Shown in pieces: positions 1 through 64,000 of a stretch of 64,000 bases of DNA. Under the pieces are notes generated by a model, which did not search any database, had not been told where the DNA came from, and saw nothing but the letters and a program-made list of their open reading frames with translations. Positions within the stretch are counted from its first letter, which is position 1. Each line of letters begins with the position of its first letter. Both the position numbers and the translations under genes were made by a program. This stretch comes from Thioalbus denitrificans (GTDB taxonomy: Bacteria; Pseudomonadota; Gammaproteobacteria; DSM-26407): contig NZ_QPJY01000002.1 of the NCBI RefSeq assembly GCF_003337735.1, forward strand, positions 248,001 through 312,000. Reading direction: 5' to 3'.

Positions 1-1423
1 CCGCCTGCTGGAACGGCTTGAACAGCTGCGCCAGCTGTTCCCGATCCATGCCGATGCCCGTGTCGGCAATGCTGATGCGCAGGGTTGAGTTCTCCTCGTT
101 CTCCTCCTCCAGCATGACGCGCACGGCGACGCTGCCGCGGTTGGTGAACTTGATGGCATTGCCCACCAGGTTGATCAGGATCTGCTTCAGCCGCGTGGAA
201 TCGGTCCGAACGCGGTCGGGGACATCCGAGTAGAACAGCGAGATCAGCTCCAGGCCCTTCTGCCGGGCACCCGGCGCCAGCATGTACACCACGTCCTCCA
301 CCGCATCGCGCAGCGGGAAGTCGCTCACCTGGAGGGAGAGTTTTCCCGCCTCGATCTTGGAGAAGTCGAGAATGTCGTTGACGATGTTGAGCAGGTCCGA
401 GGCCGATTTCTCGATGGTTGCCACATACTCGGACTGCACCCCGTTCAGCCGGGTCTTCTGCAGCAGTTCCGTGTAGCCGATGATGCCGTTCATGGGAGTG
501 CGGATTTCGTGGCTCATGTTGGCCAGGAACTCGGATTTGACCCGGTTGGCGTCCTCGGCGCGCTTGCGCGCGATATCCAGCTCGATGTTCTGGATCTCGA
601 TGGTTTCCAGCGTCTCGCGCAGGTCGGCGGTGGCCTGGTCGATGTTCTCCTGCATTTCACTGCGTGCCGAGCCCAGGGACTCGGCCATGGCGTTCACCCC
701 GGAGGCGAGGGTGTTCAGCTCGCCACCCCCCTCCGGCGGGACACGCGTATCCAGGTCGCCGGAACGGATCCGGTCGACCGCCCGGGTCAGGGCGAGGATG
801 GGGTCGCTGACGCTGCGGCCGATGCGCAGGGCGACGACGGCGCTGATGGCCAGTACGCCAGCAAGCAGGATCGCGCCATTGATGATGGCCTGGTATTTCT
901 TGAGCAGCGTGCCCGTGCGCGACACCTCGACGGCCACGGTCCCCAGCAGCCGCGTTCCCGTCGTGGACCGCGTGCCGGGGTCGGCCATTTGATCGGGAAA
1001 ATCGGCAACCATGACGTTGCCGATCACGATGGGGGCATGGAATATGATCGAACGGCCGTTGCGCGCCTCGGACATGACCACGCCGCTGCGGGTGTCCACG
1101 AGCGGGCGATCATGGGGTGCGAATTCCGGTCCGGCACGGACCAGCAGCTGGAGGTCGGAGTCGTAGATGGCCGCGGCACGGACATCCTGCTCTTCCAGAA
1201 TCGCGTTCACCAGGCCCTGGAGAATCTCCCCGTTGCCCGAGAAGACACCGTACTCCGCGGCGGGGGCGAGCTGCTGGACCAGCATCCGCCCGGTCTCGAG
1301 CATACCCTCCTCGAGATCATAGATGCGGATGGAGATGAAATAGGCGCTCAGGAGCAACGAGAGCACCAGCGTCGGGACCAGCGCCAGCAGCAGCACCTTG
1401 TGGCGGATGCCCCAGTTCTTCAT
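1..1423 (-). CDS. barA: BarA-like sensor histidine kinase (3' end beyond window)
   Basis: Membrane sensor kinase cut by the left edge; 474 codons are visible from the ATG at 1423. In order: a transmembrane helix near residues 8-28, a periplasmic segment, a second helix near 181-201, a HAMP linker, an H-box with His305 in [11 protein letters not shown], an N-box ([12 protein letters not shown]) and the D/G1 motif ADTGIGMD. This layout, and the position beside cysM, rlmD and relA, matches BarA, the hybrid kinase that feeds the UvrY/GacA-Csr pathway in gammaproteobacteria. The receiver and Hpt domains would lie off the window and are not seen. Its start overlaps the preceding gene's stop in an ATGA junction, so the two are translationally coupled. 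The BarA name rests on context and architecture. Confidence 0.8.
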
Positions 1424-2436
1424 GGCCGTCTCTCCTGCACGGCGTCCATCCGCCGGACCTGCCCGAGCAGATCGGCGTCATCCGGAAGGACGATGCCGAG
1501 CGAGCGGGTGACTTGGCGGTTCACGGCAATCTCGTACTCCTCTGGCGGCCGGGGCGGCGGCAGTCGCGGGGGAGTCATGGCGAATGCGTCGAGCAGCAGG
1601 CGCCCGGCCTGACGTCCAACCTGTACCGGCGTAGTGTACACCGCGGCGATCGCACCGGCCCTTACGTAGGCGCGGGAAAATCCGATCACGGGTATTTCGC
1701 GCCGGTAGGTCGCCAGCAGGATGCCCTGCACGCTGTACTGGTTGTAGACGACGGGATCGGGCAGTGCGAGCACCACATCCGAATCGTCGAGCAGGCCGAG
1801 GATGGCAGGCAGGGGATTCTCGTCCTCCCGGATATGCACCGGGTGCAGCCGCAGCCCATGGGTTGCCGCCACCGCTTCGAGCTCCGTCTTTTCCAGGGCC
1901 GACGAGGGTCCGAGCGGAACGGCTATGTCGCGGGCTTCCGGAAACGCGCTCTGCAGGAGATGGAGGGTCCGGGCGAAGGGCTGATCCAGGTAGATGGCGG
2001 ATACCCGCTGGCGGGATGGTTCCGGCAGCTGTGAGACGAGGTGCCTGAACGTCAGCCGGGGAATGAGCAGACACAGCAGCGACGCATCCGGGGGCTTGGT
2101 CATCAGGCGCGCCGCCATGTCACTGCCCAGGGTCACCACCAGGTCGTAGCCGGTCGTATCGGGGAGTGGCTGGAGCTTGGACAGCTCGCGTACCACAAGC
2201 CGTGGCCGCGACTCCTCCGGCAGCGCAGCGAGGACCTGTTCCAGCCCCTCCAGCGTCTGGCCGTACACGCCACCGGCCACTTCCGTCATGACCAGGATGC
2301 GGGGCCCATCCGCGGCGAGGGCCTGGACGTGGAACAGTAGACCGACAAGCAACAGGAATACACACCCGCAGCCGTGGGTTGACGCCTGCTTCGCATCCTT
2401 GCTGTGGCAGCGCTGCCGGGTAGTCTGTGCGTCCAT
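1420..2436 (-). CDS. Periplasmic ABC-substrate-binding-like protein
   Basis: A 338-residue protein with a basic N-terminus, a hydrophobic stretch near residues 25-40 and an AXA-type cleavage site (VQALAAD), so it is probably periplasmic. The body looks like the two-lobed ABC_sub_bind family (PF04392-like), with Rossmann-type segments such as [25 protein letters not shown] and [13 protein letters not shown]. No permease or ATPase gene is nearby. It sits between a TonB-dependent receptor and a sensor kinase, sharing a 4-bp overlap with the kinase. It may therefore present a ligand to the kinase rather than feed a transporter (inference). The ligand is unknown. Confidence 0.75.
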
Positions 2437-2465
2437 TGCCTCGGCCCGTGCGGTCGCCTCCGGTC

Positions 2466-4460
2466 TCAGTCCACTTGCAGGCTCAGCTGCAGGTAGGCCT
2501 GGGGTGCAAATGAATTCTGATAGACGAAATCGTGGTACTCACCGAGGACATTCTGCAACACCAGTTCCAACTGCCCGCGCACGCCGCCGGAATGCCAGGG
2601 TTTCGCCAGCCTGAGATCGAGGCGTCGTGCCGGCTCGACCGTACTGCCGTCGCCGAGCCAGGTCATGCCGCTGGTGAAACTGTACAGGAGGCTGGCCCGC
2701 AGGTCGTTGGGGAAGCGGTGGAACAGGAACAGGCTGGCGGTGTGGCGGGGTACGCTGCGGCTGTACTGCTCGCGGTGATCGTCCGCTTCGACCCGGGTGT
2801 AGGAGTAGGCCAGGCGCAGGCCGCTGTGGCGGTCCGGACGGTAGTCCAGCTGGGTCTCGATGCCGGTGAGGAGAATATCGTCATCGTTGACGAAATCCCA
2901 TGCCCCGGGCTCCACCACATCCAACCAGGGGGGCAGGCCGGTCGCGGCGAAATACATTCCGATGACATCACTGAGTTCTTCCCTGAACAAACGGATATCG
3001 ACCATCGTCCCGAGGTCGGCAAGCTCCAGATTATAGCCCAGTTCATAGGCCGTGATGCGCTCGGCATCGAGCTGACCGTTGGTGAGGATGGTCTGCTCGC
3101 AAAGCCCCAGCGATTCGATGCAGAAATGCTGATTGGCGAAGGCCTCGAACATCGACGGGGTGCGGGTGGCGGTGGACACCGACGTGCGCAGGGTATGGCC
3201 GGCCGCCACGCGGTAGTTGAACGCCAGGCGCGGGGCGAAGTCGGTGCCGGTAATGCCGTTGTTCTCCACCATGCCGCCGAGGTTCATCAGCAGGGCATCG
3301 CTCATGCGCCACTCGGCATTGCCGAACAGGCGATAGATGTCGTTCTCCCGGCCTGAGCCCGTACCCAGATAACTGTCGGAGTCGGCGCTGTCCAGCCGCG
3401 CGCTCCCGCCCCACACCAGGCGCAGATCGTCCGCGGGGCTCAGGGTGTGCTGGAGCTCAAGCTCCCAGCGCTCGGTGCGGACATCGAAATCCAGGGGCAG
3501 GTAGTAGCCGAAGTAGGGGCCGCCCAGGAACCCCTCGTTGGTATCCACGTAGGTGTGGAACAGCTGCACGGAGAGATCCGCGCCGGGCTCGAGGGCGCGC
3601 TCCCAGCGCAACTGCTGGAAATGGCTGTGGACCTTCGCATCCCGTGGCAGGTTGCCGCGCTCGCCGGGCGTGCCCCGGCCCCGCGGTCCCTGCAGGAAGC
3701 CGAACTGGGCCTGGAGAACGTCGTGATCGGAGAGGCGGTAGTCGCCGCGCAGGTTCAGTTGCCGCGATCGCCAGTCGTCCTGGCGCTCCCCGATGCCGGC
3801 GTCCTGGCGGTAACCCAGGCTGATCCGGTAGTCCAGGTCGCCGCGGCTGCCGCCGTGGCGGTAGAAGAGGTCACCGATGTCGTTGCTGCCCACGGTGGCC
3901 TGCAGGAACTCGCCGTGGGTCTCGGCGCTGTGGCGGGTGGTTATGCTGATGACGCCGGAAAAGGCGTTGGAGCCGTACGTGGCGGCATTGGGACCGCGGA
4001 TGACCTCGATGCGCTGGATGTCCTCCATGGCCAACGGGAGGTCGGCCCACGGCACGCCGCCGAAGCTGGGGATATAGACCGAACGACCGTCCACCAGCAC
4101 CTGCATGCGCCGTGCATAGGCGTCCCCGAGACCGTGATAGGTGGTCACGAACTGGTTCCCGCTGACCCGTCCCGTCTGGAACCCCGGCACCAGGCGCAGG
4201 AGATCCACCAGTTCCCGGGCCCCGCTGGCCTCGATCATCGCCCGGTCGATCACCGTGGTGGAGGCCGGCGCGTCGGCCGTGGGCTGGGCCAGCCGGGTGA
4301 CCGACAGCACCACGGGCATCTCCGCGAGGAAGAGATCCTCGGTCAGGGGCAGGTCATGCTCCGCGGCGGCGGGCCACGGACCGGCCATGCAGCAGGCGGC
4401 GGCCAGCAGCATCCCCACGCGGCCGGGGTGGATGCTGGATTCATGTCGGTCGGGGTCCAT
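2466..4460 (-). CDS. TonB-dependent outer membrane receptor
   Basis: Outer-membrane gated channel of about 664 residues. After a signal peptide (AAACCMAGPWPAAAEH) comes a plug domain with VLSVTRLAQP, SGARELVDLLRLVPGFQ, LVDGRSVYIP, IQRIEVIRGPNAATYGSNAFSG and VISITT, all typical of TonB receptors. The rest is a long beta-barrel region. The ATG at 4460 is preferred over the in-frame ATG at 4544, because a good sigma70 promoter lies between them and the signal peptide follows 4460. First gene of a leftward operon with a periplasmic binding-like protein and a kinase. The substrate (siderophore, cobalamin, other) cannot be told. Confidence 0.9.
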   Translation of the reverse strand: MDPDRHESSIHPGRVGMLLAAACCMAGPWPAAAEHDLPLTEDLFLAEMPVVLSVTRLAQPTADAPASTTVIDRAMIEASGARELVDLLRLVPGFQTGRVSGNQFVTTYHGLGDAYARRMQVLVDGRSVYIPSFGGVPWADLPLAMEDIQRIEVIRGPNAATYGSNAFSGVISITTRHSAETHGEFLQATVGSNDIGDLFYRHGGSRGDLDYRISLGYRQDAGIGERQDDWRSRQLNLRGDYRLSDHDVLQAQFGFLQGPRGRGTPGERGNLPRDAKVHSHFQQLRWERALEPGADLSVQLFHTYVDTNEGFLGGPYFGYYLPLDFDVRTERWELELQHTLSPADDLRLVWGGSARLDSADSDSYLGTGSGRENDIYRLFGNAEWRMSDALLMNLGGMVENNGITGTDFAPRLAFNYRVAAGHTLRTSVSTATRTPSMFEAFANQHFCIESLGLCEQTILTNGQLDAERITAYELGYNLELADLGTMVDIRLFREELSDVIGMYFAATGLPPWLDVVEPGAWDFVNDDDILLTGIETQLDYRPDRHSGLRLAYSYTRVEADDHREQYSRSVPRHTASLFLFHRFPNDLRASLLYSFTSGMTWLGDGSTVEPARRLDLRLAKPWHSGGVRGQLELVLQNVLGEYHDFVYQNSFAPQAYLQLSLQVD

Positions 4461-4502
4461 GGTTTCGATCCCTGCGTGAGGGTTGCGTAACAGTATGATT
4501 GC

Positions 4503-4531
4503 ATTGTGCGAACCGGACTGCCGCAGGTCAA
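4503..4531 (-). promoter_or_regulatory. Sigma70-type promoter of the TonB receptor operon
   Basis: On the minus strand, TTGACC (4526-4531) and CACAAT (4503-4508) are separated by exactly 17 bp. The start site would fall near 4496, giving a leader of roughly 36 nt to the ATG at 4460. Seen in sequence only. Confidence 0.5.
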
Positions 4532-4609
4532 CGAATGACTGCACACTTCCGCTGGCCGGGGGTTCCGGGATATGGCTTTGTCGGGTTTATGGGGGCTAAA
4601 CTGCGCCCC

Positions 4610-5503
4610 ATGGACATTCCCACCATCGAGCAATATGTCGGCAATACTCCCCTGGTGCGCCTGCAGCGCCTCCCCGGGGAAACGTCCAACCTCGTCCTGG
4701 CCAAGCTGGAGGGCAACAATCCCGCCGGCTCGGTCAAGGATCGGCCCGCACTGAGCATGATTCGCCACGCCGAGGCCCGCGACGAGATCCGGCCGGGGGA
4801 CACCCTGATCGAGGCCACCAGCGGCAATACCGGCATCGCGCTGGCCATGGCGGCGGCCATCAAGGGCTACCGGATGGTCCTCATCATGCCCGACAACATG
4901 AGCGTGGAACGGCGGGCGGTCATGAAGGCCTTCGGCGCCGAGATCATCCTGGTGTCCCGGGCGGAGGGGATGGAGGGTGCCCGCGATCTGGCCAAGTCCA
5001 TGGAGGCGGAGGGCCGCGGCCGGGTGCTCGACCAGTTCTCCAACCCCGACAATCCGCGCGCCCACTACGAGGGTACGGGGCCGGAAATCTGGCGCGACAC
5101 CGGCGGACGCATCACCCACTTCGTCAGCGCCATGGGCACCACCGGCACCATCATGGGCACCTCCCGCTACCTCAAGGAGCAGGATCCCGCCGTGCAGGTT
5201 GTGGGCGTCCAGCCCGCCGAGGGAGCCAGCATACCCGGCATCCGCCGCTGGCCGGAGGCCTACCTGCCGAGCATCTACGAACCGCTGCGGGTCGACCGGA
5301 TCATCGACGTCGGCCAGGAGGAGGCGGAGCGGACCACCCGGGAGCTGGCGAGCCGCGAGGGCATCTTCTGCGGCATCTCCTCGGGCGGAGCCATCGCCGC
5401 CGCCCTGAGCCTGTCCCGAACGGTGGAAAACGCGGTCATCGTCGCCATCATCTGCGATCGGGGCGACCGCTACCTCTCCACCGAGGTCTTCCCGGCCACC
5501 TGA
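4610..5503 (+). CDS. cysM: Cysteine synthase B
   Basis: PLP enzyme of 297 residues that makes cysteine from O-acetylserine and sulfide (or thiosulfate, giving S-sulfocysteine). The PLP lysine is Lys43 in NPAGSVKDRPA; the phosphate/substrate loop is TSGNTG at 70-75; the C-terminal half carries GTTGTIMGTSRYL and GISSGGA. RWPEAYLPSIY and the short C-terminus favour the CysM over the CysK branch. The start chosen is MDIPTIEQYVGNTPL, which fits the family; the longer frame upstream has no family support. It opens a rightward run reaching rssA, and cysM next to barA, rlmD and relA is a recurring gammaproteobacterial arrangement. Confidence 0.93.
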   Translation: MDIPTIEQYVGNTPLVRLQRLPGETSNLVLAKLEGNNPAGSVKDRPALSMIRHAEARDEIRPGDTLIEATSGNTGIALAMAAAIKGYRMVLIMPDNMSVERRAVMKAFGAEIILVSRAEGMEGARDLAKSMEAEGRGRVLDQFSNPDNPRAHYEGTGPEIWRDTGGRITHFVSAMGTTGTIMGTSRYLKEQDPAVQVVGVQPAEGASIPGIRRWPEAYLPSIYEPLRVDRIIDVGQEEAERTTRELASREGIFCGISSGGAIAAALSLSRTVENAVIVAIICDRGDRYLSTEVFPAT

Positions 5504-5533
5504 CCCGTGTGGGGCGGCGCCCAGCCCGGACCG

Positions 5534-7618
5534 ATGCCCCCGTGCCTCCGCCCACGCCATCCCGCCGCCGGCCTCCTGCTGGTGCTGGTGCTGTTGCTGG
5601 TGCCGGGGATGGCGGCTGTATGGGCCGTGGAGCGGCTGGGTCTCGATCTCGGGGCACTGTCAGGGCCAGGGTGGGAGGGGCGCGGCATCCATGCGCAGCT
5701 CGCCTGGGACGCCGAAGGCCGACTGACCCTCGCGGCGGACGTTGAGGCGCTCACGCTTCCTCCCGGGCTGCCCGCGGTCGATGCGCTCGAGCTCCGCTGC
5801 CCCGAACTCCAGTGGACCGCCGCCCGGGTCACCTGTGCGGCGGCCACCTTGCAGCTGCGCAGCCCGGACCTGGGCGACCCGGTGCTCCCCCTGGGCGTGA
5901 CCTACAGCCCGGAGGAGGGGGAATTGCGCCTGCAGTTGCGGGACACCCGGTTCGCGGACGGCCGGATCCGGGGCCTGTTCCGGAGCCGGGGCGGACACTG
6001 GAGCCTGGAGCTGGATGCCGAGGAGGTGGCGATTGAGCGGCTCCTCGCGCTGTCCGGCACGACGCTGGCATCGGTCCGGGAATTCAATCCCTCCGGCCGC
6101 TTCAGCGGCAGTTTCAGGACCGGGGGCGGAAGTGCCCCGCAGCCGTTGACGCTCTCCGGACAGCTGCGGGGACTGAGCTACGAGGATGAGCAGGGACTCC
6201 AGGTCGGCCAGCAGCTGCGGGTGGATCTGCAGCTGCAGGCCGAGCCGGCCGGCGCGGGGTGGGCCGGCAGCGTGACGGGGCGGATCGATCAGGGTCAGAT
6301 CTACTCCGACCCGGTATTCGCCGATTTCGCCCAGGCGCCGCTGCGGCTCCGGACCCGCGGCGGATGGCGGCCGCGGGAAGGGACCCTGACCCTCGCCGAC
6401 CTGGAACTCGAGCAGGATGGACTGCTCCGGGTGAGCGGATCGGCCCGGCTGGACACCACCGCGACCGTTCCGGTGCAGCGGCTCGAGCTGACGGCCGAGA
6501 GCCCGGACCTGAGCCGCGCCTATCCAGGCTATCTGCAGCCGTTTCTCCTCGGCACGGCACTCGACGCCCTGGAGCTCGGGGGCGGCGGGAGCGTCAGCCT
6601 GGAGCTGCTCGACGGCCGCCTGGCGGCGGTCGACGCGACACTGCAGTCGGTGGACATCGCCGACGAACACGGCCGCTTCGCCGTGACGGGCCTGGCGGGG
6701 CAGTTGGCCTGGGCGGACACGGGCGAACCCCGGAGTTCACGGCTCAGCTGGGAGCGCGGGCAGGTGTACGCCGTGGAGCTGGGTGCCGCCACGCTCCATT
6801 TCGCGGCCGCGGGCGACCGGCTGGAGCTGCCGGAGCCCTTCGCGCTGCCCGTTCTCGACGGCCGGCTGCAGGTGGACTCCCTCCGGGTGTCGGGTCTCGG
6901 TGCGCCGGACCCGGAAGTGGGCTTCGAGGGCATGCTGACCCCCGTCTCCCTCCAGGCCCTGACCACGGCGCTGGGCTGGCCGGAGATGTCCGGGAAGCTC
7001 TCCGGCATGATCCCCGCCGTTTCCTACCGCGACGGGGTGCTGGGCGTGGACGGCGCGCTGCTGGTGCGGGTCTTCGACGGCAGCGTGGTGGTCCGCGACC
7101 TGCGCCTGGAGTCCCCCTTCGGCGTCATTCCGCGCCTGAGCGCCGATGTGGACCTGGACAACCTGGACCTGGATACGCTGACCCGGACCTTCGCCTTTGG
7201 TAACATTCAGGGCAGGCTTGGAGGCCGCATTCACGGGCTGCGCCTGGAGAACTGGGAACCGGTGGCCTTCGATGCCGATTTCCGGACCCCGCCCGGCGAC
7301 CGCTCGCGCCACCGCATCAGCCAGCGGGCCGTCGACAACCTGACCAGTCTGGGTGGCGGTGTGGGTGGCGCCCTGTCGCGAAGCTTCCTGCGCATGTTCG
7401 AATCGTTCTCCTACGATGCCATCGGCCTGAGCTGCCGGCTGGCACGGGGCGTGTGCCGGATGGACGGCCTCGAGGAGAGCAACGGCGGATACACCATCGT
7501 CCGCGGCGGTGGACTGCCGCGTATCGACGTGGTCGGCTACAGCCGCGAAGTGGATTGGGACGTGCTGGTGCAGCGTCTGCAGCGGATCACCGAGCAGGGC
7601 CCGGCCGTTGTGGAGTAG
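5534..7618 (+). CDS. ydbH: YdbH-like AsmA-type intermembrane protein
   Basis: About 694 residues: one N-terminal membrane helix (LLLVLVLLLVPG), then a long beta-rich periplasmic domain with repeated amphipathic strands, as in the AsmA/TamB/YdbH bridge proteins. In E. coli, YdbH works with the lipoprotein YnbE and the periplasmic YdbL, redundantly with TamB and YhdP, in moving phospholipids toward the outer membrane. The next gene here encodes a lipoprotein with YnbE- and YdbL-like parts, which supports the assignment. The ATG at 5534 directly precedes the membrane anchor; a GTG at 5507, only 3 nt after the cysM stop, is the alternative. Neither start has a strong ribosome-binding site. Confidence 0.8.
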   Translation: MPPCLRPRHPAAGLLLVLVLLLVPGMAAVWAVERLGLDLGALSGPGWEGRGIHAQLAWDAEGRLTLAADVEALTLPPGLPAVDALELRCPELQWTAARVTCAAATLQLRSPDLGDPVLPLGVTYSPEEGELRLQLRDTRFADGRIRGLFRSRGGHWSLELDAEEVAIERLLALSGTTLASVREFNPSGRFSGSFRTGGGSAPQPLTLSGQLRGLSYEDEQGLQVGQQLRVDLQLQAEPAGAGWAGSVTGRIDQGQIYSDPVFADFAQAPLRLRTRGGWRPREGTLTLADLELEQDGLLRVSGSARLDTTATVPVQRLELTAESPDLSRAYPGYLQPFLLGTALDALELGGGGSVSLELLDGRLAAVDATLQSVDIADEHGRFAVTGLAGQLAWADTGEPRSSRLSWERGQVYAVELGAATLHFAAAGDRLELPEPFALPVLDGRLQVDSLRVSGLGAPDPEVGFEGMLTPVSLQALTTALGWPEMSGKLSGMIPAVSYRDGVLGVDGALLVRVFDGSVVVRDLRLESPFGVIPRLSADVDLDNLDLDTLTRTFAFGNIQGRLGGRIHGLRLENWEPVAFDADFRTPPGDRSRHRISQRAVDNLTSLGGGVGGALSRSFLRMFESFSYDAIGLSCRLARGVCRMDGLEESNGGYTIVRGGGLPRIDVVGYSREVDWDVLVQRLQRITEQGPAVVE

Positions 7619-7695
7619 GGGATGCCAATGCGCCGTCTGTCCGGCGCCGCAGTGACAGAATGGACCGGGAATACCCGGAACTGGAGGATGAAATC

Positions 7696-8328
7696 ATGAA
7701 CACCACGCGTCGGTTTCTGCTGCTGCCCATGCTGCTCCTGTTGAGCGCCTGCGTGACCATCAACATCTACTTCCCGGCCGCCGCGGCGGAGAAGGCCGCG
7801 GACCGGATCATCCAGGATGTCTGGGGCGAGCAGCCCCCCGGGCAGACTGCGCCCGAGGAGGGGAAGACCCCGGAATCCCCGGCGCCGGACAAGTCCTCGG
7901 CCCTGACCCCGGGCTGGCGCCAGGCGGCACTGGCGCTGCTGCTCACCCGGGCGATACCCGGAGCACACGCGGCCGAGGCCGACATCGACATCTCCACCCC
8001 CGCCATCCGCCGCATCCAGGATGCCATGAAGCAGCGCCATGAGCGGCTCGAATCCTACTACGCGTCCGGCGCCATCGGCGTCACCAAGGACGCCCTGGTG
8101 GCGATTCACGACCCCAAGGCCGTTCCCCTCCAGGCCCGCAACGAGCTCAAGCAGCTGCTGGCCGATGAGAACCGCGACCGCCAGGCCCTGTATGCCGAGA
8201 TCGCCCGCGCCAACGGTCATCCGGAGTGGACGGATCAGATCCGCGACACCTTCGCCCAGCGCTGGGCGGACAATGCCCGCCAGCGCGGCTGGTGGTACCA
8301 GGACGGCAGTGGCGCCTGGCGCCGGTGA
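7696..8328 (+). CDS. ydbL: Lipoprotein combining YnbE-like and YdbL (DUF1318) parts
   Basis: A 210-residue lipoprotein: the signal peptide ends in the lipobox LLSAC with Cys19. Directly after the lipidated Cys comes VTINIYFP, a short beta strand like the YnbE strand that docks onto YdbH. A proline- and glutamate-rich linker follows, then a hydrophobic stretch near residues 75-92 ending in AHA (QAALALLLTRAIPGAHA). From about residue 95 to the end is a YdbL/DUF1318 domain with EARxELKQLLADENRDRQALYAEIA-like helices and the terminal GWWYQDGSGAWRR. In E. coli ynbE and ydbL are separate genes, so this is a natural fusion. The internal hydrophobic segment looks like a relic signal sequence. ATG 7696 is the only start that gives the lipobox. 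Confidence 0.82.
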   Translation: MNTTRRFLLLPMLLLLSACVTINIYFPAAAAEKAADRIIQDVWGEQPPGQTAPEEGKTPESPAPDKSSALTPGWRQAALALLLTRAIPGAHAAEADIDISTPAIRRIQDAMKQRHERLESYYASGAIGVTKDALVAIHDPKAVPLQARNELKQLLADENRDRQALYAEIARANGHPEWTDQIRDTFAQRWADNARQRGWWYQDGSGAWRR

Positions 8329-8361
8329 CGCGGGCCCCATCCGCCTGACACGGCAGCAGTG

Positions 8362-9171
8362 ATGAATCTGTTCGTATTCGATATCGAAACGGTGCCCGAC
8401 CTGGACGGCGGGCGGCGGCTCCACGGGCTGGAGGGGCTCAGCGACAAGGACGTGGCGAATGTCATGTTCAACAAGCGCCGGCAGGAGAACGGGACCGAGT
8501 TCCTGCGCCTGCATCTGCACCGGGTGGTGGCCATCTCCGCCGTGCTGCGCAGCTCAGACCGGGTCAAGGTCTGGTCCCTGGGCGATCCCGACTCCGGCGA
8601 GGCCGAGCTGATTCAGCGCTTCTACGACGGCATCGACCGCTTCACCCCGACCCTGGTGTCGTGGAACGGCGGCGGGTTCGACCTGCCGGTGCTCCACTAC
8701 CGCGCCATGCTGCACGGGATCAGCGCCCCGCGCTACTGGGAGACCGGCGAGGAGGACACCAGCTTCCGCTGGAACAACTACCTCAGCCGTTACCACACCC
8801 GCCATACCGATCTCATGGACCTGCTGGCCGGCTACCAGGCGCGCGCCTACGTGCCCCTGGACGAGATGGCCGGCCTGCTCGGTTTCCCGGGCAAGATGGG
8901 GATGAGCGGGGCCAAGGTGTGGGAGAGCTTCCAGGCGGGTGAGATCGGCCGCATCCGCGACTACTGCGAAACCGACGTCCTCAACACCTACCTGGTCTAC
9001 CTGCGCTACCAGCTGTTCCGCGGCCAGCTACTGGAGAGCGCCCATGCCGCCGAACTGCGCCTGCTGGCCGATTCCCTGGCCGAGGAGAACAAGCCGCACC
9101 TGACGGCGTTTCTCGATGCCTGGCGGGCCGCGGACCCGTTTCTCCGGCGGGCCGGGGCAGCAAGCGCCTGA
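8362..9171 (+). CDS. Predicted 3'-5' exonuclease, PolB exonuclease-like
   Basis: A 269-residue DnaQ-fold nuclease of the DNA_pol_B_exo2 (PF10108/COG3298) type. Visible catalytic acids: Asp7 and Glu9 in FVFDIET (Exo I), the Asp of SWNGGGFDLPVL (Exo II), and the Asp of DYCETDVLNTYLVYLR (Exo III). No polymerase domain follows. The GTG at 8359 directly abuts the ATG at 8362; the ATG gives the normal MNLFVFDIE start. It lies 33 nt after the YdbL-type gene and 51 nt before rlmD, so it is probably in the same transcript. Its substrate in vivo is not established for this family. Confidence 0.85.
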   Translation: MNLFVFDIETVPDLDGGRRLHGLEGLSDKDVANVMFNKRRQENGTEFLRLHLHRVVAISAVLRSSDRVKVWSLGDPDSGEAELIQRFYDGIDRFTPTLVSWNGGGFDLPVLHYRAMLHGISAPRYWETGEEDTSFRWNNYLSRYHTRHTDLMDLLAGYQARAYVPLDEMAGLLGFPGKMGMSGAKVWESFQAGEIGRIRDYCETDVLNTYLVYLRYQLFRGQLLESAHAAELRLLADSLAEENKPHLTAFLDAWRAADPFLRRAGAASA

Positions 9172-9222
9172 GCCTCCCGACCTGCCCCGCTCCGCGGCGG
9201 CGGACCACCTACCGACAGCACC

Positions 9223-10557
9223 ATGGCACGAAAACGCAAGCAGAACCTTCCCCTCGATCCGGTCGAAACCGTGGTCGAGGATCTCTCCCACGATGGCCGC
9301 GGGGTGGCCCACGTGGAGGGCAAGACGGTGTTCATCCAGGGCGCCCTGCCGGGCGAACGGGTGTCGTTCACCTATCGGCGCCGGCGCGGCCGTTTCGACG
9401 AGGGCGTCGTGCATACCCTCATCGAGGCCGCCGCCGAGCGGGTGGAGCCCCGCTGCCTCCATTTCGGCTCCTGCGGCGGCTGCAGCCTCCAGCACCTGGC
9501 CCCGGAGGCCCAGCGGGCACGCAAGGAGCAGACGCTGCTGAGCAACCTGCGCCACTTCGGGGACGTGGCGCCGGAGACGGTCCTGCCGCCGTTGACCGGA
9601 CCGCTCTGGGGCTACCGGCGCAAGGCCCGCCTGGGGGTGCGCCATGTCGCCAAGAAGGGCGGGGTGCTGGTGGGATTCCGGGAGAAGGGCAGCAGCTTCA
9701 TCACCGAGATCGGCGCCTGTCCGGTGCTGGTGCCCCAGGTGGGGGAGCGCATCGGGGAGCTGCGTGCGCTCATCGGTTCGCTCGATGCCCGCGACGCCAT
9801 CCCGCAGATCGAGGTGGCGGCCGGCGACGAGCACACGGTACTGGTGTTCCGCAACATGGTGCCGCTGGGCGAGGCCGACCGCGCCCGGCTGGCCGGTTTC
9901 GGCGCCGCGACCGGCCTGCACATCCAGCTCCAGCCGGCCGGGCCTGAGAGCGTCCACCCCCTCGGGCCCGGTGATGCCGTGGCGCTCACCTACCGGCTGC
10001 CGGCCTACGACGTGGAGGTGCTGTTCCGGCCCACCGACTTCGCCCAGGTGAACGCCGAGATCAACCTCGCCATGGTGGACCACGCCCTGGCGCTGCTGGA
10101 GCCCTCGGCCGAGGACCGCATTCTCGATCTGTTCTGCGGGCTGGGCAATTTCACCCTGCCGCTGGCCCGCCGCTGCGGCGCGGTGGTGGGCGTGGAGGGG
10201 GACGCCGGGATGGTCGCCCGGGCCGGCGGGAACGCGCAGCGCAACGGCATCGCCAACGCCGAGTTCCATGCCGCCGACCTGGCGGGGGACTTCAGCGCCG
10301 AACCCTGGGCCCGGGCCGGGTTCCACAAGGTGCTGCTCGATCCGCCCCGCACCGGCGCCCTGGAGATGGTCCGCCACCTGCCTGCCTTCGGTGCCGGCCG
10401 GGTCGTCTACGTCTCCTGCAATCCCGCCACCCTGGCCCGCGACGCCGGCGTGCTGGTGCGCGAAGGGGGATACCGGCTGGTGAGCGCGGGTATCATGGAC
10501 ATGTTTCCCCATACCACCCACGTGGAGTCCATCGCCCTGTTCGAGAAGCCATGGTAA
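9223..10557 (+). CDS. rlmD: 23S rRNA (uracil-1939-C5)-methyltransferase
   Basis: SAM-dependent enzyme of 444 residues that makes m5U1939 in 23S rRNA. An N-terminal TRAM domain (DLSHDGRGVAHVEGKTVFI) is followed by the [4Fe-4S] cysteines Cys78, Cys84, Cys87 and Cys166. The SAM-binding motif is DLFCGLGNFTLPLA and the catalytic nucleophile is Cys399 in VYVSCNPATLARD. The iron-sulfur cysteines separate RlmD from TrmA. Its stop overlaps the relA start by 7 nt, the same coupling and order (rlmD then relA) as in E. coli. Confidence 0.95.
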   Translation: MARKRKQNLPLDPVETVVEDLSHDGRGVAHVEGKTVFIQGALPGERVSFTYRRRRGRFDEGVVHTLIEAAAERVEPRCLHFGSCGGCSLQHLAPEAQRARKEQTLLSNLRHFGDVAPETVLPPLTGPLWGYRRKARLGVRHVAKKGGVLVGFREKGSSFITEIGACPVLVPQVGERIGELRALIGSLDARDAIPQIEVAAGDEHTVLVFRNMVPLGEADRARLAGFGAATGLHIQLQPAGPESVHPLGPGDAVALTYRLPAYDVEVLFRPTDFAQVNAEINLAMVDHALALLEPSAEDRILDLFCGLGNFTLPLARRCGAVVGVEGDAGMVARAGGNAQRNGIANAEFHAADLAGDFSAEPWARAGFHKVLLDPPRTGALEMVRHLPAFGAGRVVYVSCNPATLARDAGVLVREGGYRLVSAGIMDMFPHTTHVESIALFEKPW

Positions 10558-12761
10558 AGGTCAAGGAGAGCATCCGCATCGACGCCGACCGGGAGATCAC
10601 CCTGGAGGACTGGTTGGTGCTGCTGCGCCAGGAGCGTCCGGACCTCGCGCCCGATCGCCTGCGTGCCGCCTGTGCGCTGCTCCAGGACACGTTTCCGGAC
10701 AGCGGCCCCGCGGGGGGGGAGGGCGGCGTCCTGGGCGAGGGACTGGCCATGGCCGATGTGCTCGCCGACATGCGCCTCGATCCGGAGACCCTCGCCGCCG
10801 CGCTCCTGTACCCCTGCGTGCGTGACGACGTGCTCGAGCTGGAGACGGTCACCGAACGGGTCGGCGAGGGCGTGAGCCGACTGCTGGGCGGGATTCGGCA
10901 GATGAACGCCATCCACGACATCTACCAGAACGCCGGCGATCGGCGCCGCGACGGCGGCCACGCCGAAAACCTGCGCAAGATGCTCCTGGCCATGGTCGAG
11001 GACGTCCGCGTGGTGCTGGTCAAGCTGGCCGAGCGGGTGGTCGCCATGCGCCTGGCCCGGGACGCCGACGAACCGGTCCGCCGCGACCTGGCCCGCGAGA
11101 CCCAGGAGGTCTACGCGCCCCTGGCCAACCGGCTCGGCATCGGCCAGATCAAGTGGGAGCTGGAGGACCTCGCCTTCCGCTTCCTGGAGCCGGCCACCTA
11201 CAAGCAGATCGCGCGCCTGCTGGAAGAGCGCCGGGTGGACCGCGAGCGCTACATCCGCCGCGTGATGGATCAGCTGCGGGAGTCGCTCGCGAGCGCCGGG
11301 ATCCAGGCGGAGGTCCACGGCCGGGCGAAGCATATCTACAGCATCTGGCGCAAGATGCAGCGCAAGAGCCAGGATTTCCACCAGATCCACGACGTGCGCG
11401 CACTGCGGGTGCTGGTCGACTCCATCCCCGACTGCTATGCGACGCTGGGCATCGTCCACACCCTCTGGGCCCACATCCCCCGGGAGTTCGACGACTACAT
11501 CGCCACCCCCAAGGAGAACGGCTACCGTTCCCTGCACACCGCGGTCATCGGCCCCGAGGGCCGGAACCTGGAGGTCCAGATCCGGACCCACGAGATGGAC
11601 AGCGAGTCGGAGCTGGGCGTGGCCGCCCACTGGCGCTACAAGGAGGGCATGGCCTACGACTCCAGCTTCGAGGCCAAGATCGCCTGGCTGCGCCAGATCC
11701 TCAACTGGCAGGAGGAGCTGAGCGATACCGAGGCCCTGCTCGACGATCTGAAGAGCGCGGTGGTGGAGGAGCGGGTCTACGTCTTCACCCCCCAGGGCAA
11801 GGTGGTGGACATGCCCGTGGGCGCCACGCCGCTGGATTTCGCCTATCACATCCACACCGAGCTCGGTCACCGCTGCCGGGGGGCCAAGATAAACGGCCGC
11901 ATCGTGCCGCTCACCTACCGCCTGCAGACCGGTGAGCAGGTGGAGATCCTGACCGCCAAGGAGGGCGCCCCGAGCCGCGACTGGCTCAATCCCAACCTCG
12001 GCTATCTCAACACCGGGCGGGCCCGGGGCAAGGTCCAGCACTGGTTCCGGCTGCAGGACCATGACAAGAACTGCGCCGCCGGACGCGCCGCCATGGAGCG
12101 CGAGCAGCAGCGTCTCGGCCTGGGTCCCATCGACTACGAGACCATCGCCGGGAAATACAACTTCAAGCGCGGCGAGGACCTCCTGGCGGCCGTGGGCGCC
12201 GGGGACATCCGCCCCGGGCAGGTGGTCACCGCGCACCAGGTCCTGCAGCGCCAGGAGCCGCCCCAGTCCGAGCTGCCCCTGCCCATCTCCCGGCCGAGCA
12301 CGCCCACCTCCGACAGCGATGTCCATATCCAGGGTGTCGGCAACCTGCTGACCCACATGGCGCGCTGCTGCAAGCCGGTGCCCGGCGATGCCATCATGGG
12401 CTATATCACCCGCGGGCGGGGGGTCACCATCCACCGCCGCGACTGCCCGAACGTGCTGGAGTACCAGCGCCGCGAGGATGAACGGCTGATCGAGGTGGAG
12501 TGGGGCGGGCAGACCCGCAGCACCTATCCGGTGGACGTCTACATCAAGGCCTATGACCGCCACGGGCTGCTGCGGGACATCACCAGCCTGCTCGCCAACG
12601 ATCGCATCAACGTGACCGCGGTGAACACCCTCTCGGACAAGGAGGGGAACACCGCCGACATGACCCTGACGCTGGAGATCAACGGTCTGGATCAGCTTGG
12701 CCGGGTGCTGGATCAGATCAACCAGCTGCCCAATGTCATCGAGGTCCACCGGCGCCACTGA
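10551..12761 (+). CDS. relA: GTP pyrophosphokinase RelA
   Basis: Stringent-response (p)ppGpp synthetase, 736 residues, the ribosome-bound sensor of uncharged tRNA. The N-terminal hydrolase domain is degenerate: where SpoT has the HD pair, this protein reads LLYPCVRDD (residues 86-93), so it should synthesise but not degrade (p)ppGpp. The synthetase domain shows HxRxKHIYSIWRKM-type and IHDVRALRVLV segments, GYRSLHT and LEVQIRT. It is followed by TGS (VYVFTPQGKVVDMP), a zinc-finger/CC region (HMARCCKPVPGD) and a C-terminal ACT domain. It sits directly after rlmD and before mazG; no mazEF pair intervenes. Confidence 0.96.
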   Translation: MVKVKESIRIDADREITLEDWLVLLRQERPDLAPDRLRAACALLQDTFPDSGPAGGEGGVLGEGLAMADVLADMRLDPETLAAALLYPCVRDDVLELETVTERVGEGVSRLLGGIRQMNAIHDIYQNAGDRRRDGGHAENLRKMLLAMVEDVRVVLVKLAERVVAMRLARDADEPVRRDLARETQEVYAPLANRLGIGQIKWELEDLAFRFLEPATYKQIARLLEERRVDRERYIRRVMDQLRESLASAGIQAEVHGRAKHIYSIWRKMQRKSQDFHQIHDVRALRVLVDSIPDCYATLGIVHTLWAHIPREFDDYIATPKENGYRSLHTAVIGPEGRNLEVQIRTHEMDSESELGVAAHWRYKEGMAYDSSFEAKIAWLRQILNWQEELSDTEALLDDLKSAVVEERVYVFTPQGKVVDMPVGATPLDFAYHIHTELGHRCRGAKINGRIVPLTYRLQTGEQVEILTAKEGAPSRDWLNPNLGYLNTGRARGKVQHWFRLQDHDKNCAAGRAAMEREQQRLGLGPIDYETIAGKYNFKRGEDLLAAVGAGDIRPGQVVTAHQVLQRQEPPQSELPLPISRPSTPTSDSDVHIQGVGNLLTHMARCCKPVPGDAIMGYITRGRGVTIHRRDCPNVLEYQRREDERLIEVEWGGQTRSTYPVDVYIKAYDRHGLLRDITSLLANDRINVTAVNTLSDKEGNTADMTLTLEINGLDQLGRVLDQINQLPNVIEVHRRH

Positions 12762-12851
12762 ACCGGGGGCCCGGTCCAGGCCGGAGGATGTGTCCGGCCA
12801 GCGCTTTCTCGCGCTCCGATGAGCGCAGGCGATACCGTGGAGGAGCCGCCG

Positions 12852-13655
12852 ATGAATCCCGTGGAACAACTGCTGGAGGTGATGGCGGCCCTGCGCAATC
12901 CCGAGCGCGGCTGTCCCTGGGATCTCGAGCAGACCTATGCCAGCCTGGCGCCGCACACCCTGGAGGAGGCCTACGAGGTGGCCGAGGCCGCCGAGGCCGG
13001 CGATCTCGGCGAGTTGCGCGAGGAGCTCGGCGATCTGCTGTTCCAGGTGGTCTTCTACGCGCGCATCGCGGAGGAGGCGGACGAGTTCACCTTCGCCGAT
13101 GTGGCCGCCGCCATCGTGGAGAAGCTCGTGCGCCGTCACCCCCATGTCTTCGGCGAAGCCGTGGTGGCCGATGCCGCCGAGCAGACCGAGGCCTGGGAGG
13201 CCCACAAGGCGGCGGAACGGCAACGCAAGGCGGCGGATCGCGGCACGGAGCATCTCCACAGCCTGCTCGACGGGGTGAGTCTCGCCCTGCCGGCCCTGAC
13301 CCGCGCCCGCAAGCTCCAGTCCCGTGCCGCGCGGGCCGGTTTCGACTGGCCCGACATCGACGGGGTGTTCCGCAAGCTCGACGAGGAGATCCGGGAGCTG
13401 CGGGAGGCCCGGGCCGGGGCGGACGGGCCGGAGCGGGTGGAGGCGGAACTGGGCGACCTGCTCTTCACCTGCGTCAACCTGGCGCGCCATGCCGGGGTGG
13501 ACCCGGAGCGCGCCCTGCGCGCCGCCAACCACCGTTTCTCCAGCCGCTTCCGGTACATGGAGGCGCGGCTCGCCGCGGAGGGCACGGCACCAGAACAGGC
13601 CGGCCCGGAACGGCTGGAACGGCTCTGGGCCGCGGCCAAGGACCGGCTGGGATGA
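12852..13655 (+). CDS. mazG: Nucleoside triphosphate pyrophosphohydrolase MazG
   Basis: All-alpha NTP pyrophosphatase of 267 residues that removes non-canonical NTPs and, in E. coli, lowers (p)ppGpp. Two tandem MazG domains are present. The first has GCPWDLEQT, EEAYEVAEA and the metal-binding LREELGDLLFQVVFYA; the second has EEIRELREA and EAELGDLLFTCVNLARH. The ATG at 12852 has a GGAGG 5-6 nt upstream and gives MNPVEQLLEVMAALR, the usual family start; an ATG at 12819 is less likely. Stop and next start overlap (ATGA), coupling mazG to the Nudix gene. Adjacent relA fits a role in nucleotide homeostasis. Confidence 0.93.
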   Translation: MNPVEQLLEVMAALRNPERGCPWDLEQTYASLAPHTLEEAYEVAEAAEAGDLGELREELGDLLFQVVFYARIAEEADEFTFADVAAAIVEKLVRRHPHVFGEAVVADAAEQTEAWEAHKAAERQRKAADRGTEHLHSLLDGVSLALPALTRARKLQSRAARAGFDWPDIDGVFRKLDEEIRELREARAGADGPERVEAELGDLLFTCVNLARHAGVDPERALRAANHRFSSRFRYMEARLAAEGTAPEQAGPERLERLWAAAKDRLG

Positions 13656-14179
13656 CCGGCCGCCGGTCCATCCATCGGGGCCGCGTGGTGGATCTCGGCA
13701 TCGAGACCGTGCGGCGGCCGGACGGCCGCACGCTGGAGCTGGAGGTGGTGCGCCATCCCGGCGGCGCGGCCGTGGTGGCGCTGGACGCCGGGCGCAACGT
13801 CTGTCTCGTGCGCCAGTACCGCCACGCCACCGGCGGCTGGCTGTGGGAGCTTCCGGCCGGGAAGCTCGAGCCGGACGAACCGCCATTGGCCACGGCGCGC
13901 CGGGAGCTGGGCGAGGAGGCGGGGCTGCGGGCCCGTTACTGGCGTGCCCTCGGCAGCGTCCTGAGCACGCCCGGTTTCTGTGACGAGGTGATCCACCTCT
14001 ACCTCGCCCGTGGACTGACGACGGTGGCCACGGAGCACCAGGAGGACGAGCTCATGGAAGTGCACTGGCTTTCCTACGCCGAGGCCCTGCGGCAGGCGCT
14101 CGACGGTCGCCTGCGCGACGCGAAGACGATCATCGGTCTGCTCCGCGCCCGTCCCCTGCTCGACGGGCGGGGAGACTGA
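13652..14179 (+). CDS. Nudix hydrolase, ADP-ribose pyrophosphatase-like
   Basis: A 175-residue Nudix enzyme. The complete Nudix box (G-x5-E-x7-REL-x-EE-x-GL) lies in the segment starting GKLEPDEPPLATARREL. The upstream WELPAGK and the downstream STPGFCDEVIHLYLA are typical of the NudF/ADP-ribose pyrophosphatase branch, which hydrolyses ADP-ribose or nucleotide sugars. The exact substrate is not provable here. It overlaps the mazG stop by 4 nt, and the next gene starts 3 nt after its own stop, so it is embedded in one operon. Confidence 0.88.
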   Translation: MTGRRSIHRGRVVDLGIETVRRPDGRTLELEVVRHPGGAAVVALDAGRNVCLVRQYRHATGGWLWELPAGKLEPDEPPLATARRELGEEAGLRARYWRALGSVLSTPGFCDEVIHLYLARGLTTVATEHQEDELMEVHWLSYAEALRQALDGRLRDAKTIIGLLRARPLLDGRGD

Positions 14180-14182
14180 GCC

Positions 14183-15118
14183 ATGGACGCCGGGAAACGG
14201 CAGCAGGGCGGGACGCCGCGGGTGGGGCTCGCCCTCGGCAGCGGTTCGGCCCGCGGCTGGGCCCATATCGGCATCATCGAGGCCCTGGAAGAGGCCGGTA
14301 TCCGCCCGGAAGTGGTCTGCGGCGCCTCCATCGGCGCACTGGTGGGCGCGGCCTACGCCAGCGGCAATCTGCCCTGGCTGCACGAGTGGGTGGAGACCCT
14401 GAGCTGGTGGGACGTGGTGCGGCTCATGGACGTGCGTCTCAACGGCGGGTTCATTGAAGGCGAGCGGCTGATGGAGATCTTCCGCGAATACGTGGAGGAC
14501 CAGGAGATCGGCAAGCTGTCATGCCGCTTCGCGGCCGTCGCGACCGACCTGGAGACCGGCCGCGAGCAGTGGCTGGAGGAGGGATCGCTGCTGGACGCGG
14601 TACGCGCCTCGATGGCGCTGCCCGGCCTGTTCTCCCCGGCCCGCTACCAGGAACGCTGGCTGGTGGATGGCGGCCTGGTCAACCCGGTTCCGGTTTCGCT
14701 GTGCCGTGCGCTCGGGGCGGAGGTGGTGATCGCGGTCAACCTCAATGGCGACATCGTGGGCAAGCGCCGCAAGCGGCCCCAGGAGAGAGCGGCGGCTGAG
14801 GGGCGCCTGGATCCCCTCATGAACCGTCTGAACGAGAGCCTGCGCCGCAACCTGCCCGCGGCGCTGCTCAGCAGCGGACGTGGAACCGACGGGTCCGGAT
14901 CGCCGGGGCTGTTCACGGTCCTGCTCGATTCCATCAACATCATGCAGGACCGCATCACCCGCAGCCGGATGGCGGGCGATCCCCCCGATATCTATCTTGC
15001 GCCGCGCCTCGCCCATCTGGGCGTGCTCGACTACGATCGCGCCGCCGAGGCCATCGAACAGGGACGCAGGAGCATGGAGAAGGCGCTGCCGGAACTGCTC
15101 AGCGTGCTGGAGTCCTGA
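14183..15118 (+). CDS. rssA: Patatin-like phospholipase RssA
   Basis: Serine lipid acylhydrolase of 311 residues. The oxyanion loop is GSGSARGWAHIG (19-30), the nucleophile Ser49 lies in GASIGA, and the dyad aspartate is Asp162 in VDGGLVNPVP. Length and motifs match the RssA/YchK group of bacterial patatins. No signal peptide, so cytosolic or membrane-associated. It is the last gene of the rightward run starting at cysM. A 12-bp perfect hairpin follows at 15148-15177. The physiological lipid substrate is unknown. Confidence 0.88.
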   Translation: MDAGKRQQGGTPRVGLALGSGSARGWAHIGIIEALEEAGIRPEVVCGASIGALVGAAYASGNLPWLHEWVETLSWWDVVRLMDVRLNGGFIEGERLMEIFREYVEDQEIGKLSCRFAAVATDLETGREQWLEEGSLLDAVRASMALPGLFSPARYQERWLVDGGLVNPVPVSLCRALGAEVVIAVNLNGDIVGKRRKRPQERAAAEGRLDPLMNRLNESLRRNLPAALLSSGRGTDGSGSPGLFTVLLDSINIMQDRITRSRMAGDPPDIYLAPRLAHLGVLDYDRAAEAIEQGRRSMEKALPELLSVLES

Positions 15119-15147
15119 CCCAGGGTGACGGATCAGGCGAGCGGCGG

Positions 15148-15177
15148 CGGGCGGGGCCGCGATGACGGCCCCGCCCG
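15148..15177. terminator. GC-rich hairpin between convergent genes
   Basis: Perfect inverted repeat CGGGCGGGGCCG / CGGCCCCGCCCG (12-bp arms, 6-nt loop) between rssA (+) and the next gene (-). No U-tract follows on either strand, so it is a structural barrier or weak terminator at best. Confidence 0.45.
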
Positions 15178-15182
15178 TGTGC

Positions 15183-15629
15183 TCATTCCGCCTCGAGTTC
15201 CTCGTTGACGATGCACCAGGCGATGACGTCGGCGGCGCGCTCCTGGGCGCGCCAATGGTGGCGCTGCTCGGCCTGTTCCCGATGGCTGCGACAGGCCGCC
15301 GGCTGCGCCTCGGCCAGAGCGTTCAGCTCCTCGATGAGGCGATGGGCATGGGGCAGCAGCCGACGCAGTACCGGCGGCGTGTCGGCGGTCTCCTGGATCA
15401 GGCCGTAGACCCGTGCGGCGCGCTCTATGGAGCGGCACAGGAGGGTGTCCAGGGGCTGGCGTGCCAGTTCCGGTTCGGCCTTGATCTGGGCCAGCACCAG
15501 GGCGGAGATGAGCGCCTCGCCGCGGGGCAGCTGCAGGTGCTCTGCCGTGGTGCCGGTGACCTCGGCGCGGGAGGCGGTATCGGTTTCGGTCTCGGTGTCA
15601 GTGTCGATGTGGGTGCGAAGATTGCTCAT
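15183..15629 (-). CDS. Hypothetical protein with acidic Thr/Asp/Glu N-terminus
   Basis: A 148-residue protein that I do not recognise. Residues 8-18 form a low-complexity acidic run (DTDTETETDTA). The rest is predicted mostly helical, with SALVLAQIKAEPELARQPLDTL, SIERAARVYGLI and RLIEELNALAE, and many Ala, Glu and Arg residues. No signal peptide or membrane helix. The start has a GAGG about 9 nt upstream. The gene is monocistronic: a terminator and an unusual pair of direct repeats lie upstream, between it and pabBC. Confidence 0.7.
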   Translation of the reverse strand: MSNLRTHIDTDTETETDTASRAEVTGTTAEHLQLPRGEALISALVLAQIKAEPELARQPLDTLLCRSIERAARVYGLIQETADTPPVLRRLLPHAHRLIEELNALAEAQPAACRSHREQAEQRHHWRAQERAADVIAWCIVNEELEAE

Positions 15630-15700
15630 TGCCGTGTTCCTCTGACTCCCCCGGTTGTTGAGTGCGTTGCTCCGGGCCCGGGGGAATCTGGGACCGCGAA

Positions 15701-15752
15701 CGCTTTAGCAGCATTTATTGATCGCCCTGCAAGTTGTCGATTAAATCGGCGA
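15701..15752. repeat. Direct repeat, copy 1 (52 bp)
   Basis: Starts CGCTTTAGCAGCATTTATTG and ends TTAAATCGGCG. It matches the copy at 15813 with about six differences including one 1-bp gap. On the minus strand it could contain a weak promoter (TCGACA, 16 bp, ATAAAT) for the hypothetical gene. Confidence 0.75.
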
Positions 15753-15765
15753 TTTCCGTGCAACG

Positions 15766-15803
15766 AAAAAAGCCCGCTTCAGCATCGGCTAAAGCAGGCT
15801 TTT
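15766..15803 (-). terminator. Rho-independent terminator of pabBC
   Basis: Minus-strand stem AAAAGCCTGCTT paired with AAGCGGGCTTTT (one mismatch), followed by a run of T. It lies between the two copies of the 52-bp direct repeat and about 110 nt after the pabBC stop. Confidence 0.75.
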
Positions 15804-15812
15804 AAGGGCACC

Positions 15813-15863
15813 CGCTTTAGCTGCATTTATTGAGCGCCCGCAAGCTGTGGATCAAATCGGCGC
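15813..15863. repeat. Direct repeat, copy 2 (51 bp)
   Basis: Starts CGCTTTAGCTGCATTTATTG and ends ATCAAATCGGCG. It is the partner of the copy at 15701, in the same orientation, 112 bp apart start to start, with the pabBC terminator between them. Confidence 0.75.
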
Positions 15864-15913
15864 TTGGTGAACAAATTAACCACGGGGTCCGGTCTTGTCA
15901 ACCGCCTGAGCCA

Positions 15914-17818
15914 TCAAAGTTTTTTATTGTGCCCATGTGCCGGCCCGGCTTCTGAGGACAGCTGCGGACCGACGCAGTTGACCCGGACCAGGCCACGAAC
16001 GGAGTTGCCGCAGTAGATGGCCTCCGCCCGCTCAAGGTCGCCGGGCCGCAGAACCCTTTCCCGGCACTCGCCCCCGCGCAGCAGCGCCTCGCGCAGGATT
16101 CCAGGCAGCAGGCCGCACTCCACCGGCGGGGTCACAAGCGCCCCCTCCAACCGCACGAAGAGGTTGGTGCGGGCCCCCTCGGTGAGCTCTCCCCGGCTAT
16201 TGATATAGATCTCGTCGAAAATATCTCCGGCGCGGATCCGCGCCATGGTCTGCTCATACCAGGGTCGCCAGGTAGTCTTGTGGTAGAGGTAGGGATTTTC
16301 TGGATCCACCGCTTCAGGGTTGAGGCGGACCGTGGGCGTCGTCGTCGCGGCGTCCTCCAGCGGCATGCGCTCCCAGCGCAGCCTGCCCCCGCGGTCCAGG
16401 AGGATGCGCACCATCTGCGGGCGGTTCTCCGCGTGCTCCCGGAGGGTACCGATCAGTCGTTCCCAGCCTTTCCGGTCGAATTCGAAATCCCAGTAGCGGG
16501 CCGAGGCGGCGAGCCGGCGGCGATGCGCATCGGCATGGGTGATGCCCGTGCCGTCCAGGCGCAGGGTCTCCAGCAGTTCGAAGGTCGGCGTCGGCGTGGT
16601 GAGGAATGCCGTCTTGCCCAGGCATTCCCGCCATTCCATTCCGGCATCGGCGCCGTAAACCACGCCGCTGCCGGTGTGGAAGCGCCAGTCCCTCTCGCCC
16701 GCATGTCGTTCCAGGGTGCGGATCGGCACGTTGAATGTGCAGCGTCCATCGGGCGCGGTAAAGCCGATGGCGCCGCAGTAGACGCCCCTTGGCCCGGTTT
16801 CTATTCCGGCGATGAGTTCCAGGGTGTGCAGCTTGGGGGCGCCGGTGACCGAGCCGCACGGATAGAGCCCATGCAGCAGAGAGGGCAGGGTCCAGTGATC
16901 GTCGAGGGTGCCCGTGATGGTCGAAGTCATCTGCAGCAGGGTTCGATGCGCCTCGACCCGGAACAGGTGGGGCACCCGCACACTCCCGGCCGTGCAGACC
17001 CGGCCGAGGTCATTGCGCAGCAGGTCGACGATCATCAGGTTTTCGGCACGATTCTTCGGGTCGCGGCGCAGGCCGCGGCGGCGGCGGCCATCCTCCCGGG
17101 TGCTGCGTCCGCGGGGAGCGGTTCCCTTCATCGGGCGCGTGGTTATGGCGTTGCCCTCGACGCGGAAAAACAGCTCGGGCGAGAGGGACAGCAGCGTGCG
17201 ATCGCCGTGCTGGAGAAACGCGGAATAGGGAACACGCTGCGCCTCGCGCAGGCGGGAGTAGAGTTCGAACGGGGGGAGGGGCGAGCGGCAGGTGCCGGGG
17301 AAGGTGAAATTCACCTGGTAGGTTTCCCCTTCCCGCAGCCAATTCTGGATTTCCGAAACAGCCGCGGCGTATTCCCCGGGGGAAATCCCTGGTGAATATT
17401 CAACCGCCGTAGCGGACATGTCGCCGGCAACCGCGTCGGTGCGCAGCGTGGATTGCGTGTCTGGCGGTTCGGGTGACCAGGTGCCGGTCCTGTGGTCGAA
17501 GATGTGTGGCTTTTCGAACACGCCGAACCAGGCCAGTGGCCCGTCGCGGGAAGGGATGCAGGCATGCAGCTTCGGTTCCAGGGCGTAGGCGAGTTCGAAT
17601 GTCAGGTACCCGGCCAGCCAGTACCGGCCACGCAGGTCTTCAAGGGTCCCGAGGAACGACTCGGCCTCTTCCGGGCGCTCGAGGAGAATCTCACGCACGG
17701 GAGCGCGGAAAACATAGGAGTAACGGTTTTCACGGTCGGGCCGCGCGCTCTCCAGCAGTACCCAGGTTTCATCCGGCGCCGGTACCGGCAGCGTGCTGAT
17801 GGATAGAGTGTGATACAA
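15914..17818 (-). CDS. pabB: Aminodeoxychorismate synthase / ADC lyase fusion
   Basis: A 634-residue bifunctional folate enzyme. The first about 400 residues form the chorismate-utilising PabB domain: YQVNFTFPG, TRPMKGTAPRG, ENLMIVDLLRNDLGRV, GSVTGAPK and YCGAIGF. From about residue 410 a class IV PLP-type PabC domain follows (FELLETLRLDGTGITHADAH, YINSRGELTEGARTNLFV, PPVECGLLPGILR). Together they would turn chorismate plus glutamine-derived ammonia into 4-aminobenzoate; the PabA amidotransferase is not in this window. Single-gene unit with its own terminator, divergent from the H-NS-like gene. PabB-PabC fusions are known in other bacteria, so the fusion is unusual rather than new. Confidence 0.93.
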   Translation of the reverse strand: MYHTLSISTLPVPAPDETWVLLESARPDRENRYSYVFRAPVREILLERPEEAESFLGTLEDLRGRYWLAGYLTFELAYALEPKLHACIPSRDGPLAWFGVFEKPHIFDHRTGTWSPEPPDTQSTLRTDAVAGDMSATAVEYSPGISPGEYAAAVSEIQNWLREGETYQVNFTFPGTCRSPLPPFELYSRLREAQRVPYSAFLQHGDRTLLSLSPELFFRVEGNAITTRPMKGTAPRGRSTREDGRRRRGLRRDPKNRAENLMIVDLLRNDLGRVCTAGSVRVPHLFRVEAHRTLLQMTSTITGTLDDHWTLPSLLHGLYPCGSVTGAPKLHTLELIAGIETGPRGVYCGAIGFTAPDGRCTFNVPIRTLERHAGERDWRFHTGSGVVYGADAGMEWRECLGKTAFLTTPTPTFELLETLRLDGTGITHADAHRRRLAASARYWDFEFDRKGWERLIGTLREHAENRPQMVRILLDRGGRLRWERMPLEDAATTTPTVRLNPEAVDPENPYLYHKTTWRPWYEQTMARIRAGDIFDEIYINSRGELTEGARTNLFVRLEGALVTPPVECGLLPGILREALLRGGECRERVLRPGDLERAEAIYCGNSVRGLVRVNCVGPQLSSEAGPAHGHNKKL

Positions 17819-17857
17819 GGGATGTCTCGCTCTCTGGAACCGACGTCACGGCGCCTG

Positions 17858-17863
17858 ATTATA
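17858..17863 (-). promoter_or_regulatory. Candidate -10 box of pabBC
   Basis: A perfect TATAAT on the minus strand, 40 nt upstream of the pabBC ATG. No convincing -35 hexamer is seen at 16-18 bp, so only the -10 is claimed. Confidence 0.35.
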
Positions 17864-17932
17864 GTGGATCGTCGGAATCCGGGCGTTCGGAAGCGACAAT
17901 ATCCGTAATGTGGAAAATACTTCCTGTATTCC

Positions 17933-17961
17933 TTGTCATTATGCCGGATGATTATTAATAT
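17933..17961 (+). promoter_or_regulatory. Sigma70-type promoter of the H-NS-like gene
   Basis: TTGTCA (17933-17938), 17-bp spacer, TAATAT (17956-17961), inside the most AT-rich stretch of this neighbourhood. The leader would be about 90 nt. Such an AT-rich region could be bound by the encoded H-NS-like protein itself (inference). Confidence 0.5.
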
Positions 17962-18058
17962 TTAACCCGACGCGAATAGGGGCGAACCAGGACAGCCGAT
18001 ATAAAACCCAGGAATTGGTATCTGAAACCGATTCGAAACGATAATCCGGAGAGTAACG

Positions 18059-18463
18059 ATGCCCAGACCCAGGAAGCAGAAAACCATCAACGAAATGAAA
18101 GCCGAACTGGAAGCGCTCCAGCAGCAGATCGAGCAGAAGGAGTTCCAGGACAAGGTTTCCGCCCTGACCGCTTCCTCCGAGTTCAAGGCAGTCGCCCGCC
18201 AGATCAGCCGGCTTGGTCTCGGCGCCGAGGAAATCGCCGGGCTGTTCTCGACTCCCGGCGGCGCGAAGCCGAAGACCCGCGTCCCGCGCAAGAAGGCCGT
18301 CGCCAAGACCAAGGCCAAGGCCAAGCCCAAGATGAAGGTCAAGCCGAAGTACCGGAACCCGGACAATGCAAAGGAAACCTGGACCGGCCGCGGCAAGCAG
18401 CCCCGCTGGGTCGGCGCCGCCATCTCCTCCGGGAAGACTCTGGACGACCTGCTCATCAAGTAG
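18059..18463 (+). CDS. H-NS-family nucleoid protein
   Basis: A 134-residue DNA-binding protein. Residues 5-70 are helical and charged (INEMKAELEALQQQIEQKEF), the oligomerisation region. A Lys/Ala/Pro-rich linker follows (KKAVAKTKAKAKPKMKVKPK). The C-terminus is the H-NS DNA-binding domain with YRNPDNAKETWTGRGKQPRW and the terminal AISSGKTLDDLLI. H-NS proteins bind curved AT-rich DNA and silence genes, often acquired ones. The very basic linker resembles the HvrA/H-NS-like proteins of GC-rich proteobacteria more than enteric H-NS. A GGAGAG sits 6 nt before the ATG. It is followed by a hairpin, and appears monocistronic. Confidence 0.88.
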   Translation: MPRPRKQKTINEMKAELEALQQQIEQKEFQDKVSALTASSEFKAVARQISRLGLGAEEIAGLFSTPGGAKPKTRVPRKKAVAKTKAKAKPKMKVKPKYRNPDNAKETWTGRGKQPRWVGAAISSGKTLDDLLIK

Positions 18464-18471
18464 CATGATTG

Positions 18472-18502
18472 GCCCCGGACCCGCATGGCCGCGGTCCGGG
18501 GC
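18472..18502 (+). terminator. GC hairpin after the H-NS-like gene
   Basis: GCCCCGGACC / GGTCCGGGGC, 10-bp arms and an 11-nt loop, 9 nt after the stop codon. No U-tract follows, so termination efficiency is uncertain. Confidence 0.45.
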
Positions 18503-18608
18503 AGCCGACCCGCAGGTTCCGGCGGGAGGGGTCCTGCCTTCCGGTGCAAAACAGGCCATGTCCGTTTACAGCCATCCCGCCCGTGATTATCCGGTTGCGC
18601 CAGCTGCC

Positions 18609-19226
18609 ATGCTCCGTCTTCTTCCCTGTCTGCTCCTGATCTCCCTGCTTGGCGGCTGCGCCGTAGCCGAGAAACCGGCGCCGGCACCGGCTTCCACGGA
18701 AACGATGGACCCGCAACGGGAAGCGGGGCGGCAGCAGTCGCCCGCGCCCGCTCCTGTGGCCGAAGGCCCCCTGCGTATCCTGGTCCACAAGAGCTCCAGG
18801 ACCCTGGCGCTCTATACCGGTGATCGGCTGTTGAAGAGCTACCCGGTCGCGCTGGGCAAGAATCCTTCCGGTCCCAAGCGGAATGAGGGGGACGGGCGGA
18901 CACCCGAAGGCGAATACTACGTCTCGGTGAAAAACCCGGACAGCCGTTTCTACCTGTCACTGGGCCTCAGCTATCCCAACCGGCTCGACGCGGAGAAGGC
19001 CTTTCTCGATGGACGCATCACCCGGGAAGAGTTCCGCCGGATAAGCCGTGCCATAGACAACGGCACCTCGCCGCCCTGGGATACGGTCCTCGGCGGCGCC
19101 ATCTTCATCCATGGATTCGGCGCCCACCGCGACTGGACCGAGGGCTGCATCGCGCTCTGGGATGGTGACATCCGCGAATTGTTCGCGCTGGTCAAGGTGG
19201 GCACCCCCGTCATTATCACACCCTGA
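18609..19226 (+). CDS. L,D-transpeptidase family lipoprotein (YkuD/YafK-like)
   Basis: A 205-residue lipoprotein: signal peptide with lipobox LLGGC (Cys17), a Pro/Ala-rich tether, then a YkuD domain. The domain shows YPVALGKNPSGPKRNEGDGRTPEG, His168 in IFIHGFGAH and the catalytic Cys180 in TEGCIAL. The insertion and the TEGC instead of SHGC motif resemble the YafK/DpaA-type group, which in E. coli includes an enzyme releasing Braun lipoprotein from peptidoglycan. An upstream in-frame ATG at 18558 would add an untypical N-terminus, so 18609 is preferred. Its last 11 nt overlap the convergent dehydratase gene. Confidence 0.85.
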   Translation: MLRLLPCLLLISLLGGCAVAEKPAPAPASTETMDPQREAGRQQSPAPAPVAEGPLRILVHKSSRTLALYTGDRLLKSYPVALGKNPSGPKRNEGDGRTPEGEYYVSVKNPDSRFYLSLGLSYPNRLDAEKAFLDGRITREEFRRISRAIDNGTSPPWDTVLGGAIFIHGFGAHRDWTEGCIALWDGDIRELFALVKVGTPVIITP

Positions 19227-19644
19227 TCCGGCGGGGCGGCATCACCGTCGCTTCGCCCTCCAGGACCGTGGCGCCGTCCTGATTGGTGCAGGCGGTCTTC
19301 AGCCGTGCCCGTTTGCCTCCGGCGACAAGTTCCAGTACCTCGACGGTCGCCGTGATCGTGTCGCCGATATGCACCGGCGCCAGGAAATTCAGTGTCTGTC
19401 CCAGGTAGATGGTTCCGGGTCCGGGCAGGCGGGTGCCGAGCACGGCCGAGATGAGACCGGCGGTCAGCATTCCATGGGCGATACGTTCCTTGAACATCGA
19501 TTCGCGGGCGAATATCTCGTCAATGTGGGCGGGGTTGAGATCGCCGGTAATCCCGGCATAGAGGGTGACGTCCGCCTCGGTGACGGTCTTGCGGAAACTG
19601 GCGCTGTCACCGACCTTGATTCCACCGGCATGCTTGTCGTTCAC
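19216..19644 (-). CDS. MaoC-like (R)-enoyl-CoA hydratase
   Basis: A 142-residue single hot-dog domain of the MaoC/PhaJ family. The active-site segment DVTLYAGITGDLNPAHID holds the Asp and His of the (R)-specific hydratase motif, followed by FKERIAHGMLTAGLISAVLGT. The start codon is GTG, with AGGAGA about 8 nt upstream. It lies 76 nt after an acyl-CoA dehydrogenase gene on the same strand, consistent with fatty-acid or acyl-CoA turnover, possibly PHA precursor supply; the actual pathway is not shown. Convergent 11-nt overlap with the L,D-transpeptidase gene. Confidence 0.85.
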   Translation of the reverse strand: MNDKHAGGIKVGDSASFRKTVTEADVTLYAGITGDLNPAHIDEIFARESMFKERIAHGMLTAGLISAVLGTRLPGPGTIYLGQTLNFLAPVHIGDTITATVEVLELVAGGKRARLKTACTNQDGATVLEGEATVMPPRRIRV

Positions 19645-19720
19645 GTCTCATGTCTCCTGTGCATGGCTGTCGAAGGCGCATCCCGCCCGTTCGTCCCCGT
19701 CCGCGGCATCGAGCCGCCGA

Positions 19721-20917
19721 TCACCCGGTGAAAGCCTGGATACCCGTCATGGCGCGTCCGAGTATCAGGGCGTGGATGTCATGGGTGCCCTCGTAGGTGT
19801 TGACCGTTTCGAGGTTGAGCAGGTGCCGGATCACCGGGTAGGCGTCGCTGATGCCGTTGGCGCCCAGCAGGTCGCGCGCCTGGCGGGCGATATCCAGCGC
19901 CTTGCCGCAGTTGTTGCGCTTGAGCAGGGAGACCGCCTCCGGCGTCCCCGCCCCGGCCTCGAACAGCCGCCCCAGGCGCAGCACGCCCTGTAAGCCCAGG
20001 GTGATTTCGCCCTGCATGTCGGCAAGCTTGCGCTGTACCAGCTGGTTGGCGGCGAGGGGGCGGCCGAACTGCCGCCGTTCCAGGGTGTAGTCCCGGGCGG
20101 TGTGCCAGCACGCCTCCGCCGCGCCCATGACACCCCAGGCGATGCCGTAGCGGGCCTGGTTCAGGCAGGCGAAGGGCCCGCCGAGTCCCCGGGCGCCGGG
20201 CAGCACCCGCTCCTCCGGCACGAATGCCCCGTCGAGGTGGATTTCGCCCGTGTTGGAGGCGCGCAGCGAGAACTTGCCCTCGATGGTCCGGGTGGCGAGC
20301 CCCTGGCCCCCCCGCTCGACCAGGAATCCGCGGATGCCGTCGCCGTCCACCCGGGCCCAGACCAGGCACAGGTCGGCGATGGCGGCGTTGGTGATCCAGG
20401 TCTTGTTCCCGTACAGCCGATAGCCTCCGGCAACCGGGGTTGCCCGGGTGTCCATGCCGCCCGGATCGGAACCGTGCTCCGGTTCGGTAAGCGCGAAGCA
20501 GCCGATGAGCTCGCCCCGGGCGAGCCGCGGCAGGTAACGGGCGCGCTGCTCCTCCGAACCGAAGCGGTGAATGGGATACATCACCAGGCTCGACTGGACG
20601 CTGAGTACGGTCCGGTAGGCGCTGTCCACCCGCTCCAGCTCCCGGGCCATCAATCCGTAACCCACGTGGCCGGTGCCGGCGCAGCCGTAGCCGCTGAGCG
20701 TTGGCCCGAGGAAGCCCAGGGCGCCGAGCTCCCGCAGCAGCCCGGGATCGAAGCCTTCCTCACGATGGGCCCGGCGAACGCCCGGTGCAAGCCGTTCCCG
20801 GGCGAACCGGGCGGCGACGTCGCGGATGCTCCGTTCCGCGGGAGAGAGCTGGCTTTCGAGATCGAGGGGATCCTGCCAATGGAAGGTGGCCGCGGGTTGT
20901 TCCGTCTGCTGGCTCAT
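19721..20917 (-). CDS. gcdH: Acyl-CoA dehydrogenase, glutaryl-CoA dehydrogenase type
   Basis: Flavoenzyme of 398 residues, full length for the family. Visible motifs: [34 protein letters not shown] split over residues 75-108, [25 protein letters not shown], the arginine-rich [13 protein letters not shown] and the catalytic glutamate in [17 protein letters not shown]. This pattern is typical of glutaryl-CoA dehydrogenase, which converts glutaryl-CoA to crotonyl-CoA in lysine/tryptophan degradation. The ATG at 20917 starts the family-like N-terminus; the longer frame to 21130 is not supported. It precedes a MaoC hydratase gene, so it is probably a two-gene operon. Confidence 0.9.
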
Positions 20918-21066
20918 GTGCAATCCCAGGTCGTTTGCTAACCGTATCGTGCCTGTCGCCACGGGGCAGGTGAGGGAGGGGTGGAATGGCCTTGCCGACG
21001 CATTCCCCCGCACCCCCGGCGCTGGCATTGCCCGCTCCAGGGGCAGTAGAATCCCGGAGTGTTCCA

Positions 21067-21486
21067 ATGGGGAACGGAGGCCTTGTGAGCAGTCAGGATA
21101 CAGCCTTTCCGGTCGAGCGGCAGCCGTCAATCCGGCTCGTGGCCATGCCCAGCGACACCAATCCCAACGGGGATGTATTCGGAGGCTGGATCATGTCGCA
21201 GGTGGACGTGGCCGGCAGCATCCCGGCGGTGGAGGCCGCCGGGGGGCGGGTGGTGACGGTGGCCGTGAACCACTTCGAATTCCACCGTCCCGTGTTCGTC
21301 GGCGACGTGGTGAGCTTTTTCGCCGAGGTCAAGCGGGTGGGGCGCACCTCCATCACCGTTGAGGTCCAGGTGTTCGCCCAGCGCTACCCGACCCGCCGCG
21401 AATGCGCGAAGGTGACCGAGGCCACCCTGACCTACGTGGCCGTGGACGCCGAGGGCCGTTCGCGCCCCGTGCAGGGAGAGGCCTGA
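21067..21486 (+). CDS. yciA: Acyl-CoA thioesterase YciA-like
   Basis: Hot-dog thioesterase of 139 residues that hydrolyses acyl-CoAs to free acid plus CoA. Motifs: [19 protein letters not shown] with the catalytic Asp, [16 protein letters not shown], and [13 protein letters not shown] lies 7 nt before the ATG at 21067. A GTG at 21085 with a closer GGAGG is a possible alternative. Divergent from gcdH, sharing a 149-bp promoter region with it, which suits joint acyl-CoA control. Confidence 0.88.
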
Positions 21487-21504
21487 GCGCCGCCGGCGAG
21501 GGGT

Positions 21505-23445
21505 TCAGTCGTCGTCCGTCGGGGAGGCCGCGGCCGGCTGTACCTTCGGCATGCGCCGGCTCAGTGGTTCGACCCTGCGCTGCTGCCGGTGATCGTAGAT
21601 GGCGGTATAGGCGAACACCCGCTGCAGGTAGGTCCGGGTCTCGGAGAAGGGGACCGATTCCACCCAGCGATCCGGCGTCCAGGGACCATCCTCGGGCAGC
21701 CACTGGTCGACCCGGTGCGGCCCGGCGTTGTAGGCCGCTGTGGCCAGGACCGGGTTGGAGTCGTGCCGGTCCAGCACCCGCCGCAGATAGGTGGTCCCCA
21801 GGCGGATGTTGAACTCGGGCTCATAGAGCCTCTCGTAGCTGGAGATGCGGGTGTTGAGACTGCGGGCGACCAGATCGGCGGTCTTCGGCATCAGCTGCAT
21901 CAGTCCCCGGGCGCCCACCGGCGAGCGGGCCTCGGGACGGAACGCGCTCTCCTGGCGCAGCATCGCGTACACCCAGGACGGATCGAGCTCGCGCTCCCGG
22001 GCTTCGCGCTCCACCGCGTCACCGAAGGCCAGCGGAAAGCGCAGCGACAGGTCGTCAAAGGCGTCCGCCCTGGCCACGGTCAGAATGGCCCGATCATGCC
22101 ACCCCCACAGATGGGCGAGCTTGGCTGCCTGCTTGAGCTCCTCGTCCCCCATCCGCCCTATCTCCGTGTACCACTCCCGGCGCGAGTCCAGCTCCAGTCC
22201 GGCCAGGTGGAGCTCACGCGAGCGCACCAGCCCCGGCCAGCGCTCGAGCAGCGCGGACAGCTGCGCGTCATCGTAGCGCAGGGGGCGATCGTTGAACTGG
22301 TATTCGCTCCCCAGGCGATCGGCGGCGAGAAATCCGTAGTAGCTGCGTTCCCGGGCCAGGTTTGCGTAGATGGCCTCCGCTTCAGCCCGTCTGCCCGTCT
22401 CCTCGAGGGCGCGCGCTTTCCAGTAGCGCCAGCTCTCCTCGGCGGCGACCTCGGGTTTCAGGGCATCGATGCGGGCCAGGATCTGTGCCCAGTCGCCAGC
22501 GCGAACCGCCTCCCGCACCCACCAGCCGGCGAGATCGGGATCGCTTGCCGCGGCCCGCTGCAGCCAGACCGCGGCATCGGGATGTTTCCGCATGGCCATG
22601 GCCAGCGCCAGACGCGCCGTAACGCGCTCCGCCTGCCCGTCGGTGAACCCGCCTTCGGCCCGGTACTGCTCCCACAGACGCGCGGTCAGGTCCTGGTCGC
22701 GCCACGCCAGGCGGCGCAGGGCATGCACCACCATCTGCGCGGCCCGTGGATGGGCGCGAACAGCGGGGATCTGCTCCCGCACCTTCTGCGGGTGTCCGTG
22801 GATTTCGATCCAGCGTTCCACCCACTCCGCCTCTCCTGCGGGCAGATAGCGCTTCAGGTAGCGGGCGAGGCCGGTCTGGCCCTCTTCCATGGCCAGCTCG
22901 ACGCGTCCCCAGACCCGCTCCGGCGACAGCTGGCCGGCATCACGCCAGGCGTCGAACACCGGGTCGCACGCTTTCGGCTGGGAACGACCCGACAGCCACA
23001 AGGCCTCCACCTCCGCGAGAGCCGTTTCCGCCTGGCCTGTCGACAGCAGTGCCTGGAGACGCTGGCAGGACTGGCTGGTGCCGAGACCGGGCCGGTGGAA
23101 TGCCAGGTAGGTGCTCCAGTCGCCCTGATCGGCCAGCTTGTCCAGCCAGGCCTCCAGCAGCCACCGGGCCGGAGGCAGCTCGCCATGGCGGTCGAGAAAT
23201 TCCGTGACCTCAACCGGTTCGACCGTCCCCAGGCGCGCACGCAGATCCCAGTAGAGGAGGTAGGGGTAGAGGGGGTAGTCGCGCAGGGTCTTCAGCCGGC
23301 TCTCGAAGCGCGGCCGGTCGCCGGCGTCCAGCGCGGCGCGGGCCTCGAGAAAAGCCTGCCGGGCGGACGAATAGTCAGGCACGGTGATGGCCGCCCCCGG
23401 GGAACACCACACTGCAATCAGCAGGAGTCCTGCATATCGAAACAT
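21505..23445 (-). CDS. slt: Soluble lytic murein transglycosylase
   Basis: Periplasmic Slt70-type enzyme, 646 residues, the same size as E. coli Slt. A signal peptide (YAGLLLIAVWCSPGAA) leads a long alpha-superhelical U/L domain, then a C-terminal catalytic domain. The catalytic glutamate is in MLRQESAFRPEARSPVGA, followed by GLMQLMPKTA and the AAYNAGPHRV motif. It cleaves the MurNAc-GlcNAc bond to give 1,6-anhydroMurNAc products, which are substrates for NagZ (also in this window). ATG 23445 gives the signal peptide; 23454 is an alternative. Confidence 0.93.
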   Translation of the reverse strand: MFRYAGLLLIAVWCSPGAAITVPDYSSARQAFLEARAALDAGDRPRFESRLKTLRDYPLYPYLLYWDLRARLGTVEPVEVTEFLDRHGELPPARWLLEAWLDKLADQGDWSTYLAFHRPGLGTSQSCQRLQALLSTGQAETALAEVEALWLSGRSQPKACDPVFDAWRDAGQLSPERVWGRVELAMEEGQTGLARYLKRYLPAGEAEWVERWIEIHGHPQKVREQIPAVRAHPRAAQMVVHALRRLAWRDQDLTARLWEQYRAEGGFTDGQAERVTARLALAMAMRKHPDAAVWLQRAAASDPDLAGWWVREAVRAGDWAQILARIDALKPEVAAEESWRYWKARALEETGRRAEAEAIYANLARERSYYGFLAADRLGSEYQFNDRPLRYDDAQLSALLERWPGLVRSRELHLAGLELDSRREWYTEIGRMGDEELKQAAKLAHLWGWHDRAILTVARADAFDDLSLRFPLAFGDAVEREARERELDPSWVYAMLRQESAFRPEARSPVGARGLMQLMPKTADLVARSLNTRISSYERLYEPEFNIRLGTTYLRRVLDRHDSNPVLATAAYNAGPHRVDQWLPEDGPWTPDRWVESVPFSETRTYLQRVFAYTAIYDHRQQRRVEPLSRRMPKVQPAAASPTDDD

Positions 23446-23616
23446 ACACCCCATCCTGGAAATGGTCCCGTACAAGGTCCGGTCGGGCCGGCTCCCTACA
23501 CTAGAGCATTTCCATGAGCGCTGAAAACTGGACTTTTTGTATGGGTTTTGGCCGGGGGGTGCGTTCACCCGGCCCCGTGGCTTCGATTGCTGCGGTCTAT
23601 CGATTGATCGGAAATA

Positions 23617-25026
23617 TCATCGGTTGGGCAAATGGGTCAGATCCAGTCGTTCGCCCGGTTCAGGGCGGATCACCCGTGCACCGCCACACTCGGCTTCCAG
23701 TCGCGCCCCGAGCTGTTCCTGCGCCTCTGGCTCGCCGTGCAGCAGGACGACGGGCGGATGGTCGCGGAATCCGCAGTACCAGTCCAGCAGCCCCTGCTGG
23801 TCCGCATGGGCGGAGAGGCCGCCCACCGTATGCACCTCGGCGCCGACCCGGATCGTCTCCCCCCACAACCGGATATGGGTCGCGCCATCCACGAGCTGCC
23901 GGCCCAGGGTGCCGGCCGCCTGGAATCCAATCATGATCACGTGGCAGTTGTGGCGCCACAGGTTGTGCTTCAGGTGGTGCTTGATGCGACCGCCGTTGCA
24001 CATCCCGCTGCCGGCGATGATGATGGCGCCGGCGCTTATCCGGTTCAGGCGCATGGACTGGGCCGCGGTACGGCTGATGTGCAGGTTGGGGAGGGCGAAC
24101 AGGCTGCCGTTGATGTGGTTCTCCCGCGCGGCTTCCCGATCGTAGAGCTCGGTGTGGCGGGCGTGGATCTCGGTGGCCTCGATGGCCAGGGGGCTGTCGA
24201 GGAAGACATCCCAGCGATCGAGCCCCCAGCGTTCGTAGTTGAGACCGAACAGGTAGAGCAGTTCCTGCGTCCGGCCCACGGCGAAGGCGGGTATGAGGAT
24301 GTTCCCCGCGTCGCGCCGGGTCTTCTCCAGGATCTCACCGAGCTCCTGCCAGGTCGCTTCCCAGCTCCGGTGCAGGCGATTGCCGTAGGTACTCTCCATC
24401 AGCACCAGGTCGGCATCCTTTACCTGGACGGGATCGCGGAGTATGGGGGCGCCCCGGTGACCGAGATCGCCGCTGAACACCACCTTGCGCCGTACGCCCT
24501 TCTCCTCCAGCCACAGCTCCACGATGGCCGAGCCCAGGATGTGCCCGGCATCGCGCAGGCGCAGGCGCACCCCCGGCACCACCTCGATCTCGCTGTCGTA
24601 GTCCAGCGGCGAGAACAGCTCCACGACCCGCTCGGCATCCCTGCGGGTGTAGAGCGGCTGGACCATCTCCAGCCCCTTGCGCTGCCGCTTGCGGTTGTCC
24701 CACTCGGCATCCTTCTCCATGAGGTAGGCCGAGTCGCGCAGCATGATGGAGCACAGATCACGGGTCGCTCCGTGGGTGTAGACCGGTCCGCGGAAGCCGG
24801 ACTTGTAGAGGAGGGGGAGGCGACCGGAGTGATCGATGTGGGCATGGCTGAGAATCACCGCGTCGATCTCCGCGGCCTTGAAGGGAAACGGCTTGGCGTT
24901 GCGGGCTTCCGCCTGGCGGGTGCCCTGGATCAGGCCGCATTCGAGCAGGATGCGGCGACCGTTCACGCGCAGCAGGTGGCAGGAGCCGGTGACCTCGCCC
25001 GCGGCGCCCAGGAACTGGATGTCCAT
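23617..25026 (-). CDS. MBL-fold beta-CASP ribonuclease-like protein
   Basis: A 469-residue metallo-beta-lactamase/beta-CASP protein, related to RNA-processing nucleases of the CPSF73/Ysh1 type. Zinc motif 2 is SHAHIDHSGRLP (His61, His63, Asp65, His66), motif 3 is DAGHILGSAI, motif 4 FSGDLG, and the beta-CASP motifs include AFAVGRTQELL, IIAGSGMCNGGRI and GLSAHADQ. A GGGGG precedes the ATG at 25026. It begins 17 nt after the stop of a P-type ATPase gene and must be co-transcribed with it. Whether it acts on RNA or DNA here is unknown. Confidence 0.88.
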   Translation of the reverse strand: MDIQFLGAAGEVTGSCHLLRVNGRRILLECGLIQGTRQAEARNAKPFPFKAAEIDAVILSHAHIDHSGRLPLLYKSGFRGPVYTHGATRDLCSIMLRDSAYLMEKDAEWDNRKRQRKGLEMVQPLYTRRDAERVVELFSPLDYDSEIEVVPGVRLRLRDAGHILGSAIVELWLEEKGVRRKVVFSGDLGHRGAPILRDPVQVKDADLVLMESTYGNRLHRSWEATWQELGEILEKTRRDAGNILIPAFAVGRTQELLYLFGLNYERWGLDRWDVFLDSPLAIEATEIHARHTELYDREAARENHINGSLFALPNLHISRTAAQSMRLNRISAGAIIIAGSGMCNGGRIKHHLKHNLWRHNCHVIMIGFQAAGTLGRQLVDGATHIRLWGETIRVGAEVHTVGGLSAHADQQGLLDWYCGFRDHPPVVLLHGEPEAQEQLGARLEAECGGARVIRPEPGERLDLTHLPNR

Positions 25027-25043
25027 GTTCAAATCCCCCTTGT

Positions 25044-27761
25044 TCAGGACGACCCGCGGCGGCGCAGGTACGGGTACAGAGCCTTCTCCATCTCCACCAG
25101 GACAAACACCGAGGCGGCCACGGGGACGATGCGCAGCCAGGTCATGCCCTCCAGCGGTCGGGACTGGAACAGCAGCTGCATCCAGGGCAGGTAGGTGTAG
25201 AGGAGCTGGAACAGGACCACCACCACGATGGCGTAGAGCACGTAGCGGTTGCCCAGGAGTCCCTCCCGGGACAGCACCGAACGATCGATGTAGCGGGTGT
25301 TGAGGAGGTAGAAGGCCTCGAACATCACCAGGGTGTTGACGGCGACGGTGCGCGCGTATTCCACGTCCATGCCCGCCTGGCGCTCGTAGATGAACAGGCC
25401 GAAGCTGCCAATCACGGCGATGATGGAGACGAAGATGATGCGCCAGACCAGGAACCTGGAGAGGATCGGTTCCTCGGCACGGCGCGGTGGACGACCCATG
25501 ACATCCTGTTCCGGCGGCTCGAAGGCGAGCGAGAGCGCCAGGGTCACCGCGGTGATCATGTTCACCCACAGGATCTGCACCGGCGTGATGGGCAGCGACC
25601 GCCCCAGCACCACCGCGGCCACGAGAATCAGGGCCTCGGCGCCGTTGGTGGGCAGGATGAAGAGAATCGATTTCTTGATGTTGTCGTAGACCGTCCTGCC
25701 TTCCTCCACCGCGTGGGCGATGGAGGCGAAATTGTCGTCGGCCAGCACCATCTCGGCGGCCTCCTTGGCCACCTCGGTTCCCTTCCGGCCCATTGCCACA
25801 CCGACGTTGCTGCGCTTCAGGGCCGGGGCATCGTTCACCCCGTCGCCGGTCATGGCCACCACCTGGCCCTCGGCCTGGAGCGCGGTGACCAGGCGCAGCT
25901 TGTGCTCGGGGCTGGTGCGGGCGAAGACGTCCACACCACCGACCCGCTGGCACAGGGCCGCGTCGTCCAGGTGCTCGAGCTCGGCTCCCGTCAGGGCGGC
26001 GGAGCCGTCGCCGATCCCCATCTGGCCGGCGATGGCCATGGCGGTGACGGCATGATCCCCGGTGATCATCTTGACCCGGATCCCGGCCGACCGGCAGCGG
26101 GCCACCGCCTCGATGGCCTCCTGCCGGGGCGGATCGATGATCCCCACCAGTCCGAGCAGCGTCAGCCCGCCATCCACGTCGGCGAAAGCGAGTTCCCGGT
26201 GATCATCCCCGGTCGGCCGGAACGCCAGCGCCAGGGTGCGCAGGCCGTTGCGGCCGAGCTCGAGGACCCGGCCGTGCCAGTAGTCGGGGTCGATGGGCAG
26301 ATCCTCGCCGTCACGGCGCTGGCGGGTGCACATCTCCAGCACTTTCTCGGGCGCACCCTTCAGGTAGACGAAGCCGTGGCCGGCATGGTCGTGATGCAGG
26401 GTGGCCATGAACCGGTGCTCGGATTCGAAGGGTATCGTGTCCGCCCGCGGCAGCAGCTGCTGCTGATAGTCGGCATCCAGCCCGCACTTCAGTGCCAGGG
26501 TGACGAGCGCTCCCTCGGTGGGATCGCCGTCCAGCTGCCAGGCGCCATCCCGCTCACGCACCTGGGCGTCGTTGCAGAGCAGTGCGGCGCGGGCGATTTC
26601 ATTCAGCTCCGGCTGCCCGGCCGGGTCCTGGTCACGGCCGTCGAGAATCACCGCCCCGTGGGGATCGTAGCCCACCCCCGTCACCCCGTAGGACGCCCCC
26701 GCCGTGACCACCGCCTGCACGGTCATTTCGTTGCGGGTCAGCGTCCCGGTCTTGTCCGAGCAGATGACGGAAACGGCGCCGAGGGTCTCCACCGCGGGCA
26801 GCAGGCGGATGATGCCGTTGCGCCGCGCCATACGCTGGACGCCGATGGCCAGGGTGATGGTGATGATGGCCGGCAGACCCTCCGGGATCGCGGCCACCAC
26901 CAGCCCCACGGCCGCCAGGAACATATCGGTGGCGCTGTAGTCACGCAGCAGAACGCCGAACAGGAATGTGAACCCTCCCAGCAGGAGGATGGCCGCGGTG
27001 AGCCAGCGGCCGAACTGCGCGATCTGCTTCAGCAGCGGCGTGGTGAGGGTCTGGACCTGCCCGAGCATGGCACTGATGTGCCCGATTTCGGTGCCGGCAC
27101 CGGTGGCCACCACCACGCCGGCGCCCTGGCCGTAGGTGACCAGGGTACTGGCATAGGCCATGCTGCTGCGATCGCCGAGCACGGCATCCGGCTCCACCGC
27201 GGTGGCGGCCTTTTCCACCGGTACCGATTCCCCGGTGAGAGAGGCTTCCTCGATGCGCAGGTCACGGACCCGGAACAGGCGCAGATCGGCCGGAACCTTG
27301 TCCCCGGACTGGAGTACGACCACGTCCCCGGGCACCAGGTGCTCGGCGGCCAGGACCTGGCGTCGGCCGGCACGGATGACCGTCGCCTGGGGCGAGAGCA
27401 GGCCGCGGATGGCATCCAGCGCCTTCTCGGCCTTGCCTTCCTGGAGGAAGCCAATCAGCGCGTTGATGACCACCACCCCGAGGATGACGCCGGTGTCCAC
27501 CCAGTGGGCGAGGAGGGCGGTGACCAGCGCCGCGCCGAGCAGCACGTAGATAAGCAGGTTGTTGAACTGGTCGGCAAGCCGGGCCAGGGGGCCGCGCCGG
27601 CGCGGCTGCGGTAGCTGGTTGAGGCCGTAGCGCTCGAGGCGCGACTCCACCTCGTCCAGGGGCAGTCCCTCCGGGCCGGTGCCCAGTTGCTCGAATACCG
27701 CTTCGGGATCGATCGTGTGCCAGGGCACGCGGGGTGGATCGGAAACCGTGGTTCTGCGCAT
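25044..27761 (-). CDS. Cation-transporting P-type ATPase (P2 type)
   Basis: A 905-residue P-type ATPase. N-terminal cation ATPase domain, the PEGLPA turn in M4 (residues 293-298, typical of Ca2+/Na+/K+-type P2 pumps), the actuator motif LTGES (175-179), the phosphorylated Asp336 in SDKTGTLT, KGAPE for nucleotide binding, and GDGVNDAPAL. There are about ten membrane helices. There is no heavy-metal domain and no CPx motif, so it is not a P1B metal exporter. The closest groups are the bacterial PMR1/SERCA-like Ca2+ pumps; the ion is not proven. Directly followed by the beta-CASP gene. Confidence 0.9.
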   Translation of the reverse strand: MRRTTVSDPPRVPWHTIDPEAVFEQLGTGPEGLPLDEVESRLERYGLNQLPQPRRRGPLARLADQFNNLLIYVLLGAALVTALLAHWVDTGVILGVVVINALIGFLQEGKAEKALDAIRGLLSPQATVIRAGRRQVLAAEHLVPGDVVVLQSGDKVPADLRLFRVRDLRIEEASLTGESVPVEKAATAVEPDAVLGDRSSMAYASTLVTYGQGAGVVVATGAGTEIGHISAMLGQVQTLTTPLLKQIAQFGRWLTAAILLLGGFTFLFGVLLRDYSATDMFLAAVGLVVAAIPEGLPAIITITLAIGVQRMARRNGIIRLLPAVETLGAVSVICSDKTGTLTRNEMTVQAVVTAGASYGVTGVGYDPHGAVILDGRDQDPAGQPELNEIARAALLCNDAQVRERDGAWQLDGDPTEGALVTLALKCGLDADYQQQLLPRADTIPFESEHRFMATLHHDHAGHGFVYLKGAPEKVLEMCTRQRRDGEDLPIDPDYWHGRVLELGRNGLRTLALAFRPTGDDHRELAFADVDGGLTLLGLVGIIDPPRQEAIEAVARCRSAGIRVKMITGDHAVTAMAIAGQMGIGDGSAALTGAELEHLDDAALCQRVGGVDVFARTSPEHKLRLVTALQAEGQVVAMTGDGVNDAPALKRSNVGVAMGRKGTEVAKEAAEMVLADDNFASIAHAVEEGRTVYDNIKKSILFILPTNGAEALILVAAVVLGRSLPITPVQILWVNMITAVTLALSLAFEPPEQDVMGRPPRRAEEPILSRFLVWRIIFVSIIAVIGSFGLFIYERQAGMDVEYARTVAVNTLVMFEAFYLLNTRYIDRSVLSREGLLGNRYVLYAIVVVVLFQLLYTYLPWMQLLFQSRPLEGMTWLRIVPVAASVFVLVEMEKALYPYLRRRGSS

Positions 27762-27838
27762 TGGACACCCGCTGGTCAGAGCACCGCACTGGAGGCGATG
27801 TATCCTGTTGGTATCGGCACCGCTGCTGATTCGATTCT

Positions 27839-28018
27839 AGTGTACTGCGTCACTCCTGGAGGTGCATTCAGCGAGTCGCCGGCCGCTCAGATGCAAGGCG
27901 CGCTTGCGCAGGAAGGGCAGGTCCCCTTTCAAGCAAGCGCAACGCCGCAGATGGCCGGCCGGCGGCGCGCCCGCAGGGAGCCCCCCGCAGCCGCCTTTCA
28001 TCCCAGGAAATCACCCGG
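27839..28018 (+). repeat. Dispersed intergenic element, copy A (about 180 bp)
   Basis: Begins AGTGTACTGCGTC, continues CTGGAGGTGCATTC and AGGCGCGCTTGCGCAGGAA, and ends GGAAATCACCCG. It shares ends and internal blocks with copies at 39562 and 60219. It fills most of the 333-bp gap between the ATPase gene and the ABM gene, which otherwise holds no recognisable feature. Confidence 0.65.
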
Positions 28019-28094
28019 TTCGGCGTGTCCGGGCCGGCGTCGTTGGGTTACCCTTGGGAAAAGATGCACAAAGTCATATTCACGGGAGACAGCC

Positions 28095-28379
28095 ATGATC
28101 CGCGTACTCATCGAGCGGCAGTTCGTGGAGGGCATGCGAGAGGAACTGGAACGGGTCGTCAGGGAGGTCATCCAGGAGGCGGTGCGCGCTCCCGGCTACC
28201 TGTCCGGCGAGATCCTGCGCGATGTGGAGGATAACAACCACTTCGTGGTGATATCCAACTGGCGTTCCCTGGAGCACTGGGATGCGTGGTACGCCTCCGA
28301 TGCCCGGCGCCGGGTAATGGCCTGCGTGGAGCCGATGCTGCAGGAGCCGGAACACATCACGGTGGCGGAGCCGGTCTGA
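28095..28379 (+). CDS. Antibiotic-biosynthesis-monooxygenase (ABM) domain protein
   Basis: A 94-residue single ferredoxin-like ABM domain: MIRVLIERQFVEG, a helix VVREVIQEAVRAPGYLSGE, and NNHFVVISNWRSLEHWDAWYAS. Such small dimeric proteins include YgiN-type quinol monooxygenases and heme-degrading enzymes, but many have no known activity. No cofactor residue pattern allows a specific call. GGGAGAC lies just before the ATG. Its last 23 nt overlap the convergent TerB-like gene. Confidence 0.8.
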   Translation: MIRVLIERQFVEGMREELERVVREVIQEAVRAPGYLSGEILRDVEDNNHFVVISNWRSLEHWDAWYASDARRRVMACVEPMLQEPEHITVAEPV

Positions 28380-28851
28380 GGCCCGGTCCGGCCTCGATCT
28401 CGGCCTTGGCCTCGTGCTTGCAGCGGATGAAATCCCGGTGGGGAACATAGAGCAGCTCCGCCACCTTGCGCACCAGGTAGTCCTCGTACTTGTCCACCCG
28501 GCCGTCGGCATAGGCGACCCGCCACAGCAGGCGGATGAGCTCGCGCTTCTCCCCGGCATCGTAACTGCTGTTGATGCGGTCGGTGAACGGGTACAGGGAG
28601 ATGGCCGTGCGCGCCTCGGCCTCGGCCAGCCGCCGCAGCTCCTTCAGCTCCGCCTCGGGCAGGGCGAAGGCGCGGCGCAGCGCCTCCAGAACCGCCGTCC
28701 GCTCCTCCGGGCTCACCTCGAAGTCGGCCCGGGTCATTTCCACCAGCAGCACCGCGGCGGCGAGCCGCAGCGTGTGACCGCCGTGACGGCCCTGCTCGTC
28801 CCGGTGCTCCAGCACGCGGGTCTCGAAGAAGCGTTGAAGTCGTTGCAGCAT
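28357..28851 (-). CDS. TerB-like (tellurite-resistance family) protein
   Basis: A 164-residue helical protein of the TerB/DjlA-N-type family. It has two copies of the acidic metal-binding type of turn, MTRADFEVSPEERTAVLEAL and VAYADGRVDKYEDYLVRKVAELL, and the central TDRINSSYDAGEKRELIRLLW. Stand-alone TerB proteins of this length are common in gammaproteobacteria and are not evidence of tellurite resistance. The ATG is at 28851. It converges on, and overlaps by 23 nt, the ABM gene. Confidence 0.82.
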   Translation of the reverse strand: MLQRLQRFFETRVLEHRDEQGRHGGHTLRLAAAVLLVEMTRADFEVSPEERTAVLEALRRAFALPEAELKELRRLAEAEARTAISLYPFTDRINSSYDAGEKRELIRLLWRVAYADGRVDKYEDYLVRKVAELLYVPHRDFIRCKHEAKAEIEAGPGLRPAPPP

Positions 28852-28977
28852 GAATCTCCCCGGCGGGTCGCAGAAGGGTGAAGTTTACCAGTTCGGAAGG
28901 AAGCCTCCCCGATGCTTCGTTTCGACCTTGAATCCCGGGCGGGGTTCCGGCACCCGGCCGGGAGGGTCGTGGTGGTA

Positions 28978-29012
28978 CAGTTGCCAGTTGCAAGTTGCCA
29001 GTTACCAGTTGC
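28978..29012. repeat. Five tandem heptamers
   Basis: CAGTTGC, CAGTTGC, AAGTTGC, CAGTTAC, CAGTTGC in direct tandem (35 bp), three of the five identical. They lie 18-52 nt upstream of the next ATG, in a region otherwise free of repeats. Confidence 0.85.
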
Positions 29013-29029
29013 CCAGCGACCGGAATGCC

Positions 29030-29602
29030 ATGAGCCACAGCTGCCTGATACTGACGCCCGCCGACCCCGACGCCGGGACACCGTCCCCCGATGCGCTGCT
29101 CGCTGCCCTGCGGGATCTCGGCCTCGTGCATCCGGACAGCGTCGATGCCGGGGCCGGGCGCCTCGCTCCGGGCGGGAAGCTGCTCTGGCATGTGACCTTT
29201 CTGGGTTGCTCACCGGCCCTGGCGCTGCACGGGGAGGGCGATGGACCGCCCTGTCACCTGCGCATCCGGCAGACGCCGGGCCAGGTGGAGCTGCTTGTCG
29301 GCGGCAATGCCGTGACGCCCCGCTGCCCCGGTTGCGCGTCGCCGCTGCGGGAGTGGCGGACAGCCCTGGCGGGCTGGCGGATGGACCCGGAAGCAGCGTG
29401 GCGCTGCCCGGCCTGCGGGTGTGCCTCGACTCCGGCACGGCTCGACTGGCGCCGGCACGGGGGAGCGGGGCGCCTGTTCGTGGAGATCTGGGGCGTGTTT
29501 CCCGGTGAAGCGGTCCCCGGCGACGGGCTCATGGCCCGCCTGGAGACCCTGGGCGCCGGTCCGTGGCGCTATTTCTACCATCAGCCGGGGAAGGATGGAT
29601 GA
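29030..29602 (+). CDS. Hypothetical protein with zinc-ribbon cysteine pairs
   Basis: A 190-residue protein that I do not recognise. Two CPxC knuckles, CPGC near residue 101 and CPAC near 126, are spaced like a zinc ribbon, followed by WRRHGGAGRLFVEIWGVFPGEAVPGDGLM. No signal peptide or membrane helix. The N-terminal half (SHSCLILTPADPDAGTPSPD, DLGLVHPDSVDAG) is not distinctive. The ATG at 29030 lies just after the tandem heptamers; a longer frame from 28850 would read through them and is less likely. Monocistronic between the TerB and ZapE genes. Confidence 0.7.
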   Translation: MSHSCLILTPADPDAGTPSPDALLAALRDLGLVHPDSVDAGAGRLAPGGKLLWHVTFLGCSPALALHGEGDGPPCHLRIRQTPGQVELLVGGNAVTPRCPGCASPLREWRTALAGWRMDPEAAWRCPACGCASTPARLDWRRHGGAGRLFVEIWGVFPGEAVPGDGLMARLETLGAGPWRYFYHQPGKDG

Positions 29603-29648
29603 TGGATGCACCGGGTCGCGCCGCATTTCCCGGCGCTGATGCGCACAT

Positions 29649-30746
29649 TCACGCCCGGTGCGGGCGGGCCAGGTAGTCGTGGGACTGCATCTCCAGCAGC
29701 CGGCTGCGGGTGCGCTCGAACTCGAAGCGCAGACGCTCGCCGCGGTATAGCGTCTCCACCGGCGCGGCGGCGGAGAGAATCAGCTTCACGTTGCGGTCGT
29801 AGAACTCGTCCACCAGGCTGATGAACCGGCGCGCCTGGTCTGCCTGCTCGTCGTCCATCATCGGCACACCGCTCACCAGCACGGCATGGAACTGCCGTGC
29901 CAGCTCGATGTAGTCGTTCTGGCTGCGGGGACCGTCGCAGAGGGTCGTGAAGTCGAACCAGGCCACGTCGTCGGCACAGCTGCGGGTGGACAGGGTGCGG
30001 CCCTCGATTTCCAGGATCTCGCCTTCCATGCCCGGTTCCGGCGCCAGCTTCAGGAAGCTCTCGCGCAGGCTCGATTCGGCGGCCGCATCCAGCGGCCAGT
30101 GGTAGATCTCCGCCTTCTCCAGGGTACGCAGCCGGTAGTCCACGCCACCGTCCACGTTGATCACCCGGGTGTGGCGCTTGATGAGCTCGATGGCCGGCAG
30201 GAAACGCTGGCGCTGCAACCCGTTGCGGTAGAGCTCGTCGGGGATGATGTTGGAGGTGGCGACCAGGGTCACGCCGTTGGCGAACAGCGCCTGCATCAGT
30301 CCGCCGAGCACCATGGCATCGGCGATGTCCGCGACATGGAACTCGTCGAAGCACAGCACCCGGGCCTGGGCGGCGAGGCGCTCGCCGACACTCAGCAGGG
30401 GGTCGGGCCGGCCCTTGAGGTGATCCAGTTCGTGGTGCACCCACTGCATGAAGCGGTGGAAGTGCATGCGCATCTTCTGTTCGAACGGCAGGCATTCATA
30501 GAAGGTGTCCACGAGATAGGTCTTGCCGCGCCCCACGCCGCCCCAGAAATAGAGCCCGCGGACGGGTTCCGTGGGCCCGCGGGAGAAGCGCCGGCGCAGA
30601 CGGGCGCTCCAGGAACGCTCCGCCGTCTCCGCCGCCAGCAGTGCATCGTGGAGCGTCTGCAGGTGCCGCACCGCGGTTTCCTGGGCCGCGTCGGGCAGGA
30701 AGTCATCGCGCAGGAGATCATGCTGATAACGCTCGAGCGGGGTCAT
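29649..30746 (-). CDS. zapE: Cell division ATPase ZapE (AFG1-like)
   Basis: AFG1-family ATPase of 365 residues. Walker A is GGVGRGKT preceded by GLYFWG, Walker B is VLCFDEFHVADIADAM, and the sensor region is LVATSNIIPDELYRNGLQR. The MTPLERYQHDLLRDDFLPDAAQ start is typical of ZapE, so ATG 30746 is chosen over the longer frame. In E. coli ZapE binds the Z-ring and destabilises FtsZ polymers at constriction, and it interacts with YidC. It is monocistronic, divergent from marR across a 344-bp gap. Confidence 0.93.
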   Translation of the reverse strand: MTPLERYQHDLLRDDFLPDAAQETAVRHLQTLHDALLAAETAERSWSARLRRRFSRGPTEPVRGLYFWGGVGRGKTYLVDTFYECLPFEQKMRMHFHRFMQWVHHELDHLKGRPDPLLSVGERLAAQARVLCFDEFHVADIADAMVLGGLMQALFANGVTLVATSNIIPDELYRNGLQRQRFLPAIELIKRHTRVINVDGGVDYRLRTLEKAEIYHWPLDAAAESSLRESFLKLAPEPGMEGEILEIEGRTLSTRSCADDVAWFDFTTLCDGPRSQNDYIELARQFHAVLVSGVPMMDDEQADQARRFISLVDEFYDRNVKLILSAAAPVETLYRGERLRFEFERTRSRLLEMQSHDYLARPHRA

Positions 30747-30921
30747 GAGTCTCGGTGACAGGATACGACGATCATGGATTGGCCGGGTGGCGCGGAAAGC
30801 CGTCACGGAAGCGGATTTCCGGCCATGCCGCTGGCGCTCGTGCAGGGCCGCGCGGCTAGCAACTTTACCCGGCCGGCCGGGCACTGGCAAATAGCCGGAA
30901 CCCGTTCGACCGGTCAAAGCG

Positions 30922-30960
30922 ACAATGGAATTGTGAACGTTGTCCAGTGATGTGAAATAA
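30922..30960 (+). promoter_or_regulatory. Candidate marR-nhaA promoter with MarR-like operator
   Basis: The 13-bp palindrome ACAATggaATTGT (30922-30934) overlaps a candidate -35 TTGTGA (30931-30936); AAATAA at 30955-30960 could be the -10 (18-bp spacing). A palindrome over the -35 is where a MarR protein would repress its own operon. The rest of the 344-bp gap (30747-31090) shows no gene. Confidence 0.35.
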
Positions 30961-31090
30961 TCGGCCCGGGTTCGCTGATGCGGGGCCGCTGGCGGAGTGC
31001 CGGAGGGCGACCAGCGCATCCACGTGCGGAATGGAATTCGGATGACAGCTCCCATGGATACGTAACCGCGCTCACCGAGGGCCTGCCTGA

Positions 31091-31516
31091 ATGCCGGAAA
31101 GAACCGACTCCAGCCTTGGATTCGCACTGCTGAAGACCGCGGCCCGACTGCGCCTCGAGCTGGCCCAGCGGCTGCGACCCTTCGACCTGACCACCGAGCA
31201 GTACGCGGTCCTGGTGCAGCTGTGGGAAGGCGAGGGGGTCTCCCAGAGCACGTTGGCCGAACTGCTGCTCAAGGACAAGCCCAACATCACCCGCATCATC
31301 GCGAAGGTGGAGCGCAAGGGGCTGGTCCAGCGGGATCGGGACCCGGACGACCGCCGCAGCTACCAGGTCCACCTCACGCCCGCCGGGCGGGAGTTGCAAA
31401 ATGTGGTGATGCCGGTGGTCTACGAACTGCGGGAACAGGCCTACCAGGGCCTGGACAAGACCCGGCAGAACGAGCTGCGGCGGCTGCTGGACACCGTGTT
31501 CAGGAACCTCAACTGA
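31091..31516 (+). CDS. MarR-family transcriptional regulator
   Basis: A 141-residue winged-helix regulator. It has an N-terminal helix for dimerisation, [38 protein letters not shown] as helix-turn-helix (residues 33-70), then the wing [18 protein letters not shown] with the DxRxxxxxLT signature, and a C-terminal dimer helix. It lies 46 nt upstream of nhaA on the same strand, so it may control the antiporter. A palindrome upstream could be its operator. The ligand is unknown. Confidence 0.9.
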
Positions 31517-31562
31517 TACACCGGCGGTACCTGAACCGATTGCCCCCCGACCTGGAGAAACC

Positions 31563-32759
31563 ATGAGCCGTCCGGAAGGCACGCTTCCACTGCTGCGCGA
31601 GTTCTACAAGCTCGAGTCCGCGGGCGGCATCCTGCTCATATTCGCCGCCGCGCTGGCGCTGGTGCTGGCCAACTCTCCGCTGGACAGGCTCTACGCCGGC
31701 TTTCTGGACATCCCGGTGGAGATCCGCATCGGCGGGCTGCACCTGGCCAAACCCCTCCTGCTGTGGATCAACGACGGCCTGATGGCCGTGTTCTTCTTCC
31801 TCGTCGGCCTGGAGATCAAGCGCGAAATGCTCGCGGGGCAGCTCTCCGATCCGCGCCAGGTGATCCTGCCGGCCATCGCGGCCGTGGGCGGCATGGCCGT
31901 TCCCGCCCTCATCTACACCGCCTTCAACCTCGGCGATCCCGTGGCCCTGGAGGGCTGGGCCATACCCACGGCCACCGACATCGCCTTCGCCCTGGGGGTG
32001 CTGGCGCTGCTGGGCGACCGTGTGCCCCTGTCGCTGAAGGTCTTCCTGACGGCGCTGGCCATACTCGACGACATGGGGGCCATCCTCATCATCGCCGCCT
32101 TCTACACCAGCAACCTGTCCCCCACCATGCTGCTCCTGGCGCTGGTGGGTACCGGCACCCTGGTGATCCTGAACCGGGCCCGCGTCAGCAGCACGGCACC
32201 CTATATCCTGGTGGGCATCTTTCTCTGGGTCTGCGTGCTCAAGTCCGGCGTGCACGCCACCCTGGCCGGCGTGGCCCTGGGGCTGGCCATTCCCCTGCGT
32301 GATCCACGCGACCCGGAGCGCTCGCCGCTGCGCGAACTGGAACACCGCCTCCATCCCTGGGTGGCCTATGGCATCCTGCCCCTGTTCGCATTCGCCAACG
32401 CCGGGGTCTCCTTCACCGGCCTGACCCCCGCCAGCCTGCTCGAGCCGATACCCCTCGGCATCGCCCTGGGACTGCTGCTGGGCAAGACGGTGGGGGTTTT
32501 CAGTTTCAGCGCCGTTCCCATACTTCTCGGCTGGTCCCGGCTGCCGGAGCAGTCGACCTGGGCCGGTCTCCTGGGCGTGGCGATTCTGTGCGGGATCGGC
32601 TTCACCATGAGCCTGTTCATCGGCTCGCTGGCCTTCGAGCAGGACGGGCTGGACTACGCGGTTGCCGTGCGGCTCGGAGTGCTGGGCGGTTCCCTCGTGG
32701 CCGCCGTGGCCGGCTACCTGCTGCTGCGCCGGGTTCTGCCGCGGCCCGCCAGCCGTTGA
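31563..32759 (+). CDS. nhaA: Na+/H+ antiporter NhaA
   Basis: Inner-membrane antiporter of 398 residues that expels Na+ in exchange for H+, for salt and alkaline pH tolerance. The family signature is clear: [58 protein letters not shown], the transport aspartates in [10 protein letters not shown] and the late [15 protein letters not shown]. There are about 11-12 membrane helices. It is preceded by a MarR gene and followed after 2 nt by a deaminase gene. Confidence 0.95.
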
Positions 32760-32761
32760 CC

Positions 32762-33352
32762 ATGGAGCCTTCCGCTTTCAGCTTCCACCTGCCTGCCTGG
32801 GTGGAACAGTTCCTTGCCGAACAGGGGACGCACTTCCCCACGCCCGCGCAGCAGATGGCGCTGGTGGTGGCCCTGTCCGAGCGCAACGTGGAGGAGGGGA
32901 CCGGCGGACCCTTCGCCGCGGGGGTGTTCGAGCTGGACGGCGGCCGCCTGGTGGCGCCTGGCATCAACCTGGTGCACCGGGAGCAGTGCGCGGTCCTGCA
33001 CGCGGAGGTGGTGGCCGTCATGCTGGCCCAGCGGCGCGTCGGCCACTACGATCTCAGTGCGCCCGGGCTCGCCGCCCACGGCCTGGTCACCAGCACCGAG
33101 CCCTGCACCCTGTGCCAGGGTGCAACCCTGTGGTCCGGGGTACGGTCGCTGACCTGCGGGGCCCGCGACAGCGACGCCCGGGCCATCGGTTTCGACGAGG
33201 GTCCCAAGGCCGCGGACTGGGCCGAGGCGCTGGCCGGCCGGGGCATCCGCGTGACCCGGGACATCTGCCGGGAGGAGGCCGTGGCGGTGCTGCGCCGTTA
33301 CCGTGACGAGGGCGGCCTCATCTACAACGCCCGCCGGGAACCCGCCGACTGA
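32762..33352 (+). CDS. CMP/dCMP-type zinc nucleoside deaminase
   Basis: A 196-residue cytidine-deaminase-fold enzyme. Zinc motifs: HAEVVA (first ligand His and the proton-shuttle Glu) and PCTLCQGA (two Cys ligands). The arrangement GPFAAGVFELDGGRLVAPGINLV...HAE...TSTEPCTLC is like guanine/cytosine deaminases and related tRNA adenosine deaminases. It is longer at the C-terminus than TadA, so the base specificity is undetermined. It starts 2 nt after the nhaA stop, so it is part of the same transcript. Confidence 0.85.
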   Translation: MEPSAFSFHLPAWVEQFLAEQGTHFPTPAQQMALVVALSERNVEEGTGGPFAAGVFELDGGRLVAPGINLVHREQCAVLHAEVVAVMLAQRRVGHYDLSAPGLAAHGLVTSTEPCTLCQGATLWSGVRSLTCGARDSDARAIGFDEGPKAADWAEALAGRGIRVTRDICREEAVAVLRRYRDEGGLIYNARREPAD

Positions 33353-33372
33353 GGCGCCAACGGCTCCGCCGC

Positions 33373-33762
33373 TCAGGCGCCGATGAATTCCAGCCCGTTG
33401 CCATCCGGATCGCGGCAGAACAGTGCCGCGCGTCCCGAACGACTGCGGGTGAAGGGTATTGCAGCCCGTTCCAGGCGTTGCTGCAGGAGGTCGATGTCGG
33501 TCACCCGCAGGGCCAGGTGGCGGTCATGCCCGGCGTGCTCCGGCCGTTCCGCCGCCGCATCGGGATTCGGCAGCTCGATGAGATGCAGCTGCCGATCGCC
33601 GATCCCCAGCCAGGCGCCCGGATAGCCGAGTTCGGGGCGCCGCGGGTCCTGCTCCAGGCCCAGCAGGTCACGGTAGAATTCCAGCGCCCGCCCGGTGTCT
33701 GCCACCAGCAGGCTGACATGGTGAATGCCCGCGACCAGGGGTCTCGTTCCGGATGCGTTCAT
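33373..33762 (-). CDS. VOC (glyoxalase-fold) protein
   Basis: A 129-residue vicinal-oxygen-chelate protein with two beta-alpha-beta-beta-beta modules: GIHHVSLLVADTGRALEFYRDLLGL and HLALRVTDIDLLQQRLERAAI, ending in the canonical CRDPDGNGLEFI. His14 or His15 and the terminal Glu are the usual metal ligands. Strong Shine-Dalgarno GGAGGAG before the ATG. The start overlaps the stop of the efflux gene upstream (ATGA). The substrate is unknown; related proteins include glyoxalase and bleomycin or fosfomycin resistance proteins. Confidence 0.85.
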   Translation of the reverse strand: MNASGTRPLVAGIHHVSLLVADTGRALEFYRDLLGLEQDPRRPELGYPGAWLGIGDRQLHLIELPNPDAAAERPEHAGHDRHLALRVTDIDLLQQRLERAAIPFTRSRSGRAALFCRDPDGNGLEFIGA

Positions 33763-34994
33763 GTCTCCTCCCCGGAGGCCGGATCGGCGCCGGCCCGGTG
33801 CGCCAGCAGGCCGTGGGCGGCGAAGGTCAGCGCGGTGCAGATCAGGACCACCACCGCCATGGGCAGCGTGGTCCCGTCATGGAACAGTCCCACCAGGTAA
33901 CCGCCCACGGCGGCGAGACCCATCTGCAGGAAACCCAGCAGCGAGGAGGCGGCGCCGGCCATGGCGGGAAAGGGGCCGATGGCGCCGGCCATGCCGTTGG
34001 GCATCACCAGCCCCGCGGCCATGAACACGAAGCTGGCCGGGATCATCACCGCCCAGATGCGCTCCACCCCGGCCCATGCCAGCGCGGCCATGGCCAGGCC
34101 CGCGGCCACCCCGATCAGGCCGCCGGCCCGGATCAGCCGTTCGATGGGCAGTCGCCGGCTCAGGCGCCCGGAGGTGAAGGTGCCGGTGATGTAGCCGGCC
34201 ACGACGAACAGGAACACGTAGCCGAAGTTGCGTTCCGCCACCCCGAGGACGTCGATGACGACGAAGGAAAGGCCGGAGATGACGCTGAACAGGGCGGCGA
34301 AGGAGAACGCGACCGAGAGGCTGTGGCCCACGAACTCGCGGTGCCCCAGGAGGCGGATGAAGTTGCGCAGGATCCGGCGCGGTCCGGTGGCGCCCGCATC
34401 GCGCCAGCGGTTGGTCTCGGCCAGGATCAGCCAGACCGACAGCAGCACCAGCGCCCCGAAGCCGGCCATGGCCGCGAAGTTGGCACGCCAGCCGAAGACG
34501 GTATGCAGCCAGCCGCCGAGGATCGGCGCCACCGCCGGCACCAGCGCCATGCCGGAGGCCATGAACGAAAGCGCCCGGGCGGCCCGCTCGCGGCCGTAGA
34601 TGTCGCGTACGATGGCGCGTCCCAGCACCGGGCCCGCGCAGGCGCCCAGGGCCTGCAGGAAACGGGCGGCGATCAGGGTGGCGATGGAATCGGCGAGGAC
34701 GCAGGCCATGCTCGCCAGCACGTAGAGCACCAGGCCGCCGAGCAGTACCGGGCGGCGGCCGAGCCGATCGGAGAGCGGGCCGTAGATCAGCTGGGCCACC
34801 GCGAAGCCCCACATGAACACGCTCAGGGTCAGCTGGACGCTGGACACGCTGGTGCCGAACGCCTCGGTCATGGCCGGCAGCGAGGGCAGGTAGAGATCGG
34901 TGGACAGCGGACCGTAGGCCACCAGCGCGGTCAGCACCAGGGCCACGGCGGGGCGCTCCATGGAGGATCCGGAATTCATGCCGTAGTTGACCAT
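33759..34994 (-). CDS. Bcr/CflA-type MFS drug efflux transporter
   Basis: A 411-residue major facilitator with about 12 membrane helices. STDLYLPSLPAMTEAFGTS, QLIYGPLSDRLGRRPVLLGGL and RFLQALGACAGPVLGRAIVRDIYGRERAAR are the signature segments of the Bcr/CflA drug:H+ antiporter family. Start options are the ATGs at 34994, 34979 and 34961, none with a clear ribosome-binding site. It is coupled by a 4-nt overlap to a VOC protein gene and divergent from another MFS gene. Confidence 0.9.
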   Translation of the reverse strand: MVNYGMNSGSSMERPAVALVLTALVAYGPLSTDLYLPSLPAMTEAFGTSVSSVQLTLSVFMWGFAVAQLIYGPLSDRLGRRPVLLGGLVLYVLASMACVLADSIATLIAARFLQALGACAGPVLGRAIVRDIYGRERAARALSFMASGMALVPAVAPILGGWLHTVFGWRANFAAMAGFGALVLLSVWLILAETNRWRDAGATGPRRILRNFIRLLGHREFVGHSLSVAFSFAALFSVISGLSFVVIDVLGVAERNFGYVFLFVVAGYITGTFTSGRLSRRLPIERLIRAGGLIGVAAGLAMAALAWAGVERIWAVMIPASFVFMAAGLVMPNGMAGAIGPFPAMAGAASSLLGFLQMGLAAVGGYLVGLFHDGTTLPMAVVVLICTALTFAAHGLLAHRAGADPASGEET

Positions 34995-35042
34995 GTAGCC
35001 CGGACTCGCTCAAGGCTTGCCGGCGCGCCATAATACGCCGCC

Positions 35043-36299
35043 ATGACCCCGGCTTCCCCGCCAATGCTCTCCCCCGCGCTGGTGGCACGCATCTTCGTGC
35101 CTTTCGCCCTGGGGTACTTTCTCTCCTACCTGTTCCGCGCCGTGAATGCGGTCATCGGTCCCGCCCTCGGCGCCGAGCTGGCCCTGGACGCCGGAATCCT
35201 GGGGCTGCTGACCAGCGCCTATTTCCTCGCCTTCGCCGCCTTCCAGCTGCCCCTGGGCATCCTGCTCGACCGCTACGGCTCCCGGCGCACCGAGTCGATG
35301 CTGCTGCTGTGCGCCGCGGCGGGGGCGTTCGTCTTCGCCCGGGCGGAGAGCGTGGCCGGGCTGGTGGCGGGGCGGGCGCTCATCGGCTTCGGCGTCTCCG
35401 CGTGCCTGATGGCCGCGTTTCATGCCTTCGTGCACTGGTTCCCCCGTGAGCGTCTGCCACTGGTCAACGGCCTGCAGCTGGGTGCCGGCGGTCTCGGGGC
35501 GCTGGCGGCCACCGCGCCGGTGGAGCTGGCCCTGGCGGTCACCGACTGGCGCGGGGTGTTCCTGGTGCTGGCGCTGCTCACGGCGACCGTGGCGGTGCTG
35601 ATTTTCGCCGTGGTTCCGGAGCGCGGGCAGGCGCCCGGCGACGGCGGCAGCCTGGCCGGGCAGTTCCGCGGTGTGGCGCGCGTCTTTTCCAGCCCGCTGT
35701 TCTGGCGGGTGGTGCCGTGGACCGTCGCCTCCCAGGCCACCTTCCTCTCCGTGCAGAGCCTCTGGGCGGGACCGTGGCTGCGGGACGTGGCGGGGCTGGA
35801 GGCCGGACCCGCGGCCACGGTACTCGCCTTCATGGCCGGGGCGATGGTCGTCGGGTTCGTGCTGATGGGCACGCTGGCCGAGCGGCTCGGGCGGTTCGGC
35901 ATCCGGCCCATGACCGTCGCGAGCGGGGGCATGACCCTGTTCATGACCGTGCAGGCGCTCCTGCTGCTGGACTGGGCGCCCCTGCGCACCGGGCTGTGGA
36001 TCCTGTTCGGCTTCTTCGGCACCACCGGCGTGATCAACTATGCCGCACTCTCCCAGGGCTTCCCGGCACAACTGGCGGGGCGGGCCAACACCGGCCTCAA
36101 CCTGCTGGTGTTCGTGGCGGCGTTCGGCGCCCAGTGGGGCATCGGCGAAATCATCGATCTGTTCTCGCCCGGTCCCGGCTACGATCCGGCCGGCTACCGC
36201 GCCGCCTTCGGCCTCCTGCTGCTGCTGCAGCTGCTCGGCATGGCCTGGTTCCTGTGGCGGGCGCATCCATCGCGGCCCGACGGCGGAGAGGAGGAATGA
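35043..36299 (+). CDS. MFS transporter
   Basis: A 418-residue major facilitator with about 12 membrane helices. GYFLSYLFRAVNAVIGPALGAELALDAGILGLLTSAYFLAFA spans helix 1 and 2, QLPLGILLDRYGSRRTESMLL is the loop 2-3 motif, and FGFFGTTGVINYAALSQ lies late. The first helices resemble the OPA/NarK-like sugar-phosphate or anion transporters, but the substrate cannot be assigned. Stop and next start overlap (ATGA at 36296) with a VOC gene. Divergent from the Bcr-type gene with only 48 bp between starts. Confidence 0.85.
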   Translation: MTPASPPMLSPALVARIFVPFALGYFLSYLFRAVNAVIGPALGAELALDAGILGLLTSAYFLAFAAFQLPLGILLDRYGSRRTESMLLLCAAAGAFVFARAESVAGLVAGRALIGFGVSACLMAAFHAFVHWFPRERLPLVNGLQLGAGGLGALAATAPVELALAVTDWRGVFLVLALLTATVAVLIFAVVPERGQAPGDGGSLAGQFRGVARVFSSPLFWRVVPWTVASQATFLSVQSLWAGPWLRDVAGLEAGPAATVLAFMAGAMVVGFVLMGTLAERLGRFGIRPMTVASGGMTLFMTVQALLLLDWAPLRTGLWILFGFFGTTGVINYAALSQGFPAQLAGRANTGLNLLVFVAAFGAQWGIGEIIDLFSPGPGYDPAGYRAAFGLLLLLQLLGMAWFLWRAHPSRPDGGEEE

Positions 36300-36688
36300 G
36301 CCGGCCTGTCATCAGCGCCATCACCCTGGGGGTCGCGGACCTCGACCGGGCCCTGGCTTTCTACCACGACGGCCTCGGCTGGCCGCTGGCGGGGCGCTCC
36401 CGCGGCGTGGCCTGGCTGGACACGGGCGGCACCCGCCTGGCCCTCTTTCCCGCGGCGGACCTGGCGGCCTACGGCGGGGTGGAGGCCGGCAGCGGCGGCG
36501 TCCTGCTGTCCCACAATGTCGCCTCGGCCGCGGCGGTGGACGCACTGCTGGAGCGGGCGCGGCGCGCCGGCGCCCGGATACTGCGGCCCGCCGGGGCGAT
36601 GGAGTGGGGCGGCCGCGCCGGGTTCTTCAGCGATCCCGACGGCCACGCCTGGGAGGTGGTCTGGAACCTCCGCTGGCAGGAGCAGTGA
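36296..36688 (+). CDS. VOC (glyoxalase-fold) protein
   Basis: A 130-residue VOC protein: ITLGVADLDRALAFYHDGLGWPL, an internal TRLALFPAADLAAY, and the terminal SDPDGHAWEVVWN. A strong GGAGAGGAGG precedes the ATG, which overlaps the MFS stop. This is the second VOC gene coupled to an MFS gene within 3.5 kb; the two VOC proteins are only distantly alike. The substrate is unknown. Confidence 0.85.
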   Translation: MSRPVISAITLGVADLDRALAFYHDGLGWPLAGRSRGVAWLDTGGTRLALFPAADLAAYGGVEAGSGGVLLSHNVASAAAVDALLERARRAGARILRPAGAMEWGGRAGFFSDPDGHAWEVVWNLRWQEQ

Positions 36689-36753
36689 ACGTTGCAATCA
36701 TCCGCACCGGTTCCGTCCGGTGAACCGTAACCCGAGAAGCGCATCCCCGAATC

Positions 36754-37791
36754 ATGCAGACATTGACGGAATTCCTGGAAACGGCGGGCGCGGAGCTGCG
36801 CATCATCGAGATGGGCCGGCGCGTGCAGCGGGTCCCGCGCGACAGCTTCCTCGCCTTCGAGCGGGCCGAGCGGCCCTGGCCCTGGCCGCTGCTGCGGCAG
36901 GCCTGGTTCGGAGTGCTGCTGCATCCCCGCGGGGGCGGTGTCGAACCCCATGTCTGGTTCCTGCGCCTGCCGCTGGACGAGCTCGGCGGCCTGGTGCAGG
37001 CGGCACGGGACGAGTTTCTCCAGCGGCTGGCGGAGGCGCTCGGCCTCGATGGCCGGCCCCCGCGTCCGGAGGCGCTGGGGCGGGACAATCCGCGCCTGTT
37101 CCAGCCCCGCGAGGAGCGCATGGCGGCGTTCCACGCCCGGGTGGCCCGGGATCTGCGCCGGCCGGCCTCGGTCCATTACCGGACGCTGCTGAAGTACCTC
37201 ACCGGGGAGGCGGGCTGGGACGCCTGGCGGGGCCTGGGGCTGCAGGGCCTGGCGGATCTGGCCGTGCGACTCGACGAGGAGGCTAACGAGCGCCTGCTGG
37301 CCGGGGCCGTGCCGCATCTTCCGGCCGAACCCTTCGCCGCCCTGGGCGCGGCGCTGGAGAACGGGACGGTGGGCACCGCCGTGGCCGAGGCCCTGCTGGC
37401 GCGGGCCACCCGCAACCTGGAACTGGGCGAACCGGATACCGGCGCCGCGGTCGCCGCGGTGCGCGCCATGGCCGGCGCCCGCGGCCGGGGACTGCGCAAC
37501 GCCCTGCTGCTGCGTACCCTGGCCAGCCCCGCCGCCCGGCAGCCCGAAGTGCTGGCCGCCATCGCCGGACGCTGCTGGGAGGCGCTCGAGGAGGGGGACA
37601 TCCGGCGTGCATTTCTCGAGGTCCTGGCGGCCAACCGCTCCGGCCAGCCCTTCTTCAACGAGTGCCTGGCCGACCTGCTGTTCGTCCCCGGGGTGCGGGA
37701 TTCACTGCGTGCGTCGCTGCGGGATCCGGACCGGTCGCCGGCGCTTGCCGCCGCCATCGGCGGGCTGTTCAGCGCCTACCGCACCGACTGA
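36754..37791 (+). CDS. DUF3549 family protein
   Basis: A 345-residue protein of the gammaproteobacterial DUF3549 family, recognised by TLTEFLETAGAELRIIEMGRRVQR, the PWPWPLLRQAWFGVLL segment and WFLRLPLDELGG. The C-terminal two thirds is made of regular Ala/Leu-rich helical pairs, HEAT-like. No signal peptide or membrane helix, so cytosolic. Function unknown. The last 16 nt overlap the convergent hemY gene. Confidence 0.8.
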   Translation: MQTLTEFLETAGAELRIIEMGRRVQRVPRDSFLAFERAERPWPWPLLRQAWFGVLLHPRGGGVEPHVWFLRLPLDELGGLVQAARDEFLQRLAEALGLDGRPPRPEALGRDNPRLFQPREERMAAFHARVARDLRRPASVHYRTLLKYLTGEAGWDAWRGLGLQGLADLAVRLDEEANERLLAGAVPHLPAEPFAALGAALENGTVGTAVAEALLARATRNLELGEPDTGAAVAAVRAMAGARGRGLRNALLLRTLASPAARQPEVLAAIAGRCWEALEEGDIRRAFLEVLAANRSGQPFFNECLADLLFVPGVRDSLRASLRDPDRSPALAAAIGGLFSAYRTD

Positions 37792-39134
37792 GGGCGCCCG
37801 GCCGCGAGCTCCCCGGCGCAGGCCAGGGCACTGGCGGCACAGTCGTTCAAGGCGATGCCGCGGTAGGCGTTGGAGACGAGGTAGAGGCCGGGCAGGGCGG
37901 CGGCGGCCGTGAAGATGCGCTCCAGGCGCCCGAGGTGCCCGATGCGGTAGCTGGGAATGCCTCGTTCCCAGCGCTGCACGAAGGTCACCACCGGTTCGGC
38001 CCGGCAGCCCATGGTGGCGCCCACACCCCGCAGCGCGGTGCGGACCAGCTCGGCCTCGGACTGCAGCGCCAGCTCCGGGTTGCGCAGCCCGCCGATCATC
38101 ACCCGCAGGGTCTGCCCACCCTCCGGCGCCCGGTCGGGGAAGATGCTGGAGTCCCACAGGACACCCAGGATCGGCAGCCGGGCGGCGCTGGTGGTGAGCA
38201 GCCCGAAGCCGTCCAGGGGGTGATCCAGTCCCCGGTAGCCGAGCCCGACCACCGCGATGGGCGCGTAGTGGATGGCGGCCAGCTCCGCCGCCAGTCCGGC
38301 GTCCACCGGTTCCAGCAGGGCCGCGGCGGCATGGGCCGGGCAGGCCAGCACCAGCCGGTCGGCCGAGTAGGTCACGTCCCCGGCCTCCAGCCGCCAGCCC
38401 GCCGCCGTGCGGGCCAGCGCGGTCACGGGGCTGCCCGTGCGGACGCGTTCCCGCAGCAGCCCGGCGAGGTGGTCGATGAAGCTGCCCACCCCGCCCCGGA
38501 AGCTCATCAGCACCCCGCCCGGTCCCGCTTCCCGGCGGCGCCTGGCCAGCATGCCGCGGAACAGGCCGCCATGTTCCCGCTCCAGGGCCGCCACGGCGGG
38601 AAAAGCCGCCTGCACCGACAGGTCCGCCGGCGTCGAGGCGTAGATGCCGGCGGTCATGGCATCGAGGAACGTATCGGTGAACGCCCGCCCGAGGCGCCGG
38701 TAGCCGAAGGACTGCAGGGTCTCCTCGCCGCCGTCGCGCCGGGGCGGGACGAAGACCTCCGCGAGCACCCGCAGCTTGGCCGGGAGGGAGAGCAGGCGGC
38801 TGCCGAGAAAGGCCGGCGGGCTCTCGGGCAGCCGATGCAGGGCGCCGTTGAAAATGAAGCGCCGCCGCGCCGCGTCGCTGCTGCGCAGCAGCAGGTCCTC
38901 GGCGCCGGCCGCCTGCACCAGCGCCAGGGTATGGGGCTTGTTGGTCAGGAAGCCGTTGCCGCCGGCCTCGAACCGGAAACCCTCCCGCTCCACCGTGCGC
39001 ATGGTCCCGCCGGGGTGGGGCGCGCGCTCGAACAGCACGATTTCCGCGCCGGGAAGCAGCCGGGTCAGGTGGAAGGCGGTGGCCAGGCCGCTGATGCCGC
39101 CGCCGACGATGGCGATCTTCATGGGGTCACTCAT
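37776..39134 (-). CDS. hemY: Protoporphyrinogen oxidase, HemY type
   Basis: FAD enzyme of 452 residues for late heme synthesis. N-terminal dinucleotide motif AIVGGGISGLATAFHL, then VLFERAPHPGGTMRTVEREGFRFEAG across residues 33-58, and the C-terminal FAD contact PGLYLVSNAYRGIALNDC. HemY oxidises protoporphyrinogen or coproporphyrinogen with oxygen. Many gammaproteobacteria use HemG or HemJ instead. Starts at the ATGs 39134 or 39122; the gene overlaps the arfB stop by 8 nt. It ends inside the convergent DUF3549 gene. Confidence 0.88.
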   Translation of the reverse strand: MSDPMKIAIVGGGISGLATAFHLTRLLPGAEIVLFERAPHPGGTMRTVEREGFRFEAGGNGFLTNKPHTLALVQAAGAEDLLLRSSDAARRRFIFNGALHRLPESPPAFLGSRLLSLPAKLRVLAEVFVPPRRDGGEETLQSFGYRRLGRAFTDTFLDAMTAGIYASTPADLSVQAAFPAVAALEREHGGLFRGMLARRRREAGPGGVLMSFRGGVGSFIDHLAGLLRERVRTGSPVTALARTAAGWRLEAGDVTYSADRLVLACPAHAAAALLEPVDAGLAAELAAIHYAPIAVVGLGYRGLDHPLDGFGLLTTSAARLPILGVLWDSSIFPDRAPEGGQTLRVMIGGLRNPELALQSEAELVRTALRGVGATMGCRAEPVVTFVQRWERGIPSYRIGHLGRLERIFTAAAALPGLYLVSNAYRGIALNDCAASALACAGELAAGRPQSVR

Positions 39135-39555
39135 CCCGTGCCGAGACGGGCCGCCGGGTGCGCTTGGTGTCGCCGCGCTGGCGCTTCTCCTGCAGGCGGC
39201 GCTCCTTCGCGGCCCGTCCCGGGCGGGTGGGCCGGCGCTTGGGCGGCGGGGGCGCGGCCGCCTCGCGCAGCAGCGTCAGCAGCCGCTCCAGGGCGTCGGT
39301 GCGATTGCGCTCCTGGCTGCGGTAGCGCTGGGCGGTGATGACCACCACCCCCTCAGAGGTCATGCGCCGGCCGGCGAGCCGGCGCAGGCGCGCCCGGACC
39401 GGTTCGGGCAGGGTGGCGCAACGGGCGGCGTCGAAGCGCAGCTGCACCGCCGTGGCGACCTTGTTAACATTCTGGCCACCGGGGCCCGAGGCGCGGATGA
39501 AGCTCTCCTCGATCTCGCTCTCGTCGATAACCAGCGTGGGGGTCACGGATATCAT
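39127..39555 (-). CDS. arfB: Alternative ribosome-rescue factor ArfB
   Basis: A 142-residue stand-alone GGQ-domain peptidyl-tRNA hydrolase. GPGGQNVNKVATAVQLRFD carries the catalytic GGQ, VVITAQRYRSQERNRTDALERL matches the family, and the C-terminal tail is very basic (RRPTRPGRAAKERRLQEKRQ), as needed to bind the empty mRNA channel of stalled ribosomes. ATG 39555 is chosen because the family starts close to this point (ISVTPTLVIDESEIEESFIRASG). First of a two-gene unit with hemY. The region upstream is a dispersed repeat. Confidence 0.9.
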   Translation of the reverse strand: MISVTPTLVIDESEIEESFIRASGPGGQNVNKVATAVQLRFDAARCATLPEPVRARLRRLAGRRMTSEGVVVITAQRYRSQERNRTDALERLLTLLREAAAPPPPKRRPTRPGRAAKERRLQEKRQRGDTKRTRRPVSARDE

Positions 39556-39561
39556 GGTGCC

Positions 39562-39724
39562 AGTGTACTGCCTCCTCCCGGGAGGCGCATTCGGCGATTT
39601 GGTGCGGGGCCAGCCGCCAGGCGCACTCGCGCGGGAATGGCGGGCACCCTTGCATGCGGGCACAACACCGATGCAGCGCGGATGCCGGCGACCTCGACCG
39701 GCGACGTTCAAGGAGATTCACCCG
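39562..39724 (+). repeat. Dispersed intergenic element, copy B (about 163 bp)
   Basis: Begins AGTGTACTGCCTC, contains the palindrome CCTCCCGGGAGG then CGCATTC and GGCGCACTCGCGCGGGAA, and ends GGAGATTCACCCG directly before the ybaK ATG. It is collinear with copy A. It fills the gap between the divergent arfB and ybaK genes. Confidence 0.65.
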
Positions 39725-40213
39725 ATGGGCAAGCACAAGACCCCCGTCACGCCCGCGGTGCACGCGCTGCGCGCCGCCGGGGTGGCATTCGGGAACCACC
39801 CCTACCGTTATGTGGATCACGGCGGCACCGCCCAGTGCGCGCGCGAGCTCGAGGTGGACGAGCACGCGGTGGTGAAGACCCTGATCATGGAGGACGACCG
39901 GCAGCAGCCGCTGGTGGTGCTGATGCACGGCGATCGCGAGGTCTCCACCAAGGCCCTGGCCCGGGCCATCGGGGCGAAGACGGTTCAGCCCTGCGCCCCG
40001 GCGGTGGCCGGCCGCCACAGCGGCTACCAGGTGGGCGGCACCTCCCCCTTCGGCACGCGCCACCCCATGCCCGTGTACATGGAAGCCACCATCCTCGAGC
40101 TTCCCCGCATCTGGATCAACGGCGGCAGTCGCGGCTATCTTGTCTCCATGGAGCCCCGGGAAGCCGCGCGTGTGCTGGCAGCGGTCCTCGTCAACGTGGC
40201 TCAGCCCGAATAG
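39725..40213 (+). CDS. ybaK: Cys-tRNA(Pro) deacylase YbaK/EbsC
   Basis: A 162-residue YbaK-domain protein that hydrolyses mischarged tRNA, typically Cys-tRNA(Pro). Motifs: TPAVHALRAAGVAF, YRYVDHGGTAQCARELEVDEHAVVKTLI within 27-54, DREVSTKALARAIGAKTV and the conserved GYQVGGTSPFGTRHPMPVYME in the 100-120 region. The ATG at 39725 directly follows the repeat element. The next gene (OmpR-type regulator) starts 37 nt downstream. Confidence 0.9.
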   Translation: MGKHKTPVTPAVHALRAAGVAFGNHPYRYVDHGGTAQCARELEVDEHAVVKTLIMEDDRQQPLVVLMHGDREVSTKALARAIGAKTVQPCAPAVAGRHSGYQVGGTSPFGTRHPMPVYMEATILELPRIWINGGSRGYLVSMEPREAARVLAAVLVNVAQPE

Positions 40214-40250
40214 CGGACCGCACCTTCCCGGAACCCGGCATCCCACGCCC

Positions 40251-40937
40251 ATGCATCTGCTCGTCATCGAGGACAACCCGGACCTGGTCGCCAACCTGGT
40301 GGATTACCTGGAAGGCCGCGGCCACACGGTGGACGTGGCCTTCGATGGCTGGGCCGGCCTGCAGCGCGCGATGGACGAGTCCTTCGATGCCCTGGTGCTG
40401 GACCTGATGCTGCCGGGCCTCGACGGGGTGGAGGTCTGCCGGCGGTTGCGCGGGGCCGGCCGCAGCCTCCCGGTGCTGATGCTCACCGCTCGGGACACGC
40501 TGCAGGACAAGCTGGAGGGTTTCGCCGGCGGTGCCGACGACTACCTGGTCAAGCCTTTCGCGCTGCAGGAGCTGGAAGTCCGCCTCGCCGCGCTGGTGCG
40601 ACGATCCCGGGGCGGGGTCTCCACCCCGGTGCTCCGGGTGGCGGACCTGGAGCTGGACCCGGCAAGCCGGCGGGTGCGCCGCGGGGGCCGCACCCTGGAA
40701 CTGCCGCCCATCTCCCTGCGCATCCTCGAGCTGCTGCTGCGGGAATCCCCGCGGGTGGTGAGCCGGGCCCAGATCGAACGCGTGGTGTGGGGCGACTCGC
40801 CGCCCGACAGCGACTCCCTGCGCGCGCACATGCACCTGCTGCGCGCCGCCATCGACCATCCATTCACGCGGCCCCTGCTGCGCACCGTGCGCGGGGTGGG
40901 TTACCAGCTGGCAGACCCGGATGAGATTTCGTCGTAG
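40251..40937 (+). CDS. OmpR-family response regulator
   Basis: A 228-residue two-component regulator. The receiver domain has IEDN, the phospho-acceptor Asp in VLDLMLPGLDG, Thr in MLTARDT and Lys in YLVKPF. The winged-helix output domain follows (LELPPISLRILELLLRESPRVVSRAQIERVVWG, TVRGVGYQL). Closest in pattern to the QseB/PmrA-like branch. Overlaps the kinase start by 17 nt. Four 11-bp-phased repeats just after the kinase gene are a likely binding site for it. Confidence 0.93.
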   Translation: MHLLVIEDNPDLVANLVDYLEGRGHTVDVAFDGWAGLQRAMDESFDALVLDLMLPGLDGVEVCRRLRGAGRSLPVLMLTARDTLQDKLEGFAGGADDYLVKPFALQELEVRLAALVRRSRGGVSTPVLRVADLELDPASRRVRRGGRTLELPPISLRILELLLRESPRVVSRAQIERVVWGDSPPDSDSLRAHMHLLRAAIDHPFTRPLLRTVRGVGYQLADPDEISS

Positions 40938-42204
40938 CCTCCGGGCCCGGGTGGTGCTGGCCTTCGCCCTGTTCGGCGCGGGCCTCAGCCTGCTGCTGAT
41001 GGCGGGTCTCTTCGTGGCGGTACACGACCTGGAGCGGCGCCTGGTCGACGAGGCGCTGACCGCGGAGCTGGAGGACTACATCAGCCGGCGCAACCGCAAC
41101 CCACACTCGCCGCCCCCCGACACCACCACGGTGCGCGGCTTCGTGGAGCCGAGCGAGCGTTTCAGCCGCGATATCCCGGCGGCGGTCCGCTCGCTCCCGG
41201 AGGGCCGACACGCCCTGGTGCTGGCGGACCGCCCCTACCTGGTGGCCGTGGCCGAGCGTCATGGCAGCCGTTTCTGGCTGCTCTACGACGAAAGCCAGGT
41301 ATTGCGCCGGGAGCGGCAGATCATCCTCATCCTGGCGGGCGCGGCCCTGCTCATGACCCTGCTCTCCGCCGCCGGAGGGCTGTGGCTGGCGGGACGGGTG
41401 ATCGCCCCGGTCAGCCAGCTGTCCCGCCGGGTACAGACACTCGGACCGGGCGACCTGCCCGCCGCGCTGGGCCAGGACTACCCCCGGGACGAGGTTGGCG
41501 AGCTGGCGCGGGCCTTCGAACGCTTCCAGCGCCGCCTGCAGGCATTCATCCGGCGGGAACGCGCCTTCACCGCCGACATCAGCCACGAGCTCCGCACTCC
41601 GCTGGCGGTCATCTCGGGCGCCGCCGAGGTCCTGCTCACCGACCCGGCGCTCGAATCCCGGGCCCGGGCCCGGGTGGAACGCATCGCCCGCGCCGTGGAC
41701 GAAATGGGAGAGCTCACCAGCGCGCTGCTGGTGCTGGCCCGCGAGGAGGCCGGGGAGGCCGTCACCACGGCCCAGTGCGACGTGGACAGCCTGATCCACG
41801 AGATCGTGGAAAAACATCGCCACCTGCTGCGGGACAAGCCGGTGACGGTGGAGCTCGGTGCCGATGACTCCCCCTGCGTGGCGGCGGAGCGCACCCTGCT
41901 GGCGGTGGTGCTGGGCAACCTGGTCCGCAACGCCTTCACCTACACCCGCGCGGGGCGGATCAGGATCCACCTGGACCGGGACGGGGTGGTGGTGGAGGAC
42001 ACCGGCCCCGGCCTTCCCCAGGAGCTGGGGGAACGGATCCTGGAGCCCCACGTCTCCGGCCCCGGCAGCGCCGGCGCCGGCATCGGGCTTTCGCTCGTGC
42101 GCCGGATCTGCAACCGCTACGGCTGGCGGTTGGAGCTGGCCAGCCAGTCGGGGGAGGGCACCCGCGCCCGACTCCGCTTCGGTTCGCAACACACCCCGTC
42201 TTGA
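40921..42204 (+). CDS. Two-component sensor histidine kinase
   Basis: A 427-residue inner-membrane kinase, partner of the preceding regulator. Transmembrane helix near 11-33, a periplasmic loop of roughly 100 residues with few features, and a second helix near 140-158 (IILILAGAALLMTLLSAAGG). Then a HAMP-like linker, the H-box TADISHELRTPLAVISGAAE, the N-box LVRNAFTYT and the G1 motif VVEDTGPGLP. The stimulus is unknown. The stop codon lies inside the first of four TTGAC repeats. Confidence 0.92.
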   Translation: MRFRRSLRARVVLAFALFGAGLSLLLMAGLFVAVHDLERRLVDEALTAELEDYISRRNRNPHSPPPDTTTVRGFVEPSERFSRDIPAAVRSLPEGRHALVLADRPYLVAVAERHGSRFWLLYDESQVLRRERQIILILAGAALLMTLLSAAGGLWLAGRVIAPVSQLSRRVQTLGPGDLPAALGQDYPRDEVGELARAFERFQRRLQAFIRRERAFTADISHELRTPLAVISGAAEVLLTDPALESRARARVERIARAVDEMGELTSALLVLAREEAGEAVTTAQCDVDSLIHEIVEKHRHLLRDKPVTVELGADDSPCVAAERTLLAVVLGNLVRNAFTYTRAGRIRIHLDRDGVVVEDTGPGLPQELGERILEPHVSGPGSAGAGIGLSLVRRICNRYGWRLELASQSGEGTRARLRFGSQHTPS

Positions 42205-42255
42205 CCTTTCCTTGACATCCGCTTGACCTCGCCTTCACCCGCCTGGCGTTAGCAT
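42201..42255 (+). promoter_or_regulatory. Four 11-bp-phased TTGAC repeats with -10 box
   Basis: TTGAC at 42201, 42212 and 42223, and TTCAC at 42234: exactly one helical turn apart, the geometry bound by tandem OmpR/PhoB-type dimers. TAGCAT at 42250-42255, 11 nt after the last repeat, is placed like the -10 of a PhoB-type promoter. It would drive the small membrane protein gene at 42321. Confidence 0.6.
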
Positions 42256-42320
42256 TCCGGGAGCCACGCAGGATGCCAGCCGGCCTCCGTGCGTCCCCGG
42301 AATCAGTGGAGGAGGACGAC

Positions 42321-42656
42321 ATGTCCCAGTCCCAGTACGAAACCCTGCCGCGCCGGCCCGTGACCGACGCCGGCACCTGGCAGCCGCGGCGCCGGGTGTT
42401 CCTCACCCCCTCGCTGGCCATCGCCCTGCTCAGCCTGGCGCTGGTGCTGGCGCCCGAGCTCAACGGTGCGCCCGGCTGGGTGCACCACGTCACGCCCATC
42501 TGGGGCCTCGTCGGTGCCCTGCTGGCCGGCATGCTCGGGCGGGTGCGCCTGCGGCGCGAGGTGACGCTGAACCACCCCGGCCTGGCCGGCATTGCCGGCG
42601 GTCTCACCGCCCTGGTGCTGATGGTCGGTGTGGCGGAGTGGCCCGGCGGGCTGTAA
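42321..42656 (+). CDS. Small membrane protein of unknown function
   Basis: A 111-residue protein with no recognised family. Residues 27-46 (FLTPSLAIALLSLALVLAPE), 52-68 (VHHVTPIWGLVGALLAG) and 84-104 (GLAGIAGGLTALVLMVGVAE) are likely membrane helices, with a polar N-terminus. A strong GGAGGAGG precedes the ATG at 42321. The position after a phased regulator-binding site suggests it is a target of the adjacent two-component system (inference). Confidence 0.65.
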   Translation: MSQSQYETLPRRPVTDAGTWQPRRRVFLTPSLAIALLSLALVLAPELNGAPGWVHHVTPIWGLVGALLAGMLGRVRLRREVTLNHPGLAGIAGGLTALVLMVGVAEWPGGL

Positions 42657-42746
42657 ACCCCGTAATCCGTAGTTCAGTCCGTACTTCCGACCCTAGCTTA
42701 TTCGGGCCGCAGCACCCGGTGCCGCGGCGCAAGGAGTCTATCGAAC

Positions 42747-44570
42747 TTGTCAGTCACAACAGAACACTGGTCGGCGCGCAAGGGGCGTGCCGGAAAGGGG
42801 AATCTCCCGGCCTGGCTTGTGCGCATGCTGCCCTTCATGCGTTGGCGCCACCGGGTTACCCGGGACACCCTGCGCAATGATTTCGTCGCCGGTCTCACCG
42901 GCGCCATCGTGGTGCTGCCCCAGGGCGTCGCCTTCGCCACGATTGCCGGCATGCCCCCGGAGTACGGTCTCTACGCCGGCATGATTCCGGCCATCGTCGC
43001 GGCCCTGTTCGGTTCCTCCTGGCATCTTGTCTCCGGTCCGACCACCGCGGCCTCCATCGTGCTGTTCTCGTCGCTGAGCGTATTCGCCGAGCCGGGCACC
43101 GCGGAGTACGTCGGCCTGGCGCTGACCCTCACGGTCATGGTGGGCGTCATCCAGCTGGTGATGGGGCTGGCCCGGCTGGGCACGCTGGTCAACTTCATCT
43201 CCCACTCGGTGGTGATCGGCTTCACCGCCGGCGCGGCGCTGCTCATCGCCAGCAACCAGTTCAAGCACTTCTTCGGCATCGAGATTCCCCGTGGCGGCCA
43301 TTTCCACGACACCATCCTGTCCCTGTTCAGCCAGTTGGGGGATATCAACATCTACGTGACCGCGGTGGGGCTGGTGACGCTGCTCACCGGTATCGCCGCC
43401 CGCCGCTTCCTGCCCCGGCTGCCGTACATGATCATCGCCATGGTGGCCGGCAGCCTGGCGGCGCTGGGGCTGAACGCCGCCTTCGGAGAGTCGGTGACGG
43501 CCATCCGCACCGTGGGCGCGCTGCCCGCGGCGCTGCCCCCCCTGTCGATGCCCGACTTCTCCCTGCACACCCTGCGCGAACTGGCCCCGGCGGCACTGGC
43601 CGTGACCCTCTTCGCCCTGACCGAGGCGGTCTCCATCGCCCGCTCGCTCGCCATCCGCGCCGGACAGCACATCGACGGCAACCAGGAGTTCATCGGCCAG
43701 GGCCTGTCCAACATCGCCGGCAGCTTCTTCTCCGGCTATGTCGCCTCCGGCTCCTTCAATCGCAGCGGCCTCAACTACGAGGCCGGGGCCAAGACCCCGA
43801 TAGCGGCCATCTTCGGCGGCAGCCTGCTGATGGTCATCGTGCTGTTCGTGGCGCCCTATGCCGCCTACCTGCCCAATGCGGCGATGGCCGGCATCCTGTT
43901 CCTGGTGGCCTGGGGACTCATCGACTTCCACCATATCCGCAACATCATCGCCACCAGCCGCTCGGAGACGGCCGTGCTGGCGAGCACCTTCTTCGGCACC
44001 CTGTTCCTGGAGCTGGAGTTCGCCATCTTCCTCGGCGTCATCCTGTCGCTGGTGCTCTACCTGAACCGCACCTCGCGGCCGCGGGTCATCTCCCGGGTGC
44101 CCGATCCGAAGGTGCCGGGGCGGCATTTCACCACCGACCCGGCTCTGCCCGAGTGCCCCCAGCTCAAGATCGTGCGCATCGACGGCTCGCTGTTCTTCGG
44201 CGCGGTCAGCCACATCCGCGAGTCCTTCAGCCTGTTCCTGGCCCGCCAGCCCGAGCAGAAGCATCTCGCCATCATCACCTCGGGCATCAACTTCATCGAC
44301 GTGGCCGGTGCCGAACTCCTCGTGCAGGAGGCCGGCTCCCGCCGCCTCAACGGTGGCGGCCTCTACCTGGTGGGCGCCAAGGACGGGGTGTGCAAGCCGC
44401 TGCAGAACGGTGGCTATCTGGACGAGATCGGCCGGGATCATGTCTTCGCCTCCAAGTCCGAGGCCATCGGCAGGATCTTCGAACAGCTCGATGCCGACGT
44501 GTGCCGCAACTGCACCCGGCGCATCTTCTCCGAGTGCCAGGCGCTTCCCCTGCCCGCGACAGGGGGCTGA
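42747..44570 (+). CDS. SulP-family anion permease with STAS domain
   Basis: A 607-residue SulP/SLC26 transporter. Membrane part with DFVAGLTGAIVVLPQGVAFATIAGMPPEYGLYAG across residues 45-78, VSGPTTAASIVLF, GFTAGAALLIASNQ and NIAGSFFSGYVASGSFNRSGLN. A cytosolic STAS domain follows (KIVRIDGSLFFGAVSHIRE, FIDVAGAELL). Transports sulfate, bicarbonate or other anions; not resolvable here. The start is TTG at 42747 with AAGGAG about 10 nt upstream. The C-terminal CRNCTRRIFSECQ adds cysteines beyond the STAS domain. A strong terminator follows. Confidence 0.9.
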   Translation: MSVTTEHWSARKGRAGKGNLPAWLVRMLPFMRWRHRVTRDTLRNDFVAGLTGAIVVLPQGVAFATIAGMPPEYGLYAGMIPAIVAALFGSSWHLVSGPTTAASIVLFSSLSVFAEPGTAEYVGLALTLTVMVGVIQLVMGLARLGTLVNFISHSVVIGFTAGAALLIASNQFKHFFGIEIPRGGHFHDTILSLFSQLGDINIYVTAVGLVTLLTGIAARRFLPRLPYMIIAMVAGSLAALGLNAAFGESVTAIRTVGALPAALPPLSMPDFSLHTLRELAPAALAVTLFALTEAVSIARSLAIRAGQHIDGNQEFIGQGLSNIAGSFFSGYVASGSFNRSGLNYEAGAKTPIAAIFGGSLLMVIVLFVAPYAAYLPNAAMAGILFLVAWGLIDFHHIRNIIATSRSETAVLASTFFGTLFLELEFAIFLGVILSLVLYLNRTSRPRVISRVPDPKVPGRHFTTDPALPECPQLKIVRIDGSLFFGAVSHIRESFSLFLARQPEQKHLAIITSGINFIDVAGAELLVQEAGSRRLNGGGLYLVGAKDGVCKPLQNGGYLDEIGRDHVFASKSEAIGRIFEQLDADVCRNCTRRIFSECQALPLPATGG

Positions 44571-44590
44571 CAGCCTCACCGTTTGTACCC

Positions 44591-44629
44591 CGCCGGGCGC
44601 GCAAGGATCGGACGCCCGGCGTTTTTTTT
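44591..44629 (+). terminator. Rho-independent terminator of the SulP gene
   Basis: CGCCGGGCG / CGCCCGGCG (9-bp arms, 13-nt loop) followed by eight T. It overlaps the stop codon of the convergent GH15 gene by 2 nt. Confidence 0.85.
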
Positions 44630-47006
44630 ACTGCCCCGGTTCGCGCACCCCGATCACCACCTCCTGGCCGGACCAGCCCGTCAACTCCCCGCGCCAGGTC
44701 AGCTCGACGGTCTCCCCGCTGCCGAGGCCGGCATCCGTCAGCAGCGCCCGGTGCAGGCCGAAACCGGCCGGCACGGTCGCCACGTCCCGCACCTCCCGCC
44801 AGCCGTTCCGCCCCCAGTGCACCACTCCCGCCTCGGGCAGGCAGACGCACAGTCGCTCCCCCCGCCACAGGGTCCGTATGGGCGCCCAGGGGGTCCACAC
44901 GGCCAGGGTCGGCGCCGGCGGCCGGCCGCCATAGCGCCGCCAGACCGGGGCCGGCCGATCGAACGGCCGGCCGAGCCGCCTGGATGCCTGCAGCTTCACC
45001 AGCTCCGCGTGGGCCCAGGCCAGCGGCATCGCCGCCCCGGTCGGACGGCCCGCCGGGTGTTCAGCGTCGGCGGGCGGCGCCGCGTCCCAGACCTGCTCCG
45101 GCAACAGGCCGAACGGACCGGCCATGGCCGCCATCGCCAGGAGGTAGGGGAGGGGATCCTCGCCCGCTGCCAGGGCGTAGTGGCCCCGTTCACCGGTGAG
45201 GAGTGGCCAGGCCCGGCCGCGTCCGGCGCCGTCGAAGGGGCGCCCGTCGGGATGCTCGCCGTAGCCGTCGCCGTTGTAGCGGTGCCACGCCGGTCCGCGG
45301 GGGGTGTCGGCCCGCAGCAGGGCGTCGGCGATCCTGACGCTGTCGCGCACCAGGGGTTCACCGGGCAGGCGCAGGCCGAAGCGCACCAGCTGCAGGAACT
45401 CGAGGCCCACCTGTTCGCTGGCCGGCAGGCCCGGGTCGTGGGCGCGGTTGCGGATGGGCAGGCGGCGGTCGAGCGCGCCGCGTTCCTGCACGACCTCCGC
45501 CGGGGCAACCCGCACGTAGTAACCAGCCACATCGTAGCGCCGCGCCAACCCCGTTCCCTGTACGGCGGTCCAGCTTTCCAGGCGGGTATTCCAGAAATCG
45601 GCCACCGCCAGGGCGGTGTCGCGCTCTTCCTGGTCCAGGAACCCGGCCCCCGCCACCAGCGCCGCGATACAGACCGCCAGGGTGAAGGGGCTGACCCCGC
45701 TGTCCTCCTCCCAGCGATCTTGCTCCGATGCGGGGCCGTGGCGAATGATGAAGCCGAGCGCCCGGCGCACCATCGTGGCGACTTCGATGCCGTCCCTGGC
45801 GTCCTGCTCCTCCAGGGCGGCGGCCAGCAGGACCGGAAACGCCGCCTCGTCCAGTTGCACGCCGTCCCAGTAGGGCTTGCCGCCCAGCCACTGGTTCTGC
45901 GACCAGTGGCCATCGGCATACTGGGAGGCGATGAGGTAGCACAGCACATCCCGCGCCTCGCCGGCGGCGCCAAGGGCGAGCAGGGCGCCGGCGCACTCCA
46001 CCAGGTCCCGTGGCCAGACCAGGTGATAGCCGCCGCGGTCATCGCGGGACTCGCCCCAGGGAATGCTCAGACTCGCCACCATGGCGCCCGGATAGATGCG
46101 GTCCTGGTGGCAGCGCAGAACCAGTGCGGAGGCCGCCAGGCAGTTCTCCAGTGCTTCCGGCAGGGCGGGATCACCGGCGGCCGGAACGCCGCCATGGGCG
46201 GCAAGGCGCTGCGACCAGTCGCGCACCTGCCGCTGCCAAGCCGTGGCGAATGGCCGGGCCAGGGCACTGAAGGCCAGGGTGGCGGCCGCCTCCCGGCTGG
46301 TGGCGATGCCGAGGGCCACGGTCGAGCGGCGCTCGAGGGGCGCCAGCAGAGCGACATTGCCGGGTCCCGCACACCGGTAGTGCCAGGCCATCCGGCCATT
46401 GCGCCTGAAATCCTGCCAACCGTCGCTGACGCCCACGTACCCGGCACTGCCCGGTCCGCACCCATCCGACTGTCCCGCAGCCACCGCCGCCAGGGCCAGC
46501 CCGAACGGTCCCTGCTCCGCCCACAGCACATTGCGGCCGCGGTGACGCCCCGCCGCGGCGCGGTTGCCGAGCCCCGTGCCACCCAGGTGGGGCGCCAGCA
46601 GGACGTAGGGGCGCAAGTCCCCGTCACCCTCGAGCGTCACCTCCAGCAGGAGCACATCCCGATCCGCGTCCGGGACCACCCGGAGGGTGAGTGCGAAGCG
46701 GGGATGGCGGTGCATCACCTGCAGTGCGGGCACCCCGGGCCGGGCCAGGCTCAGGTCGGGCGCCGGTAGCCGCTTCACCTCCACCCAGAATCCCCGCCCG
46801 TCGGCCACGATGAAACCGAGATCGCGCACCTGGGGGATATCGATGCGCGGGTGGTAGACCTCGGTGACGATGCCGCCGGCGACGGTGAACCAGAGCCTCG
46901 ACGCGCCCAGGCTGCAACCCACCAGCTGTTTGCGGCTGTCGGTCCAGGTGGGCGTCAGCCCCGGCTTTCCCGGCGCCTCCATGGCCTGCTCCTCAACCGT
47001 GCTCAT
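44628..47006 (-). CDS. GH15 glucoamylase-like glycoside hydrolase
   Basis: A 792-residue enzyme with an N-terminal beta-sandwich (about 1-270) and an (alpha/alpha)6 GH15 barrel. Barrel motifs: GGYHLVWPRDLVECAGALLALG, DGHWSQNQWLGGKPYWDGVQLDE and RWEEDSGVSPF with the likely acid Glu. PFGLLPEQVWD carries the likely base Glu. It should release glucose from alpha-1,4-glucans or trehalose-like substrates. No signal peptide, so probably cytosolic and acting on glycogen or maltodextrins. ATG 47006 has AGGAAGG at a good distance; a GTG at 47012 is the alternative. Last gene of the DUF202-YfdX-transaldolase-like operon and overlaps the preceding gene. Confidence 0.87.
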   Translation of the reverse strand: MSTVEEQAMEAPGKPGLTPTWTDSRKQLVGCSLGASRLWFTVAGGIVTEVYHPRIDIPQVRDLGFIVADGRGFWVEVKRLPAPDLSLARPGVPALQVMHRHPRFALTLRVVPDADRDVLLLEVTLEGDGDLRPYVLLAPHLGGTGLGNRAAAGRHRGRNVLWAEQGPFGLALAAVAAGQSDGCGPGSAGYVGVSDGWQDFRRNGRMAWHYRCAGPGNVALLAPLERRSTVALGIATSREAAATLAFSALARPFATAWQRQVRDWSQRLAAHGGVPAAGDPALPEALENCLAASALVLRCHQDRIYPGAMVASLSIPWGESRDDRGGYHLVWPRDLVECAGALLALGAAGEARDVLCYLIASQYADGHWSQNQWLGGKPYWDGVQLDEAAFPVLLAAALEEQDARDGIEVATMVRRALGFIIRHGPASEQDRWEEDSGVSPFTLAVCIAALVAGAGFLDQEERDTALAVADFWNTRLESWTAVQGTGLARRYDVAGYYVRVAPAEVVQERGALDRRLPIRNRAHDPGLPASEQVGLEFLQLVRFGLRLPGEPLVRDSVRIADALLRADTPRGPAWHRYNGDGYGEHPDGRPFDGAGRGRAWPLLTGERGHYALAAGEDPLPYLLAMAAMAGPFGLLPEQVWDAAPPADAEHPAGRPTGAAMPLAWAHAELVKLQASRRLGRPFDRPAPVWRRYGGRPPAPTLAVWTPWAPIRTLWRGERLCVCLPEAGVVHWGRNGWREVRDVATVPAGFGLHRALLTDAGLGSGETVELTWRGELTGWSGQEVVIGVREPGQ

Positions 47007-48090
47007 CCGCACCCTTCCTGTCTGCGGCTACCGCATCCCGCAGGCGCTGTTCGAGCCGGCGCTGACGCTGCAGCAGGACCTCGTGCTGCAACCTGCCGAA
47101 TGACCGGCTATCCGCGTTGTCCACGCTGAACCGCTGCGTCCGTTCGGCCGGTTCCGGCGCGCCCTCTCCGGCCAGTGGACAGGCCGTCAGTCCGCTGTCC
47201 CGCGGGCAGCGCGACACCAGGGTGTGGAGGGGCAGTGCATGGTGGGTGTCCGGTGCCCGCAGACAGGCACAGACCGGTGACCGGTCAGCCGCACCGGTCC
47301 ATCCGGTCCAGATCAGCCGGGGCGCCCGCGCGCCATAGCGGTAGAGTTCGCTCCAGCGGTGCGAGCGTTGCAGGCGGCGCCAGGTGAGGAGGGCCTGGCG
47401 GGCGGTTGCGGGGCAATGGCACTCCGGCCCCGGGATTTGCCCGGCCGCCGCAGGCCCGATCGGGCGGAAGCCCGCAAACAGGCTGATGGTGCCCAGGGGA
47501 CGCCCGGCATCGAATCGCGCCTCCAGCGCCGCGAGCAGGGCGGCATCGACACGGGCCAGGGTCGCGGCCGTGAAGACCAGCCCCACATGCACGCTGACGC
47601 CGGCATGGACCAGCTGGGGCACGACGGCCAGGCCGGCCGGCGTCCCCGGGACATGCACCACCACGTTGGGTTGAACCAGCAGCCGGCGGAGATGGCGGAC
47701 CTCGGCGGACAGTTCCTCCGCGTGCAGGGCGTGGCGCGGATGGACTTCGACGCTCACCAGGCCCTGTTCACCGCCGCTGGAGCGATAGACGGGTAGAAAA
47801 CGCTCCGCGGTCATTGCCGCCAATTCCAGGTAGAGATGCCGGTGGAGCGAGCCCAGTGTGGTACTGGCCCGGATCCCTCCCACCCGTGCCGATTCACCCG
47901 CCAGCCCGGGGATGGCGTCCTCCAGCCGCAGCATGGTGCCCGCCAGTTCCTCCCCGAACGGCAGCCGTTCAAGCTCTCCGGAGGTGATCAGCGCGGGGCT
48001 GACGCCATCCAGCCACATGCCGTGGCGCCGGGTCGGTTCCGGGATCCGCTCCGGGGCCGCCGTCTTCGGGTGCCGTGAAGTCGTGTCCAT
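46993..48090 (-). CDS. Transaldolase-like protein lacking the catalytic lysine
   Basis: A 365-residue homologue of bacterial transaldolase. Family landmarks align: MWLDGVSPALITSGELERL (Asp28), FLPVYRSSGGEQGLVSVEVHP (Glu115), LLVQPNVVVHVPGTPAGL and VHVGLVFTAATL. In true transaldolases the third landmark reads VMIKVPAT and its Lys forms the Schiff base; here the codon at 47653-47655 is His (His146). The usual TSNPTIF motif and the Asn of the NVTL/NLTL strand are also lost. It is therefore probably not a transaldolase. The Cys-containing C-terminus (ECHCPAT, VCACLR, CPRDSGLTACPL) is unusual too. ATG 48090 has GAGGG upstream; GTG 48108 is the alternative. Confidence 0.72.
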   Translation of the reverse strand: MDTTSRHPKTAAPERIPEPTRRHGMWLDGVSPALITSGELERLPFGEELAGTMLRLEDAIPGLAGESARVGGIRASTTLGSLHRHLYLELAAMTAERFLPVYRSSGGEQGLVSVEVHPRHALHAEELSAEVRHLRRLLVQPNVVVHVPGTPAGLAVVPQLVHAGVSVHVGLVFTAATLARVDAALLAALEARFDAGRPLGTISLFAGFRPIGPAAAGQIPGPECHCPATARQALLTWRRLQRSHRWSELYRYGARAPRLIWTGWTGAADRSPVCACLRAPDTHHALPLHTLVSRCPRDSGLTACPLAGEGAPEPAERTQRFSVDNADSRSFGRLQHEVLLQRQRRLEQRLRDAVAADRKGADEHG

Positions 48091-48117
48091 GGCCGCGTCC
48101 CTCGCCACCGGAGCCGA

Positions 48118-48771
48118 TCAGGATGCCGTGCCGGCAAGCAACTGGAGGAGGCTCTTCTCGGCGGCGGGGAGCAGATCGGCTGCGGGCGGCTGCTGCCGGG
48201 TCATGATCTGATCCAGGGCCTGCCTGATACTGTCCGCGGCGGCATCGAGGGGCAGATCGATCCAGTCCCGCACCAGCGTCCGGTCCAGCTCCTCCAGCGT
48301 TTTCAGCGCCAGGGCATGGTCGGGGGTCTCCAGGGCGCGCTTGGCGTTCTGCAGCAGTTCACGGGCATGTGGCAGGCCGGGATCATTCCCGAGCCGTTCC
48401 AGTGCCCGCTCCAGGGGCAGCAGGTCGACCAGCGCCTCGCGGTTGTCCTCGATTTTCAGTTTCAGCTGCAGATAACGGAGCAGGGCGCGCGCCTCACCGG
48501 TGGGCTGATCCATGCGGGCAAGGGCGATCAGATCCCGGGCCCATGACAGCGACTCCACCACCCGGGAGAGCGCCTTCTGATCATCCTTCGCCGCCTGGAC
48601 ACCATGCTCGGCCTCGGCAACCTTCTCCAGCGCGGATGCCACCAGCGCGCGGGTGCCCGGCAGGACGGGGGTCGGGGGCGAATCCTGCGCCGCCGCGGCG
48701 ACGCCGAGGCTGGTGGCGCCGAGTCCTCCCAGCAACAGCAGGATGGCGATGAAGCGGGGCAGGCTGGACAT
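48118..48771 (-). CDS. YfdX-like periplasmic protein (paralogue 1)
   Basis: A 217-residue helical protein with a signal peptide ending GVAAAAQ. The segment DLLPLERALERLGNDPGLPHARELLQ, followed by AKRALETPDHALALKTLEELDRTLV and IDLPL, aligns with the YfdX protein encoded at 54206-55477 (DLIPIYSSLDEIQ, AREHIDKAKQRLQKGD, VDLPLQRTRNRIEAA), so the two are paralogues. YfdX proteins are stress-induced; chaperone-like or acid-stress roles have been proposed in enterobacteria. AAGGAG 7 nt before the ATG. Second gene of the DUF202 operon. Confidence 0.7.
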   Translation of the reverse strand: MSSLPRFIAILLLLGGLGATSLGVAAAAQDSPPTPVLPGTRALVASALEKVAEAEHGVQAAKDDQKALSRVVESLSWARDLIALARMDQPTGEARALLRYLQLKLKIEDNREALVDLLPLERALERLGNDPGLPHARELLQNAKRALETPDHALALKTLEELDRTLVRDWIDLPLDAAADSIRQALDQIMTRQQPPAADLLPAAEKSLLQLLAGTAS

Positions 48772-48790
48772 GGGCGAACTCCTTGTGGAT

Positions 48791-49165
48791 TTACAGAATG
48801 CGGGTCAGGTAGGCCAGCAGGTAGAGCCCGAACAGGACCATGGACGAGGGCAGACCGATACCGAGCAGACGGCTGCGGAAGCGGGCCGGCGCCTCGCCCT
48901 CCAGTTCCCGCCCGGTGCGGAAGAAGCGCAATGCCGCACAGACGTTCATGACGATTCCCAGGCAGACCAGGGAGAGGCTTACCAGCCAGCTCCCGTTGCC
49001 GTGCTGCTGGACACCCTGCAGGCCGTGGGTCTCCACCGCGACGGCCGCCAGGAAAATATCGAATTTCTCCACCAGGAAACCGAGCATCATCACCGTGATG
49101 CCGGTGCGGACCCAGGCCAGGAAGGTGCGCTCATTGGCTGCGTGGTCGCGGTAGTGATTGATCAT
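48791..49165 (-). CDS. DUF202/YidH-like membrane protein
   Basis: A 124-residue inner-membrane protein of the DUF202 family: NHYRDHAANERTFLAWVRTGI leads the first of three membrane helices, then LVEKFD, a variable loop, and helices near residues 64-84 and 100-120. Function unknown in the family. ATG 49165 gives the standard start; a GTG at 49186 would add seven residues. First gene of a four-gene operon (YfdX, transaldolase-like, GH15), preceded by a sigma54-like promoter and a dyad. Confidence 0.83.
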   Translation of the reverse strand: MINHYRDHAANERTFLAWVRTGITVMMLGFLVEKFDIFLAAVAVETHGLQGVQQHGNGSWLVSLSLVCLGIVMNVCAALRFFRTGRELEGEAPARFRSRLLGIGLPSSMVLFGLYLLAYLTRIL

Positions 49166-49222
49166 CGTCGTGCGTTGGGCCTCCACCGGTTGGGGGTTGT
49201 CGTGTGGGTTGCAACCAGGTCA

Positions 49223-49240
49223 ATGCAACGAGTGCGCCAG
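49223..49240 (-). promoter_or_regulatory. Sigma54-like promoter of the DUF202 operon
   Basis: Minus strand CTGGCGCACTCGTTGCAT: GG-N10-GC with TGGC at -24 and TTGCAT at -12. The predicted start near 49212 gives a leader of about 47 nt to ATG 49165. Confidence 0.55.
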
Positions 49241-49281
49241 AATGGCTATCGCTTTCAATACAGTCGGTTGCGATCTCTGCG

Positions 49282-49319
49282 TCATATTCAGCCGGTGGTG
49301 TTGGTGGTGGATATGAACC
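49282..49319. promoter_or_regulatory. Enhancer-like dyad upstream of the DUF202 operon
   Basis: TCATATTCAGC (49282-49292) and GGTGGATATGA (49306-49316) form an imperfect inverted repeat (9 of 11). The right arm extends to GGTGGATATGAACC, identical to the arms of the perfect dyad at 54136. Centre lies about 85-90 bp upstream of the predicted sigma54 start. Confidence 0.55.
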
Positions 49320-49330
49320 GCTGCCGGAAG

Positions 49331-49358
49331 CAAAAAAAGGGCGGCCGAGAGGCCGCCC
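49331..49358 (-). terminator. Rho-independent terminator of the MucD/DegP gene
   Basis: Minus-strand GGGCGGCC-tctc-GGCCGCCC (8-bp arms, 4-nt loop) followed by seven T, 36 nt after the stop codon. It isolates the protease gene from the DUF202 operon. Confidence 0.9.
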
Positions 49359-49393
49359 GAATGCTCCAGGAGGAGCTGGGGGGTCGGGGGTGT

Positions 49394-50806
49394 TCAGTCG
49401 GCGTCCGGCAGCCGCAGGGCGATGAAGATATTGCTGTCGCCACGCCGGATCAGCAGCGGCAGGCCCTTGCCGTGGGGCAACTCCTTGATGAGCCCGCTCA
49501 GCTGGCCGACGTCGGTGACATCCTTGCCGTCCAGGTTCAGGATGACATCGCCCGGACGGATGCCGGCCTCGGCGGCGGGGCCCGGTTCGACACCGGTCAC
49601 CAGGACGCCGCGCCCGCCTTCCTTGATCGCGTCGCGCTGTTCCCGGGTAAGATTCCTGACGGCCATCTTCAGCACCGCCTTGCCGCCGTCCGGGGCGGCC
49701 ATCGCCGAGGTCTCCTCGGTCAGGGCCTCGATGGTGACCTTGATTTCCCGCTCCTTGCCGCCACGGAGCACCCGCAGGCCGACCTCGGTGCCGGGCCGCG
49801 TGTCGCCCACCAGCGGCGGGAGCTGGGAGGATTGCTCGATGGCCTCGCCGGCGAAGCCGAGGATGACGTCACCGGGCTCGAGGCCCGCCTTTGCGGCCGG
49901 GCTGTCCGGCGTCACCTGGGCCACCAGGGCGCCGCGGGGGCGCTCCAGCCCGAAGCTTTCGGCCAGGTCCTGGTTGACGCCCTGGATCATCACTCCGAGC
50001 CAGCCCCGTTCCACGTGCCCGGTGGTCTTCAGCTGCTCGACCACTTTCATGGCCACATTGATGGGAATGGCGAATGAGAGCCCCATGTAACCGCCGGTCT
50101 TGCTGTAGATCTGGGAGTTGATGCCCACCACCTCCCCGTCGGTGTTGAACAGCGGTCCGCCGGAGTTGCCCGGGTTCACCGCCACGTCGGTCTGGATGAA
50201 GGGGACATAGGTGTCGCTGGGCAGGTTGCGGCCCAGGGCGCTGACGATACCCGCGGTCGCGGTGTGTTCCAGACCGAAGGGCGAGCCGATGGCGAGTACC
50301 CACTCGCCGACTTCGAGGGTGTCGGAATCGCCCAGGTGCGCGATGGGCAGGTCCTTTGCATCCACTTTCAACAGCGCCACATCGCTGCGCTCGTCCATGC
50401 CCACCAGCGTCGCCGGCTTCTCCCGGTGGTCGTTGAAGCGCACGGTGATGCGATCGGCATCCTTGACCACGTGGGCATTGGTGAGGATGTAGCCGTCGCT
50501 GGAAATCACCGTCCCCGAGCCGAGGGAACGGACCCGCTGCGGCTGATCCGGACGGTTCTCGAAAAAGCGCCGGAAGAAGTCGTTCAAGGGACTGCCCTCG
50601 GGGAGATCCGGCATGCCGGGAGGCAGTTCCGCCACCATCTCGCCATTCTGTTCCGTACTGACGTTCACGACCGTGGCGGCGTTGTTCTTCACCAGGTTCT
50701 TGAAATCGGGCAGCGCCGTGGCCTGGGCCATGGTCTGCTGGGACGCGCCCAGCAGGAGAGCCAGTGCGGTCACGGCGGCCAGCAGCGGTTTGTAGTGTCT
50801 GTTCAT
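49394..50806 (-). CDS. mucD: Periplasmic serine protease DegP/MucD
   Basis: HtrA-family protease-chaperone of 470 residues. Signal peptide (AAVTALALLLGASQQTMAQA), trypsin-like domain with the triad His in ILTNAHVV, Asp in RSDVALLKV and Ser in NPGNSGGPLF, then two PDZ domains (RGWLGVMIQGVNQDLAESFGL; RGVLVTGVEPGPAAEAG). It degrades or refolds misfolded envelope proteins. ATG 50806 with a close GAGG is preferred to the upstream ATG at 50821. It lies downstream of an NtrC-type regulator gene with a 276-bp gap holding a sigma54-like promoter, and ends at its own terminator. Confidence 0.93.
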   Translation of the reverse strand: MNRHYKPLLAAVTALALLLGASQQTMAQATALPDFKNLVKNNAATVVNVSTEQNGEMVAELPPGMPDLPEGSPLNDFFRRFFENRPDQPQRVRSLGSGTVISSDGYILTNAHVVKDADRITVRFNDHREKPATLVGMDERSDVALLKVDAKDLPIAHLGDSDTLEVGEWVLAIGSPFGLEHTATAGIVSALGRNLPSDTYVPFIQTDVAVNPGNSGGPLFNTDGEVVGINSQIYSKTGGYMGLSFAIPINVAMKVVEQLKTTGHVERGWLGVMIQGVNQDLAESFGLERPRGALVAQVTPDSPAAKAGLEPGDVILGFAGEAIEQSSQLPPLVGDTRPGTEVGLRVLRGGKEREIKVTIEALTEETSAMAAPDGGKAVLKMAVRNLTREQRDAIKEGGRGVLVTGVEPGPAAEAGIRPGDVILNLDGKDVTDVGQLSGLIKELPHGKGLPLLIRRGDSNIFIALRLPDAD

Positions 50807-50878
50807 GGTCCTCGTTCCCATACCGCGTGATTCGGATCATTCCTGCCGCACAGCGGGAGCTGTGCTCTGCTGAAACAG

Positions 50879-50895
50879 GGCAGTTTCCATGCCAA
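50879..50895 (-). promoter_or_regulatory. Sigma54-like promoter of the protease gene
   Basis: Minus strand TTGGCATGGAAACTGCC: GG-N10-GC with TGGCAT at -24 and CTGC at -12. Start near 50867, leader about 60 nt. The rest of the 276-bp gap (50807-51082) shows no gene. Confidence 0.5.
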
Positions 50896-51082
50896 TGATG
50901 CAACCTGCTGTTTTCACGAAGTGGGCAACCGGTGCCCGGCTGCGGGGATGGTCACGGCTGGTGGACTTCAACCAGGGTCAGGTGGTGGCGGTGGGGATAT
51001 GCACCGCCGGCCCGGGGGCGGCGGGAAGTGACCTCCCCCCGGCCGGGGCAGGCGCCGGCAGGGCGGACGGCCACGCCGGGTG

Positions 51083-52472
<1,390 letters not shown>

Positions 52473-52486
<14 letters not shown>

Positions 52487-53978
52487 TCGTCCCGCAGCGC
52501 AATAGCAGACTCACACAGGCGCCCCCTGGCTCGCGGGCGCCCAGTTCCAGGCGGCCATCCTGCTCCCGGGCAAAGCGCTGCACCATGGCCAGTCCGAGGC
52601 CGGTGCCGCCCTCGCGCCAGCTCGCGAACGCCCGTACCCCGTCCTGCAGCAGCTCGGCGGGCAGCCCCGGGCCGTCGTCGGCGACGGACAGGCGCAGTTG
52701 GCCGGCCTCGCAGGCGGCCGTCACGTGAATATGCCCCTCCCGATCGCCGATCGCCTGGGCGGCGTTGAGCAGCAGGTTCAGTATCGCCTGGCGCAGACCG
52801 GCCTCCGGCAACCGGCAACACAGTCCCGGCGTGACCTCCGCGTCGAGCCGCACCCGTGCCGGCACCTGCAGACGCACCAGTTCCAGCAGTTCCTCCAGTG
52901 TCCGCCCGAGATCCACCGCCACCGGGGGCTCCGGTGGCGTGCGGGCCTGGCCCAGCAGATCGTTGAGCAGTCGGGAGAGGCGCTTGATCTCGCCCAGAAT
53001 CAGTTCGATCCGATCCCGGTGGCCGGCATCGGTGAGATCCCGGTGCAGGCCGCTCAACGCCATCTGCACCCCCGCGAGGGGGTTGCGCAGTTCGTGGGCC
53101 ACCCCGGCGGCCACCTCACCCACCGCCGCGAGACGCTCGGAACGGGCCAGTTCCCGCTGCTGCTGGAGCAGGGTGGCGGTGGCGCGATGGACGGCGGCCT
53201 CGAGTGACTCCTGCCGTTCCCGGTGGTGCCGCTCCAGCTCCTGCAACCGTTCGACCATGTGATTGTAATTCTCGAATACGGGGAGCAGGACGGGCGTGAC
53301 GTTTTCTGTCGCGGCGCTCCGGTACTCCTGGCGCGCCAGGTGGGCCATGAGATCGCGGAGGTTGTTCAGGGGCAGAAGGATGCGGCGCCGGAGCAGGAAC
53401 AGAAGCATCAGACCGAGCAGCGGGATGACGACGGTCAGGGCCGAGGAGACCCGCAGCTCCAGCAGCGCGTTGTTCTGCACATCGCGCAGCAGCGTGTCGT
53501 GGGCACGGTATTCCGACACCAGCGCCGTGCGCAGCTCGCCCAGGGCGGCGATGAGGGCGGTCCTGGGATTGCGCTTCAGGTCGTCCAGCAGGATACGGGC
53601 CCGGCGCAGGCGCGACGGGGTGTCCTGCACCAGGCTATCGTCGCCGCCCAGCAGCCGATCCAGATCCCTGCGCAAGGCGCCGAAATCCACGTCTCCCGAA
53701 TCCGCCGAGGTGTCGAGGCTCTCCACCAGGGCTTCCTGGAGCCGCAGCCCGAGGTCCTGGAGCCGGTAGAGGTGCAGCTGATGGGCATGGATGGGATCGA
53801 GCCGCTCCAGGCTGCGCCAGGAGGCGCCCACCAGCAGCGCCAGGCTGCAGACCAGCAGTATGGCGGTGATGGCCGCGGGCAGCCAGGCGGAACGCAATAG
53901 CAGGGATCGAAGCATCAATGGCTGGCCATGGCGGGGTTTCCATGCATTAAATCGCTGCAGCCAGGTGCTTGCAAACAT
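52473..53978 (-). CDS. Sensor histidine kinase, partner of the NtrC-type regulator
   Basis: A 501-residue kinase with two membrane helices (about 33-52 and 180-198) around a helical periplasmic domain of about 125 residues (VDFGALRRDLDRLLGGDDSL, LKRNPRTALIAALGELRTAL). A HAMP segment, a coiled coil, the H-box VAHELRNPLAGV, the N-box NLLLNAAQAI and the G motifs ADDGPGLP and GGTGLGL follow. ATG 53978 has GAGG about 8 nt upstream; an ATG at 53915 is the alternative. Operon head for the regulator, behind a sigma54-like promoter and a perfect dyad. The all-helical sensor suggests detection of envelope perturbation or a periplasmic helical partner (inference). Confidence 0.9.
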
Positions 53979-54052
53979 TCACGGCGCCTCGTCGGATCCT
54001 CCCGGACAAACAGGGTTGCCCGGATTCAGCCGGAGCCCCCGGCGTGAATCCC

Positions 54053-54070
54053 ATGCAGGGTCCCTGCCAA
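54053..54070 (-). promoter_or_regulatory. Sigma54-like promoter of the kinase-regulator operon
   Basis: Minus strand TTGGCAGGGACCCTGCAT: GG-N10-GC, TGGCA at -24 and CTGCAT at -12. Start near 54041, leader about 63 nt. Confidence 0.55.
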
Positions 54071-54135
54071 CCGTGAATCTCAGCGCAGACGCCGGCCCCG
54101 GCCCGCCGGGAAGGGATGCCGCGTGGTTGAAAACC

Positions 54136-54167
54136 GGTTCATATCCACCAGTCGGTGGATATGAACC
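54136..54167. promoter_or_regulatory. Perfect 14-bp inverted repeat, enhancer candidate
   Basis: GGTTCATATCCACC, 4-nt loop AGTC, GGTGGATATGAACC. It is centred about 110 bp upstream of the predicted sigma54 start of the kinase operon. No T-tract on either side and it lies 38 nt after a stop codon, so a terminator is a less likely reading. The right arm recurs exactly at 49306-49319. Confidence 0.65.
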
Positions 54168-54205
54168 ATGCCGCTTGCCCTTCCTCCGGACCCATCACGG
54201 CGGGC

Positions 54206-55477
54206 TCACAGGGTCCTGATGAGACCGCTCATCTGTTCGATCGTCCGGTCGTAGTCCTGGGCGACAGGAATGCCCGACTTGCCCACATCGCCCACCCGGG
54301 CCATCAGTTGCTGCACTTCGCCACGCAGTCTTTTCACCTCGTCGCGGTGGGTCTTGGCCACGTGGCGCTCCGCCTCGTCCAGGTATCCGAGGGCGCTCTC
54401 CAGCTCACTGCCGGCCTGGCGCGAGTCATGGGAGGTGAACTGGTCGATGCGGGCGAAATGCACGTGCAGGCGCGCCTCCACCAGGTCGTCCTTGCCCAGG
54501 GGCTGGTAGGTGAGGCGCTGCCAGCCCGTATCCACGTAGGACTCGGCCCGCTCGGCCAGGGCCGCGGACTCCTCCCACAGGCGCGACAGGCTGTCGGCCA
54601 CCGTGCTCCCCCCCGTTTCCAGCCGCTCCTTCACCGCCTGCAGCTCCTCAACCAGGTGGTTGGCAGTATTCCGGGTCGTCTCGTCCATGGACTGGGCGGC
54701 GTGATGCAGATAGCGATCGGCCTCGGCCAGGTCGCGCCGCACCGAGTCCACCGCACCGGCCGTGAAATCGCGGGTGGCCTGCCACAGTGATTCCCGGGCC
54801 CGGGCCATGGGGGCATCAACGCTGACCGACAGGTAGACCACGCTGTCCTCGGCCTGCTGCAACGCCGTATCGGCCGCCTGCGAGTCCCCCTTGTCCAGGG
54901 CGGTCCGCGCCGCTTCGATCCGGTTTCGGGTGCGCTGCAGCGGCAAGTCCACCTCGGTGTAGACCAGCGCCGCGTCGCCGGCGCGCAACTCCTCGTCGGC
55001 GGCCTGCTTGTCGCCCTTCTGCAGCCGCTGCTTCGCCTTGTCGATATGTTCCCTGGCCTGCTGTACCGGCACCAGATCCTGGATCTCGTCCAGGGAGCTG
55101 TAGATGGGGATCAGATCGGGCAGCACCTGTTCGCTGTCCTCGTATTCCAGGTGTCGCTTGGCGACCCAGATCCGATCCTTGACCGTGGCCGTGGGCAGGG
55201 CCGCGCCGATGATCTCGAGCAGCCGGTCCACCTTGCCCAACTGGGTCCTGGCGGACTCGCCGTCCTTGCGGTGGAGGGCGGCACGGGCCTCGGCCACGTG
55301 CCGCAGCACCTGGGCCGCGGCCGAGGAGATGGCCGCGGCCTCGTCGGCGCCGAGGTGGGTTGCCGAGGTCACCTTGACCTGTTCCTGGATGGCGGCCGCC
55401 TGCGCCGGCAAGACCAGCGTTCCCAGGCCGGCGCCAAGCAAGGCGACGGCAAGCAGCTTGGGTTTCAGGTTGTACAT
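54206..55477 (-). CDS. YfdX-family periplasmic protein (paralogue 2)
   Basis: A 423-residue, almost wholly helical protein with a signal peptide (LLAVALLGAGLGTLVLPAQAAA). The first half is a YfdX domain: AAAQVLRHVAEARAALHRKDGES, LEYEDSEQVLPDLIPIYSSL and VDLPLQRTRNRIEAA. The second half is another helical repeat region (AREHIDKAKQ-like, then RESLWQATRDFTAGAVDSVRRDL) not found in the short enteric YfdX. AAGGAGG lies upstream of ATG 55477. It lies upstream of the kinase-regulator operon on the same strand, with its own sigma54-like promoter. Confidence 0.78.
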   Translation of the reverse strand: MYNLKPKLLAVALLGAGLGTLVLPAQAAAIQEQVKVTSATHLGADEAAAISSAAAQVLRHVAEARAALHRKDGESARTQLGKVDRLLEIIGAALPTATVKDRIWVAKRHLEYEDSEQVLPDLIPIYSSLDEIQDLVPVQQAREHIDKAKQRLQKGDKQAADEELRAGDAALVYTEVDLPLQRTRNRIEAARTALDKGDSQAADTALQQAEDSVVYLSVSVDAPMARARESLWQATRDFTAGAVDSVRRDLAEADRYLHHAAQSMDETTRNTANHLVEELQAVKERLETGGSTVADSLSRLWEESAALAERAESYVDTGWQRLTYQPLGKDDLVEARLHVHFARIDQFTSHDSRQAGSELESALGYLDEAERHVAKTHRDEVKRLRGEVQQLMARVGDVGKSGIPVAQDYDRTIEQMSGLIRTL

Positions 55478-55534
55478 GGTCGTATCCTCCTTGCGGTTGC
55501 GACAGGGCAGTCGCGGCTGCCCGGTATCGCATCC

Positions 55535-55554
55535 GTTGCATCTGCCGTGCCAGC
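55535..55554 (-). promoter_or_regulatory. Sigma54-like promoter of the second YfdX gene
   Basis: Minus strand GCTGGCACGGCAGATGCAAC: consensus TGGCACG at -24, ATGCA at -12, GG-N10-GC. Start near 55525, leader about 48 nt. Best match of the four. Confidence 0.6.
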
Positions 55555-55604
55555 ATGGACAGCGGGATTTCAGGGGGGAAACGCCATGATCAGATACCGA
55601 TGCC

Positions 55605-55618
55605 GGTGGTTTTGACCC
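55605..55618. promoter_or_regulatory. Degenerate enhancer-like half-site
   Basis: GGTGGTTTTGACCC agrees with GGTGGATATGAACC at 11 of 14 positions and lies about 85 bp upstream of the predicted YfdX sigma54 start. A single weak half-site. Confidence 0.25.
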
Positions 55619-55692
55619 GGCGACGGTGGTGGAACGGCCCATTTCACCAGTCTCCGCGCCGGCAGGAGCACAGCCGGGATCCGGGGGTGAAC

Positions 55693-55721
55693 TTGCCCCG
55701 GACCCCGGCGGCGGTCTATAT
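55693..55721 (+). promoter_or_regulatory. Candidate sigma70 promoter of the 55771 gene
   Basis: TTGCCC (55693-55698), 17 bp, CTATAT (55716-55721). Leader about 40 nt. No sigma54-type site was found on this strand. Confidence 0.35.
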
Positions 55722-55770
55722 CAATGGCATGGGTTGGAGGCGGCAGACGTCAAGGAGGGAGGACAACGCT

Positions 55771-56223
55771 ATGAAGGTAAAAACACTGTTACTGATGCTG
55801 ATGGCCGGCAGTCTCCTCGCGTTCGGGAGCGCGTTGGCGGCGGCGATGCCGGTGCAGACCGCCGGAGACATTCGCTATGTCAGCGGCGGCATCGGCAGCG
55901 ACGAGGTGGCGGCGATCAAGGAGCAGGCCGGCAACTATTCGCTGGTGCTGGAATTCGCCGAACGGGCCGGGAAGCGGGAGCGCTACATCGCCGACGTGGC
56001 TGTGGACATCTCCGGAGCACGCGGTGCGCCGGTGCTGAGCGTCCGGACCGACGGGCCGTTCCTGCTGGTGGATCTGCCCGCGGGCAGCTACAAGGTCAGC
56101 GCCACCTACAAGGGAAATACCCAGTCCCGCGTCATCCAGGTCGGAAGCGGGACCACCCACGCCGGCTGGTCGTGGGAGGCGGTGGGAGCCGAAGACGAGC
56201 CGGTGCGGGCAGCGGACGAGTAG
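55771..56223 (+). CDS. Small secreted protein of unknown function
   Basis: A 150-residue protein with a signal peptide (TLLLMLMAGSLLAFGSALAAA) and a beta-rich body. QTAGDIRYVSGGIGSDEVAAIKE begins the mature part, and LLVDLPAGSYKVSATYKGNTQSR is a carboxypeptidase-regulatory or Big-like beta-sandwich motif common in periplasmic proteins that respond to stress. Excellent AAGGAGGGAGG site. Divergent from the second YfdX gene and ended by a strong terminator. No specific function is assigned. Confidence 0.75.
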   Translation: MKVKTLLLMLMAGSLLAFGSALAAAMPVQTAGDIRYVSGGIGSDEVAAIKEQAGNYSLVLEFAERAGKRERYIADVAVDISGARGAPVLSVRTDGPFLLVDLPAGSYKVSATYKGNTQSRVIQVGSGTTHAGWSWEAVGAEDEPVRAADE

Positions 56224-56240
56224 CCCGGAGGGGCATAACG

Positions 56241-56275
56241 AAAAAAAGCCCGGCACTTGTGGCCGGGCTTTTTTT
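56241..56275. terminator. Bidirectional Rho-independent terminator
   Basis: GCCCGGC / GCCGGGC (7-bp arms, 7-nt loop) flanked by seven A and seven T. It serves the secreted-protein gene (+) and the tRNA gene (-), which converge here. Confidence 0.9.
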
Positions 56276-56279
56276 GTAC

Positions 56280-56354
56280 TGGTGGGCGATGCTGGGTTCG
56301 AACCAGCGACCCCTGCCGTGTGAAGACAGTGCTCTCCCGCTGAGCTAATCGCCC
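56280..56354 (-). tRNA. tRNA-Val (anticodon CAC)
   Basis: Minus-strand cloverleaf of 75 nt with encoded CCA: acceptor GGGCGAT/ATCGCCC, D-arm GCTC/GAGC, anticodon stem CTGTC/GGCAG around loop TTCACAC, T-arm GCTGG-TTCGAAC-CCAGC. The loop gives anticodon CAC, reading GUG valine codons, which suits a GC-rich genome. Confidence 0.93.
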
Positions 56355-56373
56355 CAATTTCGGAATGGCGCGC

Positions 56374-56402
56374 ATTATAGCCGCGGGTAGAGGGGCGGTC
56401 AA
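56374..56402 (-). promoter_or_regulatory. Sigma70 promoter of tRNA-Val
   Basis: Minus strand TTGACC, exactly 17 bp, TATAAT, with the tRNA 5' end 20 nt further on. Near-consensus. Confidence 0.8.
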
Positions 56403-56509
56403 ATGGGGATTGATGCCTTCCGGACGCCGACAGGCAACGGCAACCATCCGCCGCTTGGACTATGATGCAGACGTGGGAACGGCCGTCGAAGAACCGACCA
56501 AGGAGTGTC

Positions 56510-58927
56510 ATGTCTGAGCTGAAGCCCCTTGCTCCGGAAGCTCTCTACCAGTCCTGCGATACCAGCCGGCTGGACTTCGAGACTACCGCCGAGCTCGAGG
56601 AGATGAAGGAGATGCTGGGCCAGGACCGGGCCCGGAAGGCGATCCATTTCGGCGTCGGTATCCGGGCCGAAGGGTTCAACCTGTTCGTCCTCGGCCCATC
56701 CGGTCTGGGGAAGCTGACCCTGGTGCGCCGACTCCTGGAACAGCGCGCGGGGCAGGAGCTCCGTGCACGCGACTGGTGCTACCTGAACAACTTCACCAGT
56801 CCCCACAAGCCCCGGGCCCTCAGCCTGCCCCCGGGCCAGGGCCGGCGGCTGCGCGACGATGTGAAGCAACTGGTGGACGAGCTCGGCGGGGCCATTCCCG
56901 CCGCTTTCGAGAGCGATGAGTACCGGACCCGCAGGCAGGAGATCCAGGAGGAGTTCGAAACCCGGCAGGAGGCGGCGCTCGCCGAGCTGCAGAAGGAGGC
57001 GGAGGCGCACGACATCTCGCTCCTGCGGACCCCGGCAGGCTTTGCCTTCGCACCCATGCGCGAGGGTGAGGTGCTCACCCCGGATCAGTTCCATGAGTTG
57101 AACGAGGAGGAGCAGCAGCGGGTCGAGGCGGTGGTCTCCACCCTGCAGGAGCACCTGCAGCGCATCCTGCTGAAGATTCCCCAGTGGCGCAAGCAGGTGC
57201 GCGACAAGGTGCGTGAGCTCAATCGCGAAATCACCTTCTCCGCGGTCGGCCACCTGATGGAGCACCTGCATGAAACCTACGTGGCGCTGCCCGAGGTGCT
57301 GGAGCACCTGAAGGAGCTGGAGCAGGACGTCATAGAAAACGCGGAGAATTTCCGCAAGATGGCGGAAAGTCCGGGCGAGGAGGAGGAGGGGAAGGGGCTG
57401 CGCGGCTCGCTCCAGCACCGCTATGAAGTGAACCTCATCGTGGAGAATGCCGATCACGGCGAGGCACCGGTGGTCTACGAGGATAATCCCAGCTTCCAGA
57501 ACCTGGTGGGAAGGGTGGAGCATGTGGCCCAGATGGGCACCCTGGTTACCGATTTCACCCTCCTCAAGCCCGGCGCATTGCACCGGGCCAACGGTGGCTA
57601 CCTGATCATCGATGCGCGCCGGGTACTGACCCAGCCGTTCTCCTGGGAGGGCCTGAAACGGGCGCTGTTCTCCCGGCAGATCCGGATCGAATCGGTGGCC
57701 CAGTTCTTCAGCCTGGTCAGCACCGTCTCCCTGGAGCCGGAACCCATCCCCCTCGACGTGAAGGTGGTCCTGGTGGGGGACCGGCTGCTCTACTACCTGC
57801 TCAGCCAGTACGACCCGGACTTCGACAAGCTGTTCAAGGTGGCGGCCGATTTCGAGGAGCATATCGACCGCACCCCGGAGGGCACCCGGAGCTACGCGCG
57901 CCTCATCGGAACCCTGGCCCGGGAGCACTCGCTGCTGCCCCTGGACCGTGCAGCCGTCGCCCGGGCGATAGAGCACGGTGCCCGGACGGCCGGTGACAGC
58001 GAGCGGCTCTCCACCCACGTGGGCAACATCGTGGATCTGCTCCGTGAGGCCCATCACTATGCCTCGGAGGCCGGGCGCGAGGTCATCACGCGACCGGACA
58101 TTCAGACCGCCATCGACGCCCGCATCCACCGCTCGGACCGGCTGCGCGAACGCATCTATGCCGAGATCCAGCGCGGCACCATCAACATCCGGACGGAGGG
58201 TGTGGAGGTGGGACTGGTGAACGGACTGTCGGTCATCGATCTCGGCAACTTCGCCTTCGGCCAGCCCTCGCGCATCTCCGCCACCGCCCGCTTCGGCGAG
58301 GGAGAGGTCGTGGACATCGAGCGCGAGGTGGAAATGGGTGGTTCCATCCATTCCAAGGGCGTGCTCATCCTGTCCCACTACCTGGCCGCCCGCTATGCCC
58401 GTGACCGGCCCCTGTCCCTCTCCGCCAGCCTGGTCTTCGAGCAGTCCTACGGAATGGTGGAAGGCGACAGCGCGTCGGTGGCGGAGCTCTGCGCCCTGCT
58501 GTCGGCCCTGGCCGGCGCGGGGGTGAAGCAGTCCCTCGCCGTCACCGGCTCGGTCAACCAGCACGGCCAGGTGCAGGCCATCGGCGGTGTCAACGAGAAG
58601 ATCGAGGGTTACTTCGACATCTGCAATGCCCGCGGCCTGACCGGGGAGCAGGGGGTCCTGATTCCCCGCACCAACGTTCCCCACCTCATGTTGCGCGAGG
58701 ATGTGGTCGCAGCCTGTCGTGAGGGTCGATTCCACGTCTACCCGCTGGATACGGTGGACCAGGCCGCCGCCCTGCTGACCGGGCTGCCTGCGGGAGAGGC
58801 CGACAGCGAGGGCAGATACCCCGAGGGCAGCCTCAACCGCCGGGTGGATGATCGCCTCGATGAACTCTACCACCTGCGTCTCGAGCTGATGGAGCACAAG
58901 CATGACTCCGGCGGCGAAACCTCCTGA
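56510..58927 (+). CDS. LonB-like ATP-dependent protease
   Basis: An 805-residue Lon-family protease of the AAA_32/LonC-YcbZ type, without the classical Lon N-domain. The P-loop reads LGPSGLGKLT (62-70), where the residue after Lys68 is Leu instead of Ser/Thr. A coiled-coil insertion spans about 115-300. The C-terminal Lon protease domain has Ser654 in VEGDSASVAEL and Lys697 in GGVNEKIEGYF, the correct 43-residue spacing of the Ser-Lys dyad. AGGAG before ATG 56510. It overlaps the start of a uspA gene by 26 nt. The altered P-loop is known in this subgroup, and ATP use may be weak or absent. Confidence 0.88.
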   Translation: MSELKPLAPEALYQSCDTSRLDFETTAELEEMKEMLGQDRARKAIHFGVGIRAEGFNLFVLGPSGLGKLTLVRRLLEQRAGQELRARDWCYLNNFTSPHKPRALSLPPGQGRRLRDDVKQLVDELGGAIPAAFESDEYRTRRQEIQEEFETRQEAALAELQKEAEAHDISLLRTPAGFAFAPMREGEVLTPDQFHELNEEEQQRVEAVVSTLQEHLQRILLKIPQWRKQVRDKVRELNREITFSAVGHLMEHLHETYVALPEVLEHLKELEQDVIENAENFRKMAESPGEEEEGKGLRGSLQHRYEVNLIVENADHGEAPVVYEDNPSFQNLVGRVEHVAQMGTLVTDFTLLKPGALHRANGGYLIIDARRVLTQPFSWEGLKRALFSRQIRIESVAQFFSLVSTVSLEPEPIPLDVKVVLVGDRLLYYLLSQYDPDFDKLFKVAADFEEHIDRTPEGTRSYARLIGTLAREHSLLPLDRAAVARAIEHGARTAGDSERLSTHVGNIVDLLREAHHYASEAGREVITRPDIQTAIDARIHRSDRLRERIYAEIQRGTINIRTEGVEVGLVNGLSVIDLGNFAFGQPSRISATARFGEGEVVDIEREVEMGGSIHSKGVLILSHYLAARYARDRPLSLSASLVFEQSYGMVEGDSASVAELCALLSALAGAGVKQSLAVTGSVNQHGQVQAIGGVNEKIEGYFDICNARGLTGEQGVLIPRTNVPHLMLREDVVAACREGRFHVYPLDTVDQAAALLTGLPAGEADSEGRYPEGSLNRRVDDRLDELYHLRLELMEHKHDSGGETS

Positions 58928-59774
58928 ACCGGAGCCGGGTAATACCCATGTGATCCGCCGCATACTCGTGGCCCTGGACGCCTCGCCCCACAGCCGGGAA
59001 GCACTGGAGGCGGCCGTCGAGCTGGCAGTACGCTACCGGGCCGAGCTGCTCGGGCTGTTCGTGGAGGATGCCAATCTCCTGCGCCTGGCGGAGCTGCCCT
59101 TCACCCGCGAGGTGGGTCTCTCCTCGGGCATGCCCCGGCGCCTGGACGCCCTGCAGCTGGAACAGAGCCTGCGGGCCCAGGTCCGGCTGATAGAGAAGCT
59201 GCTGCGCCAGAGTCTCCGGCATGGGCAGATCGCGGGTTCGCTCCGGGTGGTGCGCGGGCGGATCGTCACGGAACTGCTGGTTGCGGCCCGGGATGCCGAC
59301 CTGGTCGTGCTGGGTCGGGGAGGGAATCCCCACCGCCGCATCATCGGCAGCAACCTGCGACAGGTCCTGGAGTCCACACTGGAAACGCCGTTGCTGGTCG
59401 GGCGGAAGGCTCCGCCCGGACGCCCGGTGCTGGTGCTGTTCGACGGCGGTGAACCCGCGTACCGCGCACTCGCCGCGGCACTTCAGCTGGCGCGGCGGGA
59501 GCGGGACGGGCTGGTGGTGCTGATACCGAGGGTCGGTGGAGCGGAAGCCGAGTCCCTGCGCGAACTGGCCGGACGATGGCTGGAACAGCAGGGGGCGCAG
59601 GCGCGCTTCCTGTTCATCCAAGGTGCTTCACCCGAGATGCTGCAGCGCGCGGTGGAAACCGAGCAGGGCCGGATTCTCGTAACCCATGCCCCCACCCGCG
59701 GCATGAGTTCCGATCTCGACCTCACCGAGCACCTGCTGGGCGGGCTGAGCTGTTCGCTCCTGTTGATACGCTGA
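58902..59774 (+). CDS. Universal stress protein, tandem UspA domains
   Basis: A 290-residue protein with two Usp domains. The first is clear: RRILVALDASPHSREALEAAVELA and the ATP-type motif VVLGRGGNPHRRIIGSN. The second (PVLVLFDGGEPAYRALAAALQLARRE ending GGLSCSLLLI) lacks a full nucleotide motif. UspA proteins accumulate under starvation and stress. It overlaps the LonB-like gene, so the two are co-translated. Confidence 0.88.
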   Translation: MTPAAKPPEPEPGNTHVIRRILVALDASPHSREALEAAVELAVRYRAELLGLFVEDANLLRLAELPFTREVGLSSGMPRRLDALQLEQSLRAQVRLIEKLLRQSLRHGQIAGSLRVVRGRIVTELLVAARDADLVVLGRGGNPHRRIIGSNLRQVLESTLETPLLVGRKAPPGRPVLVLFDGGEPAYRALAAALQLARRERDGLVVLIPRVGGAEAESLRELAGRWLEQQGAQARFLFIQGASPEMLQRAVETEQGRILVTHAPTRGMSSDLDLTEHLLGGLSCSLLLIR

Positions 59775-59880
59775 CACCAGGCGCTGGTGGAGCGCCGGGC
59801 AACGGGGAACATGACGCCCGACCCGTGACCTCACCAGCCGCGCCAGCCGGGCGGGGACGTTGCAGGACAGGGCGGGGGTG

Positions 59881-60180
59881 TCAGTCTTCCCGATCGATGT
59901 CGTTGAAGGGACCTGACCAGTTTTCCGGACGCTGGGCTTCCCCGTAGTTGACCTCCTCCGGCTCCAGGTCATCGAACGGTGCGGACCAGTCCTCGGGCTC
60001 CGCACTGGGCTCCAGCATCAGTTCGGTCCAGGTATCGGCATCGATCTCCTCCACCTCGCCCTCGAAATACTGGATACCGATGGTGCCGCTGTCCTCGTCC
60101 AGGGCGACCACCTCGAACAGGTCACCCGTCTCGAGGTTGCAGTACCATTCACCCACAACGGGACGGTAGCTTTCGGCCAT
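59881..60180 (-). CDS. Small acidic protein with duplicated WS-PF motif
   Basis: A 99-residue protein that I recognise only as a conserved small proteobacterial type. The N-terminal two thirds (PVVGEWYCNLETGDLFEVVALDEDSGTIGIQYFEG) looks like a small beta-barrel. The C-terminus holds an imperfect tandem motif, EDWSAPFDDLEPEE and ENWSGPFNDIDRED. Strongly acidic, no signal peptide. Such repeated WSxPF motifs may be short linear docking sites (inference). ATG 60180. Confidence 0.7.
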   Translation of the reverse strand: MAESYRPVVGEWYCNLETGDLFEVVALDEDSGTIGIQYFEGEVEEIDADTWTELMLEPSAEPEDWSAPFDDLEPEEVNYGEAQRPENWSGPFNDIDRED

Positions 60181-60218
60181 GGCTGCATCCTCCATCATCC
60201 TGTGGCCCCCTGTAACCC

Positions 60219-60323
60219 AGTGTACTGCGTCGCCCCTGGAAGCACATCCGATCATCCCTGTCGGCGCCGACGCATGGTGCGATGAGCAGCAACGGGCGGC
60301 CGCGGCCGGCGGCAGATCACCCG
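60219..60323 (+). repeat. Dispersed intergenic element, copy C (about 105 bp)
   Basis: Begins AGTGTACTGCGTCGCCCCTGG and ends GCAGATCACCCG, the same two ends as copies A and B, but with a shorter, poorly matching middle. It lies in the 515-bp gap 60181-60695; the rest of that gap (60324-60695) shows no convincing gene or promoter. Confidence 0.5.
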
Positions 60324-60695
60324 CTGATTCCGGGCCCGCGAGGCGCGCTCCCGGTCCACGTACCTTACCAATAGGAGTCTTTGCGGCGGATTGCAAGCGA
60401 TCGGTGACCCCGCCGGCGCGGCCACCCCCCATCCAGGCCGCACCGCGCCAGGCGGGGTGGCGAGGAGCGGGTCTAAGCGCCGGCCGCGCCGGTGTTGCGT
60501 TGTTCGAAGGGGCAGTTCGCCCCACCGTCCACCGCACCTTGCCCAGGGGCCGCTGGGTGAGATCCCGGGCTCGGTTTTGTCCGGGGCCGGTCGGGTATGC
60601 CAGACTGACGCGACGCAAGCCCCCGACTGCCGATCGCCGGCGGGGCGGGGACTGGACCCGGGAACGCCCTGCACAGAGACAGCGAGCTACCACAC

Positions 60696-61172
60696 ATGCC
60701 ACGGATTGTTGTCGACCTTGGCCGTCAGCGGCTGATCCTGGAGCAGGATGGGGCCCGGTTCGAGTATCCCGTGTCCACCGCCCGCAACGGCGCCGGCGAG
60801 CGATCCGGCAGCGGCTGCACACCGCGGGGGCTGCACCAGGTCCGCGCCCGGATCGGCAGCCATTGCCCGCCCGGCGCCGTCTTCGTCGGCCGTCGGCCCA
60901 CCGGGGAGATCTACACTCCGGAGCTGGGCGCGCGATATCCCGACCGTGACTGGATACTGACCCGGATCCTGTGGCTGAGCGGCCTGGAACCGGGACTCAA
61001 CCGCCTCGGGTCCGTGGATACCATGCGCCGCTACATCTACATCCATGGCTGTCCGGACGAGCTGCCCATGGGGGTGCCGTTGTCCCATGGCTGCATACGC
61101 ATGCGCAACCGCGACCTGGTGGAGCTGTTCGATCGCACGCCGGTGGGCACGCGGGTTCTCATCGTCGAGTAG
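60696..61172 (+). CDS. L,D-transpeptidase (YkuD) family protein
   Basis: A 158-residue YkuD-domain protein. The catalytic motif is complete: His117 in IYIHGCPDELPMG and Cys133 in SHGCIRM, with DLVELFDRTPVGTRV following. The N-terminus MPRIVVDLGRQRLILEQDG has no signal peptide or membrane anchor, which is unusual for an enzyme acting on periplasmic peptidoglycan, and no alternative start adds one. It may act on cytosolic muropeptides or have another substrate (inference). Confidence 0.85.
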   Translation: MPRIVVDLGRQRLILEQDGARFEYPVSTARNGAGERSGSGCTPRGLHQVRARIGSHCPPGAVFVGRRPTGEIYTPELGARYPDRDWILTRILWLSGLEPGLNRLGSVDTMRRYIYIHGCPDELPMGVPLSHGCIRMRNRDLVELFDRTPVGTRVLIVE

Positions 61173-61276
61173 TCCCGGGGCGGCGCCACGCCCGGCGGGA
61201 CAGCGGCGGAGGCCATCCGGGATGCGCGGGCTGTGCTATTCTTGCGGTCCGCTCCGGCAGCCGGGAACCGTGTCCG

Positions 61277-61621
61277 ATGGCCACCCAGCAACGTCTTTTC
61301 AAGGTCCTTTTCCACAACCAGGGCTCCCTGTACGAAATCTATGCGCGCAAGGTTACCCAGGGTTCGCTGTTCGGATTTGTCGAAGTGGAGGACCTCGTGT
61401 TCGGCGAGAAGAGCGCGCTGCTGGTGGACCCGGTGGAGGAACGCCTCAAAACCGAGTTCCTCGGCGTGTCGCGCACCTTCATCCCGCTGCATTCGGTGGT
61501 ACGCATCGACGAGGTGGATCGTGAAGGTCCCGCCAAGGTCATCGAGCTCGGCGATTCGGCCGTGGTCACCCCGTTCCCGTTTCCCGTGCCGCCCCCGGAC
61601 AAGGGACCCGGAAAACGCTGA
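61277..61621 (+). CDS. DUF1820 family protein
   Basis: A 114-residue protein of the proteobacterial DUF1820 family: QRLFKVLFHNQGSLYEIYARKV, LFGFVEVEDLVFGEKSALLVDP and EFLGVSRTFIPLHSVVRIDEV. It is a small beta-rich cytosolic protein of unknown function. It lies about 100 nt before nagZ on the same strand, as often seen in gammaproteobacteria. Confidence 0.88.
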   Translation: MATQQRLFKVLFHNQGSLYEIYARKVTQGSLFGFVEVEDLVFGEKSALLVDPVEERLKTEFLGVSRTFIPLHSVVRIDEVDREGPAKVIELGDSAVVTPFPFPVPPPDKGPGKR

Positions 61622-61722
61622 TGGGGTCCGCGACCGGCGCCGTTCCGCTTGCTCCCCCGTCATGAATCCGTAATCATCCCGTGCACAGCACAACAATAAT
61701 GGAACAGGGGGTGGGAGACGCC

Positions 61723-62766
61723 ATGTCACTGGGGCCCGTGATGCTGGACCTGCAGGGACTGCAGCTGGACGCCGAGGAGCGCGAACTGCTGCGTCACCCG
61801 GCAGTCGGCGGCGTGATACTGTTCAGCCGCAACTTCAGCGATCCGGAGCAGATCCAGGCGCTGGTGACGGAAATCCACACCCTGCGCGAGCCGCGGCTCC
61901 TGGTGGCGGTGGACCAGGAGGGGGGACGGGTCCAGCGTTTCCGCGAAGGGTTCACCCGGATTCCTCCCGCCGCCCGCCTCGGGGCGCTGTTCGAGCAGGA
62001 ACCCAAGCGTGCGTTGCGCCTGGCGGAAACCGGCGGCTGGCTCATGGCCGCGGAGCTGCGGGCGGTGGGGGTGGATCTCAGCCTGGCACCCGTTCTCGAC
62101 CTGGGCCGGGGTCTCAGCGAAGTCATCGGCGACCGTGCCTTTCATCGCCTGCCGGACACGGTCACCCGGCTGGCCCAGGCATGGATCGAGGGTATGCACC
62201 GGGCCGGCATGGCCGCCACCGGCAAGCACTTTCCCGGCCACGGTTCGGTGGCCGCCGACTCCCATGTGGATATTCCCCGCGACGAGCGCCGGCTCGAGGA
62301 GCTGCTGCTGGAGGACGTGGTGCCCTTCGAGCGGCTGTGCCGGAGCGAACTCGCGGCCATCATGCCCGCCCACGTGGTCTATCCCCACGTGGACCCCATG
62401 CCGCCGGGCTTCTCGCGGCACTGGCTGCAGGAGATCCTGCGCCGGCGACTCGGCTTCCAGGGGGTCATCTTCAGCGATGACCTGACCATGGAGGGTGCCC
62501 GGGTGGCCGGCGATACGGAATCCGCCGCCGAACTCGCCCTGGAGGCGGGCTGCGACATGGTGCTGGTCTGCAACGACCGGGCCGCCACCCACCGGGTGCT
62601 GGATCGACTCCGCAACCATGACGACCCCACCGCGCATCTGCGCCTGGTCCGGCTGCACGGCCGGCCCGCGCCGTTGCGTCCCGAACTGATGCAGTCCCAG
62701 GCCTGGAAGCAGGCGGTCAACGCCGTGGCCGGACTCGAACCACCCCAGTCACTCGACCTGGTCTGA
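61723..62766 (+). CDS. nagZ: Beta-N-acetylhexosaminidase NagZ
   Basis: GH3 enzyme of 347 residues in cell-wall recycling that removes GlcNAc from GlcNAc-1,6-anhydroMurNAc peptides, the products of Slt. Motifs: GVILFSRNF, VAVDQEGGRVQRF, the catalytic-loop KHFPGHGSVAADSH and the nucleophile Asp (about residue 252) in IFSDDLTM. The ATG at 61723 gives MSLGPVMLDLQG, matching the family; GTG 61681 and ATG 61699 are in-frame alternatives. Single-domain, cytosolic form. Confidence 0.94.
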   Translation: MSLGPVMLDLQGLQLDAEERELLRHPAVGGVILFSRNFSDPEQIQALVTEIHTLREPRLLVAVDQEGGRVQRFREGFTRIPPAARLGALFEQEPKRALRLAETGGWLMAAELRAVGVDLSLAPVLDLGRGLSEVIGDRAFHRLPDTVTRLAQAWIEGMHRAGMAATGKHFPGHGSVAADSHVDIPRDERRLEELLLEDVVPFERLCRSELAAIMPAHVVYPHVDPMPPGFSRHWLQEILRRRLGFQGVIFSDDLTMEGARVAGDTESAAELALEAGCDMVLVCNDRAATHRVLDRLRNHDDPTAHLRLVRLHGRPAPLRPELMQSQAWKQAVNAVAGLEPPQSLDLV

Positions 62767-62767
62767 C

Positions 62768-62794
62768 TCCGGCGCCGGGCGGGCAAGCGCCGGA
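62768..62794 (+). terminator. Hairpin after nagZ
   Basis: TCCGGCGC / GCGCCGGA (8-bp arms, 11-nt loop) just after the stop, followed by a pyrimidine-rich but not T-only tract. Confidence 0.4.
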
Positions 62795-62973
62795 TTCCTC
62801 CTCTCCCGGCGGCTTCGCACCGCACATCGGGGCCGATGCCCCGCGCCCCGTATCCATGCGCTGATCTGCCCACCCGCGGTCGCTGCGGCGGACTCCGTTG
62901 CGGCGCTCTCCGGCGAGGGATGGCTTCCGGACATCCGTTTTGTGAACCGCGTCACATCGGAGAGCGTGGACAT

Positions 62974-63001
62974 TTGCTTTTAACCCCCTATTGCCCATAC
63001 T
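62974..63001 (+). promoter_or_regulatory. Candidate rpfF promoter
   Basis: TTGCTT (62974-62979), 16 bp, CATACT (62996-63001), overlapped by CCCATACTTGGG. The leader would be about 98 nt and is AT-rich with an 8-T run (63047-63054), unlike its surroundings. The rest of the 339-bp gap shows no gene. Confidence 0.4.
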
Positions 63002-63105
63002 TGGGTCAAGGCAAAAAGGCTCTTCTATGTGCCTGTTTCAGATGTATTTTTTTTGATCTTTGCCAGTTCACTCAATGGGTCACCAGCGTACCAAGGGGGT
63101 TCGCC

Positions 63106-64000
63106 ATGTCTTTTGAAAGCAAGAAGTTCCAGGGCAGTGTCCAGGCCTACTACGAGCAGCTGACCACCCGTTTCGACATGGAGCACGGCATCATCTGGCT
63201 CTACATGCACGCCGCTCCGCGACCCTGTTTCACCCCGCGCCTGCTCGAGGACCTGCGCAAGTACCAGCGCATCCTGGAAAACCACGGCGGCCGCTTCCCG
63301 GCCAACGGTGAGCTCCTCCCCGTCAACTACCAGGTGCTCACCTCCGACGTTCCGGGCGTCTACAATCTCGGCGGGGATCTCAGCCTGTTCATGTCGTTGA
63401 TCCGGGAACGGGATCGCACCGGCCTGCTGAAGTACGCCACCGCCTGCATCGACGTTCTCTTCCCCAACGCCATCAACTACAACCTGCCCCTGACCACCAT
63501 CTCCCTGGTCAAGGGGCAGGCCCTCGGCGGCGGCTTCGAGGCGGCCCTGTCCAGCAACGTGGTAATCGCCGAACGCGGTTCCCAGATGGGACTGCCGGAG
63601 ATTCTGTTCAACCTGTTCCCCGGCATGGGCGCCTACAGCCTGCTGGCGCGCCGCATCGATCCCATCCGTGCCGAGCAGCTGATCCTGGGCGGCCGGATTC
63701 ATACCGCCGAGGAGCTGTTCGAGATGGGCGTCGTGGACATCCTCGCCGAGGAGGGGGAGGGCGAGGAGGCGGTCTACCGCTACGTGCGCAAGCACAGCCG
63801 TTCCCGCATCGGCCAGCTGGCCATGCAGCGGGTGCGCCAGCGCTACAACCCCGTCACCCATGCCGAGCTGATGGACATCACCCGCATCTGGGTCGACGCG
63901 GCCATGCAGCTGGAAGCCAAGGACCTGAAGGTGATGGAGCGGCTCGTCCGCGCCCAGGACAAGGCCTTCAGCGACGAGAAGAAGGGCGAAAACGCCCACG
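63106..64000 (+). CDS. rpfF: DSF synthase RpfF-like (3' end beyond window)
   Basis: Crotonase-fold enzyme; 298 codons visible and the end is not reached. The catalytic glutamates are placed as in Xanthomonas RpfF: Glu145 in ALGGGFEAALS and Glu165 in GLPEILFNLFPGMGAYS, 20 residues apart. VYNLGGDLSLFMSLIRERD and IWVDAAMQLEAKDLKVMERLVRAQ also match RpfF. RpfF makes cis-2-unsaturated fatty acid signals (diffusible signal factor) from 3-hydroxyacyl-ACP. AAGGGGG precedes ATG 63106. The sensor RpfC and output RpfG are not in view and could lie to the right. Confidence 0.88.
   Translation, partial: MSFESKKFQGSVQAYYEQLTTRFDMEHGIIWLYMHAAPRPCFTPRLLEDLRKYQRILENHGGRFPANGELLPVNYQVLTSDVPGVYNLGGDLSLFMSLIRERDRTGLLKYATACIDVLFPNAINYNLPLTTISLVKGQALGGGFEAALSSNVVIAERGSQMGLPEILFNLFPGMGAYSLLARRIDPIRAEQLILGGRIHTAEELFEMGVVDILAEEGEGEEAVYRYVRKHSRSRIGQLAMQRVRQRYNPVTHAELMDITRIWVDAAMQLEAKDLKVMERLVRAQDKAFSDEKKGENAH

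Follow-up and report, generated by a model that had tools for sequence, protein, structure and literature searches.

A complete rpfFCG cluster, encoding a DSF synthase (RpfF), a hybrid sensor kinase (RpfC) and a response regulator with REC and HD-GYP domains (RpfG), is very probably present in Thioalbus denitrificans, a gammaproteobacterium outside the xanthomonads, judging by the relationships, motifs and order of the predicted genes. A communication system already described for Xanthomonas and for numerous environmental bacteria is probably in use in this organism. The cluster lies across the right edge of the window, the whole 64,000-nucleotide stretch of DNA that was analysed (G000:C2:248001-312000), within a 4.14 Mb assembly that is 99.7% complete. 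The features are listed in Table 1, where L005 designates the DNA past the window edge and an L005 position equals the window position minus 57000.

Table 1. Coordinates of the rpf genes and of the elements preceding rpfF
Feature	Position	Strand	Remarks
Perfect CRP-type box TGTGAACCGCGTCACA, TGTGA-N6-TCACA	62941..62956	.	First base 165 bp before the rpfF start codon
Putative rpfF promoter and AT-rich leader	62957..63105	+	Near-identical in the sister species
rpfF, DSF synthase, crotonase superfamily	63106..64000	+	ATG at 63106; codons 1-298 of 301 within the window
rpfC, hybrid kinase, 852 aa	L005:7254-9812	minus	Beyond the window; directly downstream of rpfF, convergent
rpfG, REC + HD-GYP regulator, 368 aa	L005:10092-11198	minus	Beyond the window; upstream of rpfC, same strand

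The full-length rpfF product comprises 301 amino acids (G000:C2:311106-312011), the final 11 bases of the gene falling past the window end. Its start codon is likely the ATG at 63106. A start at the in-frame ATG at 62836 was rejected, as the DNA of the sister species is diverged there and contains indels. In a search against the PDB, the top four matches are RpfF-family chains (7zq7, 3m6m, 6dgn and 5fus; e-values: 1e-64 to 4e-55), with a bit score of 221.6 to one RpfF-family structure and of 218.2 to the Xanthomonas RpfF (3m6m; e-value: 1e-63), while the first ordinary enoyl-CoA hydratase appears only at an e-value of 1e-14. The protein furthermore matches the NCBIfam equivalog model for RpfF over the model length (NF053515; Bitscore: 255.1; e-value: 7e-76), a score below the curated cut-off of 550 bits, which is a database convention and not a biological criterion and appears to be tuned to proteins closely related to the type protein. 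Because the score falls under this cut-off, membership of the RpfF family is claimed here in the wide sense and not as an NF053515 equivalog. The protein does pass the broader crotonase model PRK08788, scoring 387 bits where 177 are required. In a FastTree phylogeny of 131 sequences, the window RpfF is placed deep inside the RpfF group, in a subgroup that does not include the xanthomonad RpfF. The three crotonases encoded in the T. denitrificans genome are set off from all the RpfF proteins by a branch of 4.1 substitutions per site. The protein is thus separate from ordinary enoyl-CoA hydratases in both the PDB ranking and the tree, and the RpfF-type DSF synthase that the initial annotation had placed at the right edge is confirmed by the sequence matches to PDB entries, the NCBIfam model, the phylogeny and the neighbouring genes.

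Both catalytic glutamates, Glu145 in GGGFEAAL and Glu165 in GLPEILFNLFPGMGAY, are present, together with the RpfF motif context (GGGFEAAL and LPE..F.LFPGMG.YS). The initial annotation had relied on the catalytic residues and their flanking motifs as a match to RpfF. All of these are found, but the glutamate pair is not specific to RpfF: the genome's own enoyl-CoA hydratases carry the same pair (GGGCEL...QPE), and therefore the pair alone is non-diagnostic. At the sequence level, RpfF is set apart by its whole-sequence relationship and by the flanking motif FNLFPGMGAYS.

The flanking DNA, in which a search for rpfC and rpfG or for RpfR had been advised, contains both rpfC and rpfG, arranged as in Xanthomonas. 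The predicted RpfC consists of a membrane sensor, HisKA, HATPase, REC and Hpt domains, the last four scoring above the Pfam cut-off, and the kinase is matched by the RpfC REC domain of PDB chain 3m6m_D (e-value: 7e-26). Its membrane sensor domain alone, present as a single copy in the genome, shares 31-36% amino acid identity with the RpfC proteins of xanthomonad-family loci (e-values: 7e-22 to 5e-31), which were picked by RpfF proteins sharing 71-84% identity with the solved X. campestris RpfF. Hydropathy analysis indicates several membrane segments in the input domain, short of an exact count of the five helices expected for RpfC. The RpfG protein carries the motifs HDIGK and HHERYDGSGYP and is 50-52% identical to its xanthomonad-family counterparts. 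Phospho-acceptor residues can be seen in the sequence. The gene order F(+), C(-), G(-) is also observed in the xanthomonad-family loci.

RpfF matches at an e-value of 1e-30 or better are found in 68 of the 369 sampled genomes of the class, with which the presence of what appears to be a full DSF system in this little-studied gammaproteobacterial lineage is in keeping. A scan of named genomes yielded at least 566 RpfF relatives, and the best 80 of these at least 566, which were kept, include members of Methylophaga, Methylobacillus, Thiobacillus, Thiocystis, Psychromonas, Gallionellaceae, Zetaproteobacteria and Leptospirillum. Among the 61 of these best 80 of at least 566 with 5 kb or more past rpfF, convergent rpfC and rpfG are present in 47, a convergent rpfC only in three and a rearranged order in two, while neither gene is present in nine. 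The initial annotation described DSF as best known from Xanthomonas and Burkholderia, an emphasis that is too narrow, with clusters outside both genera already on record (PMC4504480, PMC8357829). Since rpfFCG clusters had been recorded outside the xanthomonads by 2015 (PMC4504480) and the rpf genes of Leptospirillum, which run in one direction, have been studied experimentally (PMC8357829), the T. denitrificans cluster is not a first of its kind. In a Nitrospirae bacterium (L075), rpfG, rpfC and rpfF are located on one strand, in contrast to the convergent arrangement found elsewhere and resembling the Leptospirillum layout. Nine further loci (L054, L055, L063, L073, L094, L096, L098, L100 and L114) encode RpfF proteins 50-57% identical to that of the window, with the RpfC sensor and RpfG absent from the fetched flank; these may be orphan synthases or may work with a different receptor.

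In X. campestris RpfC, residues R15, D17, S18, E19 and Q22 are required for DSF sensing, and the substitution S18A impairs DSF-dependent functions while S18T is tolerated (PMC5391125). Three of these five residues are conserved in the T. denitrificans protein (D20, E22 and Q25), with Q18 and P21 at the positions of R15 and S18, respectively, so that the sensor motif reads QADPEREQ, as against RPD[S/T]EHAQ in the xanthomonad-family loci. Among the RpfC proteins of 64 relatives, the glutamate is present in 63 and the glutamine, together with the arginine that follows it, in all 64. Given the residues conserved, RpfC is likely a fatty-acid sensor. The two changed residues might nevertheless indicate that a true rpfFCG cluster has drifted in specificity, with RpfC sensing another fatty acid or the system serving mainly to monitor fatty acids or the membrane internally instead of in quorum sensing, and the variability of the Arg15 and Ser18 positions in the relatives, where Glu, Gln and Arg stay, points in the same direction. 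This reading has an appreciable probability but is not the one preferred here: the Ser18 position is commonly occupied by S, T, L, P or G in the relatives, a threonine there is tolerated in X. campestris, and RpfF retains both catalytic glutamates and the core motif. The variable sensor residues constitute a natural series on ligand recognition.

The initial annotation also noted an AT-rich leader with a small palindrome before rpfF, suggestive of regulated expression. Both elements are real, and the palindrome is a perfect CRP box; regulated expression is plausible given a candidate CRP site that is conserved in the sister species and recurrent among relatives. No other site in the window matches with one mismatch or none; 0.81 such matches are expected by chance, and weight is therefore placed on the perfect match of the box and its placement. 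Across the genome, 11 perfect CRP sites were identified, compared to none in the reversed control. Comparison with the sister species STE_91 (96% identity in RpfF) shows hardly any change in the box or in the 150 bp that follow, whereas the 170 bp preceding the box have diverged. A box with no more than one mismatch is located in 11 of 76 rpfF upstream regions of relatives and in three of 625 upstream regions of other ORFs (Fisher P = 3e-9), and a perfect box in 4/76 and 0/625 from the same loci, respectively (Fisher P = 1e-4); both P values are optimistic, as some loci are interrelated, and the use of longest-ORF starts makes the 625-ORF control rough. In a wider set, 15 of 99 rpfF upstream regions contain a CRP box, where 1.0 is expected from shuffles. 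By eye, CATACT at 62996-63001 is a possible -10 hexamer, which would set the CRP box near -61; a sigma-70 consensus scan of the leader returned no canonical promoter. An Rfam search gave sub-threshold matches only, none of them in the leader, where no riboswitch or known RNA was found.

A single CRP/Vfr orthologue exceeds the CRP equivalog cut-off (G000:C1, L149:1492-2127, minus strand). It is closest to Vfr (308 bits), followed by CRP (288 bits) and PDB 3iwz (217 bits), the catabolite activation-like protein Clp, a CRP-like regulator downstream of Rpf in Xanthomonas. A Clp-type regulator responding to c-di-GMP was rejected, the homologue being nearer to Vfr and CRP than to Clp, and among the papers searched, none linked the rpfF promoter to Clp. 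The recognition helix of the orthologue (CSREMVGR) is the only one of the CSRExxGR form among the CRP/FNR proteins whose helix was read, and the E. coli cAMP-contact residues seem, by eye, to be kept. Adenylate cyclases of class III (PF00211) and class I (PF01295) were not found in the 99.7% complete genome; one CYTH protein is encoded, and a class IV adenylate cyclase is therefore possible. The genes near the other perfect sites are mixed, several being predicted ORFs without a family, and a coherent CRP regulon was accordingly rejected. A MASE1-PAS membrane sensor protein is encoded about 110 bp downstream of one of the perfect boxes (G000:C10:66209-66224; L127).

On this sequence evidence, it is moderately probable that rpfF is under real CRP control. 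The box could instead be a chance palindrome, or the site of another CRP/FNR-type regulator, leaving rpfF without CRP control. Such an explanation is credible though not favoured: a box at one mismatch or less precedes rpfF in only about 14% of the relatives, a class I or III cyclase was not found, and 17 CRP/FNR-type HTH domains exceed the Pfam cut-off in the genome. However, the box is perfect, has been kept with the region downstream of it in the sister species although the flank diverged, and is enriched relative to the ORF upstream regions of the same loci; among the helices read, moreover, the CSRExxGR form is limited to the CRP orthologue. The recurring box provides a testable clue to the switch for DSF synthesis outside the plant pathogens. 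Rather doubtful, and put forward tentatively, is the broader proposal that a CRP/Vfr box ties DSF synthesis to the carbon or energy state in many non-xanthomonad proteobacteria, so that signal production follows this state, with the CRP in T. denitrificans being switched by something that is neither a class I nor a class III cyclase and possibly closing a loop with the c-di-GMP output of RpfG.

By analogy with characterised homologues, RpfF would produce DSF by dehydrating 3-hydroxyacyl-ACP and cleaving the thioester, which would yield a cis-2-unsaturated fatty acid. The accumulating signal would be detected by the membrane input domain of RpfC, and phosphate would pass to the REC domain of the kinase itself, then to Hpt and on to RpfG, the HD-GYP domain of which is predicted to degrade cyclic di-GMP. 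When the signal is low, the REC domain of RpfC may keep RpfF inactive, a restraint known from Xanthomonas. A CRP/Vfr-type regulator probably controls rpfF transcription, through putative binding at the upstream perfect CRP box. That the protein is merely an RpfF-like enoyl-CoA hydratase/isomerase of ordinary fatty-acid breakdown, with unrelated kinase and HD-GYP genes as neighbours, could draw on its crotonase superfamily membership, the common glutamate pair and the score under the strict NF053515 cut-off, but is highly improbable given that the e-values of RpfF structures are 40 to 50 orders of magnitude better than that of any hydratase, that a long branch separates RpfF proteins from the genome's own hydratases and that the three-gene convergent layout is kept in Gamma-, Beta- and Zetaproteobacteria.

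The RpfF synthase is homologous to those of the Burkholderia and Cronobacter rpfF/rpfR systems (PDB 5fus and 6dgn), in which the receptor is RpfR (PAS-GGDEF-EAL). Unlike in these systems, an RpfR gene is not the convergent neighbour of rpfF at the T. denitrificans locus; the neighbour is rpfC, as part of the rpfC/rpfG pair. Likeness to the Xanthomonas rpfF/rpfGHC system is observed in terms of the RpfF homologue (3m6m), the sensor-HK-REC-Hpt structure of RpfC, the REC and HD-GYP domains of RpfG and the convergent order, rpfG-rpfC also being convergent with rpfF in X. campestris pv. campestris (PMC4504480). In contrast to the Xanthomonas arrangement, rpfH is absent between rpfG and rpfC, and rpfB is not adjacent to rpfF, the gene upstream of which is nagZ-like, encoding a beta-N-acetylhexosaminidase. 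The locus further differs from that of X. campestris in the two changed DSF-sensing residues, the CRP box before rpfF and a dispersed repeat between rpfF and rpfC. The same three genes have been noted outside the xanthomonads in the clusters of Methylophaga, Methylobacillus, Thiobacillus and Leptospirillum (PMC4504480), and many of the records from these genera among the present relatives show the convergent order. The Leptospirillum genes share one direction (PMC8357829), and T. denitrificans represents a different lineage. As with Clp of Xanthomonas, a CRP-family regulator appears linked to DSF signalling, but the T. denitrificans homologue is nearer to Vfr and CRP and would act upstream of rpfF.

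The repeat between rpfF and rpfC is located just past the window (L005:7041-7209) and consists of a 29-nt inverted repeat, TCACCACGAAG...CTTCGTGGTGA, the arms of which are 86% complementary and 111 nt apart. The arm TTCACCACGAAGNCACGAAG occurs in 73 copies in the genome, often in pairs that face each other approximately 120-280 bp apart, and in none for the reversed control. The repeat has the look of a dispersed element of MITE-like or REP-like type.
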